From contig JAIXWY010000005.1 of assembly GCA_027490995.1 (NCBI GenBank), positions 124,001-188,000 of the forward strand: a DNA stretch of 64,000 nt. The letters run 5' to 3'. The position numbers and the translations under genes are program-made. Source of the DNA: Opitutaceae bacterium (GTDB taxonomy: Bacteria; Verrucomicrobiota; Verrucomicrobiia; Opitutales; Opitutaceae). Under the pieces are notes generated by a model. That model was not told where the DNA came from. It did no database searches and saw only the letters and a list, made by a program, of their open reading frames with translations. Numbering within the stretch: the first letter of the stretch is position 1; every line of letters begins with the position of its first letter. Of this stretch, positions 1-64,000 are shown in pieces.

Positions 1-217
1 CGTCCGCGCAGCCGAACCGCGGCCGCCTGAATATCCGCGAACTGAGGCAGGGAGTCTGGCATGGCGCCCCCGACCCTCGGAACACGCGCCACGAAACGCC
101 AGCGCAGACCGCTCGTCCGCCAACCGCACCCGCCGACCCCCGCGGAGAGCGTCTTGCCCTGCGAAATGCTGTTGACACCCCCGCCCGATTCATGACTTTT
201 CGCCCCTCCGCTTCGCT
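1..217. other. Upstream flank without a recognised gene
   Basis: No reading frame with convincing coding character was found here. The stretch is GC-rich and may hold the end of a neighbouring transcription unit plus the promoter of the tRNA cluster. Nothing else is supported. Confidence 0.5.
172..200 (+). promoter_or_regulatory. Candidate sigma-70 promoter of the tRNA cluster
   Basis: A perfect -35 hexamer TTGACA lies at 172-177. The region about 16-17 bases downstream (GACTTT/ACTTTT, 194-200) is a poor -10 match, and the first tRNA starts at 218. The position is right for a tRNA promoter, but only the -35 element is convincing. Confidence 0.35.
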
Positions 218-292
218 GGCTTCCTAGCTCAATGGTAGAGCAGCTGACTCTTAATCAGTTGGTTCGGGGTTCGAGTCCCCGGGGAGCCACCA
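218..292 (+). tRNA. tRNA-Lys (anticodon CTT)
   Basis: The acceptor stem GGCTTCC (218-224) pairs with GGGAGCC (282-288, one G-T pair). The anticodon stem CTGA/TCAG encloses the loop CTCTTAA, giving anticodon CTT. The T arm CGGGG-TTCGAGT-CCCCG is canonical. The CCA tail (290-292) is encoded. It is the first of three tRNAs on the same strand. Confidence 0.95.
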
Positions 293-384
293 AGCGCGAC
301 TTTCTGTTCTCCTCCGGGAACGTTCTTTTCCACTAAATCTTGGCTGTCCGCAGTTTACAAGAGGGCCTACCCCAACCCCCTTTT

Positions 385-459
385 GCCGGCGTAGCTCAAT
401 GGCAGAGCACCTGTTTTGTAAACAGGTGGTTGCAGGTTCAACTCCCGTCGCCGGCTCCA
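385..459 (+). tRNA. tRNA-Thr (anticodon TGT)
   Basis: The acceptor GCCGGCG (385-391) pairs perfectly with CGCCGGC (449-455), followed by the discriminator T and an encoded CCA (457-459). The anticodon loop TTTGTAA between CCTGT and ACAGG gives TGT, which reads ACA codons. The D arm (TAGCTCAATGGCAGAGCA) is normal. It lies about 90 bases after tRNA-Lys. Confidence 0.95.
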
Positions 460-524
460 CTTTCGGCGGGGTGATCCCCGCGCATTGAGGCCCTTGAAGC
501 ACCGGACGCCCTTCGACTTTCCAC

Positions 525-598
525 TGCCTGGTGGTGTAATGGTAGCACAGCAGATTCTGACTCTGCTTGTCTAGGTTCGAGTCCTAGCCGGGCAGCCA
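525..598 (+). tRNA. tRNA-Gln (anticodon CTG)
   Basis: The acceptor TGCCTGG (525-531) pairs with CCGGGCA (588-594, one G-T pair), then discriminator G and an encoded CCA. The anticodon stem GCAGA/TCTGC holds the loop TTCTGAC, so the anticodon is CTG. The T arm CTAGG-TTCGAGT-CCTAG is canonical. Confidence 0.95.
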
Positions 599-992
599 TC
601 GTAACCTCGATGTTTCAACGGTGGAGGTCGAAGAGAGAAAAGAACGTTTGACAGAGGAATGGCGCTACGGCGTTAGTCGCCTCCCGAGTCATTTATTTTC
701 ATTCAATTTTCAGCCTCCCCTGCACCCTACGGCTTACCCCACGCCCCTCGATTCCATGAGCGGCATCCAGCACAAGCTGAAGCGAACCCCGGCAAGTGAT
801 CTAATAGCCTCGAAAATTCGCCTCCTTTTGCTTTCCTTTGGAGCCAACCTTGCTCATTTGACCGACTCCCGGTGATTTTTTTGAGCAAAAAGCTCCGATC
901 ACCGTCAAAACCCCACCCTCTTCCCGTAGTACCCTCGCACCCCGCTCGACCCGCTTTTTTTCCAACCTTCCACCCGACCTCAGAAAAATATC
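599..992. other. Intergenic region between tRNA-Gln and exbB
   Basis: About 390 bases carry no convincing gene. A TTGACA at 648-653 is followed at 18 bases by the weak -10 GTTAGT (672-677), and TTGACC at 858-863 has no matching -10. The exbB operon promoter probably lies here but cannot be fixed. The last 100 bases are pyrimidine-rich, as before many starts in this window. Confidence 0.5.
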
Positions 993-1649
993 ATGATCAC
1001 GACCAGCCTCCCGCTCGCATTCCTCATGGGCCAGACTCCGATGGAGCTCTTCAAGCATGGAGGGTACATCATGTGGCCGATCATCATCGTTTCCTTCCTG
1101 TGTCTCACCGTCGCGGTTGAACGCGTGATCTTCGCGATCCGCGAGGCCTCCACGCGCGAGCGTGAGGTGGTGGAGAAGATGCTGGAGAAGGTCGAGGCGC
1201 GCGACATCGAGGGCGCGGTGGCACTGGGCCGTAAGAGCAAGGACTACGTCGCCCGCATCCTCGTCTACGCGCTCACGCACAAGGAGTACTCGATGCACAA
1301 CGCCTTCGTGCGCGCTTCGAACCAGGAGCTCACGCGCTTCCAGCAGGGCATGTCGACGCTCGACACCTGCATCACCTCGGCCCCGCTGCTCGGTCTCCTT
1401 GGTACCGTGACGGGCATGATGAACACCTTCGGCGCTCTTTCGGGCGGCGACATCGCTGCGGCGGCCGGCCAGATCACCGGTGGTGTGGCTGAGGCGCTGA
1501 TCGCGACCGCGGCCGGTCTCGCCATCGCTATCCTCGGTTTGCTGCCCTACAACTTCATCAACTCGAAGATCGAGGACGCCAAGCACGACATTTCGGACGC
1601 CTCGAACGCGATCGAGCTGATCATCAAGAAGTCAGAGGCTGCGGTCTAA
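993..1649 (+). CDS. exbB: MotA/TolQ/ExbB proton-channel family protein
   Basis: This 218-residue protein should be the proton-channel subunit that, with ExbD, uses the proton motive force to energise TonB. Membrane segments are visible at about 24-42, 125-148 and 165-188. The stretch TLDTCITSAPLLGLLGTVTG and the following GGVAEALIATAAGLAIAI are the conserved ExbB/TolQ core around the second and third helices. The cytoplasmic loop between helices one and two is charged, as in the family. It heads an operon with two exbD genes and tonB, 63 bases before the first exbD. The ATG at 993 has no Shine-Dalgarno sequence; AT-rich AGAAAAATATC precedes it. Confidence 0.93.
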   Translation: MITTSLPLAFLMGQTPMELFKHGGYIMWPIIIVSFLCLTVAVERVIFAIREASTREREVVEKMLEKVEARDIEGAVALGRKSKDYVARILVYALTHKEYSMHNAFVRASNQELTRFQQGMSTLDTCITSAPLLGLLGTVTGMMNTFGALSGGDIAAAAGQITGGVAEALIATAAGLAIAILGLLPYNFINSKIEDAKHDISDASNAIELIIKKSEAAV

Positions 1650-1712
1650 CCGACGCCACCGAACGGGCGGCCTCTCCGCCCGTCTCTGCAACAACCCTCT
1701 CCTCGGTCATCC

Positions 1713-2144
1713 ATGTCAGGCTCCTCTTCTGGCGGCGGCGGCTCAAGTGGAACGAAGAAGGCGCGCATTGAGATCATCCCTCTCATTGACGTCATCTTCT
1801 TCCTCCTCGCCACCTTCGTCCTCTTCACGCTCTCGCTGAACAAGTCCGGAGGACTGCCGGTCAGTCTCCCGAGCACCTCGACGAGCGAGCCCCGCGATCC
1901 CACGGGCGTCACGATCACCGTTACGCAGGAGGGCACGATTGCCTGGGACAAGGATCCCATCACCCTCGATGAGTTCCTCACCCGCCTACAGGCCTATAAG
2001 CAGGCGATGGGGCCCGATGCCCGTATCCTGATCAACGGCGACGAGAACGCCTTCTTCAGCCAAGCGCGCTACGTATTCGACGAAGTGCGCAAGGCGGGCA
2101 TCCAGAAGGTCTTGATCGAGACGCGCATGCGTCCGGCGCAGTAA
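1713..2144 (+). CDS. exbD: Biopolymer transport protein ExbD/TolR (first copy)
   Basis: A 143-residue ExbD/TolR protein: a short Gly/Ser-rich cytoplasmic N-terminus, one membrane helix (about 22-42) and a periplasmic domain. The helix contains LIDVIFFLLATF; the aspartate (residue 26) matches the proton-carrying Asp of ExbD. The periplasmic end VRKAGIQKVLIET is typical. A 90-base stretch covering the helix is nearly identical to the same part of the next gene, while the periplasmic domains differ. Two ExbDs with one ExbB suggest a mixed ExbD dimer, although alternative partners are possible. Confidence 0.92.
   Translation: MSGSSSGGGGSSGTKKARIEIIPLIDVIFFLLATFVLFTLSLNKSGGLPVSLPSTSTSEPRDPTGVTITVTQEGTIAWDKDPITLDEFLTRLQAYKQAMGPDARILINGDENAFFSQARYVFDEVRKAGIQKVLIETRMRPAQ
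1755..1844 (+). repeat. 90-bp near-identical segment, copy 1 (exbD helix)
   Basis: Starts AAGAAGGCGCGC and encodes KKARIEIIPLID through LSLNK of the first exbD. Compared with 2226-2315 I count four mismatches in 90 bases, all silent. Sequence outside this block is much less alike. Confidence 0.85.
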
Positions 2145-2189
2145 TCCTCCGGCACCCTCTACCCGCCACTCGGCCAGATTCCTCCTACC

Positions 2190-2624
2190 ATGTCCGGAGC
2201 TCCCTCTTCCCCCGGCGAAGGCGCCAAGAAGGCGCGCATTGAGATCATCCCTCTCATTGACGTTATCTTCTTCCTCCTCGCCACCTTCGTCTTGTTCACG
2301 CTGTCGCTGAACAAGATCCAATCCCTTCCCATCAATCTGCCCGTCGCCGCTCCTCCCTCGGCGAATCCGCCCGATACGGATGATAACGTGACGTTGCAGG
2401 TCTCGGACGGCGGCACGCTCTACTGGAACAAGGAGCTGATCAGCATGAACGAGGTCGCTCCGCGTCTCGCCAACTACGCCAACAGCGTGGCCACTCCTCG
2501 CGTCCTCATCGCTTCCGACGATCGCGCCAAGTACGGCGCCACGATTCAGGTCCTCGACGAAGTCCGCAAAGCGGGCATCAAACAGGTCTCAGTCGAAACG
2601 GTCTGGCGCGCCACGGGTAAGTAA
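2190..2624 (+). CDS. exbD: Biopolymer transport protein ExbD/TolR (second copy)
   Basis: A 144-residue paralogue of the preceding gene with the same layout: short N-terminus, a helix with the conserved Asp (residue 24 in LIDVIFFLL) and a periplasmic domain ending VRKAGIKQVSVET. The helix DNA is almost the same as in the first copy, but the periplasmic halves have diverged strongly, so the two may present different faces to TonB or the cell wall. It sits 45 bases after the first exbD and 18 bases before tonB. The ATG follows the pyrimidine-rich stretch ATTCCTCCTACC. Confidence 0.92.
   Translation: MSGAPSSPGEGAKKARIEIIPLIDVIFFLLATFVLFTLSLNKIQSLPINLPVAAPPSANPPDTDDNVTLQVSDGGTLYWNKELISMNEVAPRLANYANSVATPRVLIASDDRAKYGATIQVLDEVRKAGIKQVSVETVWRATGK
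2226..2315 (+). repeat. 90-bp near-identical segment, copy 2 (exbD helix)
   Basis: Direct repeat of 1755-1844 with four silent mismatches. It encodes the N-terminal basic stretch and membrane helix of the second exbD. Recent duplication or gene conversion limited to this block would explain it. Confidence 0.85.
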
Positions 2625-2642
2625 TCCGCAACCCCTTCAGCC

Positions 2643-3311
2643 ATGCATCGCGATCTGATCATCGGCCTTCTTCTCTCCGCCCTCCTGCACGGTGGCTTCC
2701 TCTTCGGCGAACAGCTGTTCCCGAAGTCCAAGGCCGTCGCCAAGAAGGTCGTCGAGGAAGACACCACTATCGAGCTTATGCAGATGCCACCTCCCGAACC
2801 TGAGGAGGTTGAGGTGACCGAGACGGATGAACCGCCGGAGGAGGTCGTTGAGCTCGCTCCCCCGATGGCCGCCGACGTCCCTGCACAGGTGACGGTCGAG
2901 TCCTTCGTCCAAAAGCTGCAGCCGCCTCCCCCTCCGGGCCTCAACCGCCCGACGGGTGTCATCTCGATCCCGACCGGTCGCCCGAACACGGGCAACATCG
3001 GCAAGGGCATGAAGGACTTGTTTGACCTGGCCAATCTCGACCAGATTCCGTCCCCCCGTTTCCAAGCCAAGCCGGTCTATCCCTTTGAGATGCGCCGCGC
3101 CGGTATCACCGGCGATGTGCTGGTCGGCTTCATCGTCGATTCCAACGGTGATGTCCGCGAAGCCTACGCCATTCGTTCCACGCAGCGCGAGTTCGAGGCC
3201 GCCGCCGTGCAGGCCGTTTCCAAGTGGAAATTCCGCCCAGGCAAGAAGGGCGGCCGCAACGTCAACACGAAGATGCAGGTGCCTATCGTGTTCAGCATCA
3301 CCGAGGAATAA
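2643..3311 (+). CDS. tonB: TonB family energy transducer
   Basis: A 222-residue TonB-like protein that would couple the ExbBD complex to outer-membrane receptors. It has an N-terminal membrane anchor (about 5-22), an acidic, proline-rich periplasmic linker (about 45-115; PPPEPEE, QPPPPPG) and a C-terminal TonB domain (about 135-222) with PVYPFEMRRAGITGDVLVGF and WKFRPGKKGGRNV. It is shorter than E. coli TonB (239 residues) but complete. It follows exbD by 18 bases and precedes the TPR gene by 10, so it belongs to one operon. The TonB-dependent receptor at 33.6-35.9 kb is a possible client. Confidence 0.93.
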   Translation: MHRDLIIGLLLSALLHGGFLFGEQLFPKSKAVAKKVVEEDTTIELMQMPPPEPEEVEVTETDEPPEEVVELAPPMAADVPAQVTVESFVQKLQPPPPPGLNRPTGVISIPTGRPNTGNIGKGMKDLFDLANLDQIPSPRFQAKPVYPFEMRRAGITGDVLVGFIVDSNGDVREAYAIRSTQREFEAAAVQAVSKWKFRPGKKGGRNVNTKMQVPIVFSITEE

Positions 3312-3321
3312 GATCCCTTCC

Positions 3322-4671
3322 ATGACTTTCTCCTCCCTTTTCCTCCCGTTCCGACGCTCTGCGACGGCTCTTTCCCTCGCCGCGATCCTCGGTTGCACCC
3401 TCGCTCCGGCATGGAGCCAGCAGGCTGCTCCGAAGAAGGAACTCAGCGAGAAGGTGTCGGAGGATCTGCCCAAGATCCGTACCGCCACCGACGCCAAGAA
3501 CTACGCCGAGGCGGTCTCGATTATCGACCGTCTGCTCAAGGGCGCCGCGCCAGAGAGCTACGACGTCGCCGTTCTTTCCCAAGTCAAAGCGCAGATTCTG
3601 CTCACGCAGGCCGAGTACTCCAAGGCCATCGATCCGCTCGAGACCGCTGTTTTGGTTTCGGAGCGCCACGGCTACTTTGAACCGAAGGTGAATCAGGAGC
3701 TTCGCTACTTCCTGGCTCAGCTCTTCTATCAGGAGGCGGTGAACTCCAAGTCCCGCGAGGCCCTCATGCGGAACTACAGCAAGGCCGCGAAGTACCTCGA
3801 GCAGTGGTCCAAGGCGAACACGAAGCCGAACCCCGATGCTCAGCTGTTCTTTGCGTCTCTTCTGTACAATCAGGCTCAGATCGACCCCAACAACGTCGAC
3901 ATGGCCCTCATCCGGCGTTCACAGGAAGAGGTCGAGAAGGGCTTGGAAATGACCGTGCGCCCCAAGGACACGTTCTACGTCCTCCTCCTCGCGACTCTCC
4001 AGCAGCAGAACCAGACCGCCCGGTCGGCCGAGATCCTCGAGCTGCTGGTCAAGATTGCCCCGAAGAACAAGACGTACTGGGCCCAACTGGCCTCGACGTA
4101 CCTGAATCTCCAGCAGGATCTTCGAGCCGCGATCACCATCGAGCGCGCCCAAGTCCATGAGGCGATGAACACGCCGAAGGATAACTTCAACTTGGTCGGC
4201 ATCTACTTCAACATGCAGCAGTACGATCAGGCGATCGGACTGCTCGAGAAGGGACTGCGCGACGGCTCCATCGACAGCGAGCAGCGCAACTGGGAACTCC
4301 TCGCCGCGTCCCTCCAGCAGGTGCGTCGCGAGGCCCGGGCGATCGATGTCCTGAAGGAAGCGATTAAGCAGTTCCCTGACTCCGGTTCGCTCTACCTCAC
4401 GATCGCGCAGATCTACTACTCGCTCGACAAGCTCGACGACTCCTACTCCTTCGCGAGTCAGGCCGTCACCCATAAGCTCGATAAACCTTGGCAGGCCTAC
4501 ACGTTCCTCGCGTACATCTGCTACGAGCTTAAGAAACTTCCCGAGGCCCTCGAAGCCATCAACGCCGCCATGAACTACCCAGAGGGTGGCAAAGACGCTG
4601 AGCGCCTAAAGAAGGCCATCGAAGACGCCATCAAGGAGCGCGAAGCGCTCGCCAACTCACCCGCCGCCTAA
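3322..4671 (+). CDS. Secreted TPR-repeat protein of the TonB operon
   Basis: A 449-residue protein with a signal peptide (about 1-31, ending APAWSQQ) followed by an almost wholly helical body of tetratricopeptide repeats, for example EYSKAIDPLETAV, QYDQAIGLLEKGL and KLPEALEAINAAM. The frame stays open upstream into tonB, but the ATG at 3322 directly precedes the signal peptide and lies 10 bases after the tonB stop. It probably acts in the periplasm as a scaffold around the TonB complex. No enzymatic motif is visible. A Cys in the leader (LGCTLAP) could make it a lipoprotein, but the lipobox is imperfect. Confidence 0.85.
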   Translation: MTFSSLFLPFRRSATALSLAAILGCTLAPAWSQQAAPKKELSEKVSEDLPKIRTATDAKNYAEAVSIIDRLLKGAAPESYDVAVLSQVKAQILLTQAEYSKAIDPLETAVLVSERHGYFEPKVNQELRYFLAQLFYQEAVNSKSREALMRNYSKAAKYLEQWSKANTKPNPDAQLFFASLLYNQAQIDPNNVDMALIRRSQEEVEKGLEMTVRPKDTFYVLLLATLQQQNQTARSAEILELLVKIAPKNKTYWAQLASTYLNLQQDLRAAITIERAQVHEAMNTPKDNFNLVGIYFNMQQYDQAIGLLEKGLRDGSIDSEQRNWELLAASLQQVRREARAIDVLKEAIKQFPDSGSLYLTIAQIYYSLDKLDDSYSFASQAVTHKLDKPWQAYTFLAYICYELKKLPEALEAINAAMNYPEGGKDAERLKKAIEDAIKEREALANSPAA

Positions 4672-4681
4672 GACCCCCGTC

Positions 4682-5230
4682 ATGAACAAAGCTTACGTCA
4701 TCGTCCCGTTCATCAGTCTCCTCATTTTCGGAGGCTTCTACTGGAACTTCGCCACGAAGTACGCCGAAAAACAGAGGGCGAAGGAGGTCGCGATCCGGAA
4801 GGCCAAGGAGGACAAGATTAAGGAAGAGCAACAGGCTCGCCGCGTTGCCGTGGAGGACGCCATCCGTCTCCAAGAGCAGCGCAAGAAGGAGAAGATCGAG
4901 CGCGACGAGAAGGACCGCCTGGAGAAGGAGGCCCGTCAAAACGCAATCGATGCTCGCGACAAGTCCTACCGCGACCAGGAGAAGCTCGCCAAACAGGTCG
5001 ATCGCCTCACCAAGGAGATCACCGTCGAGCGCGAGGCCATCGCCAAGATCGAGGACACCAAGAAACTCAATCGCGAGGAGGAGGCCTTCCTGCGTCAGTT
5101 CGTCAAGCAGGCCGAGTCCAACGTGAAACGTCTCGCCGAAGTTATCGACAAGATCGACGCCGCCGACAAAGCGCGCGCCGAGGCCGCCGCGGCCGCCGCC
5201 GCTGCTGCTGCTGCCAAATCCAAGAGCTGA
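4682..5230 (+). CDS. Membrane-anchored coiled-coil protein (first of a pair)
   Basis: A 182-residue protein with one N-terminal membrane helix (about 5-22, AYVIVPFISLLIFGGFYW) and a long, highly charged coiled coil (about 28-165), ending in an alanine run encoded by repeated GCC/GCT codons (about 5178-5214) and KSKS. It is paralogous to the next gene: both begin MNK.YVI.P and have the same FG.YY/FG.FYW anchor ending. Function unknown. It lies 10 bases after the TPR gene, which points to a structural role in the same envelope complex. Confidence 0.8.
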   Translation: MNKAYVIVPFISLLIFGGFYWNFATKYAEKQRAKEVAIRKAKEDKIKEEQQARRVAVEDAIRLQEQRKKEKIERDEKDRLEKEARQNAIDARDKSYRDQEKLAKQVDRLTKEITVEREAIAKIEDTKKLNREEEAFLRQFVKQAESNVKRLAEVIDKIDAADKARAEAAAAAAAAAAAKSKS

Positions 5231-5251
5231 TCTCACGCCCCCTCTGCCGAC

Positions 5252-5788
5252 ATGAACAAGTTCTACGTCATCACGCCCCTCGTGCTCTGCGCACTGTTCG
5301 GCGTCTACTACTTCCAGTTCGCCCAAGAACAGCAGGTCAAGGAGGCGCGCAAGAAGCAGGAAGTCGCCGCCAAGATCGCTGAAGAGAAGCGCAAGAAGGA
5401 CGACATCGAGGCCAAGGCCCGCGCCGACGCCGACGAGCGTACCCGCAAGCGCGAAGAGGAACAGGCCAAGAAGGAGGCCGATCGCCGCGCCAAGTGGGAT
5501 GCCCAAGGCCAGGAGATCGCCGACGCCACCAAGAAGTACACGGCGCAAGCCGAGGCTTCCGCCAAGCAGGTCGCTGACCTCGAGGCGCAACTGGTCGCCC
5601 TCCGCAAGCAGAAGGAGGCCTCTGGTCGCGAATCGTTCGAGCTGATGAAGAAGGTCGAGCTGGCCCGCATCGACAAGCGTAACGCTGAACTCGAGATCCA
5701 GCGCATCCACGCGATGGTCGCCAAGCGCGCCACCGAGAGCTCCGCGGCCCAGCTGCCGCCACCCCCGGCAGTCGCCAAGGCCCCTTAA
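5252..5788 (+). CDS. Membrane-anchored coiled-coil protein (second of a pair)
   Basis: A 178-residue paralogue of the preceding protein: N-terminal helix (about 4-21, FYVITPLVLCALFGVYYF), then a Lys/Glu/Ala-rich coiled coil (about 25-165) and a short Pro-rich tail (QLPPPPAVAKAP). The proteins share layout and the first ten residues but little else. It is the last gene of the exbB operon; a strong terminator follows 32 bases after its stop. A periplasmic spacer or stalk role is an inference from the architecture only. Confidence 0.8.
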   Translation: MNKFYVITPLVLCALFGVYYFQFAQEQQVKEARKKQEVAAKIAEEKRKKDDIEAKARADADERTRKREEEQAKKEADRRAKWDAQGQEIADATKKYTAQAEASAKQVADLEAQLVALRKQKEASGRESFELMKKVELARIDKRNAELEIQRIHAMVAKRATESSAAQLPPPPAVAKAP

Positions 5789-5819
5789 GGCCTGCTTCAA
5801 ACCCTACTCTCTCCCTCCC

Positions 5820-5854
5820 GCGGCCCCGGACGATCTCCGGGGCCGCTTCGTTTT
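5820..5854 (+). terminator. Rho-independent terminator of the exbB operon
   Basis: Perfect 10-bp stem (5820-5829 with 5837-5846; arm GCGGCCCCGG) and a 7-base loop, followed by TTCGTTTT. It lies 32 bases after the last operon gene and before the next start. Confidence 0.88.
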
Positions 5855-5916
5855 CGGCCTGCCCGTTTCTCGCCCCGCGCTTGCGCACGCCCGTCCATCA
5901 CGCCACCCTCTCAGCG

Positions 5917-7965
5917 ATGGCTCTCCCAGAAGCTCCGGCGATCCTCCGTGATCGCGACCTCGATCCCGCGGAACTCACCGCCAGCGACCCGGTCCCGGCC
6001 CTTCTTCGGCTGTACGCGTGGATGTTCTACGCGCGCACCGTCGATAATCGCATCCTCGACCTGTTTCGCCAGGGATTGATCAAGGGCACCGTCACCGGGG
6101 GGCAGGGGCACGAGGCCCTCATCACGCCCCTCACCCTCCTCGCCCGCAAGGACATCGACGTCATCTCCTTCACGCATCGAGGCTTGGGCGGACACTTGGT
6201 CTGGAGCTCCCACCTCGTCGAGCATCTCAACCAGTATTGCGCCAACGCCGAGAGCCCCACCCAGGCCCGTGAGGGCAACGTCCACCACGGCGATCCCCAA
6301 AACCGCTCGCTGCCGATGATCAGCCATCTCGGCGCCATGCTCTCCAACGTCGTCGGTCTCACCGAGGCCCAACGACGGCACGGGCGCCCAGCCGTCGGTT
6401 TCACGTTCTTCGGCGACGGCGGCTCCTCGACCGGAGATATCCACGAGTCCCTTAACCTCGCCTCGGTCCTCTCTCTGCCGATCGTCTTCGTCGTCGAAAA
6501 CAACGGCTACGCCTACTCGACCCCGGTGGGCGAACAATTCTCCGGTCGCACGGAGCTCTGGCAGCGCGCCGCAGGCTACGGAATCGAGGGCCTGCGGATC
6601 GACACGACTACCGGCGATGTCGCGGGGGTCGCCCAGCAGCTCAGCGCCGCCATCGAAAAGGTCCGCTCCACCTCGCGCCCGATGCTAATTGAGGCCCATT
6701 GCGCCCGGCTCCGTGGACACGCTGCGTACGACACCTGCGATTACCTGAGCCCGGCCGAAAACGAAGAGATCCAGGCCCGCGATCCCCTTCCTCGCTTCCG
6801 CCTCTCCCTCGAGAAGAGGGGTCTCAGCGATCGGCTCACCGAGATCGAGGGCGCGCTGCGCCCCTTTATCGAGTCGTGCCTCCAACAGGCGCTGGCCACG
6901 GCCCGTCCTTCCGCCAGCGCATCCCAGCTCGTCGCCGATGTGTTCGCGCCAGACGCGTCCCCGCTGCCCTGGAAGCCGGAGGATCCGGCCGAGGCGCCCA
7001 TGAATCAGGCTCAGGCGCTCAACGCGGCGCTCCGCAAGATCCTCACCGAGCGCCCCGAGTCCATGATCCTCGGCCAGGACATCGGCACCTACGGCGGGGC
7101 GTTCAAGGTCACTGACGGACTCCTGCGCGACTTCGGCCGTAGCCGGGTGCTGAACACCCCGCTCGCGGAAAGCGCCTCCACCGGTTACGCGATCGGCTTG
7201 GCCCTCGGGGGCATCCGTCCGATCGAGGAGTTTCAATTCGCCGACTTCGCCACCGAGGCCACCACCCAGATCACGCTCAACGCCGCCACGTACCACTTCC
7301 GCTCCGGCGCCCGCGTTCCTGTGGTCCTCCGGCTACCCTGCGGAGGGGGCCTGACGTTCGGGTCGTTCCACTCGCAGGAACTGGAGTCGCTCTTCCTCAG
7401 CATGCCGGGCCTCAAGGCTCTGTACCCGTCCACCCCGCAGGATGCGTTCGATGCCATGCTCGCGGCCTACGAGGACGATAACCCGGTCCTCCTTTTCGAG
7501 CACAAGGGTCTGTACCGCCGGCGCAAGCAGACGGTCCGCTGGAACCCCGACTTTCGCGGGGTCTGGCAGCCCCAATGTCTGGCGGCCGGCGACTACGCCA
7601 CGGTGGTGACGTACGGAGAAATGACGCTGACCGCACTCGAAGTCGCCGACTACTTCCGCACGGAATACGAACGCACCCTCGAGGTCTGGGATCTCCGCGC
7701 ACTGTCCCCGCTGCGGCTTGAGTCCATCGCCGACTCCGTCCGCCGCACGCACCGGCTGATCGTCCTCCACGAAGGCCGCAGCAACCATGGTTTCGGCGCC
7801 GAACTGGTCTCCCGCCTAACCGAGACGCTCTTCTTCAATCTGGAGGCTCCCCCTCTACGGATCGCCGCGCTCGATGTTCCGGTGCCGTTTGCGCCGGAAC
7901 TGGAGGCGGAGTTCCGCCCCGGTCGCGACCGCATCATCGCCCGGATTGCCGACTGGATGGGCTAA
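5917..7965 (+). CDS. Fused alpha/beta 2-oxoacid dehydrogenase E1 component
   Basis: A 682-residue thiamine-diphosphate enzyme with E1-alpha (about 25-330) and E1-beta (about 355-680) of a 2-oxoacid dehydrogenase in one chain. The alpha half has the ThDP/Mg motif GDGG...NN (FFGDGGSSTGDIHE through VVENNGYA). The beta half has GQDIGTYGGAFKVT and EEFQFADF. By family, candidates are branched-chain 2-oxoacids, pyruvate or acetoin; the substrate cannot be told. No E2 or E3 gene is nearby, so it must use components encoded elsewhere. The frame opens upstream at a TTG (5881), but the ATG at 5917 fits the family start. Confidence 0.87.
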   Translation: MALPEAPAILRDRDLDPAELTASDPVPALLRLYAWMFYARTVDNRILDLFRQGLIKGTVTGGQGHEALITPLTLLARKDIDVISFTHRGLGGHLVWSSHLVEHLNQYCANAESPTQAREGNVHHGDPQNRSLPMISHLGAMLSNVVGLTEAQRRHGRPAVGFTFFGDGGSSTGDIHESLNLASVLSLPIVFVVENNGYAYSTPVGEQFSGRTELWQRAAGYGIEGLRIDTTTGDVAGVAQQLSAAIEKVRSTSRPMLIEAHCARLRGHAAYDTCDYLSPAENEEIQARDPLPRFRLSLEKRGLSDRLTEIEGALRPFIESCLQQALATARPSASASQLVADVFAPDASPLPWKPEDPAEAPMNQAQALNAALRKILTERPESMILGQDIGTYGGAFKVTDGLLRDFGRSRVLNTPLAESASTGYAIGLALGGIRPIEEFQFADFATEATTQITLNAATYHFRSGARVPVVLRLPCGGGLTFGSFHSQELESLFLSMPGLKALYPSTPQDAFDAMLAAYEDDNPVLLFEHKGLYRRRKQTVRWNPDFRGVWQPQCLAAGDYATVVTYGEMTLTALEVADYFRTEYERTLEVWDLRALSPLRLESIADSVRRTHRLIVLHEGRSNHGFGAELVSRLTETLFFNLEAPPLRIAALDVPVPFAPELEAEFRPGRDRIIARIADWMG

Positions 7966-7985
7966 CGCCACCGCCCCACTCGACC

Positions 7986-8537
7986 ATGGCTTCGTCGTCG
8001 TCATCCCCTCGCCGTTCCTCCCGCGCCAAACCGGTTTCGCCCAAGGCGTGGGCCCGGGTTCGCCTGCTGGCACTGGACGTGGATGGGATCCTGACGGACG
8101 GCACGATCTATGTGTCGTCCGACGGTTCGGAGACCAAGGGATTCTCGGTGCTCGATGGGATGGGGATGGCCCGCCTGCTCAAGGCAGGTCTCACCGTTGC
8201 TTGGATCAGCGGACGCCCCTCCGGCGCCACCGCGCGCCGCGCCGAGGAACTCCGGATTCCTCACGTCATCCAAGGCCGATCCGACAAGCGCGAAGCCCTG
8301 GCCGAGCTCGCGCAGCGTCTGGGATTGTCCGCTGCCGAATGCTGCTACATGGGAGACGACGACATTGATGCGCCAGCCATCGCCTGGGCGGGTATCGGCG
8401 CCACCGTTCGCTCAGCCATGCCAGCCGCCCTGCGCGTGGCCGATCACGTGAGCCGACGACCCGCCGGCGCCGGCGCCGTGCGCGAAGTCTGCGAACTGAT
8501 CCTCGCCCACGCCCCCGTCCGCCGCAGCCCGCCATGA
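7986..8537 (+). CDS. kdsC: KdsC-type 3-deoxy-manno-octulosonate-8-phosphate phosphatase
   Basis: A 183-residue HAD phosphatase of the KdsC subfamily that releases Kdo from Kdo-8-phosphate for lipid A/LPS core synthesis. HAD motif I is LALDVDGILTDGTIY (about 26-40), motif II is ISGRPSG (about 75), and the late motif is YMGDDDIDAPAI (about 122). The lack of a large cap domain and the length fit KdsC. It overlaps the next gene by four bases (ATGA at 8534) and starts an LPS-export operon kdsC-lptC-lptA-lptB, an arrangement also known in Proteobacteria. Confidence 0.92.
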   Translation: MASSSSSPRRSSRAKPVSPKAWARVRLLALDVDGILTDGTIYVSSDGSETKGFSVLDGMGMARLLKAGLTVAWISGRPSGATARRAEELRIPHVIQGRSDKREALAELAQRLGLSAAECCYMGDDDIDAPAIAWAGIGATVRSAMPAALRVADHVSRRPAGAGAVREVCELILAHAPVRRSPP

Positions 8538-8977
8538 ACCCGCTCGCTCGCCTCGTCCTTGGCTGTGGTCTTCTCGCCGCCGCGCCCCTCCAGGCCGCCG
8601 GACCGCAGGTGCAGGCCAATGCGCCCATCCTGAATTTCTCACTGCCTTCGTTCAACGAACAGGGGTTCCGGACCATGCTCGTCCGCGGTCGCGAGGCAAT
8701 CGTCGCGAGCAAGACCGAGGCCCGACTGCGCGACATGACGCTGACGGTCTTTTCCGGCGATGCGGAGGCCCGGGTGGAGACCGTGTTTGTCAGCCCGGCC
8801 GCGACGGTCCGGCTCGACGAACGCGTGGTCTTCGGCGAGGAATCGGTCCGCGTGGTCAACGACAGGTTCGAGCTCATCGGTACTGACTGGCGCTACGAGC
8901 ACGACGCCAAACGCATCCTGATTCGGGCCGGCGCCCGTGTTGTCTTCCAAACCGAGATCCGCGATCTACTGCGATGA
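8534..8977 (+). CDS. lptC: LptC-like LPS-export protein
   Basis: A 147-residue exported protein between KdsC and LptA. After a signal sequence (about 1-22, LAAAPLQAAG) it is beta-rich (FNEQGFRTMLVRGREAIV, EESVRVVNDRFELIGTDWRY), as expected for the LptC beta-jellyroll that passes LPS from LptB2FG to LptA. It overlaps both neighbours by four bases. Assignment rests on position and the pattern rather than on a strong motif. Unlike E. coli LptC it seems to have a cleavable signal instead of a permanent anchor. Confidence 0.7.
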   Translation: MNPLARLVLGCGLLAAAPLQAAGPQVQANAPILNFSLPSFNEQGFRTMLVRGREAIVASKTEARLRDMTLTVFSGDAEARVETVFVSPAATVRLDERVVFGEESVRVVNDRFELIGTDWRYEHDAKRILIRAGARVVFQTEIRDLLR

Positions 8978-9618
8978 AACGCCCGCCCCTGTCTCCTTTC
9001 GTTTCAGCTGCCTTCGCCTGCGTGCTGGCCAGTCTCCCGGCGAGCGTCCGCGCCAGCACGCCCCCGGCCGCGGCGACCACTCCAGCCGCGGCGGCGGCGA
9101 ACACGCCCGCCCAGCCCACGGTGATCGAGAGCCGCTCGCTTGAGATGCGCAGTACCGACAAGGAAACGATCGCCATCTTCGACCAGAATGTCGTGGTGAC
9201 GGGCACGAACCTGCGCCTGACCTGCGATCATCTGGAGGTCGTTGCCAGCCGCATCGGAAACACCACCGACACGGTGGCCAAGCTCGACCAGTTCAAGAGC
9301 CTCGTGGCCACCGGCCGTGTCCGCATCGTGCAGGGCGATCGCGAGGTCACATGTGGGCGGGCCGAGGTGCTGCCGCTGGAGGAAAAGATCATCCTCACCG
9401 AATCTCCGGTCGTGATCGACCACTCGGGTCCCTACACCGAGCGCGGGACGCGCATCATCCTGCTCCGCGGCCAGCGCCGCGTCATCGTCGAGAACAGCGT
9501 GTTTCAAGGTCCGCCCATCATTGATCTCGGTTTCGACCGCAAGGAGCCTCCTCCCACGCCCAAGCCGGGGACAGAAGCGACGTCCTCATCGAGTCCGCGC
9601 ACCACGCCTGGTCCCTAA
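8974..9618 (+). CDS. lptA: LptA/OstA-like LPS transport protein
   Basis: A 214-residue periplasmic protein with a signal peptide (about 1-28) and an Ala/Thr/Pro-rich linker before an OstA/LptA domain (about 50-185): RSLEMRSTDKETIAIFDQNV, VTGTNLRLTCDHLEV, GDREVTCGRAEVLPLEE. By family it forms the periplasmic bridge for LPS between inner and outer membrane. The tail is low-complexity (PPPTPKPG). It starts by a four-base ATGA overlap with the LptC-like gene and is followed 21 bases later by lptB. Confidence 0.85.
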   Translation: MKRPPLSPFVSAAFACVLASLPASVRASTPPAAATTPAAAAANTPAQPTVIESRSLEMRSTDKETIAIFDQNVVVTGTNLRLTCDHLEVVASRIGNTTDTVAKLDQFKSLVATGRVRIVQGDREVTCGRAEVLPLEEKIILTESPVVIDHSGPYTERGTRIILLRGQRRVIVENSVFQGPPIIDLGFDRKEPPPTPKPGTEATSSSSPRTTPGP

Positions 9619-9639
9619 CCTTCTCAACCCCCGCATCGC

Positions 9640-10386
9640 GTGAGTTCCAGCCCCCTCCCTTCCCCGACGGAGATCCGCACCGAGGGCCTGATCAAGGTCT
9701 ATGGCGCGCGCACCGTGGTGAACGGGGTGAACGTCCATGTCAGTGCCGGCGAGGTCGTCGGTCTGCTCGGTCCTAACGGCGCCGGCAAGACCACCACGTT
9801 TTACATGATCGTGGGCCTGGTCCCCGCCACCGCGGGCCGCGTCGCCCTCGGGAAGCGCGATCTCACGCGTCTCGGGATGCATCAGCGCGCGCGCCTCGGT
9901 CTGGGCTATCTGCCGCAGGAGGCGTCGGTGTTCCGCAAGCTGTCAGTGGAAGAAAACATCCTCGCGATCGCGGAGGCCATCGGAGTCCCGCGGCGGGAGC
10001 GTTCCTCCTGCGTCGAGCGTCATCTTACCGACCTGAATCTCCTCCACGTCGCCCGGCAGAAGGCCTACACGCTATCGGGAGGCGAGCGCCGCCGTCTGGA
10101 AATCGCGCGTGCCCTCGTGACCCGTCCGAAGTTCCTGCTGATGGACGAACCCTTTGCGGCGATCGATCCCATCTCAGTCGCCGAGGTCCAGAAGATCATC
10201 CGCACCCTCAAGTCACAAGGTATCGGCGTGCTGATCACCGACCACAATGTCCGCGAGACCCTGCGCATCGTGGACCGCGCCTACCTGATCCATCAAGGCC
10301 GCGTCCTGACCGAGGGGACGGCCGACTTCCTGATCCACGATCCTCAGGCGCGCGAGTTCTACCTCGGGAAGGATTTTAATCTCTGA
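9640..10386 (+). CDS. lptB: LPS export ABC transporter ATP-binding protein LptB
   Basis: A 248-residue ABC ATPase starting with GTG. Walker A is GPNGAGKTT (about 47-55), the signature LSGGERRRLEIARAL (about 146) and Walker B LLMDEPFAAIDP (about 167), followed by the ITDHNVRETLRI switch histidine region typical of LptB. It energises LPS extraction with LptF/LptG; one LptF/G-type permease gene is at 20361-21536. The alternative of a generic branched-chain amino-acid ATPase is unlikely given LptA and LptC next door. Confidence 0.93.
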   Translation: MSSSPLPSPTEIRTEGLIKVYGARTVVNGVNVHVSAGEVVGLLGPNGAGKTTTFYMIVGLVPATAGRVALGKRDLTRLGMHQRARLGLGYLPQEASVFRKLSVEENILAIAEAIGVPRRERSSCVERHLTDLNLLHVARQKAYTLSGGERRRLEIARALVTRPKFLLMDEPFAAIDPISVAEVQKIIRTLKSQGIGVLITDHNVRETLRIVDRAYLIHQGRVLTEGTADFLIHDPQAREFYLGKDFNL

Positions 10387-10491
10387 AGCGCGGACCGGCG
10401 CCGCAAGACTCTCCCTCCTCACGGCCCTCGCGCGCCCCGCCACCTGCAGGTTTGCCCGCTTCGTCTCCCTCGCTCCGTCCCACCCCACCCC

Positions 10492-11502
10492 ATGCCCAAA
10501 GCGATTCACGGCATTTCTGTCTCACACTTCTTCGAGACCTACCGCGAGAAGCTTCGCCTCGAGTTGCTCACCGGGGACCGCGGCCTCCACCGCCTGATCC
10601 GTGAGGGCTCGATCAACCGGCCCGCCCTCGCGCTCACCGGTTTCTTCCGCTACTTCGCCAACAAACGCATTCAGGTCCTCGGCGCCGCCGAGATGACGTA
10701 CCTCAAGACACTCAGCCAGCAACGGCAGAGGGAGATCTTTACGGAGATGGCCGAGCGCCAGATCCCGTGCGTCGTGCTCACGCGCAACTACAACCCCACG
10801 CGCGCCATGCTCGAGGTCGCGCAGGAAAAGAACCTGCCGCTGTTCAAGACTCCGATGATCACCATGAACTGGGTGAACCTCGGTACACTTTGCATCGACA
10901 ATGAGTTTGCTCCGTCCGGCACCGAGCATGCCACCACCCTCGATATCCGCGGCATCGGCGTGATGCTCCGCGGCCAGTCTGGCGTCGGTAAGAGCGAGTG
11001 CGCGCTCGCCCTGATCGAACGCGGCCATTCGCTGGTTGCCGATGACCTCACCGTCATCCGGCTACTCGACGAGCGCGAACTCATGGCCTCGAGCCGCCCG
11101 CTCAACCGGGGTTACATGGAGTGCCGCGGGATCGGCATCATCAATGTCGCGGAGATGTTCGGGGTGAAGTCGATCCGCCTCGAAAAACGGATCGACATGG
11201 TGGTTTCCCTGCACGAGTGGCATCCCGAGGTGATCGAGGAGCGCACCGGTCTGGAGGAGAACCACTACTTGATTCTCGGACTCAAGGTGCCGCACATCGA
11301 GATCTACGTGCGTCCGGGCCGCGACATCGCTCGCCTCGTCGAGGTCGCCGCACTCACCCAGGCATTGAAGCGCATGGGCCATGACCCGGCCAAGGACTTC
11401 AACGATCGGCTGATCGCGTTCATGAACGCCGCCCCCGCGCCGACCAAGAAGGTGAATGTCCGCTCCAGCGAGCCCGCCGACGAACCTTCGGCTGAAGCGT
11501 AG
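10492..11502 (+). CDS. hprK: HPr kinase/phosphorylase
   Basis: A 336-residue HprK: N-terminal regulatory domain (about 1-130) and C-terminal kinase domain with P-loop GQSGVGKS (161-168), then [21 protein letters not shown] and the signature [20 protein letters not shown]. By family it phosphorylates and dephosphorylates HPr on a serine in answer to carbon status. No HPr or PTS gene is in the window, so its partner must be elsewhere. It follows lptB by 105 bases; hprK near lpt genes is common in Gram-negative bacteria. The ATG follows a long C-rich stretch (CCACCCCACCCC). Confidence 0.93.
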
Positions 11503-11522
11503 GCTGGCCCCACCTTTCCCTC

Positions 11523-12278
11523 ATGACCCTTCCCTCCCGCGCGGACGGCCGCCGTCCCAATCAACTCCGCCCCATCTCCTTCGAGGCCGGTATCGCCCCG
11601 CATGCCACGGGCTCCGTACTTGTGTCCTTCGGCTCCACCCGCGTGATCTGCGCCGCGACCATCGAGGCCGGCGTGCCTTCATGGATGAAGCAGCAGGGCG
11701 TGAAGGGCGGCTGGCTCACCGCAGAGTACTCCATGCTTCCTTACGCGACGCATGAGCGCAAGACGCGCGACTCGAGCCGCGGCAAGGTGGACGGGCGGAC
11801 CGTCGAAATCCAGCGCCTCATCGGCCGCTCGCTGCGCGCCGTCATCGATCTCGAAAAACTCGGCTCGAACACGCTCTGGGTCGACTGCGACGTCCTCCAA
11901 GCCGACGGGGGCACGCGCACCGCGTCCATCACGGGCGCCTATCTCGCCTGCCGCCTCGCCGTCCAGCGGCTGATCGACGCCCAGAAGCTGAGCGAGAATC
12001 CGCTCTCCGACTCCGTCGCCGCCGTCAGCGTCGGCATCCTCGGCGGACGCGAATTGCTCGACCTTCCGTACGTCGAGGACCGTGACGCCGAGGTCGACTG
12101 CAACGTGGTGATGACCGGTCAGGGACGCTTTGTGGAAGTGCAGGGAGCCGGCGAGGAGGCGACCTTCTCGCACGACCAATTCGTCTCCCTGCTCGACCTC
12201 GCCCGAGCCGGCCTCGCGGAAATTCACTCCCTGCAGACCTCCTTCCTCATGAAGGCGCTGCTCGGAAAGGGCGCCTGA
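11523..12278 (+). CDS. rph: Ribonuclease PH
   Basis: A 251-residue phosphorolytic 3'-5' exoribonuclease that trims tRNA 3' ends. Typical features are [19 protein letters not shown] at the N-terminus, [39 protein letters not shown] (with the catalytic arginines), [17 protein letters not shown] and [20 protein letters not shown]. Length is slightly above the usual 238-240. It follows hprK by 20 bases and may be co-transcribed. The start ATG follows ACCTTTCCCTC rather than a Shine-Dalgarno sequence. Confidence 0.96.
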
Positions 12279-12447
12279 GACTGCCGTGCGGTCCGGCGTT
12301 CGGGACGCGTTGCTCGCCGCCTGCCTTCGCCCGCGCCCGCAGCGCGGACCAAGCGCGGCCGTGCCGGCGCCAAGGCGCGCGAATGTCGGCATCCTCGCGC
12401 GTCTTGCGCCGCGCGTCCTGCTCCGGCGACCGCGCCGGCGGCGTCGC

Positions 12448-12933
12448 CTAGGCCTTCGGCTTTAAAGACTGCGCCTCGCGCGCCGCCGCGAAACTCCCGT
12501 CCTCCGCCGCCCGGAGGAAACCCTCTGTGACGCTCTTCAAGTCTTCCCAGCGGCGGCGGATCTGCCGCGCCTCCTCCTTGGTCACCGAATTATCGGCGGC
12601 CGCCGTGGCGATGACCGCCAGCATGTCCGCAAACTCCTGCACGATCGCGTTGGTGGTCGGGATGAGTGAATACGTGTGCGGTGTCGGGGTCTGGGGATTC
12701 GTGATGAAGAAACCACCTGCCCTCTCGCAAACCCACTGCGCGATCCGGGCGTCCTTGGTGATCGCGAGCAGTTGATCGACGCGGTCCAGGGGGTTATGGG
12801 CACCGCTGCCGGTGGCGTCACTGGGTGGCTCGGCCCACTTATAGATCAACGAAAGTGAAAGCCCCATCTCAGCCGCGATCTGCTTCGCGCTGGTTTTCTT
12901 GAGTACCTCCCTGAGCACCTCATGCGATTGCAT
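12448..12933 (-). CDS. Phage CII/CP76-like helix-turn-helix protein
   Basis: A 161-residue protein. The N-terminal part (about 8-30, LREVLKKTSAKQIAAEMGLS...) is a helix-turn-helix followed by LIYKWAE, much like the phage CII (CP76) regulator family. The rest is helical with a late KEEARQIRRRWEDLKSV. The frame stays open upstream to 13149, but the ATG at 12933 directly precedes the conserved part. It is divergent from sucC with 107 bases between. No other phage gene is around it, so it is either a domesticated regulator or a chromosomal family using the same fold. Its target is unknown. Confidence 0.72.
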   Translation of the reverse strand: MQSHEVLREVLKKTSAKQIAAEMGLSLSLIYKWAEPPSDATGSGAHNPLDRVDQLLAITKDARIAQWVCERAGGFFITNPQTPTPHTYSLIPTTNAIVQEFADMLAVIATAAADNSVTKEEARQIRRRWEDLKSVTEGFLRAAEDGSFAAAREAQSLKPKA

Positions 12934-13040
12934 GTCCCTATCAAGCCACCTGCTAGCTCGAATGGCAATCCCGACTGGCATGCTTCCGGCGCACTTTTGA
13001 CGTGTCTTCGCGAGGTGGTTTCGGCACGTTCTGGTTTTCC

Positions 13041-14222
13041 ATGAACATTCACGAGTATCAGGCGAAGGCGCTCTTCGAGACGTTCGGTGTACCGGTTCCG
13101 AAGGGGGTAGCGGCCAAGGCTGCTTCCGAATTCGACCCGGCCCTGGCACAACTGCCCGAGGGGCCCACCATGGTGAAGTCCCAGATCCACGCTGGTGGGC
13201 GCGGCAAGGGCACGTTCACCGACGGGTTCAAGGGCGGCGTGAAGTTCTGCAAGACCAAGGCCGACGCGAAGGAAATCGCTGGCCGCATGATCAACAACAC
13301 GCTGGTCACGCTCCAGACGGGGCCCGCCGGTCGCAAGGTCCAGACCGTCTACTTCACCGTCGCGAGCGATATCAAGAAGGAGTACTACCTCGCCATCCTG
13401 CTCGACCGCGCCACGTCGCGCCCCGTGATCGTCGCGTCCACCGAGGGCGGCGTCGAGATCGAGAAGGTGGCCCACGAGACGCCGGAGAAGATCTTCAAGG
13501 TGTTCGTCGACCCGGCCTACGGGCTCGCCGACTTTCAGGTGCGCCAGCTCATCGCGGGTCTTGGCTTCAGCGGCGCGGAGGCCAAGGGCGCCGCTAAGCT
13601 CATCCGCAATCTCTACACGATGTTCTGGGAGACCGACGCCTCGATGGTGGAGATCAACCCACTCATCACGACACCCACCGGCGAGGTCCTCGCCCTCGAC
13701 GCCAAGGTGTCTTTTGATTCCAACGCCCTCTACCGCCACCCGGAAATCACCGCGTTGCGCGATCTCAACGAGGAGGATCCGAAGGAGATCGAGGCGTCCA
13801 AGTACAACCTGTCCTACATCGCGCTCGATGGAAACATCGCGTGCCTCGTCAACGGCGCAGGTCTCGCCATGAGCACGATGGACATCATCAAGCACTTCGG
13901 CGGTAGCCCGGCCAACTTCCTCGATGTCGGCGGCGGCGCCACCAAGGATCAGGTGGTGGCCGCGTTCAAGATCATCCTCGGCGACGCCAACGTGAAGGGG
14001 ATCTTCGTCAACATCTTCGGCGGCATCATGGATTGCAACGTGATCGCCACCGGCATCATCGAGGCGGTGCGCGAGGTCGGGCTGAAGCTCCCGCTCGTCG
14101 TCCGGCTCGAGGGCAACAATGTCAACGCCGGCAAGGCAACGCTCGCTGCGAGCGGCCTGCCCATCGTCAGCGGCGACACCATGGCCGACGCCGCCCGCAA
14201 GATCGTTCAGCTCGTCGCCTGA
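13041..14222 (+). CDS. sucC: Succinyl-CoA synthetase beta subunit (ADP-forming)
   Basis: A 393-residue ATP-grasp subunit of the citric-acid-cycle enzyme succinate-CoA ligase. It starts [20 protein letters not shown], has [14 protein letters not shown] (nucleotide binding), [19 protein letters not shown] and the C-terminal CoA-ligase domain [19 protein letters not shown]. The frame opens upstream at 13002, but the ATG at 13041 gives the family N-terminus. sucD follows 34 bases later. Full length; no oddities. Confidence 0.97.
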
Positions 14223-14256
14223 GCTCCCGTACGTCCCCCCTCATCCTCTCGCCTCC

Positions 14257-15180
14257 ATGTCCATTCTCATCCAGCCCGAAACCAAGATCCTTGTCCAAGG
14301 CATCACCGGCGACTTCGGGGGTCGCCATGCCAAGCTCTCGCTCGACTACGGCACGCGTGTCGCCGGCGGCGTGACGCCCGGCAAGGGCGGGCAGTTCTTC
14401 GAACACAAGGAGCACAAGGTTCCGATCTTCAACTCCGTCCACGACGCCGTCGCCGCCACCGGCGCCACGGTCTCGGTGGTCTTCGTACCGCCTCCCTTCG
14501 CGGCCGACGCGATCCTCGAGGGGGTCGATGCCGGTCTGGACCTCGTGGTCGCGATCACCGAGGGCATCCCGGTGCGTGACATGGTCCGCGTGAAGCGCGC
14601 GATCGCCGGGCGCAAGACGCGCCTGATCGGTCCAAACTGCCCCGGAGTCGTCACACCCGGTTCCGGTCCGCAAAGCCACGGCGGCTGCCGCATCGGCATC
14701 GCTCCGGGTTACATTCACAAAAAGGGCCACGTCGGCGTGGTCTCCCGCTCAGGCACCCTGACCTACGAGGCGGTGTACCAACTGACGTCGAAGAATATCG
14801 GCCAGTCCACCTGCGTCGGCATCGGCGGCGACCCGGTGAACGGTACGTCACACCTCGATGTGATCCGGATGTTCAACGATGATCCGGACACGCACGGCAT
14901 CATCCTCATCGGCGAGATCGGCGGCAACGCCGAGGTCGAGGCAGCGCGCTGGATCAAGGCGAACGTGACCAAGCCGGTCGCCGGCTTCATCGCCGGTGCC
15001 ACCGCCCCGGCGGGCCGCCGCATGGGCCACGCGGGTGCGATCGTTGGCGGAGCCGAAGACACGGCGGCGGCTAAGATCGCCGTCTTCCGCGAGTGCGGCA
15101 TCGAAGTCGCCGCCACGCCCTCTGACATGGCCGACGCGCTCCTGCGCGCGGCCAAGGCCAAGGGCGTGACGCTGACCTGA
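14257..15180 (+). CDS. sucD: Succinyl-CoA synthetase alpha subunit
   Basis: A 307-residue CoA-binding alpha subunit with [18 protein letters not shown], the CoA/Rossmann part, [14 protein letters not shown] and the phosphohistidine region [13 protein letters not shown], in which the histidine carries the phosphate. It forms the enzyme with SucC from the preceding gene. The upstream-open frame is an extension without family support; the ATG at 14257 follows CCTCTCGCCTCC. A terminator follows 72 bases after the stop. Confidence 0.97.
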
Positions 15181-15252
15181 TGTCCGCTCCCACAAACCGT
15201 CGTCGCCCCTAGCGTACGCGCGGTTCCAAGCTCACGCCTCTTCGAGGCAACC

Positions 15253-15287
15253 CGGGCCGCGATTTTTCTCGCGGCCCGTTTCGTTTT
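15253..15287 (+). terminator. Rho-independent terminator after sucCD
   Basis: Perfect 10-bp stem (15253-15262 with 15269-15278; arm CGGGCCGCGA), six-base loop TTTTTC, then TTTCGTTTT. It ends the sucCD transcript. The remaining 190 bases up to the convergent hydrolase gene hold nothing recognisable. Confidence 0.88.
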
Positions 15288-15474
15288 CACCGCTCACCTC
15301 GCCGCGAGCCGCGGCTCCTCCCTGTTTCCATCGCCTGCCGATGACGAGCCGCATCGGTCAGGACACGGCACCTCTGGCGTTAGTCCTCGCTGGCCCGGAT
15401 TTCTCTCGGGGCCGACGCGGTTCTTGCCTCTCGCCGCACGCCGAGTGGCCGGCGTGGCCAAGCCGCTCGGGGGC

Positions 15475-16632
15475 TTAGCGCTGAATCGCCGCGATGATGC
15501 GCTGGACGAACTCGGCTTCGTTGCCGCGGTGCCAGCGCCACACCACCACGAGGTCGTGCTCGGGGGAGATCGTGATCGTGTTGCTCCCCGCGCCGCGGGC
15601 GCCGAAGACCGTCGACGGCAGACCTGGGTAGTTCTTACCCTCGGTATTCAGCCACCACAGGTAGCCGTAGTCGGGGCCGTGGGCACTGGGCGAAAGGGCT
15701 GCCTTCACAAAGTCCGGCGGCAACAAGACGCGGTCATTCCATCGCCCCTCGCGCAACCACAGGTAACCGAAACGCGCGAGGTCCCACGCGTGGATCCAGA
15801 CGCCGCCGCCCCAGCGGGTGCCGCCGCTGATCGATGCCATACGACGACCGTCCTGGAGGACGTAGCTGTTGTGATAGGGAATCCACTTCCAGTCCGTCGA
15901 AGCCCCAATCGGCGTCATGATCTCGTCCGCAAACACGTCGGGCACCGGCTTCCGGAACACCCGGAGCAGCGAGAGTCCAAGGCGGTTCATGCGCACGTCG
16001 TTGTACTCGTAGAATGAGCCAGGGCGCTGCAGCACGCGCGGGGACCGAGCGCCCTCACCGAAAGAGTCGCGTCCGACAAAGTCGTGCTTCTTGCCGAACA
16101 TCTCGCCTTCCCACTCGCTGTCCTGCTGCAGGTGCATTCGCCACGTCACCTCGCGGTTCTGGGATGAATCATAGCCGCCATCCCGGACCAACGCGCCCAC
16201 GCGGTCGTCCACGGCAAAGATCCGGTCACGCACCCCGACGCCGGCCACCGTCGCGATCATGCTCTTCGCCGCCGAGTAGGTGGGATCCACCGCCGTCGTC
16301 TCGCCAAACTCGGCCACCACGTAGCCTTTGTAGATGATCACGCCATTCGTGGCTGCGCGACGGGTGGGCACCGAGCCGAGCAGGGAGCCGAAGATGCGCT
16401 CCTGATCGGAGAAATCGAACGCGCGCGTGGACTCACGGCTCTGCGCGAAGGCGATGGCCTCGGCGAGCCGGACGGGGTCCAGCCCGAGTTCGGCTGGAGA
16501 ACGCCGTGCCCACTCGCCCTTCGGCGGAAAATAGGCTCCGGCGTCTGCCCTCAGGGACGTCACCGCAGCCGCCAACAACGCGAGCGTCAGGGCGAGAAGT
16601 CCGACCCGGCGACACATCAGGAGCGTCTTCAT
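15475..16632 (-). CDS. Exported serine hydrolase, class C beta-lactamase fold
   Basis: A 385-residue exported protein (signal about 1-30, ending SLRADA). The catalytic SxxK is S120-A-A-K123 in PTYSAAKS, and the second motif is around Y210 (FYEYND). The C-terminal GARGAGSNTITISPEHDLVVV is the typical end of the family (TOO..HxG-like position lacks a clear HTG). By family it could be a penicillin-binding-type peptidase, esterase or 6-aminohexanoate-dimer-type amidase; the substrate cannot be told and antibiotic resistance should not be assumed. It is convergent with sucCD and stands alone. Confidence 0.82.
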   Translation of the reverse strand: MKTLLMCRRVGLLALTLALLAAAVTSLRADAGAYFPPKGEWARRSPAELGLDPVRLAEAIAFAQSRESTRAFDFSDQERIFGSLLGSVPTRRAATNGVIIYKGYVVAEFGETTAVDPTYSAAKSMIATVAGVGVRDRIFAVDDRVGALVRDGGYDSSQNREVTWRMHLQQDSEWEGEMFGKKHDFVGRDSFGEGARSPRVLQRPGSFYEYNDVRMNRLGLSLLRVFRKPVPDVFADEIMTPIGASTDWKWIPYHNSYVLQDGRRMASISGGTRWGGGVWIHAWDLARFGYLWLREGRWNDRVLLPPDFVKAALSPSAHGPDYGYLWWLNTEGKNYPGLPSTVFGARGAGSNTITISPEHDLVVVWRWHRGNEAEFVQRIIAAIQR

Positions 16633-16757
16633 TCAACTCACGCTGCGCCGACGGGGGCTCGACTCAAGTTCTGAAGCCAATCCCGTTGCCAGCGAGGGAC
16701 TGCGTGGCTGGGACTGACGAGGGACCCGCCCGGAGCAGTCCACATCTCCACTGAGGG

Positions 16758-16868
<111 letters not shown>

Positions 16869-16919
16869 GGACCACGGTGACCAGCCCGCCCGGCAGCGCA
16901 ACTGGTTTCTTGTCGCGGC

Positions 16920-17366
16920 TCAGGGCGAGCGCGGAGGCGGCGGGCGGTCCGCGCCGTTACGCGGAGGCGGTGGACGCTCGCCATCACCGCGGGGTGAGCC
17001 GGGGCGATTGCTCGACCGTTCGCGCCAACGACGGCGCATCTCCGTGAACTCCGCCCGCTGACGCGCGTCGAGCTCGGCTTCGATCTTCGCATCCATCTGC
17101 CGCATGACCCGCACGCTCTCCTGCCGCATCCGCTTCATCTCTTCGCCGCTCGCGGCGATAATGCGCTCAATCTTCGCGGCCTGCTCCGAGGTGAGCTGCA
17201 GGCGTTCCTGCAGACGCTTGAGATTCGAAGCAACAAACTGATCTCCCGAGACACCGCGGGCCTGCACGAAACTCCGCGCAAAGCGCAGCGACGCAAAACC
17301 GCCCACGACCGCGCCCGCGAGGAAGACGCCGAGAAAAACAACCAAGACTTTCCAGGAGAGTTTCAT
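16920..17366 (-). CDS. CpxP/Spy-like periplasmic protein of the sigma operon
   Basis: A 148-residue protein with an N-terminal membrane helix (about 5-25) and a helical periplasmic part with an LTxxQ-type motif (LQLTSEQAAKIERII, about 57-71), as in Spy/CpxP and heavy-metal-resistance proteins that sense or buffer envelope stress. The tail is Pro/Arg-rich (PPPPRNGADRPPPPR). It is the third gene after an ECF sigma factor, 16 bases after the second, so it probably belongs to the stress circuit. SRP RNA follows downstream on the same strand. Confidence 0.75.
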   Translation of the reverse strand: MKLSWKVLVVFLGVFLAGAVVGGFASLRFARSFVQARGVSGDQFVASNLKRLQERLQLTSEQAAKIERIIAASGEEMKRMRQESVRVMRQMDAKIEAELDARQRAEFTEMRRRWRERSSNRPGSPRGDGERPPPPRNGADRPPPPRSP

Positions 17367-17382
17367 CGTCAGAGGGTCACGC

Positions 17383-17697
17383 TCACTCCGTCAGATCCGT
17401 CATCACGTCCGCTTCGATCACCGCGATCTCGTCATGCAGGGACTGGAGCACGGGGTTGGCCGTGGCTAGCACCGTGCCCACCGCGAGCAGCGAAGCCGCC
17501 CCGAGCGCGCGAAGCGCGAAGGCTTCAAGCGCGGAGCCGAGCCCGCGCTCCCGCTCCGGCGCTCCCTGAGCCAACGCCGCGACGCGGGTCGCGAAGCCGG
17601 GCGGGGCTTCCCAACCTCGCTCCGACGGTGTCTCCGGGGCGCGCCGCGCCACCGCCACCAACCGCTGCCATGGTTCCTGAGGGGTGTACTTGTTCAT
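17383..17697 (-). CDS. Small membrane protein, possible anti-sigma factor
   Basis: A 104-residue protein with one predicted membrane helix (about 62-84, FALRALGAASLLAVGTVLATA) and a soluble N-terminus that starts MNKYTPQEPWQRLVAVARRAP. It overlaps the ECF sigma gene by four bases (ATGA). The position and one-helix topology fit an anti-sigma factor. The zinc-binding HxxxCxxC of the ZAS family is absent, so the role is inferred from context only. Confidence 0.65.
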   Translation of the reverse strand: MNKYTPQEPWQRLVAVARRAPETPSERGWEAPPGFATRVAALAQGAPERERGLGSALEAFALRALGAASLLAVGTVLATANPVLQSLHDEIAVIEADVMTDLTE

Positions 17698-18290
17698 CGA
17701 CGTTCCGACTTTTCTAGCTGCTTGAATAACGTCTGCAGTTTCCGCCGGGCCCGGAAAGCCCGAACCTTGATGAGCGACGCGTTCCAGCCCGTCTGGGCCG
17801 CAATCTCCGCAATCGTTTTCTGTTCCAGATCCAACAAGCGGATCACGAGTTGATCCTCCGGCTTCAGCTCCGACAGGAGGCGCTGCACGAGCTCCCGCGC
17901 CGCCACCGCATCATCCGGCGTCGCCTCCCGCTCGTTCGCCAACACCGCGTCCAGCACGTCCGCTTCCTTCTCCGAAAGGTCCGCCCAGCGAAATTCCGGT
18001 CGCCGCTGCTGCTGACGCAGGTGGTCAATGCAGGTGGTCAACGCGATCCGCGAGACCCAGTGTGTGAAGGGGACGGCACCCTGAAACTGATCCATCCGCG
18101 TAAACATCTTCAAGAAGACCTCCTGCGCCAAATCTTCCTCTGCCACCCGTCGAGGCAAGTGCCCGCGAATGATGCGCAGCACCAAGGGATACAAATGCTC
18201 CACCAACTCCCGGGCCGCCCGCTGATCCCCCGCACGGACCCGGACCAAGCAGCCCGACACATCGAAGTCGGAGTCAGCGGGTTCAGACAT
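17694..18290 (-). CDS. ECF RNA polymerase sigma factor
   Basis: A 198-residue sigma-70 of the extracytoplasmic-function type. Region 2 (about 35-105) has LVLRIIRGHLPRRVAEEDLAQEVFLKMF and FTHWVSRIALTTCIDHLRQQ in pieces; region 4 (about 130-185) has LSELKPEDQLVIRLLDLEQ and IAEIAAQTGWNASLIKVRAF. No region 1.1 or 3. A GTG at 18338 would add 16 residues, but a candidate ECF promoter lies just there, so the ATG at 18290 is preferred. It is co-transcribed with a possible anti-sigma and a Spy-like protein. Confidence 0.9.
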   Translation of the reverse strand: MSEPADSDFDVSGCLVRVRAGDQRAARELVEHLYPLVLRIIRGHLPRRVAEEDLAQEVFLKMFTRMDQFQGAVPFTHWVSRIALTTCIDHLRQQQRRPEFRWADLSEKEADVLDAVLANEREATPDDAVAARELVQRLLSELKPEDQLVIRLLDLEQKTIAEIAAQTGWNASLIKVRAFRARRKLQTLFKQLEKSERR

Positions 18291-18325
18291 GCTGCGATGG
18301 AACGGTTGAAGAGCACCGAGGGCAA

Positions 18326-18352
18326 GACGACGCGCCACGCCCCATGGTTACA
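18326..18352 (-). promoter_or_regulatory. Candidate ECF (autoregulated) promoter of the sigma operon
   Basis: On the minus strand TGTAAC (plus 18347-18352) is followed after 17 bases by CGTC (plus 18326-18329). AAC...N16-17...CGTC is the general form of ECF promoters. The start of transcription would lie about 30 bases before the sigma ATG. Autoregulation is inferred. Confidence 0.42.
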
Positions 18353-18695
18353 GCCATTCGACGTCGGGCGACCGCGCCTCTGATCAATAAATCGTTTTGA
18401 TGGAGTGTTTTGCGATTAAAGCAACTGCCCTTGGGGCAGAGGAGCCACTTGACTTCGGCGCTCCTGCGGCCGATAAGGACAGTCTGGATGCAGTCCTTCC
18501 GGCAGGCGCTTCGACTTACCTAGACGCACGGTCCCGCGAGCCCCGTGAGGGCCCGATCGTGCGTCCTGTTCGCCCGCCTGTTTCAGCTCGCCGCCCCGGA
18601 GCGCCGTCTCTTGGTGCCGCCCGCGTTCCCCACGCTTCGTTTTCGCTCCTGCTTCGTCGCTTCACTCCCCGCTAGCCTTCTTCCCTTTCTCGTCC
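18353..18695. other. Intergenic region between the sigma operon and leuA
   Basis: About 340 bases without a gene. It holds the candidate leuA promoter (18449-18477) and, after it, a GC-rich leader of roughly 210 bases that ends in a pyrimidine-rich run (CTTCTTCCCTTTCTCGTCC). No T-box, riboswitch or leucine-rich leader peptide was recognised. Confidence 0.5.
18449..18477 (+). promoter_or_regulatory. Sigma-70 type promoter candidate for leuA
   Basis: TTGACT (18449-18454), exactly 17 bases, then GATAAG (18472-18477). Both are close to consensus and the spacing is ideal. It would give a leader of about 210 bases before the leuA ATG. Confidence 0.55.
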
Positions 18696-20360
18696 ATGCA
18701 GTCCGTTCCCGTCACCAAGTACCGCCCGCTCCCGGTCGTTGCCCTGCCCCAGCGGCAGTGGCCCAATCGGGTCCTGTCTCAGCCGCCCCGCTGGTGCAGC
18801 GTCGATCTTCGCGATGGCAACCAGGCCCTCGCCCAGCCAATGAGCGTGGAGGAAAAGCTCGAGATGTTCGAGTTGCTGGTCGGCATCGGTTTCAAGGAGA
18901 TCGAGGTGGGCTTTCCTTCCGCCTCCCAGATCGAGTTCGATTTCTGCCGTCGCTTGATCGAGGAGAAGCGTATCCCGGAGGACGTGACGCTCCAGATCCT
19001 CTGCCAGTGCCGCGAGGACCTCATCGTCCGCTCGCTGGAGGCGCTGCGCGGCGCCCGCCGGGTCATCTTCCACCTCTACAATTCCACGTCGCCGGCGCAA
19101 CGGAAGTACGTGTTCAACGCGAGCCGTGAGGACATCATCCGGATCGCGACGCGGGGCATTGGCTGGCTCAAGCAGCACGGGCAGGCGCTCGTCGATGCCG
19201 GCACCGATCTGCGTCTCGAGTACTCCCCGGAGAGCTTCACCAGCACCGAGCTCGATTTCGCCCTGGAGATCTGCGAGGCCGTAACCGACGCCTGGGCTCC
19301 CACGCCTGAGTCCAAGATCATCCTCAACCTCCCCGCCACCGTCGAGTACGCGAGCCCGAACGTCCACGCCGACCAGATCGAGTGGATGTGCACGCACCTC
19401 ACGCGCCGTCATCTGACGCTCGTCTCGCTGCACACGCACAACGACCGCGGCACGGGAGTCGCGGCGAGTGAACTGGCCCTGCTGGCCGGCGCCGACCGCG
19501 TCGAGGGCACGCTCTTCGGCAACGGAGAACGCACCGGGAATCTCGACCTCGTGACCCTGGCCTTGAACCTGTACACGCAGGGGGTTCATCCCGGCCTCGA
19601 TTTCAGCGACCTGCCGCGGATCCGCGAGGTGTACGAACGCACCACGCGCATGGAGGTGCACCCGCGGCATCCGTATGCCGGCGACTTGGTGTTCACGGCG
19701 TTTTCCGGCTCCCACCAGGATGCGATCAAGAAATCGTGGGCCCTGCAGGCGCCCAACACTCCGTGGGATGTCCTTTATATCCCGATCGACCCGGCCGACA
19801 TCGGCCGGAACTACAAGGCAATCATCCGCATCAACTCCCAGTCGGGCAAGGGCGGCGTCGCCTACGTGCTGGAGCAGGAGTTCGGCTACCAACTCCCGAA
19901 GCTCATGCACAAGGAGATCGGCCGCACGATCAATGAGCTCGCTGACGCCACCGGGCGTGAGCTGACGCCGCAGGAGATTCACGATGCCTTCGTCCGCGAC
20001 TACATCGATCGGACCTCGCCGGTCGCACTCGGGGAATTCCGAACGATTGAGCGCGGCAGCACCGTCACGTGCCAAGCCGAGCTCACCGTCCACGGCCGTT
20101 CCCTCGTGGTCTCTGGCACGGGCAACGGCCCGATCGATGCCTTCGTACACGCGCTCCGCGAGGCCGGGCTGCCGCCGTTTGAGCTGCTCAGCTATTCCGA
20201 GCACTCGCTCGGCAGCGGAGCGCAGGCGCGTGCGGTCAGCTACATCCAGATCAAGGCCGCCTCGGGTCACGCGTTCTTCGGTGCCGGGATCGACACCAAC
20301 ATCGAGCTCGCGTCGATCAAAGCGATCGTCAGCGCCTTGAACCGCGCCCTCGGGAGCTGA
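18696..20360 (+). CDS. leuA: 2-Isopropylmalate synthase, long form
   Basis: A 554-residue enzyme that condenses 2-oxoisovalerate with acetyl-CoA in the first committed step of leucine synthesis. The catalytic TIM barrel (about 30-330) has WCSVDLRDGNQALAQPM and the metal-binding HTHNDRGTG, with LFGNGERTGNLD. A C-terminal LeuA regulatory domain (about 430-554) has GNGPIDAFVHAL and FGAGIDTNIELASIKAIVSA. The length and N-terminal sequence match the yeast/Mycobacterium-type enzyme rather than E. coli LeuA (523). Feedback inhibition by leucine is expected from the domain. It is convergent with, and abuts, the LptF/G permease gene. Confidence 0.95.
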   Translation: MQSVPVTKYRPLPVVALPQRQWPNRVLSQPPRWCSVDLRDGNQALAQPMSVEEKLEMFELLVGIGFKEIEVGFPSASQIEFDFCRRLIEEKRIPEDVTLQILCQCREDLIVRSLEALRGARRVIFHLYNSTSPAQRKYVFNASREDIIRIATRGIGWLKQHGQALVDAGTDLRLEYSPESFTSTELDFALEICEAVTDAWAPTPESKIILNLPATVEYASPNVHADQIEWMCTHLTRRHLTLVSLHTHNDRGTGVAASELALLAGADRVEGTLFGNGERTGNLDLVTLALNLYTQGVHPGLDFSDLPRIREVYERTTRMEVHPRHPYAGDLVFTAFSGSHQDAIKKSWALQAPNTPWDVLYIPIDPADIGRNYKAIIRINSQSGKGGVAYVLEQEFGYQLPKLMHKEIGRTINELADATGRELTPQEIHDAFVRDYIDRTSPVALGEFRTIERGSTVTCQAELTVHGRSLVVSGTGNGPIDAFVHALREAGLPPFELLSYSEHSLGSGAQARAVSYIQIKAASGHAFFGAGIDTNIELASIKAIVSALNRALGS

Positions 20361-21536
20361 TCAGACCCGGCCGAGGCGGCTGAAGAGCCACCCGGCAAGG
20401 CTCAGGAACATCAGCGAAGGGAGCCACAGCAGGAGGTCCGGCCGGAATTCCGGCCGACCTTCCAGCCAGCCCACGCAGACGCTAAGAAAGTAGTAGCCCA
20501 TCACGAGCACGAGCGCGACCCCGAGATTCGCGGAGGTTTCTTTGCGCGAGACCTTGATTCCCAGAGGCACCGCAAGGAACGCGAACGCAAAGACCGCAAG
20601 CGCGGTCGAACCTTTCTCGCTCATCGCGAAGGCCACCTTCATCTGGCTCTTCCGCGCTTCCACCGGATTGGCCCCCGGAGCCGCGGCCGCCTTCGTCAGG
20701 CGGGCCTCCTCGGCGCGCAGCTCCGACAGCGTCATCCACGCCAGTTTCTTCTGCACGCTGCGGCGACCAAACAGCGTCTCAAGATGCAGCTCGATCGGAA
20801 ACTCCTCGGCGAAGAGGGGCGCCACCGGCACCGAGAAATCCTCCGGTCGATCCGACTTGCGGGCCTCGATATTCACCCGCCGCAGGCGCAACACGAGTAA
20901 CCCATCGTCCTCGCGATACTCCACCACTCCCGCCGCCGCCCGGCCGGAGCGCTTGACCCGGCTCTCGCGGTCCAACTCCCACATCCAGACGTCGCGGAGT
21001 TCGTTGCCCTTTTTTTCCCCCACATACAGAACCACACCCGGGAAATCGCGGATGAAGGTCTTCGGGACAATAAAGCTCAACGGATTCCGCTGCACGGCCT
21101 TGGCCAGCGTCTCTTTGTAGAGCGCCCGCGCGCGCGGCATGTACTCGTAGTTCACCGCCGCGGAGAGCGCCGCTGCCAACGCGCCCAGCAGCAGAATCGG
21201 CCGGGCCACGTAAAACAGGCTCAATCCCGCCGCTCGCATCGCGGTGATCTCATGCTGCGCTGACATCCGGCCCAGCACCAACAACACTCCCGTCAAAATC
21301 CCCATCGGCAGCGCATAGGCCGCCACGAAAGGCCCCAGCAACGCGAGGAGCGTCAGCGCCGTCTCCGCCTCCAGCTGCCCACTCAAAACCAAGGGCAGCA
21401 AGTCCTTCAAAGCATTGCCCAGCACCAGGACAAAGCCAAACAGGCCCACCGCGCCGGCACAGGCGATGAGGACACTGAAGAAGAGGTGACGGTGGAGCAG
21501 CGACATCCGCGGGCCGACCCTTCCAAACCGCTCCAT
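20361..21536 (-). CDS. LptF/LptG family LPS export permease
   Basis: A 391-residue YjgP/YjgQ-type permease with three N-terminal helices (about 20-45, 60-85, 105-130), a central periplasmic beta-rich domain (about 140-270) and three C-terminal helices (about 310-388). The pattern MRAAGLSLFYVARPILLLG after HEIT is typical of the family. With LptB (9.6 kb) it would extract LPS from the inner membrane. Only one permease is in the window; whether this is LptF or LptG cannot be told. ATG 21506 (MSLLHRHLFF) is an alternative start. No gap separates it from leuA on the other strand. Confidence 0.88.
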   Translation of the reverse strand: MERFGRVGPRMSLLHRHLFFSVLIACAGAVGLFGFVLVLGNALKDLLPLVLSGQLEAETALTLLALLGPFVAAYALPMGILTGVLLVLGRMSAQHEITAMRAAGLSLFYVARPILLLGALAAALSAAVNYEYMPRARALYKETLAKAVQRNPLSFIVPKTFIRDFPGVVLYVGEKKGNELRDVWMWELDRESRVKRSGRAAAGVVEYREDDGLLVLRLRRVNIEARKSDRPEDFSVPVAPLFAEEFPIELHLETLFGRRSVQKKLAWMTLSELRAEEARLTKAAAAPGANPVEARKSQMKVAFAMSEKGSTALAVFAFAFLAVPLGIKVSRKETSANLGVALVLVMGYYFLSVCVGWLEGRPEFRPDLLLWLPSLMFLSLAGWLFSRLGRV

Positions 21537-21633
21537 TCACCCCTCAAGGTCAATCCCTCTCGCCACGCCCCCCCCGTCCCGCCCTTGGTTGGCTCTAGAC
21601 GCGGGGGCTTATCTCGACGATACTCTAGGTTCC

Positions 21634-22758
21634 ATGCGGTTCGTTCCCACCCTCCCCCCGCTCACCGGAGAGACCCTCGAGTCCCTCAGCGAGCGCCTGC
21701 GCGAGCGCGGCGAGCCCCCATTCCGCGCCCGCCAAATCCTCGATTGGGTCTACAAGAAACGCGCTCGCTCGTGGGACGAGATGACCAATCTGTCGAAGGA
21801 TCTTCGCAGTTGGCTGGCCCAGACCTTCGACTTAATCCCCGCGTCCTTGCTTTACGGGAAGCAATCCACGGACGTCACCGACAAGCTGTTGCTTGAGCTC
21901 CGCGATCAGTCGCTGATCGAGACGGTCATCATCCGCGCTCCTCAGGAAGGCGTGGGACTGGAACACTCCCGCAAGACCATCTGCATTTCCACGCAGGTCG
22001 GCTGCGCCATGGCCTGCGCGTTCTGCGCCTCCGGCCTGGCCGGGCTAAAGCGCGACCTCTCCGCCGGCGAGATCGTCGCCCAGCTGCTCCACGTCTGCTA
22101 CCGCGAAGACCCCCTCACCGCCCGCGCCGACCGCGAACTGGCGTCGTTCGACAACATCGTCGTGATGGGCATGGGCGAGCCGCTCGCCAATTACGACAAC
22201 CTCATCCGCGCCCTCACCATCCTCAATGCCGACTGGGGCCTCGGCTTCGGGGCTCGGCGGATCACGTTGTCAACCAGCGGGTTGGTACCGAAAATCCTGA
22301 AGTTGGCCGACGAGCCGCTCGGCTTCCGCCTCGCCATTTCCCTCCATGGCGCCACCGACGAGGTCCGCGAGAAGATCATGCCCGTCAACAAGGCCTATCC
22401 GTTGGCCAAGTTGCTGCCCGCCATCCGCACGTTCTCCGAGAAGCACGGGCGTATGGTCACGCTCGAGTTTATCCTGATCGAGGACATCAACGACGCGCTC
22501 GATCAGGCTGAGCACCTTCGGGACATCGCCCGCGACCTTCACGCACACGTCAATCTCATCCCCTACAACCGCGTCGAAGGCCTGCCGTGGAAGCGCCCCA
22601 GCATCGCGCGCCAGGAGCGTTTTGCCGATGTGCTTCGCGCAGCGCGAATTCCGGTGACACTCCGCCGTGAGAAGGGTCATGACATCGACGCCGCCTGCGG
22701 ACAGCTTCGTCTCCGGACCGAGAAGGATCGCAGCGCCCCCACCCCGGCCCCGGCCTGA
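21634..22758 (+). CDS. rlmN: 23S rRNA (adenine-2503-C2) methyltransferase RlmN
   Basis: A 374-residue radical-SAM methyltransferase that methylates A2503 of 23S rRNA and A37 of some tRNAs. The cluster motif is C124-x3-C128-x2-C131 in CAMACAFCASG, and the GMGEPLANYDN and ISLHGATDEVRE stretches are typical. The C-terminal DIDAACGQL carries the second catalytic Cys. A TTG 45 bases upstream opens the frame, but the ATG at 21634 gives the usual N-terminus. The gene is divergent from the LptF/G permease. Confidence 0.96.
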   Translation: MRFVPTLPPLTGETLESLSERLRERGEPPFRARQILDWVYKKRARSWDEMTNLSKDLRSWLAQTFDLIPASLLYGKQSTDVTDKLLLELRDQSLIETVIIRAPQEGVGLEHSRKTICISTQVGCAMACAFCASGLAGLKRDLSAGEIVAQLLHVCYREDPLTARADRELASFDNIVVMGMGEPLANYDNLIRALTILNADWGLGFGARRITLSTSGLVPKILKLADEPLGFRLAISLHGATDEVREKIMPVNKAYPLAKLLPAIRTFSEKHGRMVTLEFILIEDINDALDQAEHLRDIARDLHAHVNLIPYNRVEGLPWKRPSIARQERFADVLRAARIPVTLRREKGHDIDAACGQLRLRTEKDRSAPTPAPA

Positions 22759-22921
22759 GTCCGGCCCCACTGCCTCTCCGGGTGGAGGTGATTTCACTTG
22801 AAAAATCCGCATTCGGAAATTTACGGAACCTTTCCCCCCTCTGACGGAAACTCATCCGCAGGATGCGGTTGTTCCTCCGTTCACTCGGCCCCCCCGTTTC
22901 TCCTCCCGATTCCCTTTCCCC

Positions 22922-23644
22922 ATGATTGAAGTCAAAGGTCTGGTCAAAACCTACGGCGCCAAGCGGGCCGTCGATGGCGTCTCTTTCAAGGTCAACCGCG
23001 GCGACATCCTCGGCTTCCTCGGGCCCAATGGCGCCGGCAAGTCGACGACCATGAAGATGATCACGGGTTTTCTCCGGCCCACCGCCGGCACCGCGCTCGT
23101 CGATGGACACGACGTGACGCAGGACCCGGTGGCCGTGAAGCGCCGCATCGGTTATCTGCCCGAGAGTGCGCCCGCCTACGGGGAGATGACCGTGCAAGAG
23201 TTCCTCGGCTTCATCGCCGAGGCTCGGGGCTTCCGCTCCGCCGCCGAACGCACCGCCCAGGTCGATCGCGCCATCTCCCTCACCCACCTCGATCCGGTCC
23301 GCCGCCAGAGCATCGAAACGCTCTCCAAGGGCTACAAGCAGCGCGTCGGCTTCGCCCAAGCGTTGCTTCATAATCCTCCGGTCCTGGTCCTGGACGAGCC
23401 GACCGATGGTCTCGATCCCAACCAGAAGAACGAGGTCCGTTCGCTCATCAAGTCGATGGCCGCGGAGAAGGCCGTCATCCTGTCGACCCACATCCTCGAG
23501 GAAGTCGAGGCGATCTGCACCCGAGTCATCATCATCTCGCAGGGCCGGGTCGTCGTCGACGAAACGCCGGCTCAGTTGCAGGCCCGCCAACCGGGCGCCC
23601 GGCTCGACGTGATCTTCCGCAGTCTCACGCAGAGCGACGTTTGA
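22922..23644 (+). CDS. ABC transporter ATP-binding protein (GldA/NatA-like)
   Basis: A 240-residue ABC ATPase: Walker A GPNGAGKSTTMKM (about 38), a signature variant ETLSKGYKQRVGFAQALLHNP (about 137-157) and Walker B LVLDEPTDGLDPNQ (about 158-171), with the switch ILSTHILEEVEAI. SKGYKQR in place of LSGGQ is common in GldA/CcmA-type exporters. It begins a three- or four-gene set: ATPase, permease, GldG-like protein and a DUF4340 protein. The exported substrate is unknown. The ATG follows TCCCTTTCCCC. Confidence 0.9.
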   Translation: MIEVKGLVKTYGAKRAVDGVSFKVNRGDILGFLGPNGAGKSTTMKMITGFLRPTAGTALVDGHDVTQDPVAVKRRIGYLPESAPAYGEMTVQEFLGFIAEARGFRSAAERTAQVDRAISLTHLDPVRRQSIETLSKGYKQRVGFAQALLHNPPVLVLDEPTDGLDPNQKNEVRSLIKSMAAEKAVILSTHILEEVEAICTRVIIISQGRVVVDETPAQLQARQPGARLDVIFRSLTQSDV

Positions 23645-23702
23645 TCCTTCCGCGCGACCTCTGATTCCCCCCGTTCCGTTTTCCTCCGTCCCCTCCTTCC
23701 CG

Positions 23703-24425
23703 ATGCGATCGATCGTCCCTCTCTTCAAGCGCGAGTTCCTCGGCTACTTCCGCTCGCCCGTGGGCTACGTCTTCCTCGCCGTCTTCCTCGTCGCGAGCGT
23801 CATCCTCGCCTTCTTCGTCGGCGGCTTCTTCCGCGGTGGCACCGCGAGCCTCGAGAGTCTGTTCAACTTTTACCCGTGGCTCTTCCTCTTCCTGATCCCC
23901 GCCGCAGGCATGCGGCTGTGGTCGGAAGAAAAACGCTCCGGCACGATCGAGCTGCTCTTCACGTTACCGGTCACCACGCTCGATGCCGTTCTCGGCAAGT
24001 ACCTTGCCGCGTGGGCCTTCCTGAGTCTCGCCGTCGTGCTGTCGTTTCCCATGGCCGTCACCGTCGCCTATTTGGGTGATCCAGACTGGGGCGTGCTGCT
24101 CGCCAGCTACTTCGGCAGCATCCTGATGGCCGGCTCCTACCTTGGGGTCTGCTCCCTTGCCTCCGCCCTGACGAAGAATCAAGTGGTCAGCTTCGTCATC
24201 GGGACTCTCGCCTGCCTCCTGCTGTTGTTCCTGGGCCTGAGCGTTTTCAACACGCTGCTGTCCGCGCTCTTCCCGACGTGGCTGGTCGACTTGCTGGCGA
24301 ACTTCAGCTTCAGTACGCACTTCGAAGCGTTCACGAAGGGCATCATCGATCCCAAGGACGTGATCTTCTTCCTGTCGCTGTCGGGTTTCTGCCTCTTCCT
24401 CAACGTTGTCGCGCTCGAGCGCTGA
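23703..24425 (+). CDS. ABC-2 type permease (GldF-like)
   Basis: A 240-residue integral membrane protein with about six helices. It starts MRSIVPLFKREFLGYFRSPVGYVFL, and the stretch FLFLIPAAGMRLWSEEKRSGT is the ABC-2 permease signature. It lies 58 bases after the ATPase gene and 45 before the GldG-like gene. By architecture it is the membrane part of the exporter. In Bacteroidota the GldA-GldF-GldG set is linked to gliding, but orthologues are common in non-gliding bacteria, so no motility role is implied. Confidence 0.88.
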   Translation: MRSIVPLFKREFLGYFRSPVGYVFLAVFLVASVILAFFVGGFFRGGTASLESLFNFYPWLFLFLIPAAGMRLWSEEKRSGTIELLFTLPVTTLDAVLGKYLAAWAFLSLAVVLSFPMAVTVAYLGDPDWGVLLASYFGSILMAGSYLGVCSLASALTKNQVVSFVIGTLACLLLLFLGLSVFNTLLSALFPTWLVDLLANFSFSTHFEAFTKGIIDPKDVIFFLSLSGFCLFLNVVALER

Positions 24426-24470
24426 TCGCCGCCACCCCCGCTTCTCCCGGAACCCTCCCGCCCCGCCACC

Positions 24471-26354
24471 ATGAAATCCGGCTCCAAGTTTGTCTTCATC
24501 GTCCTGCTCTTCGTCGCGCTGGTCCTCGTCAACTTCCTCGCCTCCCGGCTGCCGTTCCGGGGCGATGCGACGGCCGAAAACATCTACACGCTCTCTGCCG
24601 GGACGAAATCGATCCTGAGCAAGATCGAGGAGGACGTAGTCCTCGACTTCTATTTCTCCAAGTCCGTCCAAGGTCTCCCGATCACCTACAAGAACTACGC
24701 CGCCCGCGTGGAAGAAATGCTGCGGCAGTACGTCCGCGCTTCCGGGGGCAAGCTGCAGCTGAACGTGATCGATCCGCGGCCCGACACGCCGGAGGAGGAA
24801 AAAGCCACCGCCGCCGGGCTGCAGCCGCAGCAGTTGCCCACGGGCGAAACGGTCCATTTCGGCCTCGTTGCCACGCAGGCCGACCAGCAGAAGACGATCA
24901 CGTCGTTCAACCCGCAGCGCGAATCGTTCCTCGAGTACGATCTGTCGCAGTTGATCACGAGCGTGCAGACCGTCACCCGCAAGAAGCTCGGCCTCATCAC
25001 CAGCCTGCCGCTCCAAGCTCCAGCCATGGACATGATGATGATGATGCAGCAACGTCAGCGTCCGACCGGCCAAATGGTCGCGGACGAATGGGGCCGCACG
25101 TTTGAGTTGGTACCCATCGAGGCCAACGCCACCGCACTGCCGGGCGACCTCGATGTCCTCGCGGTGATCCACCCTCAGGGGCTTTCCAACACGCTGCAGT
25201 TCGCGATCGACCAGTTCCTGCTCAGCGGCAAGCCGGTCTTTCTCGCCATCGATCCGTCGTCCCAGCACTTCAAGCGGCAAGGCGGCCAAGCCGCGATGTT
25301 CGGCGGGGCACAGCCCAACGTGTCCAGCGATCTGCCCACGCTGCTCAAAGGCTACGGGATCACCTACAATCCACAGAACGTCGCCGGTGACCTCGCCAAC
25401 GCGACTCAGGTCCAAACCAACGCCGGCATCGTGCGCTACCCGGTCTGGCTCACCTTGGCCCAGGAATCCCTCAACCGTCAGGCGATGCCGGTCGCCCAGC
25501 TGAAGTCCACGCTCTTCGTCGAGAGCGGCAGTCTCGCCATCGAGGCCGGCGGACGCACCGTCACGCCCCTCATCGAGACGTCCGCGTCCGGCGGCGACGT
25601 GCCCGCCTTCTCGCTCCAGTTCGCCCAGCCCGAGGAGGTCTCCCGCCAATTGGTGCCGTCCGGCCGCAAGACACTCGCCGCCATCATCACCGGTAAGTTC
25701 ACTTCCGCCTTCCCCAACGGAGCCCCGAGCGACGCTCCCACACCGGGCGCAGACGCGAGCCAGGCACCCGCTCCTGCCACGCCGCCCACCTCGCCCGCGC
25801 TACGGGAATCGTCGGGCACTTCCACGCTGCTGGTGGTCGCTGATACCGACTGGCTCTTCGACGATTACAGCGTCCGGCGCTTCAACTTCCTCGGGGTCCA
25901 AGCCGCCGAGCCGCTCAATGACAACCTCGCGTTCGCCAGCAACAGCCTCGAATTCCTCGGAGGCTCCCAGGATCTGATCTCGATCCGCGGCAAGGGCAGT
26001 TCGATGCGGCCGTTCACCGTCGTCCGCCGCATGGAAGTCGACGCGCAGCGACGCTATCAGGAGCAGCTCACCGCGCTCGAAGCACGGATCAATGACGTGC
26101 AGCAGAAGCTGACCGAGCTTCAGGGCAAACGCAACGAGGGTAACCGTCTCGTCGCCACCCCGGAAATGCAGAAGGCGATCGAGGACTTCCAGGCGCAACA
26201 GGCGGTCATGCGCGGCGAGCGCCGCGAAATCCGCAAGGCCCTGCGCGAGGATATCGAACGTCTCGAAAACGGTCTGCTGGTCGGCAACCTGCTGGCCCCC
26301 GTCCTCCTCGTCGGCGCGGTTGGCTTCGTGGTCCATCGCCGCCGCCGTCGCTGA
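24471..26354 (+). CDS. GldG-like ABC auxiliary protein
   Basis: A 627-residue protein with a membrane helix at each end (about 7-25 and 603-620) and a large extracytoplasmic part. The region after YTLSAGTKSILSKIEEDVVLDFYFSKS resembles the GldG/ABC-type uncharacterised transport domain, and a coiled coil follows at about 540-600. A methionine tract (DMMMMMQ, about 187-193) and a Pro/Ala-rich linker (about 425-445) are unusual. It goes with the ATPase and permease before it. A role in forming an accessory domain of the exporter is inferred. Confidence 0.8.
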   Translation: MKSGSKFVFIVLLFVALVLVNFLASRLPFRGDATAENIYTLSAGTKSILSKIEEDVVLDFYFSKSVQGLPITYKNYAARVEEMLRQYVRASGGKLQLNVIDPRPDTPEEEKATAAGLQPQQLPTGETVHFGLVATQADQQKTITSFNPQRESFLEYDLSQLITSVQTVTRKKLGLITSLPLQAPAMDMMMMMQQRQRPTGQMVADEWGRTFELVPIEANATALPGDLDVLAVIHPQGLSNTLQFAIDQFLLSGKPVFLAIDPSSQHFKRQGGQAAMFGGAQPNVSSDLPTLLKGYGITYNPQNVAGDLANATQVQTNAGIVRYPVWLTLAQESLNRQAMPVAQLKSTLFVESGSLAIEAGGRTVTPLIETSASGGDVPAFSLQFAQPEEVSRQLVPSGRKTLAAIITGKFTSAFPNGAPSDAPTPGADASQAPAPATPPTSPALRESSGTSTLLVVADTDWLFDDYSVRRFNFLGVQAAEPLNDNLAFASNSLEFLGGSQDLISIRGKGSSMRPFTVVRRMEVDAQRRYQEQLTALEARINDVQQKLTELQGKRNEGNRLVATPEMQKAIEDFQAQQAVMRGERREIRKALREDIERLENGLLVGNLLAPVLLVGAVGFVVHRRRRR

Positions 26355-26572
26355 GCGCGACGTCTCACCTTCCCGCCGCGTCACCTCCGCCTTTTCTCCG
26401 ACTGCCCGCTCTTCCTCCGCACGGCCCTCTCTCGGTCGCCTCACCGCCTCTTCGTCCTCTCAGGTCTCCCCGGCATCCGAATCCGTCCGGCCTCCGCGCC
26501 TCTTCCCATCGCTGCATCTCGACTGGTCCCCGCCTTCCTTCCGGTCATCCGTAACCTTTCCCCCTCTTCGGC

Positions 26573-27763
26573 ATGAAACTGAAACCGCTCCTCGCCGTCG
26601 TCGCTCTGCTCGCTGTGCTTTCCGCCGCCGTGTACTTCGTCGGCCGTCCCGCCAAGCCCACCGGCCTTGACCCGCGCATCGGTCAGACGCTGCTCACCGC
26701 CGCCAGCCTCGATCAGGCCTCCGCCCTTACGCTCACGGAAAACGGCCGCACCGTGACGCTCAACAAGTTGCCCGCCGGGGGATGGACCGTGCAGGAGTAC
26801 CATGGCTTCCCGGCCGACTTCACGAAGCTATCCCGGCTCGTCGGCGACTTGGTCGGAGCGAAGGTGGAGCGTCTCGTCTCGCAGAACCCCGAGCGTTTGC
26901 AGGGTTTCAATCTCGGCGATGCCCGCATCACGCTGAGCGACGCATCGGGCAAGGCGGTCTGGAGCTTGGACCTCGGCAAGAACGCCGAGGGCGGCGGGCG
27001 CCTCGTCCGCTACGATGCCGAGACGAAGGCCTACCTGACCCGGCTGAGCGTATTCCTCGACATGGAGCCGAAGAACTGGGCCGATGCCTCCCTCCTCTCC
27101 CTCAAGACCGACGACATCGCGGGCGTGGAGCTCTCGTTCGCTGAAGGGGCGCCGCTGGTCGCCTCCCGCACCAAGAAGGAAGATCCGTTCACCGCCGCCG
27201 ACGCCCCCGCCGGGCAGCAGCTCAGTCGCGCCAAGATCGACTCCCTGCTCAGCACGATCGGCACGCTGCGCTTCTCGGACACGTCGGATCTCGCGGAGCC
27301 CAACGCTGTCGCGGCCAAAGCCAACGCGCGCACCCTCGCCGTAAAAACCTTCGACGGCCGCAGCTACCGCGTCGCCATCGGCCGTAAGCCCGAGCAGAAG
27401 ATCGTGAAGGCTCCCGAGGCCGGCAAGGCCGGCGGCACCGGCCCGACCGCCCTCGGCTCCGTTGCCGACCTCGCCAAGGTCGCACCCTCCAGCGGCGCCA
27501 CCACCGCTTCCGCGCCGGCACCCAAGCCGGGCGAATCCGCCGGTCCAGCCGCCGTCGTCGAGAACGCCACCGAGACGATCCCCGCCGGCCCAGTCTACGC
27601 CTTCGTCGCTGCGTCCGACGCCGCTGCACCCGTCAACCAACTCATGGCCAAGCGCAGCTTTCAGGTGTTCGAGAGCACGTTCACAACGCTTCCGCAAAGC
27701 CGCGCTGACCTTTTTGAGCCAGCGCCGACCGCACCGGCCGCGCCCGCTCCAGGACCGAACTAA
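26573..27763 (+). CDS. DUF4340-family protein
   Basis: A 396-residue exported protein with a short N-terminal membrane helix (about 4-22) and a repeated beta-strand domain: LTLTENGRTVTLNKLPAGGW and LSDASGKAVWSLDLGKNAEG. This layout matches DUF4340, a family found next to GldG-like genes in many bacteria. A Pro/Ala-rich stretch is at about 300-325 and another at the C-terminus. The 218-base gap before it is C/T-rich and holds no gene. It is convergent with the amidohydrolase-aminotransferase gene, 26 bases away. Confidence 0.75.
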   Translation: MKLKPLLAVVALLAVLSAAVYFVGRPAKPTGLDPRIGQTLLTAASLDQASALTLTENGRTVTLNKLPAGGWTVQEYHGFPADFTKLSRLVGDLVGAKVERLVSQNPERLQGFNLGDARITLSDASGKAVWSLDLGKNAEGGGRLVRYDAETKAYLTRLSVFLDMEPKNWADASLLSLKTDDIAGVELSFAEGAPLVASRTKKEDPFTAADAPAGQQLSRAKIDSLLSTIGTLRFSDTSDLAEPNAVAAKANARTLAVKTFDGRSYRVAIGRKPEQKIVKAPEAGKAGGTGPTALGSVADLAKVAPSSGATTASAPAPKPGESAGPAAVVENATETIPAGPVYAFVAASDAAAPVNQLMAKRSFQVFESTFTTLPQSRADLFEPAPTAPAAPAPGPN

Positions 27764-27789
27764 GCTGAGCGCGCAGCAGGGCGCGTCGC

Positions 27790-30123
27790 CTAGGCAAGGC
27801 GGGCGAAGCCGCGGCGTGCCGTACCGGCGCTGGTCATGCCGCTCAGTCCTTCTTGGGAAATCGCCAGGGAAACCGCTGCGAGGGACTCATCGCAAGCAGC
27901 AAGAAAACGCGCTCGCGCGTCTTCGGAGTGCGCCAGCATGAGATAGGTAAAGGAGGCCGCGAGAACTCCGCGCTGGAGCATTTCGCGGACGTAGCGTTGC
28001 TGGACGCCGACCGTGGCCGCGCCAAGATCGAAGACGAGGGTCGGCGTCGTCGGCATGCTGGACACGGCCACGCGGCACAAAGGGTAGCACGCCGCGATTT
28101 GCTCGAGTGCTGCCCTCAGCTTGAGACCGCGCGACCACATTTCGTCAAAGATCCGCTCGCGCTCCATTCGACGCAGCACGGCCAGAGCAGCGGACGTACC
28201 GACTCCATCCGTCCAATAGCTCGATGAAATGAAGCTCGCTTCGGCCGATTCCATCACTCCCTTGCGTCCCACCACCACGCCGAAAGGAAAGCCATTACTC
28301 ATCGCCTTCGCGTATACCGCTAAGTCTGGATAAAGGCCGAGACGCGCGGAGGCTCCCGGGAACCCGTAACGGAGCCCACTCGTCACCTCATCAATGATCA
28401 GGACCCCGCCGGCCGCGCGGCAGCGCTGTGCGACGGTCTCGAGGAAGCCTTCGTGCGGCCACTGAGAACGCATCGGCTCCATCACCACCGCGGCCAAATT
28501 TCCGTCCAACTGGCTGAGCGCTTGATCAAACGACTGAAGGTCATTGTACCGAAACGGCACCGATGTCCCGGCAAGCTCGCGGGGAACGCCGCGGGGCTCC
28601 AGCCCTGGCAGCAAGTGTCCGTCGAGCGCATGGGTTCGACCTAAGTTCGCCGCGAGGTACCAGTCCTGCCACCCGTGATAGCCGCAAAAGGCGATGCCAC
28701 TACGCCCAGTCTCAGCGCGGGCAATTCTGACCGCGACACCCATGGCGTCCCCTCCTCCGCGAGCATAGCGGACCTTGCCAGCCCACGGATGCAAAGCGAG
28801 TAGTCGCTCCGCCAACTCGTATTCGTCCGGATTAACCAGTGTGCAGTAATTACCCCGCGCCACGCGTCGTTGCACCGCCTCATTGACGTGCGGATCGGCA
28901 TAACCGAGCAATACAGCCCCCACTCCACCGGCAAAATCTAGGAAACGACGATGCTCCAGATCCCAAACCTCGCACCCTTCGCAACGAGAGAAGAACGTAG
29001 GCCAATGCTCCGGGTCGAACTGCTCGGCTCGCTTGGACATCAGGCCGGTACCTCCGGAAATGACATCCTTGGCTTTGCGCCACCGAGCTGGGACCTGGAC
29101 CGGAGCCGGTAACTCCGACGCGGGGAGAAAGGCACGCAGCAGGCGGCGAGCGTTCCCATCGAACACGAGATCCAAATCCGGCGCGGTCAGCGCTGCCCGC
29201 TCACAGGCCCCCCTAAGAGCAACGAGCGATTCGAGCCCGATCAACGAAGCCCGCGCCTCAAAGCCTTCACCGGGCACTCCTTCGGCTTCGCGCGCATAGA
29301 GCCAGTGGAATCCGTCTCCGACCGTGACGCAGCGACCACGGAATTCACTAACGGGAAAATCCGAACCCCACAGGACCCGATGGACGCCGAGGATTTCAAT
29401 CGCCTCCGAAAACGCGGGCTCATCGCAAATGACGGACGTATCCACCACAACGTTGTCTAGCCCCGCCACGGCACGCAGGCCCGCTCGGGCGTGATGGTAG
29501 TTGAAGCTGCGCGCCACGTGGGCGAGCACCACTTGTACTCGCGGATAGCGGCGACAAAGCCGACGCAGGGAACGCTGATTGGCTTCGTCCGCCATCGCGG
29601 CGTCTCTGACCACATGCAGCATCAAGATGCCTCCGACGCCATCAAGGAGCTCCCACATCCAATCCGGTGCGTACTCCTCGATCTCCGATTCGGTCGTGGG
29701 CCGACGTGGCGCGTAACAGTGATACACCTTGAAGCCACAGACCCCCGGCAACACCAACTGGCGCGCCAAACTCTCGGGGCCATCCGCGGGCGCCGCAAGA
29801 ATGAGCGACCGACTCGCGGAGGCGCCGCGCGCTGAAACTTCGTCCGCTAGCCATGCGTTCACGCCGAGGCGATCGGCGCCCGCATGCGGCAGCGGGAAGT
29901 GGAGGCCAGCGATTTCGAGCGAGGGGATCAGTCGGTGCAGCGAAGAACGATGCTGCTCACACCCCAGGGGCGAAATCCGCGCTAGGGGTGACCACGCATC
30001 TGCCGGAAAGAATCGCGAGTCGTGCAGGTGCGCATGGATGTCGAACACGCGCCGCGGGAGGAAATCCTCCAGACGCTCCGCGAGGACGTGATCTCGTTGG
30101 TCGAGTTGGGAAGCGAAGAACAC
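27790..30123 (-). CDS. Amidohydrolase / class-III aminotransferase fusion protein
   Basis: A 777-residue protein with two apparently complete enzyme halves. Residues about 25-332 form an amidohydrolase-2 TIM barrel: H30-x-H32 in FDIHAHLHD, K132, H170, H202 and D255 in GSDFPVSE, closing with DGNARRLLR. Residues about 365-760 form a class-III PLP aminotransferase of the glutamate-1-semialdehyde type: DFAGGVGAVLLGYADP, LIIDEVTSGLRYGF and PLP lysine K606 in VYAKAMSNG. Start is GTG 30123; no closer start keeps the HxH motif with a leader. It is last in the receptor operon, 24 bases after the previous stop. GC content is lower than in neighbours. I infer sequential hydrolysis and amino transfer on one substrate, which is unknown. 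Confidence 0.85.
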   Translation of the reverse strand: MFFASQLDQRDHVLAERLEDFLPRRVFDIHAHLHDSRFFPADAWSPLARISPLGCEQHRSSLHRLIPSLEIAGLHFPLPHAGADRLGVNAWLADEVSARGASASRSLILAAPADGPESLARQLVLPGVCGFKVYHCYAPRRPTTESEIEEYAPDWMWELLDGVGGILMLHVVRDAAMADEANQRSLRRLCRRYPRVQVVLAHVARSFNYHHARAGLRAVAGLDNVVVDTSVICDEPAFSEAIEILGVHRVLWGSDFPVSEFRGRCVTVGDGFHWLYAREAEGVPGEGFEARASLIGLESLVALRGACERAALTAPDLDLVFDGNARRLLRAFLPASELPAPVQVPARWRKAKDVISGGTGLMSKRAEQFDPEHWPTFFSRCEGCEVWDLEHRRFLDFAGGVGAVLLGYADPHVNEAVQRRVARGNYCTLVNPDEYELAERLLALHPWAGKVRYARGGGDAMGVAVRIARAETGRSGIAFCGYHGWQDWYLAANLGRTHALDGHLLPGLEPRGVPRELAGTSVPFRYNDLQSFDQALSQLDGNLAAVVMEPMRSQWPHEGFLETVAQRCRAAGGVLIIDEVTSGLRYGFPGASARLGLYPDLAVYAKAMSNGFPFGVVVGRKGVMESAEASFISSSYWTDGVGTSAALAVLRRMERERIFDEMWSRGLKLRAALEQIAACYPLCRVAVSSMPTTPTLVFDLGAATVGVQQRYVREMLQRGVLAASFTYLMLAHSEDARARFLAACDESLAAVSLAISQEGLSGMTSAGTARRGFARLA

Positions 30124-30147
30124 TGGGAAAAAGCAGATGGAGCCCCG

Positions 30148-31701
30148 TCAGCGAAACTGAAGGGAGTAGAGGTCCGCTTCCTTCATCACAAAGCGCAGGC
30201 GCACCGCCCGCCCCTGAAGCGCGCGCAACGGCGACCGGTCGGTCATGCCTTTCTGATAACCCCAGTCAACCGATCGGGAAATGTGATCCCCGAAAACAAG
30301 CGGTGAATCCTCGAGAACAAACCCAGGGATCGGCTGCCCGCTCGCTGCGTCCTGAATCTCAATCCGGATGCTGCCGTTGGCTGAGGTTGAATAGTTCAGA
30401 AAGAGTTCGGATCCACGGAAGATAAGCGGCTTGGAGATCCACTCGCCCCCGGGGTAGCCAGCGCGAAGCGAGACGAAACCATCTGTTCGAAGGACCATGC
30501 GCTCGACTCGATTGCTCGCGAACGTGTAGTCGCGCTCGATGAACAGCGAGAGCTCGGACTCGGAGGTCTGGACAAAGCCCGGCAATGGAGTGTTAGCGCG
30601 ATGGCTCCAGTTGCGGGGATTAGATCCTGGATTGATGAATGCCTCGGGAAAGAGCGTCCATGCAACTCCGTCGCGACTGCTCATGAAGAGCGCATCGGAG
30701 ACACCGGGGGTCTCGCGATCCATCTCTCGAAAGTAGGTTCTCCAAGGGAGGTAGCGCCGCGGTATCCCGACGTAGAGGTGCGGCGCACGCTCGTAGGGAG
30801 CGGCGGCGATCGTGTAGAGGTGAAACTGCGGAGCCGTTCCAAAATCGGCCCATTGACCCTTGGTCCAGGTCCGAAAGTCGGACGAGCGCGCGAACTTGAA
30901 GCTACGGACGCCGTTCTGGAAGTCCCGGTACAGTGCTACGTACTCCTTCCTCAGTTCATCCCAGAACGCCACGTTCAGCGAGTCGAAGGCCCCATCGCGG
31001 ATGATGGGTTCCGAATCTGCTAGCTTCCAACGCACGCCATCGGGCGACGTGAAGAAGTAGAGCGCAGGCTGGGCGTCCGGCCGTTGAAAATACTCGTACT
31101 GCGTTTTCGCATCAGCGTTGCTCGGCGGAGGAGGCGGACCCCCAGCGGGCCGAAAGGACGCGACCGCCTTGTAGGCCTCTTCCGGGCGTGCCTGCGGGTT
31201 ACGATCCCGAAAAGGGTAAAAATTGTGGGCGCCTGGTCCCATCCACACGATGTTGTTCTCCCGCGACCCATTGAACTCGAAGAGCCCGAGATTCGGACGC
31301 TCCCACCGCACGCCGTCCCGGCTCTCGACGAAGCAGACCGTCTCGTCATGCTCCGGGACGATCCGCTCGCCCGGCTGCAGCGTGCCCGGGAGAGCGTAGG
31401 ATGGCAGGCTGTGACCCCGGTAGTACATCCGGAAGCCGCTCTCGGTCTTCATCAGGCTGGCGTAGGCACTCGTGTTCCCCTCCCAGTCACGGTCGAAGAC
31501 GATCGAGGTCTCCGCCGGGCGCGGCTCGTGCAGGCGGAAGTCCACCCCGCTCATTTCCGCGATGAGATGGCGGTCAACCATAAGTTCCAGGCGGTCGCCG
31601 ATGTCGATGGGTCCGCCCGCTGCAGCGGCTGGCCCGACCCCGGAAAGCACCCCGAAGACGGCAAATGGAATGACCCGGGCAAAGCGGTAAAAGGAGTTCA
31701 T
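30148..31701 (-). CDS. Secreted five-bladed beta-propeller, glycosidase-like
   Basis: A 517-residue exported protein (signal about 1-27, VGPAAAAGG). The body resembles GH32/GH43-type beta-propeller proteins: repeated strand units with FTSPDGVRWKLADSEP, FWDELRKEYVALYRDF and MSSRDGVAWTLFPEAF, which are blade motifs with S.DG..W. The end (about 430-517) looks like a beta-sandwich. Acidic catalytic residues cannot be assigned. The frame is open further upstream, but the ATG at 31701 shares an ATGA with the stop of the preceding gene and gives the signal peptide. A role in splitting or binding a glycan before uptake is inferred from the TonB receptor in the operon. Confidence 0.75.
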   Translation of the reverse strand: MNSFYRFARVIPFAVFGVLSGVGPAAAAGGPIDIGDRLELMVDRHLIAEMSGVDFRLHEPRPAETSIVFDRDWEGNTSAYASLMKTESGFRMYYRGHSLPSYALPGTLQPGERIVPEHDETVCFVESRDGVRWERPNLGLFEFNGSRENNIVWMGPGAHNFYPFRDRNPQARPEEAYKAVASFRPAGGPPPPPSNADAKTQYEYFQRPDAQPALYFFTSPDGVRWKLADSEPIIRDGAFDSLNVAFWDELRKEYVALYRDFQNGVRSFKFARSSDFRTWTKGQWADFGTAPQFHLYTIAAAPYERAPHLYVGIPRRYLPWRTYFREMDRETPGVSDALFMSSRDGVAWTLFPEAFINPGSNPRNWSHRANTPLPGFVQTSESELSLFIERDYTFASNRVERMVLRTDGFVSLRAGYPGGEWISKPLIFRGSELFLNYSTSANGSIRIEIQDAASGQPIPGFVLEDSPLVFGDHISRSVDWGYQKGMTDRSPLRALQGRAVRLRFVMKEADLYSLQFR

Positions 31702-33539
31702 GGTGTCAAAAGGGGCAGCATCGCTACGTCCTGCGGATCGCCCGCGGTCTCGGCCGCAGCACCGTATCGCAGGACAACCCGGACCGCGGTCGCACCCGCG
31801 TCCCACTTCTCTTTCAGGTCGAACCGCACGTTGCGCTCGGTGATTTGGTTCCCAGCGTAGTGCTCAGCCGAGGCGCGCTCCCAGTTTCCGGTGCGCCGTA
31901 CCTCGATGCGGGCATGCGTCCGATGACCCATCGGCGCGACCCGCGCCCAGAGACTCGGCGGGGCACCAGACGCTTCTGCCTGTCGCCAAAGAGCGACGGC
32001 GACCGGCCGATCCTCGGCGCTGACTCGCCACCTTCCGACCGCACTCCGCAACTCTCCAGCGGGGGTCTCGACCACGAACTGGTAGGAGTACTCCTCACCC
32101 GGTGCGAGCCCTTCAAGGTCCACGTTGACCCCCGCCCCTCCGGGGTCCGAGGCCAGCGGCATTCCGCTGCCGAAAAGTTCGATCTCACCCAGACCCCAGC
32201 GTTCCGCCTCATACCCCGACTTCACTTCCAGTTTGAAGTGGGTGACATCCTCGGCCGCCACGCCCGCAAGGGCGTACCCGTGGTTCGCGCTGACCGGCGA
32301 CTCGCGGGGCAGGGAAAGCTGCGCCAAGGGCTCCCACCGCGTGCCATCCGGCGACACGTAGGCGGCCACCTCGCGCGATGGATGGCGAACGGACTGATGA
32401 ACCTGCAGGGCACTCAGGCGGACGGGCGCGGGAAAGCGCCAGACGAACGATTGCGGCCCCTCCGGCGCCGGCCCCGAGTGCCATTCGCGATCCACACCAT
32501 GGCGCCACCCGTCCGTGAGCCGCTCGGCCATCCCCGCGGAGCCGGGAGGAGACTCGATCAGCCGCGTTCCGTGCGCCGGGAAAAGCAAGGAATGGTTGCG
32601 GTATTGAATGACGATCGAGTCAAAATCGATCGTGCCCACAGGCGGCAGCTGTCCGTCAACATAGACGTACAGGTGAAAGAAATTAGCGTTTAGGTCTTCG
32701 AGCGACTGATTGAGGTTCAGGTAAGCGTAGCGCTCGGAGCGCTGCTGGGAGAGATTGTTTCCCCCGTAAGTCCAGCGCCGCGTGTCGTTTTCAAGGACGT
32801 AGGAGACGTCATTCCACCGGCCATCCAAGAGTGCTCGGGTGGCGTAGCGTCCGGTGTAGGCCCAGTTGGCCCGGACCCAACGCGGGGATAACTGCAGCGC
32901 GGGATCATGATCGCTCTGGGCCCAGAATGTCAGCTCGGCGCCCTTGGGATCAACGCCGTTGCCCCGAAGCCGCACGTTGATCTTGGCATCGCGGAAGTCT
33001 GGACGGCCACCGCCGAGATTGAGGCCCGTGCTCCGCGAGGCCTGCAGGGGATTCGCACCCATCCTCGCGGAGTAGATGTACTGACACAGGTGCAGACCAC
33101 CGATCCCGTCGACGTGATTCACATCCAGGCCCGGGGGTTCGCCCGGAAAGGCGCGGTTCTCCGTCTCGGTGGGTCCAAGATAGCGGACGAAAGCGGTGTC
33201 CGGTGCTTCGCGAACCGGGATCAAATCCCGGCCCGAAAGACCGCCGCTCCACCCCGCCGTGTCGCGATCCCAGGACTCTCTCAGGTACGCGCCCCGAACG
33301 GGAGGAAGGGGGCGGGCTTCCGTGCGCTGGTTCATCTCGCCGTGCCTGCCGTAGACCACCCAGTAGCGGCCCGGCATGCCTCCGGTTTGAACGACGGCAT
33401 TCACCGAAACGCCCCGGGCTCCGAGATGCGTGGCACCCGTGATCGCGACTTCCCCGGCGGACACCGTGGCGGTCCCGGCAAGCGTGGTCATGAGAAAAGT
33501 GACAAAACGACGGAGGGCGGATCCAGAGTAGTTGATCAC
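31698..33539 (-). CDS. Secreted protein with a discoidin-like domain
   Basis: A 613-residue exported protein with start GTG 33539; this start gives a good signal peptide (MINYSGSALRRFVTFLM.. to about residue 28), whereas the ATG at 33491 would destroy it. A beta-rich region is at about 180-320, and an F5/8-type C (discoidin)-like domain at about 340-455 (PAPVRLSALQVHQSVRHPSR, YVSPDGTRWEPLAQ, GLGEIELFG). Fibronectin-like strands follow. I recognise no catalytic motif. It is coupled by a four-base overlap to the propeller gene and follows the TonB-dependent receptor by 88 bases. It may bind a carbohydrate at the cell surface. Confidence 0.7.
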   Translation of the reverse strand: MINYSGSALRRFVTFLMTTLAGTATVSAGEVAITGATHLGARGVSVNAVVQTGGMPGRYWVVYGRHGEMNQRTEARPLPPVRGAYLRESWDRDTAGWSGGLSGRDLIPVREAPDTAFVRYLGPTETENRAFPGEPPGLDVNHVDGIGGLHLCQYIYSARMGANPLQASRSTGLNLGGGRPDFRDAKINVRLRGNGVDPKGAELTFWAQSDHDPALQLSPRWVRANWAYTGRYATRALLDGRWNDVSYVLENDTRRWTYGGNNLSQQRSERYAYLNLNQSLEDLNANFFHLYVYVDGQLPPVGTIDFDSIVIQYRNHSLLFPAHGTRLIESPPGSAGMAERLTDGWRHGVDREWHSGPAPEGPQSFVWRFPAPVRLSALQVHQSVRHPSREVAAYVSPDGTRWEPLAQLSLPRESPVSANHGYALAGVAAEDVTHFKLEVKSGYEAERWGLGEIELFGSGMPLASDPGGAGVNVDLEGLAPGEEYSYQFVVETPAGELRSAVGRWRVSAEDRPVAVALWRQAEASGAPPSLWARVAPMGHRTHARIEVRRTGNWERASAEHYAGNQITERNVRFDLKEKWDAGATAVRVVLRYGAAAETAGDPQDVAMLPLLTP

Positions 33540-33627
33540 AGGATGCAGGGAGAACCGCTGCAGGGGGCCGGAATGATCCGCCAGCCCCGGAGGACTGGCG
33601 GATCAACCCAATGAACCAAACCAAAGA

Positions 33628-35895
33628 CTAGAACCGATAGTCGACCGAAAGCATGCTCCGCATGCCCTCGCTGACCTGCACCAATCCCGTGCCAGCGATG
33701 CCCTGAATGTTTCGCTCGTCGGTGAGGTTGTAGACATTGAGCTGGACCGAAACCCTATCGTTGAAGGCGTAGCGGCCCAGCAGGTCATAGGTCGCCTTCT
33801 GCGTTACCCAGAAGCTGCCGCCCGCCCGCTTCGAGCCTTCTCCGAGCCAGCCGACTCCGGCGGTCAGCCCCTTGAGCGAACCCTGCACGAACGTGTGCTT
33901 GGCAAAAATGCTCGGACGGAACTCCACGTGATTGTTGACGAGGCGGTTGTCCGCCGTCCTGCCGTCGGCATCGTACAGGGTCGCAATCACGTCCGACACC
34001 CCGCCGTCCGACTTGTAGCGCAGGCGCAGGTCCACCTCGAGCCCCTTGACCTGATCCTTGGCGGAGGCGGTCGGATACGGGGCGCCAGTCAGCGGACCCG
34101 TGATCAGCGTGCGGACATTGGTGAGGTACTGGTCAAACACAACGACCGAGCCCGAGACCGCGAACGCCGTGGTCAAGTCGACGTCGAACTTCAAACCGGC
34201 CTCCTTGACCACGCCCTGCTGATCCTTGAAGAGTTCGCCGGGATCCGTGGGGCCATCCGTGCCCGGTTGGCGCAGGACGCCGGAGCGCGGAAAAACGTTC
34301 TCGGCCTGCTGTGCGTAGAGGGAGATGTTCTTCGTCGCCCGGAAGATGACTCCGTGACGGTACGTGTCATACGAGCGCTGCGGCCCGCCACCCGTCACCT
34401 CCGCCGGAGCCCCCGTGGTGGAAACGCCCCGGAAGCTCTTGCCGCCGTTCTGGTAGCGGAAGCCCGCGATGAGGATCAGGCGGTCGTTGAGGAGTTTCAG
34501 ATTCTCCTGGAGATAGGCGGAATAGTTGTGCCCGTACGCCACATCGGCGTAGGCGCCTCCGTTGTAGTGACCCCATGCATTCTTACCGAGGGAGTTCAGG
34601 AACGCGCGGTCAGCGTTTCGCGTCGCCGCAGCATTCCCTGGCCGGGTATCGAGCATCGGCATCGGAAACAGGGTCTGGTAGTAGCGCGCGTAGCCCTTCT
34701 GGTAGTCGAAGCCGAGCATGTTCTCCAGCTTTGCAAAGCCCAAGTCGACATCCAGGCGGTAGTCGAACTGGACATTGGAATCCTCCCACTCCGCCCACGC
34801 ATCGACGTAGCGACGGCTGAGGTTGATGTTGTCGGGCTGCACCACCACCCCGCTCAGGAGCATTTCCCGATCCCGATTGGTGAAGTAAGAGTAACTCAGC
34901 CTGACATCACCCGCCAGAACCTTTCCGAGGTACTGGATGTTGATGTAGGTGCTATCGGTCTTCCACGAAACATCGTTGGGATTCTGGACCGAAAAGCTCC
35001 GCGTGGAATTGGGGTGAATCCGCGCCTTCTTCAGCGACTGCGAGCGACCCATCACACTGCCCGTGTCGCTGCCGTCCAGAAAGTCTTCCCAGTAAACGTA
35101 ATCGTTGTCCACGAAATGGAAGAAGTCCAAGGTCAGAATCTGCGAGTTAGACATCTTCGCGCGGAACGACCCACCGACGAACTTCTGATCGACGCTGTAG
35201 GCAGCCTTGTCGGAATCTCCCTGCTCCAGACCGAGGGTCAGGCGGTAGTCGATCTCAAGATCCTTGCGACTCAGCAGCGGTCCGGTCGTGTTCAACGAGC
35301 CACGGTAGGTGTTGTGGTCTCCGATTCCCACCGAGACGTCCGTCCGGCGGACTGAACTGGGCGCCCGGGTGATCGTATTCACACCACCGCCGACATTCTG
35401 GGAGGCGAGAATCATGCTCAGCGGTCCCTTGATCACCTCCACGCGATCAATGTCGAACGTCGGGACCTTCTTGTACGAACGAAGCGTGAACCCGTTCCGC
35501 AGGGTCTGGTTCGCACGAAAGCCACGGATCGTCCGGTCTTCGTCCGCACGCTGGTTGTTGTTCACGCCCGCGACACCAAAGTTCAGGGCATTCTGCAGCG
35601 TGCCGTTCAGGTCCTTCAGCAGGTCCTGATTGATCACGATCACGCTGGAGGGAATCTCCAACAGGTCCTTCGCGGATCGCGTCGACAGCGAGGTCTGGCG
35701 GCTGGAGTAACCTTCATCCTCAGCCGACGAGACGACGAAGGGCGAAAGATCAACGACCTCATCGCCGGCCTTGGCGGGCGCGTTGGTGCGGACGGTTGAG
35801 TCAGGGACAACTTGGCCAAGACCGGCGCTCGCAGCGGCAGCAACGAGCGCGAAGACCGAAACGAAGCGGACGAGGGGAGGGATTTGGGCGCGCAT
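33628..35895 (-). CDS. TonB-dependent outer-membrane receptor
   Basis: A 755-residue receptor: signal peptide (about 1-28), a short leader VVDLSPFVVSSAEDEGY typical of Opitutaceae receptors, plug domain (about 60-180; LLEIPSSVIVINQDLLKD, TIRGFRANQTLRNGF, VEVIKGPLSMI) and a 22-strand-type barrel ending in a Phe (LSVDYRF). It imports a ligand using the TonB-ExbBD system. It is first in an operon of four and divergent from a GntR regulator across 133 bases. The frame can start at GTG 35919; ATG 35895 is preferred. Sampled sequence has about 55% GC, below the window level. Confidence 0.93.
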   Translation of the reverse strand: MRAQIPPLVRFVSVFALVAAAASAGLGQVVPDSTVRTNAPAKAGDEVVDLSPFVVSSAEDEGYSSRQTSLSTRSAKDLLEIPSSVIVINQDLLKDLNGTLQNALNFGVAGVNNNQRADEDRTIRGFRANQTLRNGFTLRSYKKVPTFDIDRVEVIKGPLSMILASQNVGGGVNTITRAPSSVRRTDVSVGIGDHNTYRGSLNTTGPLLSRKDLEIDYRLTLGLEQGDSDKAAYSVDQKFVGGSFRAKMSNSQILTLDFFHFVDNDYVYWEDFLDGSDTGSVMGRSQSLKKARIHPNSTRSFSVQNPNDVSWKTDSTYINIQYLGKVLAGDVRLSYSYFTNRDREMLLSGVVVQPDNINLSRRYVDAWAEWEDSNVQFDYRLDVDLGFAKLENMLGFDYQKGYARYYQTLFPMPMLDTRPGNAAATRNADRAFLNSLGKNAWGHYNGGAYADVAYGHNYSAYLQENLKLLNDRLILIAGFRYQNGGKSFRGVSTTGAPAEVTGGGPQRSYDTYRHGVIFRATKNISLYAQQAENVFPRSGVLRQPGTDGPTDPGELFKDQQGVVKEAGLKFDVDLTTAFAVSGSVVVFDQYLTNVRTLITGPLTGAPYPTASAKDQVKGLEVDLRLRYKSDGGVSDVIATLYDADGRTADNRLVNNHVEFRPSIFAKHTFVQGSLKGLTAGVGWLGEGSKRAGGSFWVTQKATYDLLGRYAFNDRVSVQLNVYNLTDERNIQGIAGTGLVQVSEGMRSMLSVDYRF

Positions 35896-35975
35896 GGTGG
35901 TTGGGAGTCGGGAAAGCACTGGACCGAGCCCGCAAAATCGCTTGCGGTTCTGGGCACAGCTGTCAGCAGGCAGAC

Positions 35976-36002
35976 TTGGTATACCACCGCAATGGTATAC
36001 GA
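35976..36002. promoter_or_regulatory. Twin GntR/FadR-type operators
   Basis: Two sites, TTGGTATACCA (35976-35986) and TGGTATACGA (35993-36002), have the core GGTATAC[C/G] with centres 16 bases apart. TnGTn(0-3)ACnA is the general pattern for FadR/GntR regulators. They lie between the receptor operon and the divergent regulator gene, so they could serve both. Binding by the adjacent regulator is inferred. Confidence 0.7.
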
Positions 36003-36028
36003 AGCCGCGTGTAAAGCCTTTTCTTCAA

Positions 36029-36727
36029 ATGCCCAAAAATACCCCCGCATCCCCAGCGACCCCAAAGCCCTCCCCTGCGCGCGGTCAATACAGCCCGTAC
36101 GTCAGGCTGAAGGACATGATCTATCGGGGTGAACTTGCGGCGGGGAAGCGCTTGGTGGAGCGGGAACTCGCCGAGCTCCTGATGATCAGCCGGATTCCCC
36201 TCCGCGAGGCGCTGATCCGCCTCCAGTCAGAAGGGTTAGTGCTGAGCAGTCGGAGCACCGGCGCCTACGTCGTCGATTTCTCTCCGAAGGACTTGGCGGA
36301 AATCTACTCGCTTCGCCGGGTGCTGGAGCCGTTCGCAGCGGGGCTCTTCGCGGAGAGGAAGGACCAGCAGCAGGTACTGCAGGACCTCCGCGAGATCTGC
36401 CAGCGCATGAGCGAGGTGGCGGTCGATGAGCGCGCTTGGGACAACCTCGACGAATGCGATTTCGAGTTCCACTGGCTCATCGTGCAGGCCTCCCGGCACA
36501 CCCGACTGATCCGGGCGTACGACATGAGCCAGATTCGAATCCTGGGTCGCCGGGACCAATACCGCTACCTGAAGACCGTGAGCCCGACCGCCACTGCGGA
36601 GATGCATCTGAAATTGCTCGACGTCCTCGCGCTCGGAAACGGCCCCAAAGCCGAGAAGGCGTTCTTCGAACACGTCGATCATGCCATGAAGGGTTTCCTG
36701 CGCACCTACGGACTATCCAAGGTCTAG
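36029..36727 (+). CDS. GntR-family (FCD) transcriptional regulator
   Basis: A 232-residue regulator: winged helix-turn-helix (about 22-85; LKDMIYRGELAAGKRLVERE, ISRIPLREALIRLQSEGLV) and a C-terminal FCD ligand domain (about 95-225; IYSLRRVLEPFAAGLFAE) with histidines suited to metal/ligand binding (FEFHWLIVQASRHT, EMHLKLLD, FFEHVDHAM). The frame is open upstream; the ATG at 36029 follows an AT-rich leader TTTTCTTCAA. It is divergent from the receptor operon, and two matching operator sites lie between. It probably represses the operon until a breakdown product binds. Confidence 0.9.
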   Translation: MPKNTPASPATPKPSPARGQYSPYVRLKDMIYRGELAAGKRLVERELAELLMISRIPLREALIRLQSEGLVLSSRSTGAYVVDFSPKDLAEIYSLRRVLEPFAAGLFAERKDQQQVLQDLREICQRMSEVAVDERAWDNLDECDFEFHWLIVQASRHTRLIRAYDMSQIRILGRRDQYRYLKTVSPTATAEMHLKLLDVLALGNGPKAEKAFFEHVDHAMKGFLRTYGLSKV

Positions 36728-36806
36728 CGGACGAGGGGCAGCAGCGCGGTAGAACCCCTCTCACGCACTCCCGCCGCCCGGACACTCCGCGCCCTTCACT
36801 TCTTTA

Positions 36807-36842
36807 TTGATATCATATCAACGAATCCGCATACGTTGATAT
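36807..36842 (+). promoter_or_regulatory. TTGATAT/ATATCAA dyad operator before metF
   Basis: TTGATAT-C-ATATCAA (36807-36821) is a perfect 7-bp inverted repeat with one spacer base. ATATCAACG (36815-36823) with CGTTGATAT (36834-36842) forms a second, perfect 9-bp repeat with 10 bases between. The element ends three bases before the metF ATG. ArsR-type regulators of the methionine cycle use AT-rich dyads of this kind; the binding protein is not encoded in the window. Confidence 0.7.
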
Positions 36843-36845
36843 GTC

Positions 36846-37721
36846 ATGATTGATCGGTCGATTTCCGAGCTCTTCTCTTCCGGACGACCCCTGCGTTCGC
36901 TGGAATTCTTCCCGCCGAAGGACGACGCGGGGGTGGAGCATCTGCGGCAGGCGGCCGTCGCACTGCGGAAGATTTCCCCGGATTTCGTCTCGGTCACCTA
37001 CGGGGCCGGCGGGAGTACCCGGGAGCGCACCGCGCAGGTCAGCGCCCTGCTGAAACGCGAACTGGGCTTCACGGTGATGCCTCACCTCACGTGCGTGGGA
37101 CACGGGACGGACGAACTCGACGCGCTGGCCGACCGGATTCACGGCGAGGGTTTCCGCAACATCATGGCCCTGCGGGGTGACCCTCCGAAAGGCGTCGCGC
37201 ACTTCGAGCCCACGGCCGGGGGCCTGCGCTACGCGAGCGAGTTGGTGGCCTTGCTCAAGCGCCGCCACCCGGACTTCTGCCTCGGTGTCGGCGGTTACCC
37301 GGAGAAACACCCGGAGGCTGCGAGCGCGGAGGCGGACCTCGATGCCCTGCGCGCCAAGGTAGACGCGGGCGCAAGCTTCGTCACCACGCAGCTCTTCTTC
37401 GACAACGCGGTCTACTTCCGCTTCGTCGAGCGCTGCCGGGCGCACGGGATCAATGTCCCCATCGTGCCAGGAATCATGCCGGTCCTGTCGCTCCGGCAAA
37501 TCCAACGCTTCACCGCGCTGTGCGGCGCGTCATTGCCGACCACGCTGCGCCGACGACTGGAGGCGACGGACGATCAACCCGACGTCGTTGAGATGATTGG
37601 GCTCGATTGGGCACTCGACCAGATCCGCGATCTGGTCGCGTCAGGTGCCCCCGGATACCATCTCTACATTCTGAACCGCGCCCGCAGCGCCCTCGCGCTC
37701 GCCGCGGGTCTGGCCGCCTGA
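36846..37721 (+). CDS. metF: 5,10-Methylenetetrahydrofolate reductase
   Basis: A 291-residue FAD enzyme that reduces methylene-THF to methyl-THF for methionine synthesis. Motifs: RSLEFFPPKDDAG near residue 20 (catalytic-Glu region), SVTYGAGGSTRERT, NIMALRGDPPKG and GVGGYPEKHPEA, with FFDNAVYF further on. Length fits bacterial MetF. The ATG lies immediately after a dyad operator, so there is no room for a Shine-Dalgarno sequence; the transcript may be leaderless or the real promoter may lie within the operator. Regulation by a methionine-cycle repressor is likely. Confidence 0.94.
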   Translation: MIDRSISELFSSGRPLRSLEFFPPKDDAGVEHLRQAAVALRKISPDFVSVTYGAGGSTRERTAQVSALLKRELGFTVMPHLTCVGHGTDELDALADRIHGEGFRNIMALRGDPPKGVAHFEPTAGGLRYASELVALLKRRHPDFCLGVGGYPEKHPEAASAEADLDALRAKVDAGASFVTTQLFFDNAVYFRFVERCRAHGINVPIVPGIMPVLSLRQIQRFTALCGASLPTTLRRRLEATDDQPDVVEMIGLDWALDQIRDLVASGAPGYHLYILNRARSALALAAGLAA

Positions 37722-37786
37722 GCCGGGCGCACGCGACTGACACGGTTTCGGTTGGCCTCACGCGGCGAGAGTGTTTCTCTGGTGGC

Positions 37787-38812
37787 ATGCGCTCCCCTCG
37801 CTTCGCCCTCCGCTTCATGGTGGCGGTTCTCGCCGGTCTGCCGTTCGCCACACTCTTTTCGCCGGGCCTCCATGGCGCCGCCGCCGAACCCGCCAAGATC
37901 CGCGTCCTGATCATCGATGGCCAAAACAACCACGCGTGGCGGGTCAACACGCCACTGCTGGCGCGCATCCTCACTGACACGGGCCGCTTCACGGTCGATA
38001 TCTCCACCACGCCTCCCGCGCGCCCTGCCCCGCCGCGCGCGCCGCGTAACCCTACCCCCGAACAACTCGCCGCCCACGAAGCGGCGGTCCGTCAAGCCGA
38101 AGCCGACGCCAAGATCCACGACACCAAAGCGCCTGCGCTCTGGGCCGCCTGGCGCCCCGCGTTCGCCCGTTACGATGTCGTGCTTTCCAATTACAACGGC
38201 GAAGACTGGCCGGAAGAAGTGCGCACGGCCTTTGTCACTTACGTGCGCGAGGGCGGCGGCTTCGTCTCGTACCACGCCGCCAACAACGCGTTCCCGAACT
38301 GGCCCGAGTACAACGCGATGATCGGTCTCGGTGGCTGGGGCGGTCGCACCGAAAAGTCCGGGCCCTACCTGCGTCTCCGCGCCAACGGCTGGTTCCGCGA
38401 CACCTCCACCGCCGGGCCGGGCGGCGGCCATGGTCCGCAACACGAATTCGTGATCGAATCGCGCCAACCCGATCACCCCATCGTCGCCGGCCTGCCAGCG
38501 CGCTGGCGCAACGCGAAGGATGAACTCTATCACGGTCTCCGCGGGCCGGCGGAAAATGTGACCGTTCTCGCCTCCGCTTATTCACCCGAAACCAAGGAAC
38601 AGGAGCCGATGCTCATGGTGATTCCGTTCGGCAAGGGGCGCGTATTCCACACGACCCTCGGACACGCGGCGGACGCGATCAATGGACTCAGTTTCCAGAT
38701 CACCCTGCAGCGAGGCACCGAGTGGGCCGCCACGGGACGGGTAACACTTCCGGCACCGCCGGCAGGTACCCTGACTGAGGATCGCGCTGCGCTCCGTCCG
38801 ATCGCCCCGTAG
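37787..38812 (+). CDS. Exported ThuA-like domain protein
   Basis: A 341-residue protein with a signal peptide (about 1-32, ending LHGAAAEPAK) and a ThuA (trehalose-utilisation) domain, a glutamine-amidotransferase-like fold: RVLIIDGQNNHAWRVNTPLL, VTYVREGGGFVSYHAANNAF, GKGRVFHTTLGHAADA. ThuA-like proteins are usual in PVC bacteria beside sugar dehydrogenases and oxidise or hydrolyse sugar derivatives; the actual substrate is unknown. A Pro/Ala-rich stretch with charged residues (about 70-115) interrupts the domain. It lies 65 bases after metF, probably by chance. Confidence 0.85.
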   Translation: MRSPRFALRFMVAVLAGLPFATLFSPGLHGAAAEPAKIRVLIIDGQNNHAWRVNTPLLARILTDTGRFTVDISTTPPARPAPPRAPRNPTPEQLAAHEAAVRQAEADAKIHDTKAPALWAAWRPAFARYDVVLSNYNGEDWPEEVRTAFVTYVREGGGFVSYHAANNAFPNWPEYNAMIGLGGWGGRTEKSGPYLRLRANGWFRDTSTAGPGGGHGPQHEFVIESRQPDHPIVAGLPARWRNAKDELYHGLRGPAENVTVLASAYSPETKEQEPMLMVIPFGKGRVFHTTLGHAADAINGLSFQITLQRGTEWAATGRVTLPAPPAGTLTEDRAALRPIAP

Positions 38813-38882
38813 GCGCCGCGGCGCGCCGAATCCCGGGAGTCGTTCCGCCCCAGCGCCCACGGAACACTCCGGCCAATGCGTC

Positions 38883-38911
38883 TTGCCCGGTGGATACAAC
38901 CGGGGTAGGAT
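38883..38911 (+). promoter_or_regulatory. Sigma-70 type promoter of the usp gene
   Basis: TTGCCC (38883-38888), 17 bases, TAGGAT (38906-38911). The -10 fits well and the spacing is ideal; the -35 is weaker. It lies about 110 bases before the usp start. Confidence 0.5.
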
Positions 38912-38934
38912 GATCGTGTCAGGACAACACGATC
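38912..38934 (+). promoter_or_regulatory. Perfect inverted repeat at the usp promoter
   Basis: GATCGTGT (38912-38919) and ACACGATC (38927-38934) are perfect inverted repeats with a 7-base spacer, immediately after the -10 hexamer. It could be an operator over the start of transcription or a 5'-end hairpin. Confidence 0.45.
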
Positions 38935-39019
38935 TACTGGGCTTGAACCGACGGCTTTTTAAACACGCGCCGGCCCGAGCATGGTCGATCGAAACCCTCA
39001 ACTCAGGAGAGATGTTCCG

Positions 39020-40408
39020 ATGAAGACCTCATCCAAAGCCCGTAAATCGCCGCGCCGGCCCGCTCCCATCACCGGCGTGCTCTGCGGCACCGACTTCAGT
39101 GAAAACGCCCGCGCGGCCGCCGATGTCGGCGCGCAACTCGCCCACGCATGGGAACAACCTCTCACGCTGGCCCACGCCACCGTGACACCGGACTCAGCCG
39201 CCGCTCGCTCCGCGCTCAGCCGCGAAGCCGCGCGACTCCGCAAGTCCTCTTCCGCCGGCATCCTGACCCGCCTCATCGAAGGCGAACCCAGCGACGCCCT
39301 CGCCGGCCGCACCGCAGTCGGGAGCACCCGGCTCGTCGTGGTATCCTCGCTCGGTGAGCGCGGTCCCGCCCGTTGGTTCCTCGGCAGCGTCGCCGAGCGG
39401 ACCGCCGAACATGCCACGGTTCCGACCCTGGTGGTCCGGAAATCCGAGCCGTTCAATGCATGGCTGCGCGGCGAGCGGTCGCTGCGCGTTTTCATCGCGT
39501 TCAACTTCACCGAAACCTCCGATGCTGCGCTGCGCTGGGTCCGCTCAGACTTGCTCCCAACCCGCGCCTGCGAACTGGTGCTCGCCCACGTGAACTGGCC
39601 GCCGCAAGAGCGGGCACGCGTCGGCGGCGCGGCGCCGATGCCCCTCGAGGGCAACCCCGCGGAGGTTCAACGCGTGCTCGTGCGCGACCTCAAAGCACGG
39701 GCCAACGAACTGCTCGGCACCGATGACTTTAAGGTACGGGTCGAACCCAATTGGGGACGCGCCGACGTACGACTCGCCGATATGGCCGCCGAGGAGGGAG
39801 CCGATCTTATCGTGGTCGGCTCACACCAAAGCCACGGTCTCCAGCGCCTCTGGCATCACTCGATCTCGCGCGGACTCTTGGAACGAGCGACCGCCAGTGT
39901 GGCCGTGGTGCCAACGCCTCCCGCCGCGCGTCATGGTGACGGCACCGTCCCGTGGGTCTGGCGGGTCCTGACCGCGACCGACTTCTCCGCGATCGGGGAT
40001 CGCGCGGTCGCCCACGCCTACGCCCTTCTGCCGCAGGGAGGAGTCCTGCGTCTCGTCCATGTCATTCCACCGGGCGCCACGAGCGATTCGCAGCAGGCTC
40101 CGGCTAAGCCCACGGCGCGGCAGGCCGCTCAACACCGCGCTTACGTCGAGTCCTGCCAGCGGCGTCTCGCGACCCTCATCCCGGCCGAGGCAAAGGAGCG
40201 TGGCGTAGAAACCGAGGTGACCGTACTGACGGCAGACGATGCGGCCCGCGAACTGCGTCAGGAGGCGGAGCGCTTCGGAGCAGATCTGGTCTGCCTTGGC
40301 ACGCACGGCCGCTCCGGGGTCGCGAAGGTGCTGATGGGATCAACGGCGCAGGCTGTGCTCGCCTCCTCCGTTCGGCCCGTTCTTCTTGTCAGGCCTCCCG
40401 CGGAGTAA
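39020..40408 (+). CDS. Universal stress protein with three tandem Usp domains
   Basis: A 462-residue protein built of three UspA-like domains: about 17-140 (VLCGTDFSENARAAADVGAQ), 150-290 (LRVFIAFNFTETSDAALRW) and 300-460 (WRVLTATDFSAIGDRAVAHA). The third has the full ATP-binding pattern G-x2-G-x9-G-S/T in GTHGRSGVAKVLMGST. The first is close to it, while in the second the glycines are replaced (GSHQSHGLQRLW). Two domains are usual; three are rare. AGGAG at 39005-39009 decides the ATG at 39020 over the upstream ATG at 38981; it is one of the few clear Shine-Dalgarno sites here. Expression under stress is expected. Confidence 0.88.
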   Translation: MKTSSKARKSPRRPAPITGVLCGTDFSENARAAADVGAQLAHAWEQPLTLAHATVTPDSAAARSALSREAARLRKSSSAGILTRLIEGEPSDALAGRTAVGSTRLVVVSSLGERGPARWFLGSVAERTAEHATVPTLVVRKSEPFNAWLRGERSLRVFIAFNFTETSDAALRWVRSDLLPTRACELVLAHVNWPPQERARVGGAAPMPLEGNPAEVQRVLVRDLKARANELLGTDDFKVRVEPNWGRADVRLADMAAEEGADLIVVGSHQSHGLQRLWHHSISRGLLERATASVAVVPTPPAARHGDGTVPWVWRVLTATDFSAIGDRAVAHAYALLPQGGVLRLVHVIPPGATSDSQQAPAKPTARQAAQHRAYVESCQRRLATLIPAEAKERGVETEVTVLTADDAARELRQEAERFGADLVCLGTHGRSGVAKVLMGSTAQAVLASSVRPVLLVRPPAE

Positions 40409-40440
40409 TCCGCCTCCGCTTCGTCATCCAAACGGTCGGT

Positions 40441-40469
40441 CCTCGCCCCCCTAACCGGGGGGTGCGAGG
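40441..40469 (+). terminator. Strong hairpin between usp and the MDR gene
   Basis: CCTCGC (40441-40446) pairs with GCGAGG (40464-40469), and CCCCC (40447-40451) with GGGGG (40458-40462), with a single bulged T (40463) and a six-base loop. There is no T run, so it is either a terminator that needs a factor or a processing barrier. Confidence 0.38.
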
Positions 40470-40492
40470 GGGAGAGGTCGGACCTGCACGCC

Positions 40493-41488
40493 ATGACACT
40501 CCCCCATTCGATGAAGCTCCTCCATTTGGAGGCGCCCGGACGCGCCGTCTGGCGCGAGGCACCGGTACCGCGCCCCGGCGCCGGCGAGGTCCTAGTCCGC
40601 ATTCTCGCCGTCGCCACCTGCCCGCACTGGGATCTGCACCTGTTCGCCGGGCAGCCCATGTTCCCCGGGATGGACCTGCGGTACCCGTACCTGCCCGGCC
40701 AACCCGGCCACGAAGCCACCGGCGAAGTCGTCGCCCTCGGTCCAGACGTCCATCGCCTTCGTCCCGGATGCCGGGTCGCGGTGTGGCGGGACACGGGACG
40801 TCGCCCGCAAGGGTGCTACGCGCAGTACAATGTGCTCCGCGAAGAGGACCTTCTGGAGGTTCCGGCAGACTTACCGTTGGACCGCCTAGCCTCCCTTGAG
40901 CTCGCGATGTGCGTCGAGGTTTCGTTCCAGACCCTGGCAGCCCAGGGCGGGATCGCCGGCCGACGCATCGGTCTCGCTGGCCTCGGCCCGGCCGGACTCG
41001 TCGCGGTGCAACTTGCCCGGGCTCACGGTGCCCGGGAGGTGATCGGCATCGATCCGGTTTCCAGCCGACGCGAGCTCGCGCTGCGCCTCGGGGCACACCG
41101 CGCGGCGGCACCGGACCCGTCGACGTGGCCAGCAAGCCGTGACGACCACCACGCGCTGGATGATGCCATCGATCTGACCGGCGTGCCGGCGTCGATTGAA
41201 TTTCTGATGGACCGGACGCGACGCTGCGTGACGCTCTTCGGCGTGCTGCGCGAGGAGGTCCGCTTTGGCACGCGACATCTCTTCGGCCCAGGTCTCGCGC
41301 TCGTCGGGTACGCTGACCACAACCGCGCCGCGGCGGAGTCCGCCCTCGCCTTCATCAAATCCGGCGCGCTGGACCTTTCGGCGCTCATCACGCACCGCCT
41401 GCCGTTCCGCCGCTATGCCGAGGCGGTGGATCTGCTCCGCCGAAAAGAGGCCATCAAGGTACTCTTCGATCCCTGGGACGAGGCGTGA
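40493..41488 (+). CDS. Medium-chain zinc-type alcohol dehydrogenase family protein
   Basis: A 331-residue MDR-family oxidoreductase: N-terminal GroES-like domain (about 8-125) with a region resembling zinc ligands (CPHWDLHLF, GHEATGEVVALG), then a Rossmann domain with GLAGLGPAGLVAVQLARAHGA (about 160-180). The N-terminal zinc site has Cys and GHE, so it may be catalytic. The structural four-Cys zinc lobe is absent. ATG 40511 (MKLLHLEAPG) is an equally good start. Its stop overlaps the next gene by four bases (GTGA), so it is translated with the TPMT and TSUP genes. Confidence 0.83.
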   Translation: MTLPHSMKLLHLEAPGRAVWREAPVPRPGAGEVLVRILAVATCPHWDLHLFAGQPMFPGMDLRYPYLPGQPGHEATGEVVALGPDVHRLRPGCRVAVWRDTGRRPQGCYAQYNVLREEDLLEVPADLPLDRLASLELAMCVEVSFQTLAAQGGIAGRRIGLAGLGPAGLVAVQLARAHGAREVIGIDPVSSRRELALRLGAHRAAAPDPSTWPASRDDHHALDDAIDLTGVPASIEFLMDRTRRCVTLFGVLREEVRFGTRHLFGPGLALVGYADHNRAAAESALAFIKSGALDLSALITHRLPFRRYAEAVDLLRRKEAIKVLFDPWDEA

Positions 41489-42129
41489 GCTTGGCGCCCG
41501 CGCCCACCCCGCGTGTGAAAAACCGTAAGGAGAGTGATCATCCGGACTTCTGGGAGGAGCGTTACCGCGCCGAGCGTCTCCCATGGGATCTCGGTGCGGA
41601 GCCGGTCGAACTCGCCAGCGCCTTGGTCTCGGAGTTCCGTCCCGCGGGCCGGGTGCTGATTCCCGGCTGCGGCTCCGGCTATGAGGTTCGGAGCTTCGTT
41701 GCGGCGGGCTGGGAGGTGTGCGCGATCGATTTCGCGCCCGCCGCAGTGGCCCGGGCGCAACGCATCTTGGGCCCCCTCGGTGATCGTGTGCAGCAGGCGG
41801 ACTTCTTCACGAGTGAGCTGTCGGGGCCGTTCGATCTCGTCTACGAGCGGACCTTCCTGTGTTCGCTGCCGCCGGAGCGCTGGCCGCACTATGCAGCGCG
41901 GATGACCTCCCTGCTGCGGCCCGGGGGCTGGCTCGCCGGAGTCTTCTTTTACGGTACAGATCCGGAACCCCCACCGCATCCGCTTTCGCCGGAGACCGCC
42001 CACCGCCTCTTCGGGAGCCACTTCCGCCTCCACGTGGATCGTCCCGTTTCCGCAGGTCAGTCGCTTCCCATTTACGGCGGCGCCGAACGCTGGCAGATCT
42101 GGCAGCTCCTCCCCGACCCCGTACCATGA
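41485..42129 (+). CDS. TPMT-family SAM-dependent methyltransferase
   Basis: A 214-residue methyltransferase of the thiopurine S-methyltransferase family, starting with GTG inside the preceding stop. FWEERYRAERLPWDLG (about 22-37) is the TPMT N-terminal signature, and VLIPGCGSGYEVRSFVAAGW (about 56-75) the SAM site. FDLVYERTFLCSLPPERW is also typical. Bacterial members methylate thiols, sulfide or chalcogen ions. Overlapping genes for an MDR enzyme and a TSUP transporter suggest one pathway for a sulfur or chalcogen compound, but the substrate is unknown. Confidence 0.85.
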   Translation: MSLAPAPTPRVKNRKESDHPDFWEERYRAERLPWDLGAEPVELASALVSEFRPAGRVLIPGCGSGYEVRSFVAAGWEVCAIDFAPAAVARAQRILGPLGDRVQQADFFTSELSGPFDLVYERTFLCSLPPERWPHYAARMTSLLRPGGWLAGVFFYGTDPEPPPHPLSPETAHRLFGSHFRLHVDRPVSAGQSLPIYGGAERWQIWQLLPDPVP

Positions 42130-42890
42130 CTTTCCCGCTTTGGGCCTATCCTCTGCTGTTTCTCACCGGGTTCGCGGCGGGTGTGATCGACAGCGTCGCA
42201 GGGGGCGGTGGCGTCCTCACGCTGCCCGTGCTGCTCAGCCTCGGCCTGCCACCCACGGAGGCGATCGCGACTAATAAGCTCCAAGCCAGCTTCGGCAGCG
42301 TGACCGCCGCATGGAGCTACGTGCGTAGCGGCGTGGTGTCATTTCGTGCCTGTCTTCCCGGAGCAATCCTGACCTTCATCGGCTCCCTCCTCGGCGCCGC
42401 CACCCTGCAATGGGTCCGGCCAGACCTGCTGGAGACCGTCGTGCCATGGCTGTTGGCTGGCATCCTCCTCTATACCGTCCTGCGGCCGCGTTTGGGCGAT
42501 CAGCAAACTCAGGCCCGCCTCTCCACCCGAACCTTCTTTCCGATCTTCGGGCTCGGATTGGGATTTTACGACGGAATCTTCGGGCCGGCCGTGGGTTCGT
42601 TTTGGACTCTGGCACTGATCGTCGTGCTGGGCCGGGACTTCGTCGCGGCGACCGGGATCACGAAGGTGATGAACGCCGCCAGCAACCTCGCGGCGCTCCT
42701 GCTTTTCCTCATCCTCGGCAAGGTGCACCTCACGCTCGGCTTGGCCATGGGCGCCGGTCAGATCCTCGGTGCCCGGGTCGGTTCGCGTCTCGTGATGACT
42801 CGCGGCGCACGTTTCGTCCGCCCCATCTTCATCACGATGGTGGCCGCCGTGCTCGCGCGCCTGCTCTGGCTTAGCCTCCAGCAGGGCTAA
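42126..42890 (+). CDS. TSUP (TauE/SafE) family membrane transporter
   Basis: A 254-residue protein with about eight helices in two halves. The first half has GFAAGVIDSVAGGGGVLTLPVLL and ATNKLQASFGSVTA; the second has GFYDGIFGPAVGSFW and ITKVMNAASNLAALL. These are typical of the TSUP family, which moves sulfite, sulfoacetate, thiosulfate or organic anions. It overlaps the TPMT gene by four bases (ATGA) and is the last of the trio. The frame extends upstream within the TPMT gene, but the ATG at 42126 is coupled and gives the family start. Confidence 0.88.
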   Translation: MTFPLWAYPLLFLTGFAAGVIDSVAGGGGVLTLPVLLSLGLPPTEAIATNKLQASFGSVTAAWSYVRSGVVSFRACLPGAILTFIGSLLGAATLQWVRPDLLETVVPWLLAGILLYTVLRPRLGDQQTQARLSTRTFFPIFGLGLGFYDGIFGPAVGSFWTLALIVVLGRDFVAATGITKVMNAASNLAALLLFLILGKVHLTLGLAMGAGQILGARVGSRLVMTRGARFVRPIFITMVAAVLARLLWLSLQQG

Positions 42891-42937
42891 GCCTGAGCCA
42901 GGACCGAGCGATATACGAAACCGCCCCGCTGCCCTCC

Positions 42938-45900
42938 TCAGGCAGACGGACGCATGAGGTAGGCTAGGAGATCGTGAAACTCCTGCTCCGACAGCGCCGA
43001 CTCGTAGGCGGCGGGCATCGCCGAGGACGCGAGAACGGCTTGGGCCGTGACTTCGGACTTGGCAAAGCGGCGTTCTTCTCCGGTCGCCGGATCGACCAGA
43101 CGATAGTCGGCTCCGTCGTCGCGCAGGTCCATGCCACCCACGGTATCGCCGGTGCGCAGCGTAAGACTGGCGAGACGGAACGCGGGGTCGACGTTGCGGC
43201 TGGGATCGAGGATGTCCTCGATCAGGCGGGACGCGCCGCGGACTCCGATGCCGTCGAGATTCGGTCCGATGTTGCCTCCGTTCCCACCGATGCGGTGGCA
43301 GGCAGCGCAGTTCTGGGCAAAGACGGCGGCCCCGCGATGCGGATCGGTCACCGCGGCAGCGAAGCTGCCGTTGCGCTCCGCGATCACCGCATCAAGGCGT
43401 GCATCCTCCGGAGGCAGTGCCGCCGTCAGACGACCCGCGCGGGCTCGCACCGAAGAGTCGAGTGAGGCCAGGGCGGTTTCCAAGTTGCGATGCCGCAGGA
43501 GAGAGGCGGGAGCCTTGCCGGCATCGACGGCGTTCATCAGCAACGCGGCACCTTCTTGGCTACGCGCCAGCTCCGTCGCAATGGTCAGACTAAGGTCAGC
43601 TGGCGCTCCGGGAAGGGCGGCCACCAGATGTTCCCGCGCCGCTGCGACCGTCGGGATGGTACCAAGTTGGATCACGGCAATGCGTCGCATCCGCACCGCC
43701 TCGTCGGGCCGTCGAGCCACCCGACCCAGCATCCCGAGCACCGCCGGATCCGCCGCCGGCAGGCCGCGCGCAGCGGCGAGCCGCACGCCGTAGTCGAGTT
43801 CGATCCGCTCCGCGATCGCGGTCAGGGGAACGACCTTCTCGGGCAAGGAGGGCTCACGAAGTGCCTCCGCCGCACGGCGAGCCAGCGGAACATCGGTGCC
43901 GGACACGATCTCGAGGAGCGTTGTCACCATCCACCGGCGCACCGGGTCCGGAAGCGGTCGACGATTCTGGACGAGGGTCGATGACAGTCCCTCAGCGAGG
44001 GCAAGGCGCTGCGCCAAGGGTGCCGTTTCAAGCGAGCGCATCATCGCACTGACCGCGGCTTCGAGACGTTCCGGAGGCAGGTAGCGGACGGCATGGCGGG
44101 CAAATTCGCCGGCTCGCTCGCCCGCAAACGCCGTCCTTTCGAGGTGACCGAGGAGAAATGCGGCCGAGACGGGAGACGGCACCGCCACTGCCACGTCGGC
44201 AAGCTGCGCGTCGGCACCCGCCGTCAGCGCGCGCCACGCCGCCAGATCCGCCTCAGACGCCCGCGCAAGCTGAGCTTTGAGAGCGAGGCGCAACGCGTAG
44301 ACGAGTTCCGTATCGGCAGCCGGTACTCGCGGCTGCACGCGGAGAATGAGCTCCGCCTGCCACGCTTCCGGCCGCCTGACAAAGAGGTCTGCCATCGCCC
44401 GGGTCGCGTGGCCGATCGGGGCCTCACTCGCCACCCGCACCACCCACGCGCGCTCACGCGCACCCAGCCCACCGCGCTCCGCCAAGACCCGCAGGGTGCG
44501 CAGGCTCGAGACCACGTCCGACACGTCCGCCGGCAGCTCGATCGGGCGCTCTGGCGCAACGCGGGCCAGCGCCAAAGTCGCCGGCAGCGCTTCACTGCCA
44601 CCCGCCGCCGAACCTTGGGCCAACGCCGCCTGCGCCACCGTACCCCCAAAACGGTCCGCGAGCTCATTCGCCGCGAGGACGCGCAACACGAGATTCGGCG
44701 CGCGCACGGCCTGCATGAGGGTCTCCACGTTCGCATCCGCGAGACGCGGGAGCGCCGGGACCTCCGCCTTCCCATCCAAGCCACGCCAGACCACCCGCCA
44801 GATACGTCCACGGCTGCGATCCCGCGCGGGGTGCGTGAGGGGAACTTCGTAGTGGCCGATGATGGGATTGTAGAAATCCGCGATCCAGAGGGCGCCGTCC
44901 GGACCAAGCTTCACTTGGACTGGACGGAACTGCGGATCGTCACTGGTCAGAAAATCTTCCACCCGCACGGCCTTCGGCGTGGAGCCCGTCCAGTCCAGCC
45001 GCGCCCGATTGACGCGCCGGGTGACCGGGTTGCCGTTGAAGAGATTGCCCCGAAACTCCGCGGGGTAGGTGTCCGCCGCATAGGCCGCAATGCCCGCGAT
45101 GGAGGTCGAGCCATGATTGTCCTGCGTGATCGCGGGCGCGAAGCCGAGGCCATCATGCTGCTTGGCGATGCCTTCGTAGAAACCGCCGGCCACGAGGAGG
45201 TACACCGGCTTCGAATGCGAATCGGCCGTGTAAACATCGCCCCGCTCGTCGAATGCGAGGCCGAAGGGATTGGTCTGCCCGCGCGTCCACACCTCGAACC
45301 GCGAGCCATCGGGCCGGAACCGATACGTGTTCCCGCTCTCCAGCAGCGTCACTTGGCCAGAACCATCGCGGATTTCACTGCGGTTGGCGAAGCCGTGCGT
45401 CCCATAGATCCAGCCGTCCGCCCAGTACGTGAAGCTCGATGCCATGCCGTGCGTATCCTTGAAGCCAAAGTCGCCGAAGAGCCGCTCCCGGCGGTCCGCC
45501 CGACCGTCACCGTCTATGTCCTCCAGTCGCCAGATCGCGGGAATCGAGTGCACGATCACGGTGTCGCCTTTGGCACCGGGACGTCGCGGCAGGGGTTGCA
45601 CGCCGATCGGAATATTCAGGCCGTCCGCAAAGACTTCGATCTTGCGCGCCCGGCCATCCGGGCCGAAATCCGACAGCACCCGCACGCTATCGCGGGCGAT
45701 CACCTCCGGAGCCGGCGGAGCCGAGGTGGCGCGGAAGGCGAGGCCGTTATCGTTCCACTCGCGATCGAAGATCGCGATTTCCTGGCCCACCGCATCGGTG
45801 CGACCGGGCCACGGGTACATCTCGGTGCCGGTCACCCAAAGCCGGCCCGCAGAGTCGAAATTCAAATTGAGCGGCTTCTGGATGTCGGGCTCGGCCGCCA

Positions 45901-46090
45901 CCAGCTGCACCTCGAATCCCGGCGGCACGTGGAACAGGGCGCGTTGCTCCTGGGGTGACAGGGCCAGGGCCGAAGGACGGTCGCCGCGCGGATCGGCGGG
46001 GGCCGACAGGGCCGGAGCAGCGGGCAGAAAGACGCACAAAGCCGGCGCGAGGAGACGCGGGAGCCGGGGGAGAAGGCCCTGAGGAAACAT
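42938..46090 (-). CDS. PVC-type beta-propeller dehydrogenase with c-type heme domain
   Basis: A 1050-residue exported protein (signal about 1-30). After the leader, a six-bladed sorbosone/glucose-dehydrogenase-like propeller (about 60-440) has LFHVPPGFEVQLVAAEPDI and DSAGRLWVTGTEMYPWPG. A HEAT-like helical part (about 450-910) follows, then a c-type heme domain with CAACH near the end (AQNCAACHRIGGNGGNIGP), and a trailing stretch with DVM-like AESALSEQEFHDLLAYLM. This combination is characteristic of Planctomycetes and Verrucomicrobia. The frame runs further upstream, but ATG 46090 precedes the signal peptide. It probably oxidises a sugar in the periplasm and passes electrons to a cytochrome. 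Confidence 0.88.
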   Translation of the reverse strand: MFPQGLLPRLPRLLAPALCVFLPAAPALSAPADPRGDRPSALALSPQEQRALFHVPPGFEVQLVAAEPDIQKPLNLNFDSAGRLWVTGTEMYPWPGRTDAVGQEIAIFDREWNDNGLAFRATSAPPAPEVIARDSVRVLSDFGPDGRARKIEVFADGLNIPIGVQPLPRRPGAKGDTVIVHSIPAIWRLEDIDGDGRADRRERLFGDFGFKDTHGMASSFTYWADGWIYGTHGFANRSEIRDGSGQVTLLESGNTYRFRPDGSRFEVWTRGQTNPFGLAFDERGDVYTADSHSKPVYLLVAGGFYEGIAKQHDGLGFAPAITQDNHGSTSIAGIAAYAADTYPAEFRGNLFNGNPVTRRVNRARLDWTGSTPKAVRVEDFLTSDDPQFRPVQVKLGPDGALWIADFYNPIIGHYEVPLTHPARDRSRGRIWRVVWRGLDGKAEVPALPRLADANVETLMQAVRAPNLVLRVLAANELADRFGGTVAQAALAQGSAAGGSEALPATLALARVAPERPIELPADVSDVVSSLRTLRVLAERGGLGARERAWVVRVASEAPIGHATRAMADLFVRRPEAWQAELILRVQPRVPAADTELVYALRLALKAQLARASEADLAAWRALTAGADAQLADVAVAVPSPVSAAFLLGHLERTAFAGERAGEFARHAVRYLPPERLEAAVSAMMRSLETAPLAQRLALAEGLSSTLVQNRRPLPDPVRRWMVTTLLEIVSGTDVPLARRAAEALREPSLPEKVVPLTAIAERIELDYGVRLAAARGLPAADPAVLGMLGRVARRPDEAVRMRRIAVIQLGTIPTVAAAREHLVAALPGAPADLSLTIATELARSQEGAALLMNAVDAGKAPASLLRHRNLETALASLDSSVRARAGRLTAALPPEDARLDAVIAERNGSFAAAVTDPHRGAAVFAQNCAACHRIGGNGGNIGPNLDGIGVRGASRLIEDILDPSRNVDPAFRLASLTLRTGDTVGGMDLRDDGADYRLVDPATGEERRFAKSEVTAQAVLASSAMPAAYESALSEQEFHDLLAYLMRPSA

Positions 46091-46267
46091 GGTCTCAAAA
46101 GATGGAATCGCTCCGCCAATGCAAGCGTGCACAACCGCCTTCCGCAAAGCGCCACAGCCACCCGGATGGGGCCGCTGCGCAGCCGTTCGCGCCGTCCACG
46201 GGAGGCCGATCGGGGGACGTCGTCTTGCGGCTCGATTCCTCGGCCAAGTGGCGGCACGCTTCGCGCC

Positions 46268-48070
46268 GTGAGCTCGCCCCCCGCTCTCCTCCAGCGTCTC
46301 CTCCGCTGGCCGCTGTTCCCCGCGATCATGGTCGCCAGCCTGTTGCCCGCTGCCGCGATCGCCGAAAGCCCGTCGGAGGTGATCGATCTGCCGACGATCA
46401 CCGTGGAGGAGCGACCCGTCCTGCCGGAACGGGAGACCTGGCAACATGCGAACATTCCCGGCTTCGAAATCCTCAGTAATGCGTCCGACGGGGCGACGCG
46501 GCGCATCGTGCGGGATTTCCAGCGTTTTCATCAGGCCCTCGTCACGGTCTGGCCACCGGCGGAGGTGCGCGCGAGTCTACCGACGTTGCTCGTCCTGTGC
46601 GGACGCGATCGCGCGTTCGCCGCCTTCGCGCCCGAAGCGGCGAATCCGGACGCCACCGGCTTCATCAGCCGGAGTGGCAGCGATGGCGACGTGTCTGCGA
46701 TCGTCCTCGATTTGGAGACCACGTCCCTCGGCCTCCTCTCGGTCGACGCGCTCGCCGGGCCGGAACCACCCGCGCCTGAAGGAGAGGAGGTCGAGGCCGG
46801 GGTCCTGAGCGGGTTACCGGATTTCGCGGTTTCTCCGTACGAGCAACTGTACCGCGAGTACCTGCGACTCGTGCTTTCCCGCGCCCAGCCGCGCGCGCCG
46901 ATCTGGTTCGAGGAGGGCCTCGCGCAGATCTTCATGCGCATGGAGTTTTCGTCCACGACCATCACCGTGGGTCGGGTCGAGGACCCCAACACCCGCTCCC
47001 TCCGGCCCGGGATGGTGGAGGACCGCGACTTCAACGCCGCGCTGCAGCGTCGCGCCCTCCTGTCGATGGAGGAGCTTTTCGCCGTCACGCCAGACGATCC
47101 CGCGGCCCGGCGGCCCCTGGGTGGTGTCTGGGCCAAGCAGGCCTACGCCTTCGTGCACCTCTGCCTCTACAGCGGTGACACCGCGCTGCAGAAAGGCCTG
47201 CTCACCTTTGTCCGTCGACTCGCTGCGGAGCCACCGAGCGAGACGTTATTCCGGAGCTGCTTCGGTCGCGGCTACGACGAGATGCGCCAGGCCATCCGCG
47301 CCCACGTCGACTTAACCCGGGTGAAGGCCGTGCAATTCCGGCTCAAGAAAGGCGAGCGACGAGAGGAACCGCCCGAGCCCGTGTTTCGCGCGGCGACGCA
47401 GGGCGAGATCGGACGGATCAAGAGTGACGCCCTCCGGCTCTGCGGACAGAATGAGGCAGCGCGCATCGCGTTGCTCGCCGCCTACCTGCGGGGCGAACGC
47501 GATCCGGCGCTCCTCGCCGCGTTCGGCCTCGAAGAGGTCGCCTCCGGCCGGCGTGAGCGCGGCCTGCGACTGCTCGAGGCGGCCGCGCGCGCCAACGTGG
47601 TCCGTCCCCGCGCCTACCTGCAACTCGCCCGCCTCCGACTCGCGGACGCCCTCGCGAAGGGCGGCGGCACCGGGGCAATCCTAACGGAGACGGATCTCGC
47701 CCCCATCCTACAACCGCTGGCCACCGCGCGCCGGCAGCCGCCAGCCCAGTTTGAGTGGTACGAGATCCTCACCGCGGCGTGGTCACACGCCGCCGCACTT
47801 CCGCCCCCGGCTCAGTTGGCGGTGCTCGACGAAGGCGTGCGACTCTTCCCGACCCGCAGCGCCTGGCTCCTGGAGGTTGCCCAACTGAAGCGCCGATCCG
47901 GCCAGTTCACCGAGGCCGCCGCGATCGCCGACTTCGGGATCCGCACCGCGCGCGACCCGGCATTGCGCGAGGCCTTCACGGCGTTCCGAAGCGAATTGCC
48001 CACAGCACCAGCTCCCGCAAACGACCCCAAGCAGGCGGCGGCTCCGTCACCGGAGCCGCCGCGACCCTGA
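46268..48070 (+). CDS. Exported protein of peptidase-MA type with lost zinc site
   Basis: A 600-residue exported protein. GTG 46268 gives a full signal peptide (about 1-33, ending PAAAIAES); ATG 46328 lies inside it. At residues 196-200 the helix that carries HExxH in peptidase-MA (gluzincin) proteins reads REYLR, while the second motif WFEEGLAQI (213-221) is intact. So the zinc ligands are replaced and the protein is unlikely to be an active protease of that type. The C-terminal half (about 380-560) is helical and TPR-like. It is divergent from the propeller dehydrogenase (177 bases apart) and convergent with the Gfo/Idh/MocA gene. Function unknown. Confidence 0.8.
   Translation: MSSPPALLQRLLRWPLFPAIMVASLLPAAAIAESPSEVIDLPTITVEERPVLPERETWQHANIPGFEILSNASDGATRRIVRDFQRFHQALVTVWPPAEVRASLPTLLVLCGRDRAFAAFAPEAANPDATGFISRSGSDGDVSAIVLDLETTSLGLLSVDALAGPEPPAPEGEEVEAGVLSGLPDFAVSPYEQLYREYLRLVLSRAQPRAPIWFEEGLAQIFMRMEFSSTTITVGRVEDPNTRSLRPGMVEDRDFNAALQRRALLSMEELFAVTPDDPAARRPLGGVWAKQAYAFVHLCLYSGDTALQKGLLTFVRRLAAEPPSETLFRSCFGRGYDEMRQAIRAHVDLTRVKAVQFRLKKGERREEPPEPVFRAATQGEIGRIKSDALRLCGQNEAARIALLAAYLRGERDPALLAAFGLEEVASGRRERGLRLLEAAARANVVRPRAYLQLARLRLADALAKGGGTGAILTETDLAPILQPLATARRQPPAQFEWYEILTAAWSHAAALPPPAQLAVLDEGVRLFPTRSAWLLEVAQLKRRSGQFTEAAAIADFGIRTARDPALREAFTAFRSELPTAPAPANDPKQAAAPSPEPPRP
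48035..48062 (+). terminator. Perfect 12-bp hairpin at the end of the MA-like gene
   Basis: GCGGCGGCTCCG (48035-48046), loop TCAC, CGGAGCCGCCGC (48051-48062). It lies in the last codons, eight bases before the end of the gene, and the next gene is convergent at 48087. There is no T run. Confidence 0.4.
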
Positions 48071-48086
48071 CGAAGACGCCTCGCGC

Positions 48087-49400
48087 TTACGCGAAGTCGA
48101 TCGTGCGCTTCTTCGCGTTGTAGACCGTGCGCCCGCCCTTTTCGTAAGAGAGCATCGCCATCAAGCAGGCCACACCATGCTGGTAGCCGGCTTCGATTGA
48201 GGCGTGCGGCGTGGCACCGGTGCGCAGGCACTGGAGCCAGTCGAGGAAATGATCTGGGCGCTCGATCGGGGTGACCGTCACCTCGCCGCGGATCGAACCA
48301 TCGCGCTTCGGACCGCCCTGCGCGCTGTAAGTCGGCACGTTCCAGTTATCGACCTTCAGGACACCCTTGGTGCCGAAGAACTTTCGCGTATTGCCGAATC
48401 CATTACCGAAGTTGTTCGAGCTCGTGAGCAGGAAGCCCTCCGGGTAAATCCATGTAGCCTGAATGCAATCCGGCACGGTGAAGCGATGTTTGTCCTTCCA
48501 CGTGAAGATGCCGCCGGCGCAGACGCAGGACTCGGGGATGGAGGCGCCCGTGATGTAGTGCGCCATGTCGAGGAAGTGCGCGCCCCACTGCGGAATCGGG
48601 CCCTGGCAGAATTCGTAGTGGCCGTACCACGCGGCGTAAACCTCGGGGTCGAACGGCCGCATCGGGCGGTCGCCGAGGAATTCCTTCCAGTCGACATCCT
48701 CCTGCTTCACCTCGCGACCGAGGTACTGGTACCAGTACGGCTTCTCGTCGTTGCGGCATTCCTCGACGCGGGAGAGCTTGCCGATCTTGCCCGACTGGAC
48801 GACCTCGCGAGCGCCCACAACGCCCGGGAGGCTGCGCAGCTGGGTGCCCACCTGTACGACGGTGCCGGCGGCCTTCACCGCGTCGTAGGCCCGCACGAGC
48901 TTGTCCATCTCCGTGGCGAGCGGCTTTTCAACGTAAATGTGCTTCCCCGCCCGGGCCGCGGCTTCGAGGTGCGTGGTGTGATGATGATCGGGAGAGGCGA
49001 TCATGACCGCATCGATATTGGGAAGATCGAGCAGTTCCTTGTACGAGACGCACTGCTGGGCGTCGCGGCCGAACCATTCGCGCACCTTGGCGTTGGAGCG
49101 CTCGCGGGCAACGCGCCACGGGTCGCACAAAGCGACGATCTCGAAATTGGTCGCCGCGACGTGCTTGTAGATGCCCTCCATGTGGGCGCCTCGACCGCGT
49201 TCGCCGCAACCGATGATACCGATGCGGATACGGTCATTCGCGCCAATGGAGCGCCGAGCAGTGGCGGCGGACAGGGGCGTGTAGCCGGCAACGGCCGCGC
49301 CAGCGGCCAGGGTGGCCGACGTCTTGAGAAAATCGCGGCGCGGCATCGGGGCGCTCGCCGCAGCGGCGGCCGAGCCATTCGGGGAAGCAGGGGCGTTCAT
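48087..49400 (-). CDS. Tat-exported Gfo/Idh/MocA family oxidoreductase
   Basis: A 437-residue NAD(P)-dependent oxidoreductase with a Tat-type leader (PRRDFLKTSATLAAGAAVAG, about 20-40). The Rossmann site is IGIIGCGERGRGAHMEGI (about 60-77), and the family motif is HIYVEKPLATEMD (about 153-165). The C-terminal domain has WGAHFLDMAHYITG. Tat-exported members occur in many Verrucomicrobia and Bacteroidota, often with TIM-barrel isomerases and DUF1080 proteins. Such sets oxidise or hydrolyse 3-keto glycosides. It is 107 bases after the TIM-barrel gene in the same direction. Confidence 0.92.
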   Translation of the reverse strand: MNAPASPNGSAAAAASAPMPRRDFLKTSATLAAGAAVAGYTPLSAATARRSIGANDRIRIGIIGCGERGRGAHMEGIYKHVAATNFEIVALCDPWRVARERSNAKVREWFGRDAQQCVSYKELLDLPNIDAVMIASPDHHHTTHLEAAARAGKHIYVEKPLATEMDKLVRAYDAVKAAGTVVQVGTQLRSLPGVVGAREVVQSGKIGKLSRVEECRNDEKPYWYQYLGREVKQEDVDWKEFLGDRPMRPFDPEVYAAWYGHYEFCQGPIPQWGAHFLDMAHYITGASIPESCVCAGGIFTWKDKHRFTVPDCIQATWIYPEGFLLTSSNNFGNGFGNTRKFFGTKGVLKVDNWNVPTYSAQGGPKRDGSIRGEVTVTPIERPDHFLDWLQCLRTGATPHASIEAGYQHGVACLMAMLSYEKGGRTVYNAKKRTIDFA

Positions 49401-49507
49401 AGGAAAAGAGCGGAGAAAAAAGACGGGGAAACCTGAGCGAAGAAAACCAGCCGGGAAAAGAGGGAGAGGGCGGCCGCGGAGTCGAAGGCGGTGCAGCGAG
49501 GACCGCC

Positions 49508-50458
49508 CTAGCTGGCGATGACACGGTCCATCAGTTCAGAGAGCCGACGCAGCGAAGCGCCCTCGTCGGTATTCGGTGCACGCCACTGCTCGGCGATCAC
49601 CCAACCTGAGTAACCGACCTCATCCAGGGCCGCCATCGTCTGCGGCCAGTCGCTGTCACCTTGGAGCAACTCGAGCGCGAAGCCGGCGAAAGGACCTTTC
49701 TCGTCGCGCAGCTTGCGGCTGAACTCCTTGATGTGGACTTGGACGATTCGGGAGCCGAGAACACGGATCCATTGCTCCGGCCAAGCCTGCGTCACGATGT
49801 TGCCCACATCGAAATGCCACCGCACGAAAGGCGATTGGAACGAGTCAACGTACGCGGCGGCCTCGAGCGGACTGAGCAGGAAGCGATTCCAGACATTCTC
49901 GATCGCGATGACGACGCCGAGCGACTCGGCGAGCGGCAGCGCCTTACGGATCTCGGCGATGGAGCGGTCGAACGCCTCGCGATAACCCACGTCCTTGGTC
50001 ACCACGGCGGGAACGAGTAGGACGGACTTTGCCCCGTAAGCCTTGGCGTCGCGCAGACCCTGTTCCAGACCCGCGAGTCCCGCGGCACGCACCGCCGGGT
50101 TGGGATCGGAAAGCGGTTTAGCCCAGTGAGTGGCGACGACGACGCTCGGGATCTCGAGCCCCAGCGCATCGCGCGCCGCCAGCACCTCAGTCTGATCGAG
50201 TGCGCTGGTCATCTCGACCCCTTGAAACCCTGCATCCCGCAGCAACTGAAAACGCTCGCGTACGGACAGCTTGCGCGCCGCCTCGCTGTTGAACATGCCG
50301 TACATGAACCCCTTGCGCAGCGAACGCGCGGGACGGGAAGCCGTGCTGGGCGCGGCCGCAGGACCGGCGGTGGGAGAGGCCACCGCCGTGACAGCGGAAG
50401 CGAGCGGAAGGGCCGCCCCAAGGGCGGTGGCCGAGCGAAGGAAGGAGCGACGGTTCAT
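49508..50458 (-). CDS. Tat-exported sugar isomerase/epimerase TIM-barrel protein
   Basis: A 316-residue AP-endonuclease-2-type TIM-barrel protein. The leader MNRRSFLRSATALGAALPLA is a Tat signal. Motifs include FQGVEMTSALDQTEVLA, VIAIENVWNRFLL (metal-binding Glu) and WHFDVGNIV, and IVQVHIKEFSRKL follows. Metal-dependent xylose isomerase-like members act on keto sugars. Its ATG (50458) overlaps the DUF1080 stop by four bases, so the two are translationally coupled. Substrate unknown, but 3-keto sugars fit the neighbours. Confidence 0.88.
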   Translation of the reverse strand: MNRRSFLRSATALGAALPLASAVTAVASPTAGPAAAPSTASRPARSLRKGFMYGMFNSEAARKLSVRERFQLLRDAGFQGVEMTSALDQTEVLAARDALGLEIPSVVVATHWAKPLSDPNPAVRAAGLAGLEQGLRDAKAYGAKSVLLVPAVVTKDVGYREAFDRSIAEIRKALPLAESLGVVIAIENVWNRFLLSPLEAAAYVDSFQSPFVRWHFDVGNIVTQAWPEQWIRVLGSRIVQVHIKEFSRKLRDEKGPFAGFALELLQGDSDWPQTMAALDEVGYSGWVIAEQWRAPNTDEGASLRRLSELMDRVIAS

Positions 50459-51240
50459 CGGGAAGACGGCAGTTCGCGGACGAAAATATTCCGCCACGTC
50501 GTGGCACCACCGTGGGTCTGCAACTGGATCGGGCCACGATCTGGCACCGGGCGACGCTGTTCGGCGGTTAGGGCCTTGTTGACCTTATCATAGTAGTTTT
50601 CCAGGACGACGTCCTCCACCACCTGCTGCCCATTGAGCCAGACACTGACGCGGGTGCCAATCATCGTCACGCGGAGGGCGTTCCACTCACCAATCGGTCG
50701 GTCCGCCCGGACCTTGGGATCGCGGCCCGGCGTGCCCTTGGTGTTATTCCAGAGACCACCGGAGCCGAAAGCATACCCATGGCCCTTGGGATCGGGCATC
50801 GTCGGATCCCAAATCTGTACCTGTGGCACCCCGCGGAGGTACACCCCGGAGTCGGCCCCCGGCGCGAGCTTGAACTCGAGCCGCAGTTCGAAGTCGCCGT
50901 AGTCGCGCTCGGTGGTCGCATAGCCGCCAAAGCCATCATTGAACAACTCACCCGACTCCACCCGCCAATGCGGCTTGCCGTCCTTGAGCTCTGTCAGGCT
51001 GCGGGTCCAATCCGCGATCAGCGCAGCCCGCTCGGCGGCTGGCAGTTCGAGAAGCTGGCGGTGGTCATACGTCGTGCCGCCGCGCCATCCCGAAAGATCG
51101 CGACCATTGAAGAGTGCGACGAATCCCGGCGGCGGAGCCGCGACCGACGCCTGCGTCGGCGCGGCGAACCAGGCGGAAGAAGCGAGCACGAGCGAAGCCA
51201 GCAGGGCCAACGAGCGTCGGGGCAAAGTCATCGGGGTCAA
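50455..51240 (-). CDS. DUF1080 protein, probable 3-keto-disaccharide hydrolase
   Basis: A 261-residue exported beta-sandwich protein (signal about 1-31) of the DUF1080 / 3-keto-disaccharide hydrolase type: PGFVALFNGRDLSGWRGG, GDFELRLEFKLAPGADSGVY, WNALRVTMIGTRVSVWLNG and GPIQLQTHGGATTWRNIFVR. These are the concanavalin-like strands of that family. It is the first gene of the operon DUF1080-TIM-barrel-Gfo/Idh. By family it would cut glycosidic bonds of 3-keto sugars by elimination; that is established for a few members only. Confidence 0.86.
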   Translation of the reverse strand: MTPMTLPRRSLALLASLVLASSAWFAAPTQASVAAPPPGFVALFNGRDLSGWRGGTTYDHRQLLELPAAERAALIADWTRSLTELKDGKPHWRVESGELFNDGFGGYATTERDYGDFELRLEFKLAPGADSGVYLRGVPQVQIWDPTMPDPKGHGYAFGSGGLWNNTKGTPGRDPKVRADRPIGEWNALRVTMIGTRVSVWLNGQQVVEDVVLENYYDKVNKALTAEQRRPVPDRGPIQLQTHGGATTWRNIFVRELPSSR

Positions 51241-51384
51241 AAGAAACGGTTCTCCCCCATGAGAGACGGCTCACCGCGATCGGCAAACCCAAATCCCGCC
51301 ACGGCACTTCACTGGTTAGTCCCGGCAATGAATATTCGCGATCACAAGCTCGCCTCTGGGACCGTCGTGCGTGAGACTGCCAAG

Positions 51385-51888
51385 ATGACGCGTGTGTTGG
51401 AAAACCCCAAGCTATTCACCCTGCCGCAGGCCATGGCGGAGCGGGAGGCGCTACGTCGCGCGGGCCGGCGAGTCGTGCTCACCAACGGTGTGTTCGATCT
51501 GCTCCACACCGGGCACCTCTACTCGCTGCAGAAGGCGCGGCAGTGCGGGGACGCCCTGTTCGTCGCCTTGAACGCAGACGAGAGCGTACGCGCCATCAAG
51601 GGTCCGTCCCGCCCCGTGCAGAGCGAGCAGGAACGCGCCTACGCGCTCGCGGCCTTGGCCTGCATCGATGGAGTGGTGATCTTCCGCACGCCCCGACTCA
51701 CGGAGGAGATCCGCGCGTTACGCCCGGATGTCTACGTGAAGGCAGGCGATTACACGCTGGAAAAGCTCGATTCGGGCGAGCGAGCCGCCCTCCAGGAAGT
51801 TGGCGCGAACATCCAATTCCTGCCGTTTCTGCCCGGCTTCAGCACGACCCAGCTGATCGCCCGGATCAAGGCCGCCGGGGAGATTTGA
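51385..51888 (+). CDS. rfaE2: D-glycero-beta-D-manno-heptose 1-phosphate adenylyltransferase
   Basis: A 167-residue cytidylyltransferase-fold enzyme of the RfaE domain II type. It makes ADP-heptose for the LPS inner core from heptose-1-phosphate. Motifs: VVLTNGVFDLLHTGHLYSLQ (HxGH nucleotide site, about 30-50) and FLPFLPGFSTTQLIARIK at the end. In E. coli this domain is fused to a kinase (HldE); here it stands alone. ATG 51328 would add 19 residues whose third positions are less GC-rich than usual, so ATG 51385 is preferred; the choice is uncertain. It is divergent from the DUF1080 operon. Confidence 0.9.
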   Translation: MTRVLENPKLFTLPQAMAEREALRRAGRRVVLTNGVFDLLHTGHLYSLQKARQCGDALFVALNADESVRAIKGPSRPVQSEQERAYALAALACIDGVVIFRTPRLTEEIRALRPDVYVKAGDYTLEKLDSGERAALQEVGANIQFLPFLPGFSTTQLIARIKAAGEI

Positions 51889-51920
51889 CCTCCGGGGTGC
51901 TCCGCCCGCATGTTCCTCTC

Positions 51921-52499
51921 ATGCGTGTCGTGATTCTCGGGTCAGGTCGCGGTTCAAACGCCGAGGCGATTCTCGCCGCCGAAAAGGCCGGCCAGCTCGG
52001 TCGCGCGCACGTCGTCGCCCTGTTCACCGACCGAGCCGACGCGCCGATGCTGGCGCTCGGACCCCGCTTTGGCGTCCCGGCGACGTTCGTCGATCCAGCT
52101 CCCTTCAAGACGAAGCTTGAGGGCGAGGGCGAGGCGAGGTTCATCGCCGCCGTCTCCGCCGCACAGCCCGACCTCGTGGTGCTCGCCGGCTTCATGCGGG
52201 TGATCAAACCCGGCTTCCTCAACGCCTTCGCCGGTCGCATCATTAATCTCCACCCCAGCCTCTTGCCCAGTTTTCCGGGCTTGGACGGGATCGGTCAGGC
52301 CTTTCGACGCGGGGTGAAGATCACCGGTTGTACGGTGCACGGGGTGACCGCCGAGGTCGATGGCGGCCCCATCATCGATCAGGCCACGGTGCGGGTCGAA
52401 CCCGGCGACACACTCGAAAGCCTCGCCACAAAGGTCCACGCAGCCGAGCACGCGCTGCTGCCCGCGACGATCGCACGGCTGAGCGTCGGCTCCGCCTAG
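51921..52499 (+). CDS. purN: Phosphoribosylglycinamide formyltransferase PurN
   Basis: A 192-residue GART enzyme that transfers a formyl group from formyl-THF to GAR in purine synthesis. MRVVILGSGRGSNAEAIL is the GAR-binding N-terminus, and INLHPSLLPSFPGLDGIGQA carries the catalytic His; GCTVHGVTAEVDGGPIIDQ is the second signature. Length is slightly below the usual 200. It follows rfaE2 by 32 bases. The ATG follows the pyrimidine run TTCCTCTC. Confidence 0.95.
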   Translation: MRVVILGSGRGSNAEAILAAEKAGQLGRAHVVALFTDRADAPMLALGPRFGVPATFVDPAPFKTKLEGEGEARFIAAVSAAQPDLVVLAGFMRVIKPGFLNAFAGRIINLHPSLLPSFPGLDGIGQAFRRGVKITGCTVHGVTAEVDGGPIIDQATVRVEPGDTLESLATKVHAAEHALLPATIARLSVGSA

Positions 52500-52942
52500 C
52501 AAGACGGAACAGCGTCTCGGGTGCCACAACCCGAACCCTCACCTGCCTTAATGGCGGTGGGTGTCGGATTCACGCGAACACGGGCTGCAGAAACAGACGA
52601 GGCCCGCGAGGAGCAGCGGACCAAGACCGATCAACAAGCCGGTGCGGGCATCACCGCTCATCGCGGAGATGCCACCGACCACCGCCGCGAGAACGACCAC
52701 ACCGGCAGCGATCACGCGCCAGCGGGTAGCCTTACGACAGGGAGCAGCAGAGGGGGTAACTGCCGGATTAGCCAAAGCACCGGCACGTTGAAAAATCACT
52801 GCCGGGGCCTTCAAGTCCGAAGTCGTAGTCCCACCCCCAAAAAATTTTGAACGGAATTGGACCGCCCGGCGTCCCGGAAACCGCCATTCCCGAGTTTGCC
52901 GTTGTTTTCACCCCTCCTAGGCGGCACCGTCTCCGAATACCC
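52500..52942. other. Region between purN and deoC with one doubtful small frame
   Basis: About 440 bases. A possible small minus-strand frame is listed separately. Upstream of deoC the sequence is C/T-rich and no clear promoter is seen. Nothing else recognised. Confidence 0.5.
52548..52814 (-). CDS. Possible small membrane protein
   Basis: An 88-residue frame, starting only at TTG (52814) or a GTG a few codons in, with no ATG. It has two hydrophobic stretches (about 35-52 and 60-78) and ends in a Cys/His-rich tail (CFCSPCSRESDTHRH), which might bind metal. It is on the strand opposite its neighbours. It could be a real two-helix membrane protein or an accident of a GC-rich genome; the balance of hydrophobic segments speaks weakly for a real gene. 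Confidence 0.35.
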   Translation of the reverse strand: MKAPAVIFQRAGALANPAVTPSAAPCRKATRWRVIAAGVVVLAAVVGGISAMSGDARTGLLIGLGPLLLAGLVCFCSPCSRESDTHRH

Positions 52943-53893
52943 ATGAGCGCGGTCCGGACCCTCGCCTTTCGCCGTTTTCTCCACGAGGTCGGCCCCGTCG
53001 ACGCCGTCGGTGTCGAGGAGCGCGTCGCCAAATACGGCACGCGTTCGATCAAGCGACAGGCCAAGGTCTTCGGTTTGAAACTGGCGGCTTCGATGGTCGA
53101 TCTCACCACCCTCGAGGGCAAGGACACGCCCGGGAAGGTGGCCGCGCTCTGCGCCAAGGCCTTGCGGCCGGATGACCGCGATGACGGCGGCATGAGCTGC
53201 CCGCCCGTCGCCGCCGTCTGCGTCTATCCCTCCATGGTCGCAGCTGCCCGACGCGCCCTCGGGCCCCGTTCGCCGGTCCGTATCGCGTCCGTGGCCACCG
53301 CGTTCCCGTCGGGCCAGGCCCCGCTCGCCACCCGCCTCGCCGAGGTCCGTGCGGCTGTGGGTGCCGGGGCCGACGAGATCGACATGGTCATCAATCGGGG
53401 AGCGTTCCTGTCCGGCGAGTTCACGCGGGTCGGCGACGAGATCAGCGCCGTCCGCGACGCCTGCGGCCAAGCCGCCCTGAAGGTCATCCTTGAGACCAGC
53501 GAACTGGAAACCTACGACGCGATCCGCGCGGCCTCGTTCATCGCGCTGCGTCGGCTCCGGCCGGGGGACTTTATCAAGACGAGCACCGGCAAGACGTCGT
53601 CCAACGCCACGCTGGGCAACAACCAGGTGATGCTCGATGCCATCCGCGACCACTACCTCGCGTCCGGGGTCGCCATCGGCATGAAGCCAGCCGGAGGCAT
53701 CCGCACCGCCAAGCAGGCCCTCACGTTCCTCATCGCCGTGAAGGAGACCTTGGGGGACGCGTGGCTGACGAACACCCGTTACCGATTCGGCGCCTCGTCG
53801 CTCCTCAACGACTTGCTGCGCCAGCTGGAGAAGGAACGTACCGGTGCCTACCAAGCCCCGTATCGTTTCAGCGAGGCCACAGAAAGCTACTGA
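52943..53893 (+). CDS. deoC: Deoxyribose-phosphate aldolase
   Basis: A 316-residue class I aldolase that splits deoxyribose-5-phosphate into glyceraldehyde-3-phosphate and acetaldehyde. The catalytic lysines are K180 in LKVILETSELE, K212 in DFIKTSTGK (Schiff base) and K217; D147 is in DEIDMVIN. The N-terminal 40 residues are an extension compared with E. coli DeoC (259), as in eukaryote-like and actinobacterial forms. An aldehyde dehydrogenase gene and a truncated one follow, and they could use the acetaldehyde. The ATG at 52943 follows a C/T-rich leader. Confidence 0.94.
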   Translation: MSAVRTLAFRRFLHEVGPVDAVGVEERVAKYGTRSIKRQAKVFGLKLAASMVDLTTLEGKDTPGKVAALCAKALRPDDRDDGGMSCPPVAAVCVYPSMVAAARRALGPRSPVRIASVATAFPSGQAPLATRLAEVRAAVGAGADEIDMVINRGAFLSGEFTRVGDEISAVRDACGQAALKVILETSELETYDAIRAASFIALRRLRPGDFIKTSTGKTSSNATLGNNQVMLDAIRDHYLASGVAIGMKPAGGIRTAKQALTFLIAVKETLGDAWLTNTRYRFGASSLLNDLLRQLEKERTGAYQAPYRFSEATESY

Positions 53894-54023
53894 ACCCCGC
53901 CCCGATCTCGCCGCGACACCCCTCGCCTAGGCCAGACCCACCCTGCCGCGCCCCCTCTCCGACTCCTCCGTCTTCACCGCACCGCACTCCGCCGCCCGCC
54001 GCGCCCGCCCCCCTTTCGTCGTC

Positions 54024-55526
54024 ATGCCCTCCGCCCCCGCCCGCTCCGTCCGTCGCCGCCGCACCCCGACCGCCCCGGAGCTGATCTTCGGCAATCTCTG
54101 GGAATTCGATCCGTCGCCGGAAACCGCCGATCCGAAGCTCAAGGCACAGTACGATCTGTTGATCGACGGGAGATTCGTCCCGGCCCGCCGCGGGGCACGC
54201 TTCACGTCGATCAATCCGGCCAACGAGAAGGCCCTCGCCGAGGTGGCGCTGGCCGACGAGTCGGACGTGGCGGATGCGTACGCCGCCGCTGCGCGCGCGT
54301 TTCCTCGCTGGTCGCGTCTACCCGGCTCCGAGCGCGGAAAGTACCTGTTTCGCCTCGCTCGGCTCCTGCAAGATCGCGCCCGGGAGTTTGCCGTGGCCGA
54401 GACGCTCGATGGCGGCAAGCCGATCCGCGAGTCGCGTGATTTCGATGTGCCAATGGCCGCGGCACACTTTTTCTACCATGCCGGCTGGGCCGACAAGCTC
54501 ACCTACGCCTTCCCGGGCGCGCGCCACGTGCAGCCACTTGGCGTGGTCGGCCAGATCATCCCGTGGAACTTCCCGCTGCTGATGCTGGCGTGGAAACTCG
54601 CCCCCGCCCTCGCCACCGGCAACACCGTGGTCCTCAAGCCCGCCGAGACGACGTCGCTCACCGCCTTGAAGTTCGCGGAGATCCTCCAGGAGGCCGAGCT
54701 CCCCCCGGGGGTCGTCAACATCGTCACGGGCGCCGGCGCCACCGGTGCCGCCGTGGTGGCTCACCCGCAGGCCGCCAAGATCGCGTTCACCGGCTCCACC
54801 GAGGTCGGGCGCCACATCATGCGCGCCACCGCCGGCACCGGGAAGCGCCTGACGCTCGAGCTGGGCGGCAAGGCCGCGAACATCCTTTTCGACGACGCCC
54901 CGCTCGACCAAGCGATCGAGGGCGTGATCAACGGCATCTTCTTCAATCAGGGCCACGTCTGCTGCGCCGGCTCCCGCCTGCTGGTCCAGGAGGGCATCGC
55001 GGATGAGGTGGTCGCGCGGCTCACCCTGCGCCTGCGCTCCCTGCGCGTCGGCGACCCGTTGGACAAGAACACCGATGTCGGCGCAATCAACTCGGGCGAG
55101 CAGCTGGCACGCATCAAGCGGCTGGTCGCCGCCGGAGTGCGCGAGGGCGCCACACTCTACCAGCCGCCGTGTGCGCTGCCGCGGAAGGGGTTCTATTTCC
55201 CGCCCACGCTGTTCACGGGCGTGCAGCAGAGCCACCGCATCGCCCGCGAGGAAATCTTCGGGCCGGTGCTCTCGATCCTCACGTTCCGCACGGTCGACGA
55301 GGCAATCGAGAAGGCGAACAACACCGCGTACGGGCTGAGCGCCGGGGTCTGGACGGACAAGGGTTCGCGGATTCTCAAGCTCAGCACCGAGCTCAAGGCC
55401 GGGGTCGTCTGGGCAAACACGTACAACAAGTTCGATCCCGCCTCGCCGTTCGGCGGCTACAAGGAATCCGGCTTCGGTCGCGAGGGCGGCCGCCACGGTC
55501 TCGCCGATTACGTCACGCTCTCCTGA
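54024..55526 (+). CDS. Aldehyde dehydrogenase (NAD-type)
   Basis: A 500-residue aldehyde dehydrogenase with a complete active site: N182 in PWNFP, K205 (KPAE), general base E279 in LELGG and catalytic C313 in NQGHVCCAGSR. The C-terminal EEIFGPVLSI is canonical. It lies 130 bases after deoC and 11 bases before a second, truncated ALDH-like gene; together these may form the oxidising partner of DeoC. Acetaldehyde to acetate is the likely, but unproven, reaction. Confidence 0.94.
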   Translation: MPSAPARSVRRRRTPTAPELIFGNLWEFDPSPETADPKLKAQYDLLIDGRFVPARRGARFTSINPANEKALAEVALADESDVADAYAAAARAFPRWSRLPGSERGKYLFRLARLLQDRAREFAVAETLDGGKPIRESRDFDVPMAAAHFFYHAGWADKLTYAFPGARHVQPLGVVGQIIPWNFPLLMLAWKLAPALATGNTVVLKPAETTSLTALKFAEILQEAELPPGVVNIVTGAGATGAAVVAHPQAAKIAFTGSTEVGRHIMRATAGTGKRLTLELGGKAANILFDDAPLDQAIEGVINGIFFNQGHVCCAGSRLLVQEGIADEVVARLTLRLRSLRVGDPLDKNTDVGAINSGEQLARIKRLVAAGVREGATLYQPPCALPRKGFYFPPTLFTGVQQSHRIAREEIFGPVLSILTFRTVDEAIEKANNTAYGLSAGVWTDKGSRILKLSTELKAGVVWANTYNKFDPASPFGGYKESGFGREGGRHGLADYVTLS

Positions 55527-55537
55527 AAGCCCCCGCC

Positions 55538-56398
55538 ATGCCTCGTCTTCCCATCACTAAGACTCCCAAGGTTTACGTCGGCGGCGCCTTCATCCGCTCC
55601 GAAAGCGGGCGCACCTTCCCACTGCGCGACGCGCGGGGCCGGCTGATCGGCCACGTCCCGCAGTGCACGCGCAAAGATTTACGCAACGCCGTCGAGGCCG
55701 CCGCCAAGGCCGGCCCGGGGTGGGCGCGGCGCACCGCCTACAACCGCGGGCAAATCCTCTACCGGCTCGCCGAGATGATCGAGGCACGCACCGGCGAGCT
55801 TTCTCACGCGCTCGCTCCCGCCAGCAACCGCGCCGCCGCCCGCGAGGTCGCCGCCAGCGTCGACCGACTCATTCACTATGCGGGCTGGGCCGACAAGTGC
55901 GAGCAGGCCCTCGGTAGCGTCAACTCGGTCGCCGGGCCGTTCTTCAACTTCACCACCAGCGAGCCCATGGGCGTGATCGGCGTCATCGCCCCCGCCGAGT
56001 GTCCACTCCTCGCCCTCATCTCCCTCATCGCCCCCGCGATCGTGACGGGCAATACCGTGGTCGCCCTCGCCTCCGAGCCACAGCCCTACCCGGCGATCGT
56101 CCTCGGCGAAATGCTCGCCACCAGCGATTTGCCCGGAGGGGTGATCAATCTGCTGACCGGCCTGCGCCGCGAACTGCTGCCCACCTTCGCGTCCCACGCT
56201 CACCTGCGCGCGTTGTCCGGCGTCGCCAACGCCGAGGAACGCACCGCGTTGGAACGCGGCTCGGCCGACTCCATCCGGCGCGTCCGCCTGCGCGCCGACA
56301 CGGCACGGACCGACTGGTTCGCCGACACGGCGCAGGGGCTGTCGATGATCCGCGACTTGGTGGAATTCAAAACGACCTGGCACCCGATCGGGGCATAG
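55538..56398 (+). CDS. Truncated ALDH-like protein without catalytic domain
   Basis: A 286-residue relative of the preceding protein that ends after the cofactor part. It has the typical N-terminus (PKVYVGGAFIRSESGRTFPL), but APAECP replaces the Asn motif, and the region with the catalytic Cys is absent. So it cannot be an active dehydrogenase. The frame is intact and continues at a normal codon usage, so it looks maintained rather than decayed. It may form a complex with the active ALDH, like the pseudo-enzyme half of ALDH16-type proteins. Start ATG 55538, 11 bases after the ALDH stop. Confidence 0.85.
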   Translation: MPRLPITKTPKVYVGGAFIRSESGRTFPLRDARGRLIGHVPQCTRKDLRNAVEAAAKAGPGWARRTAYNRGQILYRLAEMIEARTGELSHALAPASNRAAAREVAASVDRLIHYAGWADKCEQALGSVNSVAGPFFNFTTSEPMGVIGVIAPAECPLLALISLIAPAIVTGNTVVALASEPQPYPAIVLGEMLATSDLPGGVINLLTGLRRELLPTFASHAHLRALSGVANAEERTALERGSADSIRRVRLRADTARTDWFADTAQGLSMIRDLVEFKTTWHPIGA

Positions 56399-56508
56399 GC
56401 CACCCGGGCGCGCGCCAGTACTCGCCGCGGCCGCACCCGGCGCCCCGAAGGAACCGCTCGCGGCTCAGGTGCACGTCACTCCGCCGCTTTGTCAGGCGTT
56501 TCTTCGCC

Positions 56509-57546
56509 TCAGGTCTTCTTCGCGCCTGCGCGCTTCCGAGCGTCGACACTCTTTTGAGGACGCTTAGTCCGTTTCGCGCCGCCGATCGGTTGCCCCGAGG
56601 CCGTCGTCTTGAGAAAGGCAGCGACCTCGCGGGCCCACGGCATCGAGGGCGCCGTGCCACGCTTTGTGACGGACAGCGCCGCCACGGCATTGCCATGTGC
56701 CGCCGCCGCCACCACCTCGCCGCCGTCGCGCACCCAACCCGCCGCAAACCCTCCCACGAAGGCGTCGCCCGCTCCCGTAGTGTCCACGACGTCCACCCGG
56801 TGCGCCGGGACGATCGCCACCCCGCTCGGCTGCGACACGAGGCAACCGCGGTGCCCGAGGGTCACGATGACAGTTTCCACGCCGAGTCCGCGGCAGAGCC
56901 GATGGATCTCAGCCGGCGTCAGGGCCGTGAGCTCCGTCTCGGAAAAGTCAGTCCGTCCATCCACGCGCAGGCGGTTCACCAAGGCGACGAACTCGGATTC
57001 GTTCGGCACGAGAATGTCAACGTGCCGCAGCATGCGCACGTCGAAGTCACGCCGCATCGGCGCCGGGTTGAGCAAGGTTGTCACCCCCGCTTTCTGTGCG
57101 AGGCACAACGCCGCGGCCGTGGTGGCGAGATTCGACTCGAGCTGCACGACCAAGAGCTTGGCGCCAGCGATGGCCTTGCGATCGAGATCCGCGCAGGCCA
57201 GCGCCGCGTTCGCCCCGAGCGCGACGATGATCTCATTCTGGCCGGATTCGGAGACGAGGATCGCCGCAGTCCCGGTGGCGCGGTTGCGCTTTTCCACCCA
57301 GCGCGCCGCGATCCCGTTGTCCTCGTAATACCGCTTGGCCTCGCCGGCGAACGCATCACACCCGACCGCACCGATGAACAGAGTCCGCGCCCCCGCCCGA
57401 CCTGCCGCCACCGCCTGATTCGATCCCTTGCCGCCAGGGCCGGTCCGAAACATGCCGATCACCGTCTCGCCCGGTCGCGGAAACGCCGCGCAATCCCACG
57501 TGAGATCCTGAACATAGCTTCCCACCACAACGACGTCCGGTTTCAT
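56509..57546 (-). CDS. Ribokinase-like PfkB-family sugar kinase
   Basis: A 345-residue PfkB kinase: DVVVVGSYVQDLTWDC at the start, GPGGKGSNQAVAAGRAGA (about 37-54) and the anion-hole/catalytic DTTGAGDAFVGGFAAGW (about 240-256). By family, ribose or another pentose is the likely substrate. A lysine/arginine-rich tail of about 25 residues (GGAKRTKRPQKS...) at the C-terminus is unusual. The frame extends upstream, but the ATG at 57546 gives the family start. It is convergent with the ALDH-like gene. Confidence 0.88.
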   Translation of the reverse strand: MKPDVVVVGSYVQDLTWDCAAFPRPGETVIGMFRTGPGGKGSNQAVAAGRAGARTLFIGAVGCDAFAGEAKRYYEDNGIAARWVEKRNRATGTAAILVSESGQNEIIVALGANAALACADLDRKAIAGAKLLVVQLESNLATTAAALCLAQKAGVTTLLNPAPMRRDFDVRMLRHVDILVPNESEFVALVNRLRVDGRTDFSETELTALTPAEIHRLCRGLGVETVIVTLGHRGCLVSQPSGVAIVPAHRVDVVDTTGAGDAFVGGFAAGWVRDGGEVVAAAAHGNAVAALSVTKRGTAPSMPWAREVAAFLKTTASGQPIGGAKRTKRPQKSVDARKRAGAKKT

Positions 57547-57804
57547 GCCGGACAGTTTGACCGAATCTCGGCACGGCGGGAAGCGTGAACCCGCCGTCAT
57601 CCCGCGCAGCGGACTTGGGTACGGCGGACATAAGCAGGCGGAGGAAATCGCTCGACTCACGACGGGCCGCGAACCGGGAACCGCGAGCCGCGTTCACCGC
57701 TCCCGTGGGACTGGGCCTTAGGGTTGCCAGGGGCGGTCGGATCTCGGGAGGCGGAACGCTCGCGACTCGACTCAGCGAGTGACGTGTGTATCTGGATTCT
57801 CAAG

Positions 57805-58554
57805 ATGATCTCTGTCCACTCGTTGACCAAGGTCTTCCAAGACCGGAAACGCGGGCAAATCCGGGCCGTCGACGACGTCTCCTTCTCCTGTCAGCCGGGT
57901 CAGATCTACGGGCTCCTCGGCGCGAATGGTGCAGGCAAGACCACCGTCATGCGCCTCCTCGCCACGTTGCTGCGCCCGACTGGTGGCTCCGCCATGGTTG
58001 CGGGATACTCGGTGACCGAAGCACCTGACGCCGTGCGTGCGCATGTGGGCTTTCTCGCAGCCTCGACCGCGCTCTACGCGCGCCTGACCGCGCGCGAAAC
58101 GCTCGCGTACTTCGGCGCCCTGCAGGGAATGGACGCGGGCGCGATCGCCGCCCGCACGGACACGCTGGCGCGGGGCCTCGGCATGACCGACTTCCTTGAC
58201 CGGCGGGTCGGGACCTTCTCGACCGGCATGAAACAGAAGACCTCGATCGCGCGCACACTCGTCCACGATCCCTCGGTGATCATTCTCGATGAGCCCACCC
58301 TCGGACTCGACGTGATGGCCGCGCGCGCGATCCTGCGCTTCGTCCGCGACTGCCGCGACCGCGGCAAGACCGTCATCTACTCGACTCACGTGATGCCCGA
58401 GGTCGAGCGCCTCTGCGACCGGGTCGGGATCATCCACGGTGGCCGCCTGCTCGCAGAAGGCACCGTGGCCGAGTTGCGGCAGCGCGCGGGGAAGACGGAT
58501 CTTGAAGATGTCTTTGTCGCCCTCACCGGCGCCGAGAAGGAGGAAGCCGCATGA
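57805..58554 (+). CDS. ABC transporter ATP-binding protein (NatA-like)
   Basis: A 249-residue ABC ATPase: Walker [21 protein letters not shown] (about 41-60), signature [19 protein letters not shown], Walker [18 protein letters not shown] and switch [12 protein letters not shown]. It matches NatA-type sodium/drug exporter ATPases. Its stop overlaps the permease start by four bases. The substrate is unknown. No Shine-Dalgarno sequence is visible before the ATG. A 258-base, GC-rich intergenic region before it carries nothing recognised. Confidence 0.9.
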
Positions 58555-59789
58555 GCCCGCTCGTCCGCCACACGCTGACTGTCTACAAGAAGGAGTTGCG
58601 GGAGAGCCTGCGCGACCGTCGCACCCTCATTTCGATGTTCGTCGTCCCAACCATCGCGATCCCGCTGCTGATGCTGGGGTTTGCGGTGGTGACCGTGAAG
58701 CTGGTGACCCAGGCGAAGTCCGAGGCGTCGTCGGTCATGATCCTCGGTGCCGCCCAGTCGCCCGCGGTGAAGGCCGCGCTGGCCGCGAATCCCAAGTTGA
58801 AGATCGTGCCGCCAGATCCCGGTTACCGTGCGGCGATTTCCGGAAAGAGTCTCCGCGCAGCGGTGGAACTGGCCGACGACTTCGACTTGGCGGTGACGGA
58901 GAGCCGGAGATCCGACGTGCGCATTTACCATTACGACGGTGACCTGAAGTCTGGCATCGCGGCGAACGAGCTCGACCGCTTTTTCCGCGATTACCGCGAG
59001 CAGGCCGTGCAGGCGACGCTGTCCGCCCGCGGGCTGCCCCCGGCGCTCGCTCGCCCCTACGACATTAAACGCCAGAACGTCGCCCCGCCCGAAAAGGTCG
59101 GCGGAGCGATGTTTGGCGGCATTATCCCCTACGTGATCGTGCTGCTCTGCTTCACCGGCGCGATGTACCCGGCGATGGATCTGACCGCCGGTGAGAAGGA
59201 GCGCGGTACACTCGAGACCCTGCTCGCCAGTCCCGTCCCGCGGTCCGCGATCGTGTACGGGAAGTTCTTCGTCGTGCTGACGTCGGCGCTGAGCACGGTG
59301 ATCTTCGCCGGACTCTCGACGATGATCACGCTTCCTTTATCCGGCTGGCTGCTCGGCGGCATGGTAAAGGGATCCGCCGTGGCCGCCGGTGCCGGTGCCG
59401 CCGCTGGCATGATGCCGCAGATCAACCCCCTTGGCTTCCTCGTTTCGCTCGGGATGGTCGTACCGGTGGCAATCCTGTTCGCTGCCGTCCTGCTCGCGGT
59501 TTCGATCTTTGCCCGGACCTACAAGGAGGCCCAGAGTTACGCCGGGCCGATGATCATGGTCGTCATCATGCCGGCCGTCGCCGCCATGCTGCCGGGCATT
59601 GAGCTCAACCTGCGGCTCTGCCTCATCCCGATTCTCAACGTCTCGCTGGTGTCGAAGGAGCTCGTCTCGGGTACCTTCAACCCCGTCCACCTCGCCGTGA
59701 TCTTCGGATCATCCTGCGTCTACGCGGCGGCCGCCCTCGCGTTCGCGACCCAGCTGTTCAAGCGGGAGAGCGTGCTCTTCCGGACTTGA
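58551..59789 (+). CDS. ABC-2 permease (NatB-like)
   Basis: A 412-residue membrane protein with one N-terminal helix (about 30-52), a large extracytoplasmic domain (about 60-195) and five or six C-terminal helices. The pattern YPAMDLTAGEKERGTLETLLASPVPR is the ABC-2 family motif and typical of NatB/YhaP-like exporters. A long insertion lies between the first helix and the rest. Coupled by a four-base overlap to the ATPase. deoA follows 34 bases later; a functional link is uncertain. Confidence 0.88.
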   Translation: MSPLVRHTLTVYKKELRESLRDRRTLISMFVVPTIAIPLLMLGFAVVTVKLVTQAKSEASSVMILGAAQSPAVKAALAANPKLKIVPPDPGYRAAISGKSLRAAVELADDFDLAVTESRRSDVRIYHYDGDLKSGIAANELDRFFRDYREQAVQATLSARGLPPALARPYDIKRQNVAPPEKVGGAMFGGIIPYVIVLLCFTGAMYPAMDLTAGEKERGTLETLLASPVPRSAIVYGKFFVVLTSALSTVIFAGLSTMITLPLSGWLLGGMVKGSAVAAGAGAAAGMMPQINPLGFLVSLGMVVPVAILFAAVLLAVSIFARTYKEAQSYAGPMIMVVIMPAVAAMLPGIELNLRLCLIPILNVSLVSKELVSGTFNPVHLAVIFGSSCVYAAAALAFATQLFKRESVLFRT

Positions 59790-59823
59790 GACCACGGGCC
59801 ACCCGGGTCTGCATGGAGCCCGG

Positions 59824-61146
59824 ATGAGCGCTCCGTCCCTGTTTCCCCAGCACATCATCGCCCGCAAGCGGGACGGTCATCGGCTGACCCGCCCAGAGAT
59901 CGAGGCGTTCGTGCGCGGCGCCGTGGACCAATCGTGGGCCGACTACCAGTTGTCGGCGCTGCTCATGGCCATCTTCCTCCGCGGCATGACACCGGAGGAA
60001 ACCGCGGACCTCACGGACGCGATGATGCGCTCCGGCACCGTCGCGGATCTCCGCGACATCCCTGGCGTCAAGGTCGACAAGCACTCCACTGGAGGTGTCG
60101 GCGACAAGGTCTCTCTGCTCCTCGCGCCACTCGTCGCCGCCTGCGGCGTGCCCGTGCCGATGATCAGCGGACGCGGGCTGGGGCACTCGGGCGGGACACT
60201 CGATAAACTCGAATCCATCCCCGGCTTCCGCACCGACCTCTCCCTCGCACGCTACCACGATCTCGTGCGCGACCTCGGCTGCGCGCTCATCGGCCAGACC
60301 CGCGACCTCGCGCCGGCCGATCGCGTGCTTTATTCGCTGCGCGATGTGACTGCGACGGTGGAGTGCATCCCGCTCATCTGCTCGTCGATCCTGTCCAAGA
60401 AACTCGCCGAGGGCATCGATGCGCTGGTGCTCGACGTGAAGTTCGGGCGCGGCGCCTTCATGAAGACCCGCGACGACGCGCGGCGTCTTGCCGAGGCGCT
60501 CGTCCGAGTCGGCCGCGCCGGCGGCAAACAGGTCCGCGCGTTGCTCACCGCCATGGACGTCCCGCTCGGCCGCGCGGTGGGGAATTCCGTGGAGGTCGCC
60601 GAGGCCATCGCTGGACTGCGGGGCCACGGACCCGCCGACCTCATGGAGGTCACCCTGCGCCTCGGCGAGCACATGCTCGTGCTCGGCGGCGTCGCCACTG
60701 ATCTCACCGTCGCGCGGACGAAGTTGGAGACTGCGATCGCTGATGGTTCCGCGCTCGCGCGCTTTCGCGCCATCGTCGCTGCGCAGGGAGGCGATCCGAC
60801 CACGGTCGATGACCCGAGTCGACTTCCGCAGGCCCGACTCCAAGAGGCCCTGCGCGCGCCGCGGGCCGGTGTGGTCGTCGATGTCGACGCGATGGAAGTC
60901 GCCCTCGCCGCCCTGCGCCTCGGCGCCGGTCGCGCGCGGGCCAGCGACGCGGTCGATCCGACGGTGGGGATTTCCGCGCTGGTCCAGCCGGGCGAGCGCG
61001 TTCGCGCCGGCGACGCGCTCTGCATCGTGCACGCCAACGATGCCGTCGCGCTCCGCGACGCTCAGGAGCGTCTGCTCACCGCGATCACCCTCGGCGAGAC
61101 CTCCCCGGCTCCGCAACCGCTCGTCGCCGACGTCCTGGTGGCATAA
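59824..61146 (+). CDS. deoA: Thymidine/pyrimidine-nucleoside phosphorylase
   Basis: A 440-residue phosphorylase that splits thymidine or deoxyuridine into base and deoxyribose-1-phosphate. KHSTGGVGDKVSLLLAPLVA (about 80-100) is the phosphate site, and SGRGLGHSGGTLDKLESIPG and DVKFGRGAFMKT follow, as does the C-terminal pyrimidine-phosphorylase domain. With DeoC (52.9 kb) it gives the two ends of deoxynucleoside salvage; phosphopentomutase (DeoB), needed between, is not in the window. Confidence 0.95.
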   Translation: MSAPSLFPQHIIARKRDGHRLTRPEIEAFVRGAVDQSWADYQLSALLMAIFLRGMTPEETADLTDAMMRSGTVADLRDIPGVKVDKHSTGGVGDKVSLLLAPLVAACGVPVPMISGRGLGHSGGTLDKLESIPGFRTDLSLARYHDLVRDLGCALIGQTRDLAPADRVLYSLRDVTATVECIPLICSSILSKKLAEGIDALVLDVKFGRGAFMKTRDDARRLAEALVRVGRAGGKQVRALLTAMDVPLGRAVGNSVEVAEAIAGLRGHGPADLMEVTLRLGEHMLVLGGVATDLTVARTKLETAIADGSALARFRAIVAAQGGDPTTVDDPSRLPQARLQEALRAPRAGVVVDVDAMEVALAALRLGAGRARASDAVDPTVGISALVQPGERVRAGDALCIVHANDAVALRDAQERLLTAITLGETSPAPQPLVADVLVA

Positions 61147-61256
61147 CGAGCGGAGGGCGCGCTCCACGCCAACCCTCTTCGCCCTCGTCTGGCGCGGTCG
61201 CGAGCGAAGGCCGGCACCAGGCCAGGGCGTCGCGTAGTCGGCCCACCGCCGACCCG

Positions 61257-62321
61257 CTACGCGATCAACCCACTCCCCGCTTCCAGCGCGGCGAAGACGT
61301 GCGGCTCAAGGCCACTCTCGGCCAGCGCGCGCGACAAGGCGTGCACGGGTTCATCGCGCCCCTCGTCAGTGAGCTGGAACGTCCCCCAATGCATCCCTAC
61401 GCTGCGGCGCGCGCCGAGCAGCCGGTGCACCGTCACGGCCTCCGCCGGGTTACAGTGCTGCCCTGCCATGAACCAGCGCGGTTCGTACGCACCGATTGGA
61501 ATCGCCGCGAGATCCGGCTCGCCCGCGCGCGAACGGATTTCCGAAAAGAGCGCGTCATTCGCCGCCGTGTCGCCGGCAAAAAAGAACGACCGCGCTCCCG
61601 AACGCACCATGAATCCACCCCAGAGGCGGCCATTGCGAATGCCGGTCGCGCGGTTGCTCCAGTGCTGTGCGGGGGTCACCATGACCTCCACGCCGCCAGG
61701 CAGCGCGGTGGATTGCCACCAGTCGAGCTCCACAATCGCGTCGCGCGAAAAGCCCGCTTCGCGGAGCAGGTCGCCATTCGCGAGCGGTGTGATCACGCGC
61801 GGCACGCCGCCTGCCGCAAGGCGTCGCAGCGTCGGCAGATCGCAGTGGTCGTAATGATCGTGGCTGAGCAGGATCGCGTCGACGCGGGGCAAACGCGCCA
61901 ACGGCACCCCAGGTGCCTGCACGCGCTTCGGACCATACCAGCTCACCGGACTCACCCGATCGCTCCAGACCGGATCCGTGAGCAACACGGTGCCGCCGAG
62001 ATCCACGACGAACGACGCGTGACCCACCGCCGTGATCGCCAAGGGACCACGCAAGGGGTCCGTCGGAGTCACCGGTACCGATTCCGGCCACGGCACCGGA
62101 TCGGCTTGGAGTTTCCAACGCAGCACATCGCCCCACGTGCGATTGACGTGCTGGCGCGGGTTGCGGAAGACCCGCCCGTCAAAGTGATCGGAAAGAGGGT
62201 AAGGTGACGTCATGGCGCCCACTTCATCCACCGAAGCTCCGGCGATTCGGGGCGTTAGAGAGCTCAACGCCCCGACGGCCAACCCGCGAAGAAAGTCCCG
62301 CCGTCCCGGCATTTTTCCCAT
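61257..62321 (-). CDS. Metallo-beta-lactamase-fold hydrolase (NAPE-PLD/UlaG-like)
   Basis: A 354-residue exported metallohydrolase with a Tat-type leader (PGRRDFLRGLAVGALSSL, about 4-22). The zinc motif is LLSHDHYDHCD (HxHxDH), followed by the later AQHWSNRATG and FFFAGDTAAND ligands, and GMHWGTFQLTDEG near the end. The fold and the TGxHxF-like pattern match NAPE-phospholipase D and UlaG-type proteins. The ATG at 62321 is chosen; a second ATG (62312) and a longer frame exist. Substrate unknown. It follows the outer-membrane-like gene on the same strand, 7 bases later. Confidence 0.86.
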   Translation of the reverse strand: MGKMPGRRDFLRGLAVGALSSLTPRIAGASVDEVGAMTSPYPLSDHFDGRVFRNPRQHVNRTWGDVLRWKLQADPVPWPESVPVTPTDPLRGPLAITAVGHASFVVDLGGTVLLTDPVWSDRVSPVSWYGPKRVQAPGVPLARLPRVDAILLSHDHYDHCDLPTLRRLAAGGVPRVITPLANGDLLREAGFSRDAIVELDWWQSTALPGGVEVMVTPAQHWSNRATGIRNGRLWGGFMVRSGARSFFFAGDTAANDALFSEIRSRAGEPDLAAIPIGAYEPRWFMAGQHCNPAEAVTVHRLLGARRSVGMHWGTFQLTDEGRDEPVHALSRALAESGLEPHVFAALEAGSGLIA

Positions 62322-62328
62322 CTCCGGT

Positions 62329-63276
62329 TCAAAAGCGCGTCGAGAGCTCGACGTGCCAGAAGGATGCACCGTCGGTCTTCACCTCCAGCCCACGCTCGTA
62401 ATAGTCAAACCGGCGGTCCACCACCCATCCACCCTCGATCTCGAGCGAGACGGTCTCGGTCAACGCCCAGCGCACGCCGGCACCTGCGCGGATCTCCTGA
62501 TAGTCAACGTACGTGTCGCGCAGGGAAATGGTCCCGGCGGACTGCAGACGTGGATCATCAATCGCGAAGCCGCCGCCCTGCAGGGAGCCGCCGCCGAAGA
62601 GTTCGATCCCCTTGCGGACCGTGTACACCGCCTCGGTGCGCGGGGCGCCCAGCGACACCCTCCACTCCGGCGCCGGCTGCCAGCGGAGTCCGGCGACTGG
62701 AAGAATCGAGTTATCGGAGAAGGCATCAAACCGCAGGCCCACCGCAACCGAGAAGGTGGGGCTGATCTTACGCGTACCCAGCAACAGACCAGGCGCATTA
62801 AAGCCGTCCGATCCAGGCGACGAACCGGCGGAGTAGAAGCCCGGCGAGACCGTCAGCGACACCATCCAGTCACCATCCAACGCCATCGCGCCAGCGAGGT
62901 CGATCGCGGCTCCGCGGAGCTTTTCCGGGACCGGCAGCGTGGACGATACGCCGATCGACGGTTTCGTCACCGGCGCGTCGACGGAATACTGCTCCCAAGT
63001 TCCGCCCACCGACGCGAACACCCCAGGCCGGAGCACGCGGGTGGTCTTGCCGGACAAGCTCCATGCGTCGACGGCAACCGTTCCCACCGCCGAGCGGCCA
63101 AGCAGATCCGCATCAGATGCGGCCGAGTGCGAAAACGAGACTTCAAGCGACGACGCCGGACCGCGACCGGCGGGCTGGGCCCAAACCGGCGAGGCGATGA
63201 CGGCAGCAAGGCACGCCACGACTGAGCCGCGAAGGGCAAGCGAGCGCACGGAGGGGAGGAAAACAGGTGAGGCCAT
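62329..63276 (-). CDS. Outer-membrane beta-barrel-like protein, unknown function
   Basis: A 315-residue exported protein with a signal peptide (about 1-33, VIASPVWAQPA) and alternating beta-strands through its length, ending in Phe (HVELSTRF), the outer-membrane insertion signature. It contains VGLRFDAFSDNSILPVAGLRW and similar amphipathic strands. It resembles DUF6268-type proteins. No substrate is evident. It is divergent from rsmD and 7 bases before the metallohydrolase, so the two are probably one transcript. Confidence 0.7.
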   Translation of the reverse strand: MASPVFLPSVRSLALRGSVVACLAAVIASPVWAQPAGRGPASSLEVSFSHSAASDADLLGRSAVGTVAVDAWSLSGKTTRVLRPGVFASVGGTWEQYSVDAPVTKPSIGVSSTLPVPEKLRGAAIDLAGAMALDGDWMVSLTVSPGFYSAGSSPGSDGFNAPGLLLGTRKISPTFSVAVGLRFDAFSDNSILPVAGLRWQPAPEWRVSLGAPRTEAVYTVRKGIELFGGGSLQGGGFAIDDPRLQSAGTISLRDTYVDYQEIRAGAGVRWALTETVSLEIEGGWVVDRRFDYYERGLEVKTDGASFWHVELSTRF

Positions 63277-63399
63277 GATTGATTAACTCGCACTATATTC
63301 CGCGGATTGCATTTGGCGACTACTCCGGCAGCTTTTCTGCATGGGCGTCACGTTCGATCCTCCTCCCCTGCTCGCGTCTCCTTCGGCCGGGAGAACCGC

Positions 63400-63990
63400 A
63401 TGAGGATCAGCGGCGGTGCGGCGCGGGGAATTCCGCTGTCGGTCCCTTCCGGCGACGCGGTGCGACCCGCGACGGACGGATTGCGCCAAGCTCTCTTTTC
63501 GAGCCTCGCGCCACGGATCGCCGGCGCGCGATTCGTGGATCTGTTCGCGGGCAGTGGTGCCTACGGCCTCGAAGCGCTGAGCCGGGGGGCGGAGTCGGGC
63601 ATCTTCGTGGAACGCCACGCCCGCACTGCCGGACTGATCCGGCAAAACCTCGCCGCCGTCGCGCGCAGCCTGCGTCGCGAACCGCGCGATCTCGGCGAGA
63701 TTGTTGCCGCCGACGCGGTGACGTGGAGCCCGCGTCCAGGGACGCCGCCGGCCGACCTCGTGTTCATCGATCCGCCCTATGAAGTGATCCCTGAACTCGC
63801 CCCGCGGCTCTTCGCGTCGGTGGCGGGCTGGCTGCCGCCCGGTGGAGATCCGCTCCTCGTGTTTGAAACGCCAGGAGAACTGACGCTCGCCGATCCCCGT
63901 TGGGTCGCGGTGAAGCGCATCGGCGGCACCGGGGCGCGTCAACCCGGCGTGACCCTCTTCCGCCGCGCGCCGGGTTTACGCGAAGCCTGA
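63400..63990 (+). CDS. rsmD: 16S rRNA (guanine-966-N2) methyltransferase RsmD
   Basis: A 196-residue methyltransferase that methylates G966 of 16S rRNA. The N-terminus MRISGGAARGIPLSVPSGDAVRPATDGLRQALF is typical in its order of motifs. SAM motif FVDLFAGSGAYGLEALSRGA (about 46-65) and the catalytic DPPY in LVFIDPPYEVI (about 122-132) are present. ATG 63400 is chosen over an upstream extension. It ends ten bases before the end of the window. Confidence 0.94.
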   Translation: MRISGGAARGIPLSVPSGDAVRPATDGLRQALFSSLAPRIAGARFVDLFAGSGAYGLEALSRGAESGIFVERHARTAGLIRQNLAAVARSLRREPRDLGEIVAADAVTWSPRPGTPPADLVFIDPPYEVIPELAPRLFASVAGWLPPGGDPLLVFETPGELTLADPRWVAVKRIGGTGARQPGVTLFRRAPGLREA

Positions 63991-64000
63991 GTCCGCGCGC

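Follow-up and report, generated by a model that had tools for sequence, protein, structure and literature searches.

A single open reading frame of 777 amino acids (27790..30123, minus strand) in the window, by which we mean the whole 64,000-nucleotide (64-kb) stretch of Opitutaceae DNA analysed here, begins with a GTG codon and runs uninterrupted through both an amidohydrolase and a class-III aminotransferase. This raises the question of whether the two truly form one protein and, if so, what kind of substrate such a chain might handle. A first-pass annotation, made from the DNA letters, had known of no described enzyme with this pairing, and no description of an amidohydrolase fused to a class-III aminotransferase was found among the open-access papers searched; the parts of the family are known, and it is their pairing that is undescribed there. 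The matter is of general interest, as fusions reveal which enzymes work together, and here an uncharacterised amidohydrolase subgroup is linked with an aminotransferase that has relatives in nonulosonic-acid loci.

The fused reading frame and its conservation

Pfam searches place the best Amidohydro_2 stretch at residues 79-330 of the fusion (E 1.8e-17; 64.5 bits against a gathering cut-off of 26.4) and Aminotran_3 at residues 374-680 (E 8.3e-37; 127.3 bits against 30.5). The N-terminal half (AH, residues 1-330; 29134..30123, minus strand) is an Amidohydro_2 protein by Pfam with a predicted TIM-barrel type fold, and the C-terminal half (AT, residues 347-777; 27793..29085, minus strand) is, by profiles, a class-III aminotransferase resembling glutamate-1-semialdehyde aminomutase (GSAM). 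Between them lies a spacer of about residues 331-346 (29086..29133, minus strand; limits approximate).

The metal ligands of Amidohydro_2 enzymes are an HxH pair, two further histidines and an aspartate on the amidohydrolase barrel. In AH, alignment places the metal-type HxH motif at residues 30-32 (H30/H32; 30028..30036, minus strand), and the GSDFP motif spans G253-P257 and includes D255; H30, H32, H170, H202 and D255 are presumably the expected ligands. In AT, the DEVTSG motif starts from D578 and alignment places the expected PLP lysine at K606 (codon 28306..28308, minus strand), so that we take K606 to bind PLP and D578/E579 to be the Asp/Glu of the DExxxG motif. These residues had been placed in the same way at first pass, and H30, H32, K132, H170, H202, D255, D578, E579 and K606 are invariant in 35 of 35 distinct fused rows. 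In fact, all 24 positions checked (metal-type, PLP-type and some others) are identical throughout, several of them having been preselected from smaller alignments that had already shown them to be invariant. The 35 rows are 36 loci minus one (L041) whose DNA duplicates part of another (L031), and the overlap between the two sets from which they come, 57 genomes and a contig collection, may exceed this one removed copy. Inactive halves in relatives were also looked for, and no visible inactivation was found; degenerate halves are ruled out by the identity of the active-site-type residues. Between the fused copy of the window and its counterpart in a related genome (G003), with about 83-85% identity in both halves, dN/dS is 0.074 for AH and 0.067 for AT in this one pair; at the codon level, both halves are shown to be under purifying selection within one chain.

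Two neighbouring genes joined by a frameshift or a misassembly could look much the same, and an error of this kind near the join had been named in the first-pass annotation as a danger. AH and AT do stand as neighbours in related genomes, and nothing else was found in favour of an artefact. Against it, the identical join is present in isolates, in metagenome-assembled genomes (MAGs) and in several phyla: in isolates of Chitinophaga alhagiae (L042), Brevifollis gellanilyticus (L050), Cyclobacterium jeungdonense (L082) and Pleomorphovibrio marinus (L086), and in MAGs labelled Verrucomicrobiota, Planctomycetota, Hydrogenedentes and Clostridia. The join is free of stops, and the stretch from N324 to I355 measures 23-50 amino acids across the 35 rows. 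In the contig-collection search with the AT half, which proceeds through AT motifs and is therefore escaped by AH-only or distant fusions, AH and AT share one stop-free frame in 26 of the best 80 of 574 confirmed matches. Among the 57 genomes searched (the source genome and relatives), the fusion occurs at 11 places in eight, with two copies each in the source genome (C9, C14), G003 and G004 and one each in G001, G002, G009, G030 and G036; a contig end cuts at least two of the 11. Thus, a frameshift or assembly error is ruled out for practical purposes, its probability being negligible, and the genuineness of the fusion is close to certain; the single chain claimed at first pass is confirmed by the reading frame, by Pfam and by independent genomes.

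The fusion is not the only arrangement. In 387 genomes drawn from Verrucomicrobiota, AH is present at E 1e-30 or better in 22, and in eight of the 21 that remain once the source genome is excluded it is fused, with AH and AT adjacent and the open frame of the same length. In a plasmid collection, AH had no match, and no record covered 80% of the fusion. One long AT open frame (G144) was considered as a further fusion and discarded, its extra N-terminal part having no AH match.

Relatives and linkage of the two halves

All 25 NCBIfam models listed for AT score below their own cut-offs, the best of them naming GSAM-type enzymes. Direct assignment as GSAM (HemL) fails at 171.4 bits against a cut-off of 527.3, and the equivalog PRK06209 (NF004856) fails at 222.9 against 486. 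The top solved matches of the AT profile are FumI (6hbs), GSAM and D-phenylglycine aminotransferase. AT shares with the GSAM-like class-III aminotransferases (PRK06209, HemL, FumI 6hbs) the fold family, the PLP lysine and the DEVxxG motif; unlike the fusion, however, the 18 best solved matches are 411-464 amino acids long and have no room for an amidohydrolase. The invariant R25 (AT alignment) was considered as a possible equivalent of Arg32 of GSAM, which we take to bind a carboxylate, and this was not borne out, as the profile alignment places the two one column apart. Judged by sequence, AT belongs to the GSAM-like group, with transamination as the default and mutase or lyase chemistry as possibilities; fused chains should not be annotated as glutamate-1-semialdehyde aminomutase.

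Structure prediction of the AH half, which had been suggested as a check, gave a confident barrel-type model for residues 1-340 (pLDDT 92.6, pTM 0.92; 29-row alignment). With this model, Foldseek against the PDB ranks a dihydroxybenzoate decarboxylase first by E-value and the cog3618 proteins 4do7 and 4dlf second and third, 4do7 being, we assume, the L-fucono-1,5-lactonase of cog3618. Among the 50 matches listed, the best TM-scores on the target are those of 6uvz (0.76) and 4do7 (0.71); 4do7 and 4dlf reach 0.60-0.61 on the query and 0.70-0.71 on the target and the decarboxylases about 0.52-0.58 and 0.49-0.59, the higher target scores of 4do7, 4dlf and 6uvz partly reflecting their shorter length. 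AH resembles Amidohydrolase_2 enzymes such as 4do7/4dlf, 2ffi (a putative 2-pyrone-4,6-dicarboxylate hydrolase) and 2dvu (a dihydroxybenzoate decarboxylase) in its fold by Foldseek and its metal-type HxH, H, H and D. It differs from them in sequence, as its profile matches to the PDB are weak (E 5e-6 to 6e-3) and its identity to the 50 matches listed is 11-17%, which is so low that specificity cannot be read from structure matches. No NCBIfam model matches AH at 1e-40. AH is a separate subgroup of Amidohydro_2 whose modelled fold appears to fit lactonases and decarboxylases about equally. A title cited in two papers places an L-fucono-1,5-lactonase within cog3618 (PMC6336799, PMC13406643).

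These relatives leave some room for another chemistry, likewise catabolic, in which AT would be a GSAM-type enzyme acting as an aminomutase or ammonia-lyase and AH a decarboxylase or hydratase sharing the amidohydrolase fold, with an amino acid-like compound, for instance, as the substrate in place of a sugar lactone. The GSAM-type names of the AT profiles, the solved relatives of AT and the E-value rank of the decarboxylase all agree with it. By contrast, the TM-scores of 4do7 and 4dlf stand above those of the decarboxylases, and 6uvz leads on the target, always with the caveat on length. The gene neighbourhoods, to which we return below, bear on both sides of this alternative.

How closely AH and AT are tied can be judged from their trees. 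In the tree of AT (101 rows, built quickly and with SH-aLRT as its sole support measure), all 35 fused rows fall in an AH-associated clade of 48 (support 97), of whose other 13 members three have AH adjacent and 10 have no AH nearby. The family has 97 rows, and the 49 outside this clade are unfused, three of them (L053, L065, L096) near an AH. The label 'fused' requires five changes on this tree; therefore, there was more than one loss or gain of the fusion. In the AH tree (41 rows; a careful tree), the stand-alone AHs of the source organism's genus (L025, L028, L030) nest inside the fused ones, and the ATs adjoining the AH of L028 and L030 fall in another AT clade, outside the fused one. The simplest reading of these sequences is that AH split off and was re-paired with a different AT of this kind; such a history would support a functional tie between the two. 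Separate AH and AT genes lie side by side in L028, L030, L099 and L053, and divergently in L096. Moreover, AT is present in 15 of 22 AH-positive against 26 of 365 AH-negative genomes (Fisher p 1.8e-11) and, after removal of the nine fusion genomes, in six of 13 AH-positive genomes (p 2.6e-4), both values being uncorrected for kinship.

It might nevertheless be that the fusion is a device for co-expression, with both halves active in separate places of metabolism and sharing no substrate. AH and AT also lie apart on different contigs in G003, and no AT was detected at 1e-60 in seven of the 21 AH genomes, which are drafts; from this last count, AH apparently can act alone or with another partner. 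However, the long retention of the fusion in several phyla with a short spacer, the adjacency of separate AH and AT genes in other lineages and the possible re-pairing of AH make a device of this kind very unlikely.

Gene neighbourhoods of fused and unfused forms

The loci were compared through neighbour families defined as single-linkage BLAST clusters, whose membership shifts with the cut-off and whose neighbourhoods are cut by contig ends. Genes were called as open reading frames picked by length or GC3, with no trained caller, and family names rest on profile scans of one or two members each. Among the 35 distinct fused loci, short-chain dehydrogenases (SDR) occur in 13, two MFS families in eight and seven, a stand-alone Amidohydro_2 in eight, an HpcH/HpaI aldolase in seven, PhyH in six, aldo/keto reductase (AKR) and Gfo/Idh in five each, RidA and a paired 3HCDH in four each, and FAH and M81 in three each; no family exceeds 13 of the 35. 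SSF transporters were found in six plus three fused loci (families c13 and c33 of an earlier clustering, in which the SSF family lost its scanned member at the later cut-off). Regulators of the IclR, AraC or GntR type are present in some fused loci, and propeller proteins in a minority. Among fused loci, the AKR and Gfo/Idh families are confined to five of Bacteroidota, and FAH and M81 to three of the source organism's family; consequently, the routes may differ between lineages. A second GSAM-like class-III aminotransferase is found in seven of the 35, in several cases beside RidA or 3HCDH (for instance, L021:4052-5404, L023:3888-5429, L042:17371-18678 and L058:2212-3531).

Could the role of the fusion be to build a surface sugar, like that of its aminotransferase relatives in pseudaminic acid loci? 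Many unfused relatives sit among PseB-, PseC-, PseI- and cytidylyltransferase-type genes. For instance, the unfused AT of L117 has as neighbours a PseC (511.1 bits against a cut-off of 423.5), a PseI (503.5 against 340.25), a Polysacc_synt_2 dehydratase-type gene, an AKR and a cytidylyltransferase, and a Pseudosulfitobacter plasmid carries, by its RefSeq annotation and in this order, pseB, pseC, an aldo/keto reductase, a class-III aminotransferase, pseG and pseI, interrupted by two further genes. AKR and SDR families are found repeatedly in fused and unfused loci alike, and in a Vermiphilus MAG (L053) separate AH and AT genes lie beside Gfo/Idh, SDR and Glu dehydrogenase genes. The aminotransferases of pseudaminic acid loci are related to the fused AT on the tree, share about 38-47% identity with the AT of the window copy and, like the fused form, have AKR companions; they differ from the fused form in having no AH fusion, biosynthetic neighbours and a Gfo/Idh of another BLAST family. 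What speaks against synthesis is the marker families. NeuB/PseI is found in none of the 35 distinct fused loci against 33 of 63 unfused ones, the cytidylyltransferase family in none against 30, the PseB-like family in none against 26, and DegT in one (L075) against 29. Fused loci have transporters, a TonB receptor and regulators instead. Pseudaminic acid biosynthesis by the fused form is accordingly disfavoured, and the construction of any surface sugar by it appears improbable.

Fusions of other kinds are seen on the biosynthetic side. The pseudaminic-acid-type locus of Prochlorococcus (L119:9269-11296, the one scanned) has a related aminotransferase joined to a cytidylyltransferase, and length suggests the same cytidylyltransferase fusion in L109, L114, L115 and L118 (AT frames of 665-679 amino acids) and in L121:8254-10287. 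A Pse cluster has been reported in which an aldo-keto reductase and an SpsF-like cytidylyltransferase domain are joined (PMC7371886), so that other fusions within the pseudaminic gene set are, at least there, already on record.

As far as gene families can tell, the setting of the fused form resembles the breakdown of sugar acids more than the synthesis of surface sugars. Non-phosphorylative sugar-acid pathways combine an SDR, an Amidohydro_2 protein and an HpaI-type aldolase or FAH hydrolase. Fused loci resemble those for L-fucose and pentoses in these same families, and differ from them in their PLP aminotransferases, RidA and M81 or M19 families. The occurrence of FAH-family enzymes in such pathways is noted in PMC6336799. 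HpaI, AKR and SDR alone cannot separate breakdown from synthesis, because unfused loci carry them too (three, 19 and 17 of the 63, respectively). Within the AH-associated clade, 10 unfused members have no AH nearby, and neighbours were also scanned for three of them, which lie near a DHDPS-type aldolase (L106), near an HpaI aldolase, GH36 and MGH1-like hydrolases (L071), and near UxuA, M81 and Amidohydro_2 (L073). For the aminomutase or lyase chemistry introduced above, the RidA, M81, M19 and 3-hydroxy-D-aspartate-aldolase-like genes of some loci hint at amino-acid chemistry. Nevertheless, sugar-acid genes and glycoside hydrolases surround the clade, and we regard this alternative as unlikely, though the least unlikely of those considered.

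Proposed role and the setting of the window copy

The best explanation, to which we give about an even chance, is a bifunctional catabolic enzyme for an acid derived from an amino sugar. Its parts differ in strength. At first pass, the chain had been read as hydrolysing a ring, lactone or amide and then exchanging an amino group, or the reverse. Of this, a single bifunctional enzyme is well supported by the conserved residues and the spread over several phyla, and the hydrolytic and amino-exchange chemistry can be put forward conditionally. A catabolic sugar setting is rather probable, and the specific combination of a lactonase with a transaminase is tentative, being more doubtful than the setting.

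In the proposed mechanism, AH, a predicted metal-dependent hydrolase of the Amidohydro_2 type, would most likely act on a sugar acid by opening its lactone or a similar ring. AT, a PLP enzyme, would remove or move an amino group on the same intermediate or the one that follows; AH may act before AT or after it. The pair would serve the non-phosphorylative breakdown of an amino sugar released from glycosides, in which dehydrogenases (SDR and, in Bacteroidota, also Gfo/Idh/MocA proteins and aldo/keto reductases) might act on carbonyl or hydroxyl groups and an aldolase of the 2-keto-3-deoxy-acid type or an FAH hydrolase might cleave the chain. With both activities in one chain, their stoichiometry would stay one-to-one, and an unstable intermediate may be passed on. 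Counted against the best explanation are the three of six ATs near an AH that fall outside the AH-associated clade (L053, L065, L096), the lead of a decarboxylase in Foldseek by E-value, and the scanned neighbours of the window copy, among which there is no aldolase and no dehydrogenase.

More speculatively, and with a rather low probability, the fusion may be the signature enzyme of a pathway, so far undescribed and spread over Verrucomicrobiota, Bacteroidota and Planctomycetota, that degrades an amino-bearing sugar acid, perhaps a bacterial surface sugar related to pseudaminic acid; in this pathway, one protein would open the ring, deaminate and hand over the intermediate. If true, the fusion would be the degradative counterpart of the aminotransferase module with which such sugars are made in other bacteria. 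In any case, one protein, cultured hosts and a partly conserved gene neighbourhood offer a handle for a new route of amino-sugar degradation.

In the window, the gene upstream of the fusion (30148..31701, minus strand; family c10, no Pfam family) encodes 517 amino acids from ATG 31701, or more from an earlier start, as the frame is open from 31806; it ends at 30148, 24 bases before the start codon of the fusion, and has homologues in eight of the 35 distinct fused loci, the window included. It is preceded by genes for a 613-residue protein (31698..33539, minus strand) with a weak PhoD_N match below the cut-off and a TonB-dependent receptor (33628..35919, minus strand), with Plug above its cut-off and a siderophore-receptor profile below. 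A divergent GntR/FCD regulator follows (35987..36727, plus strand; start unsettled). By their spacing, the receptor, 613-residue and c10 genes and the fusion look like an operon. Since the fusion lies last behind the TonB receptor gene on the same strand, outer-membrane uptake may be coupled to it.

The c10 gene was considered as a clear glycoside hydrolase; this was not supported, its profile matches being faint and its structure model poor (mean pLDDT 54.3); one relative gives a faint GH32N-like signal. Proteins of c10 and of a second family, c15 (L046:7446-8981), are secreted-looking by eye, have no Pfam family and recur near the fusion, and are possibly an unrecognised beta-propeller glycosidase family. 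On the other side of the fusion lies what by eye we take to be an ABC transporter block (22922-27763, plus strand) of an ATPase, an ABC-2 permease and GldG-like and DUF4340-like proteins, and four clustered genes recur beside the G003 copy.
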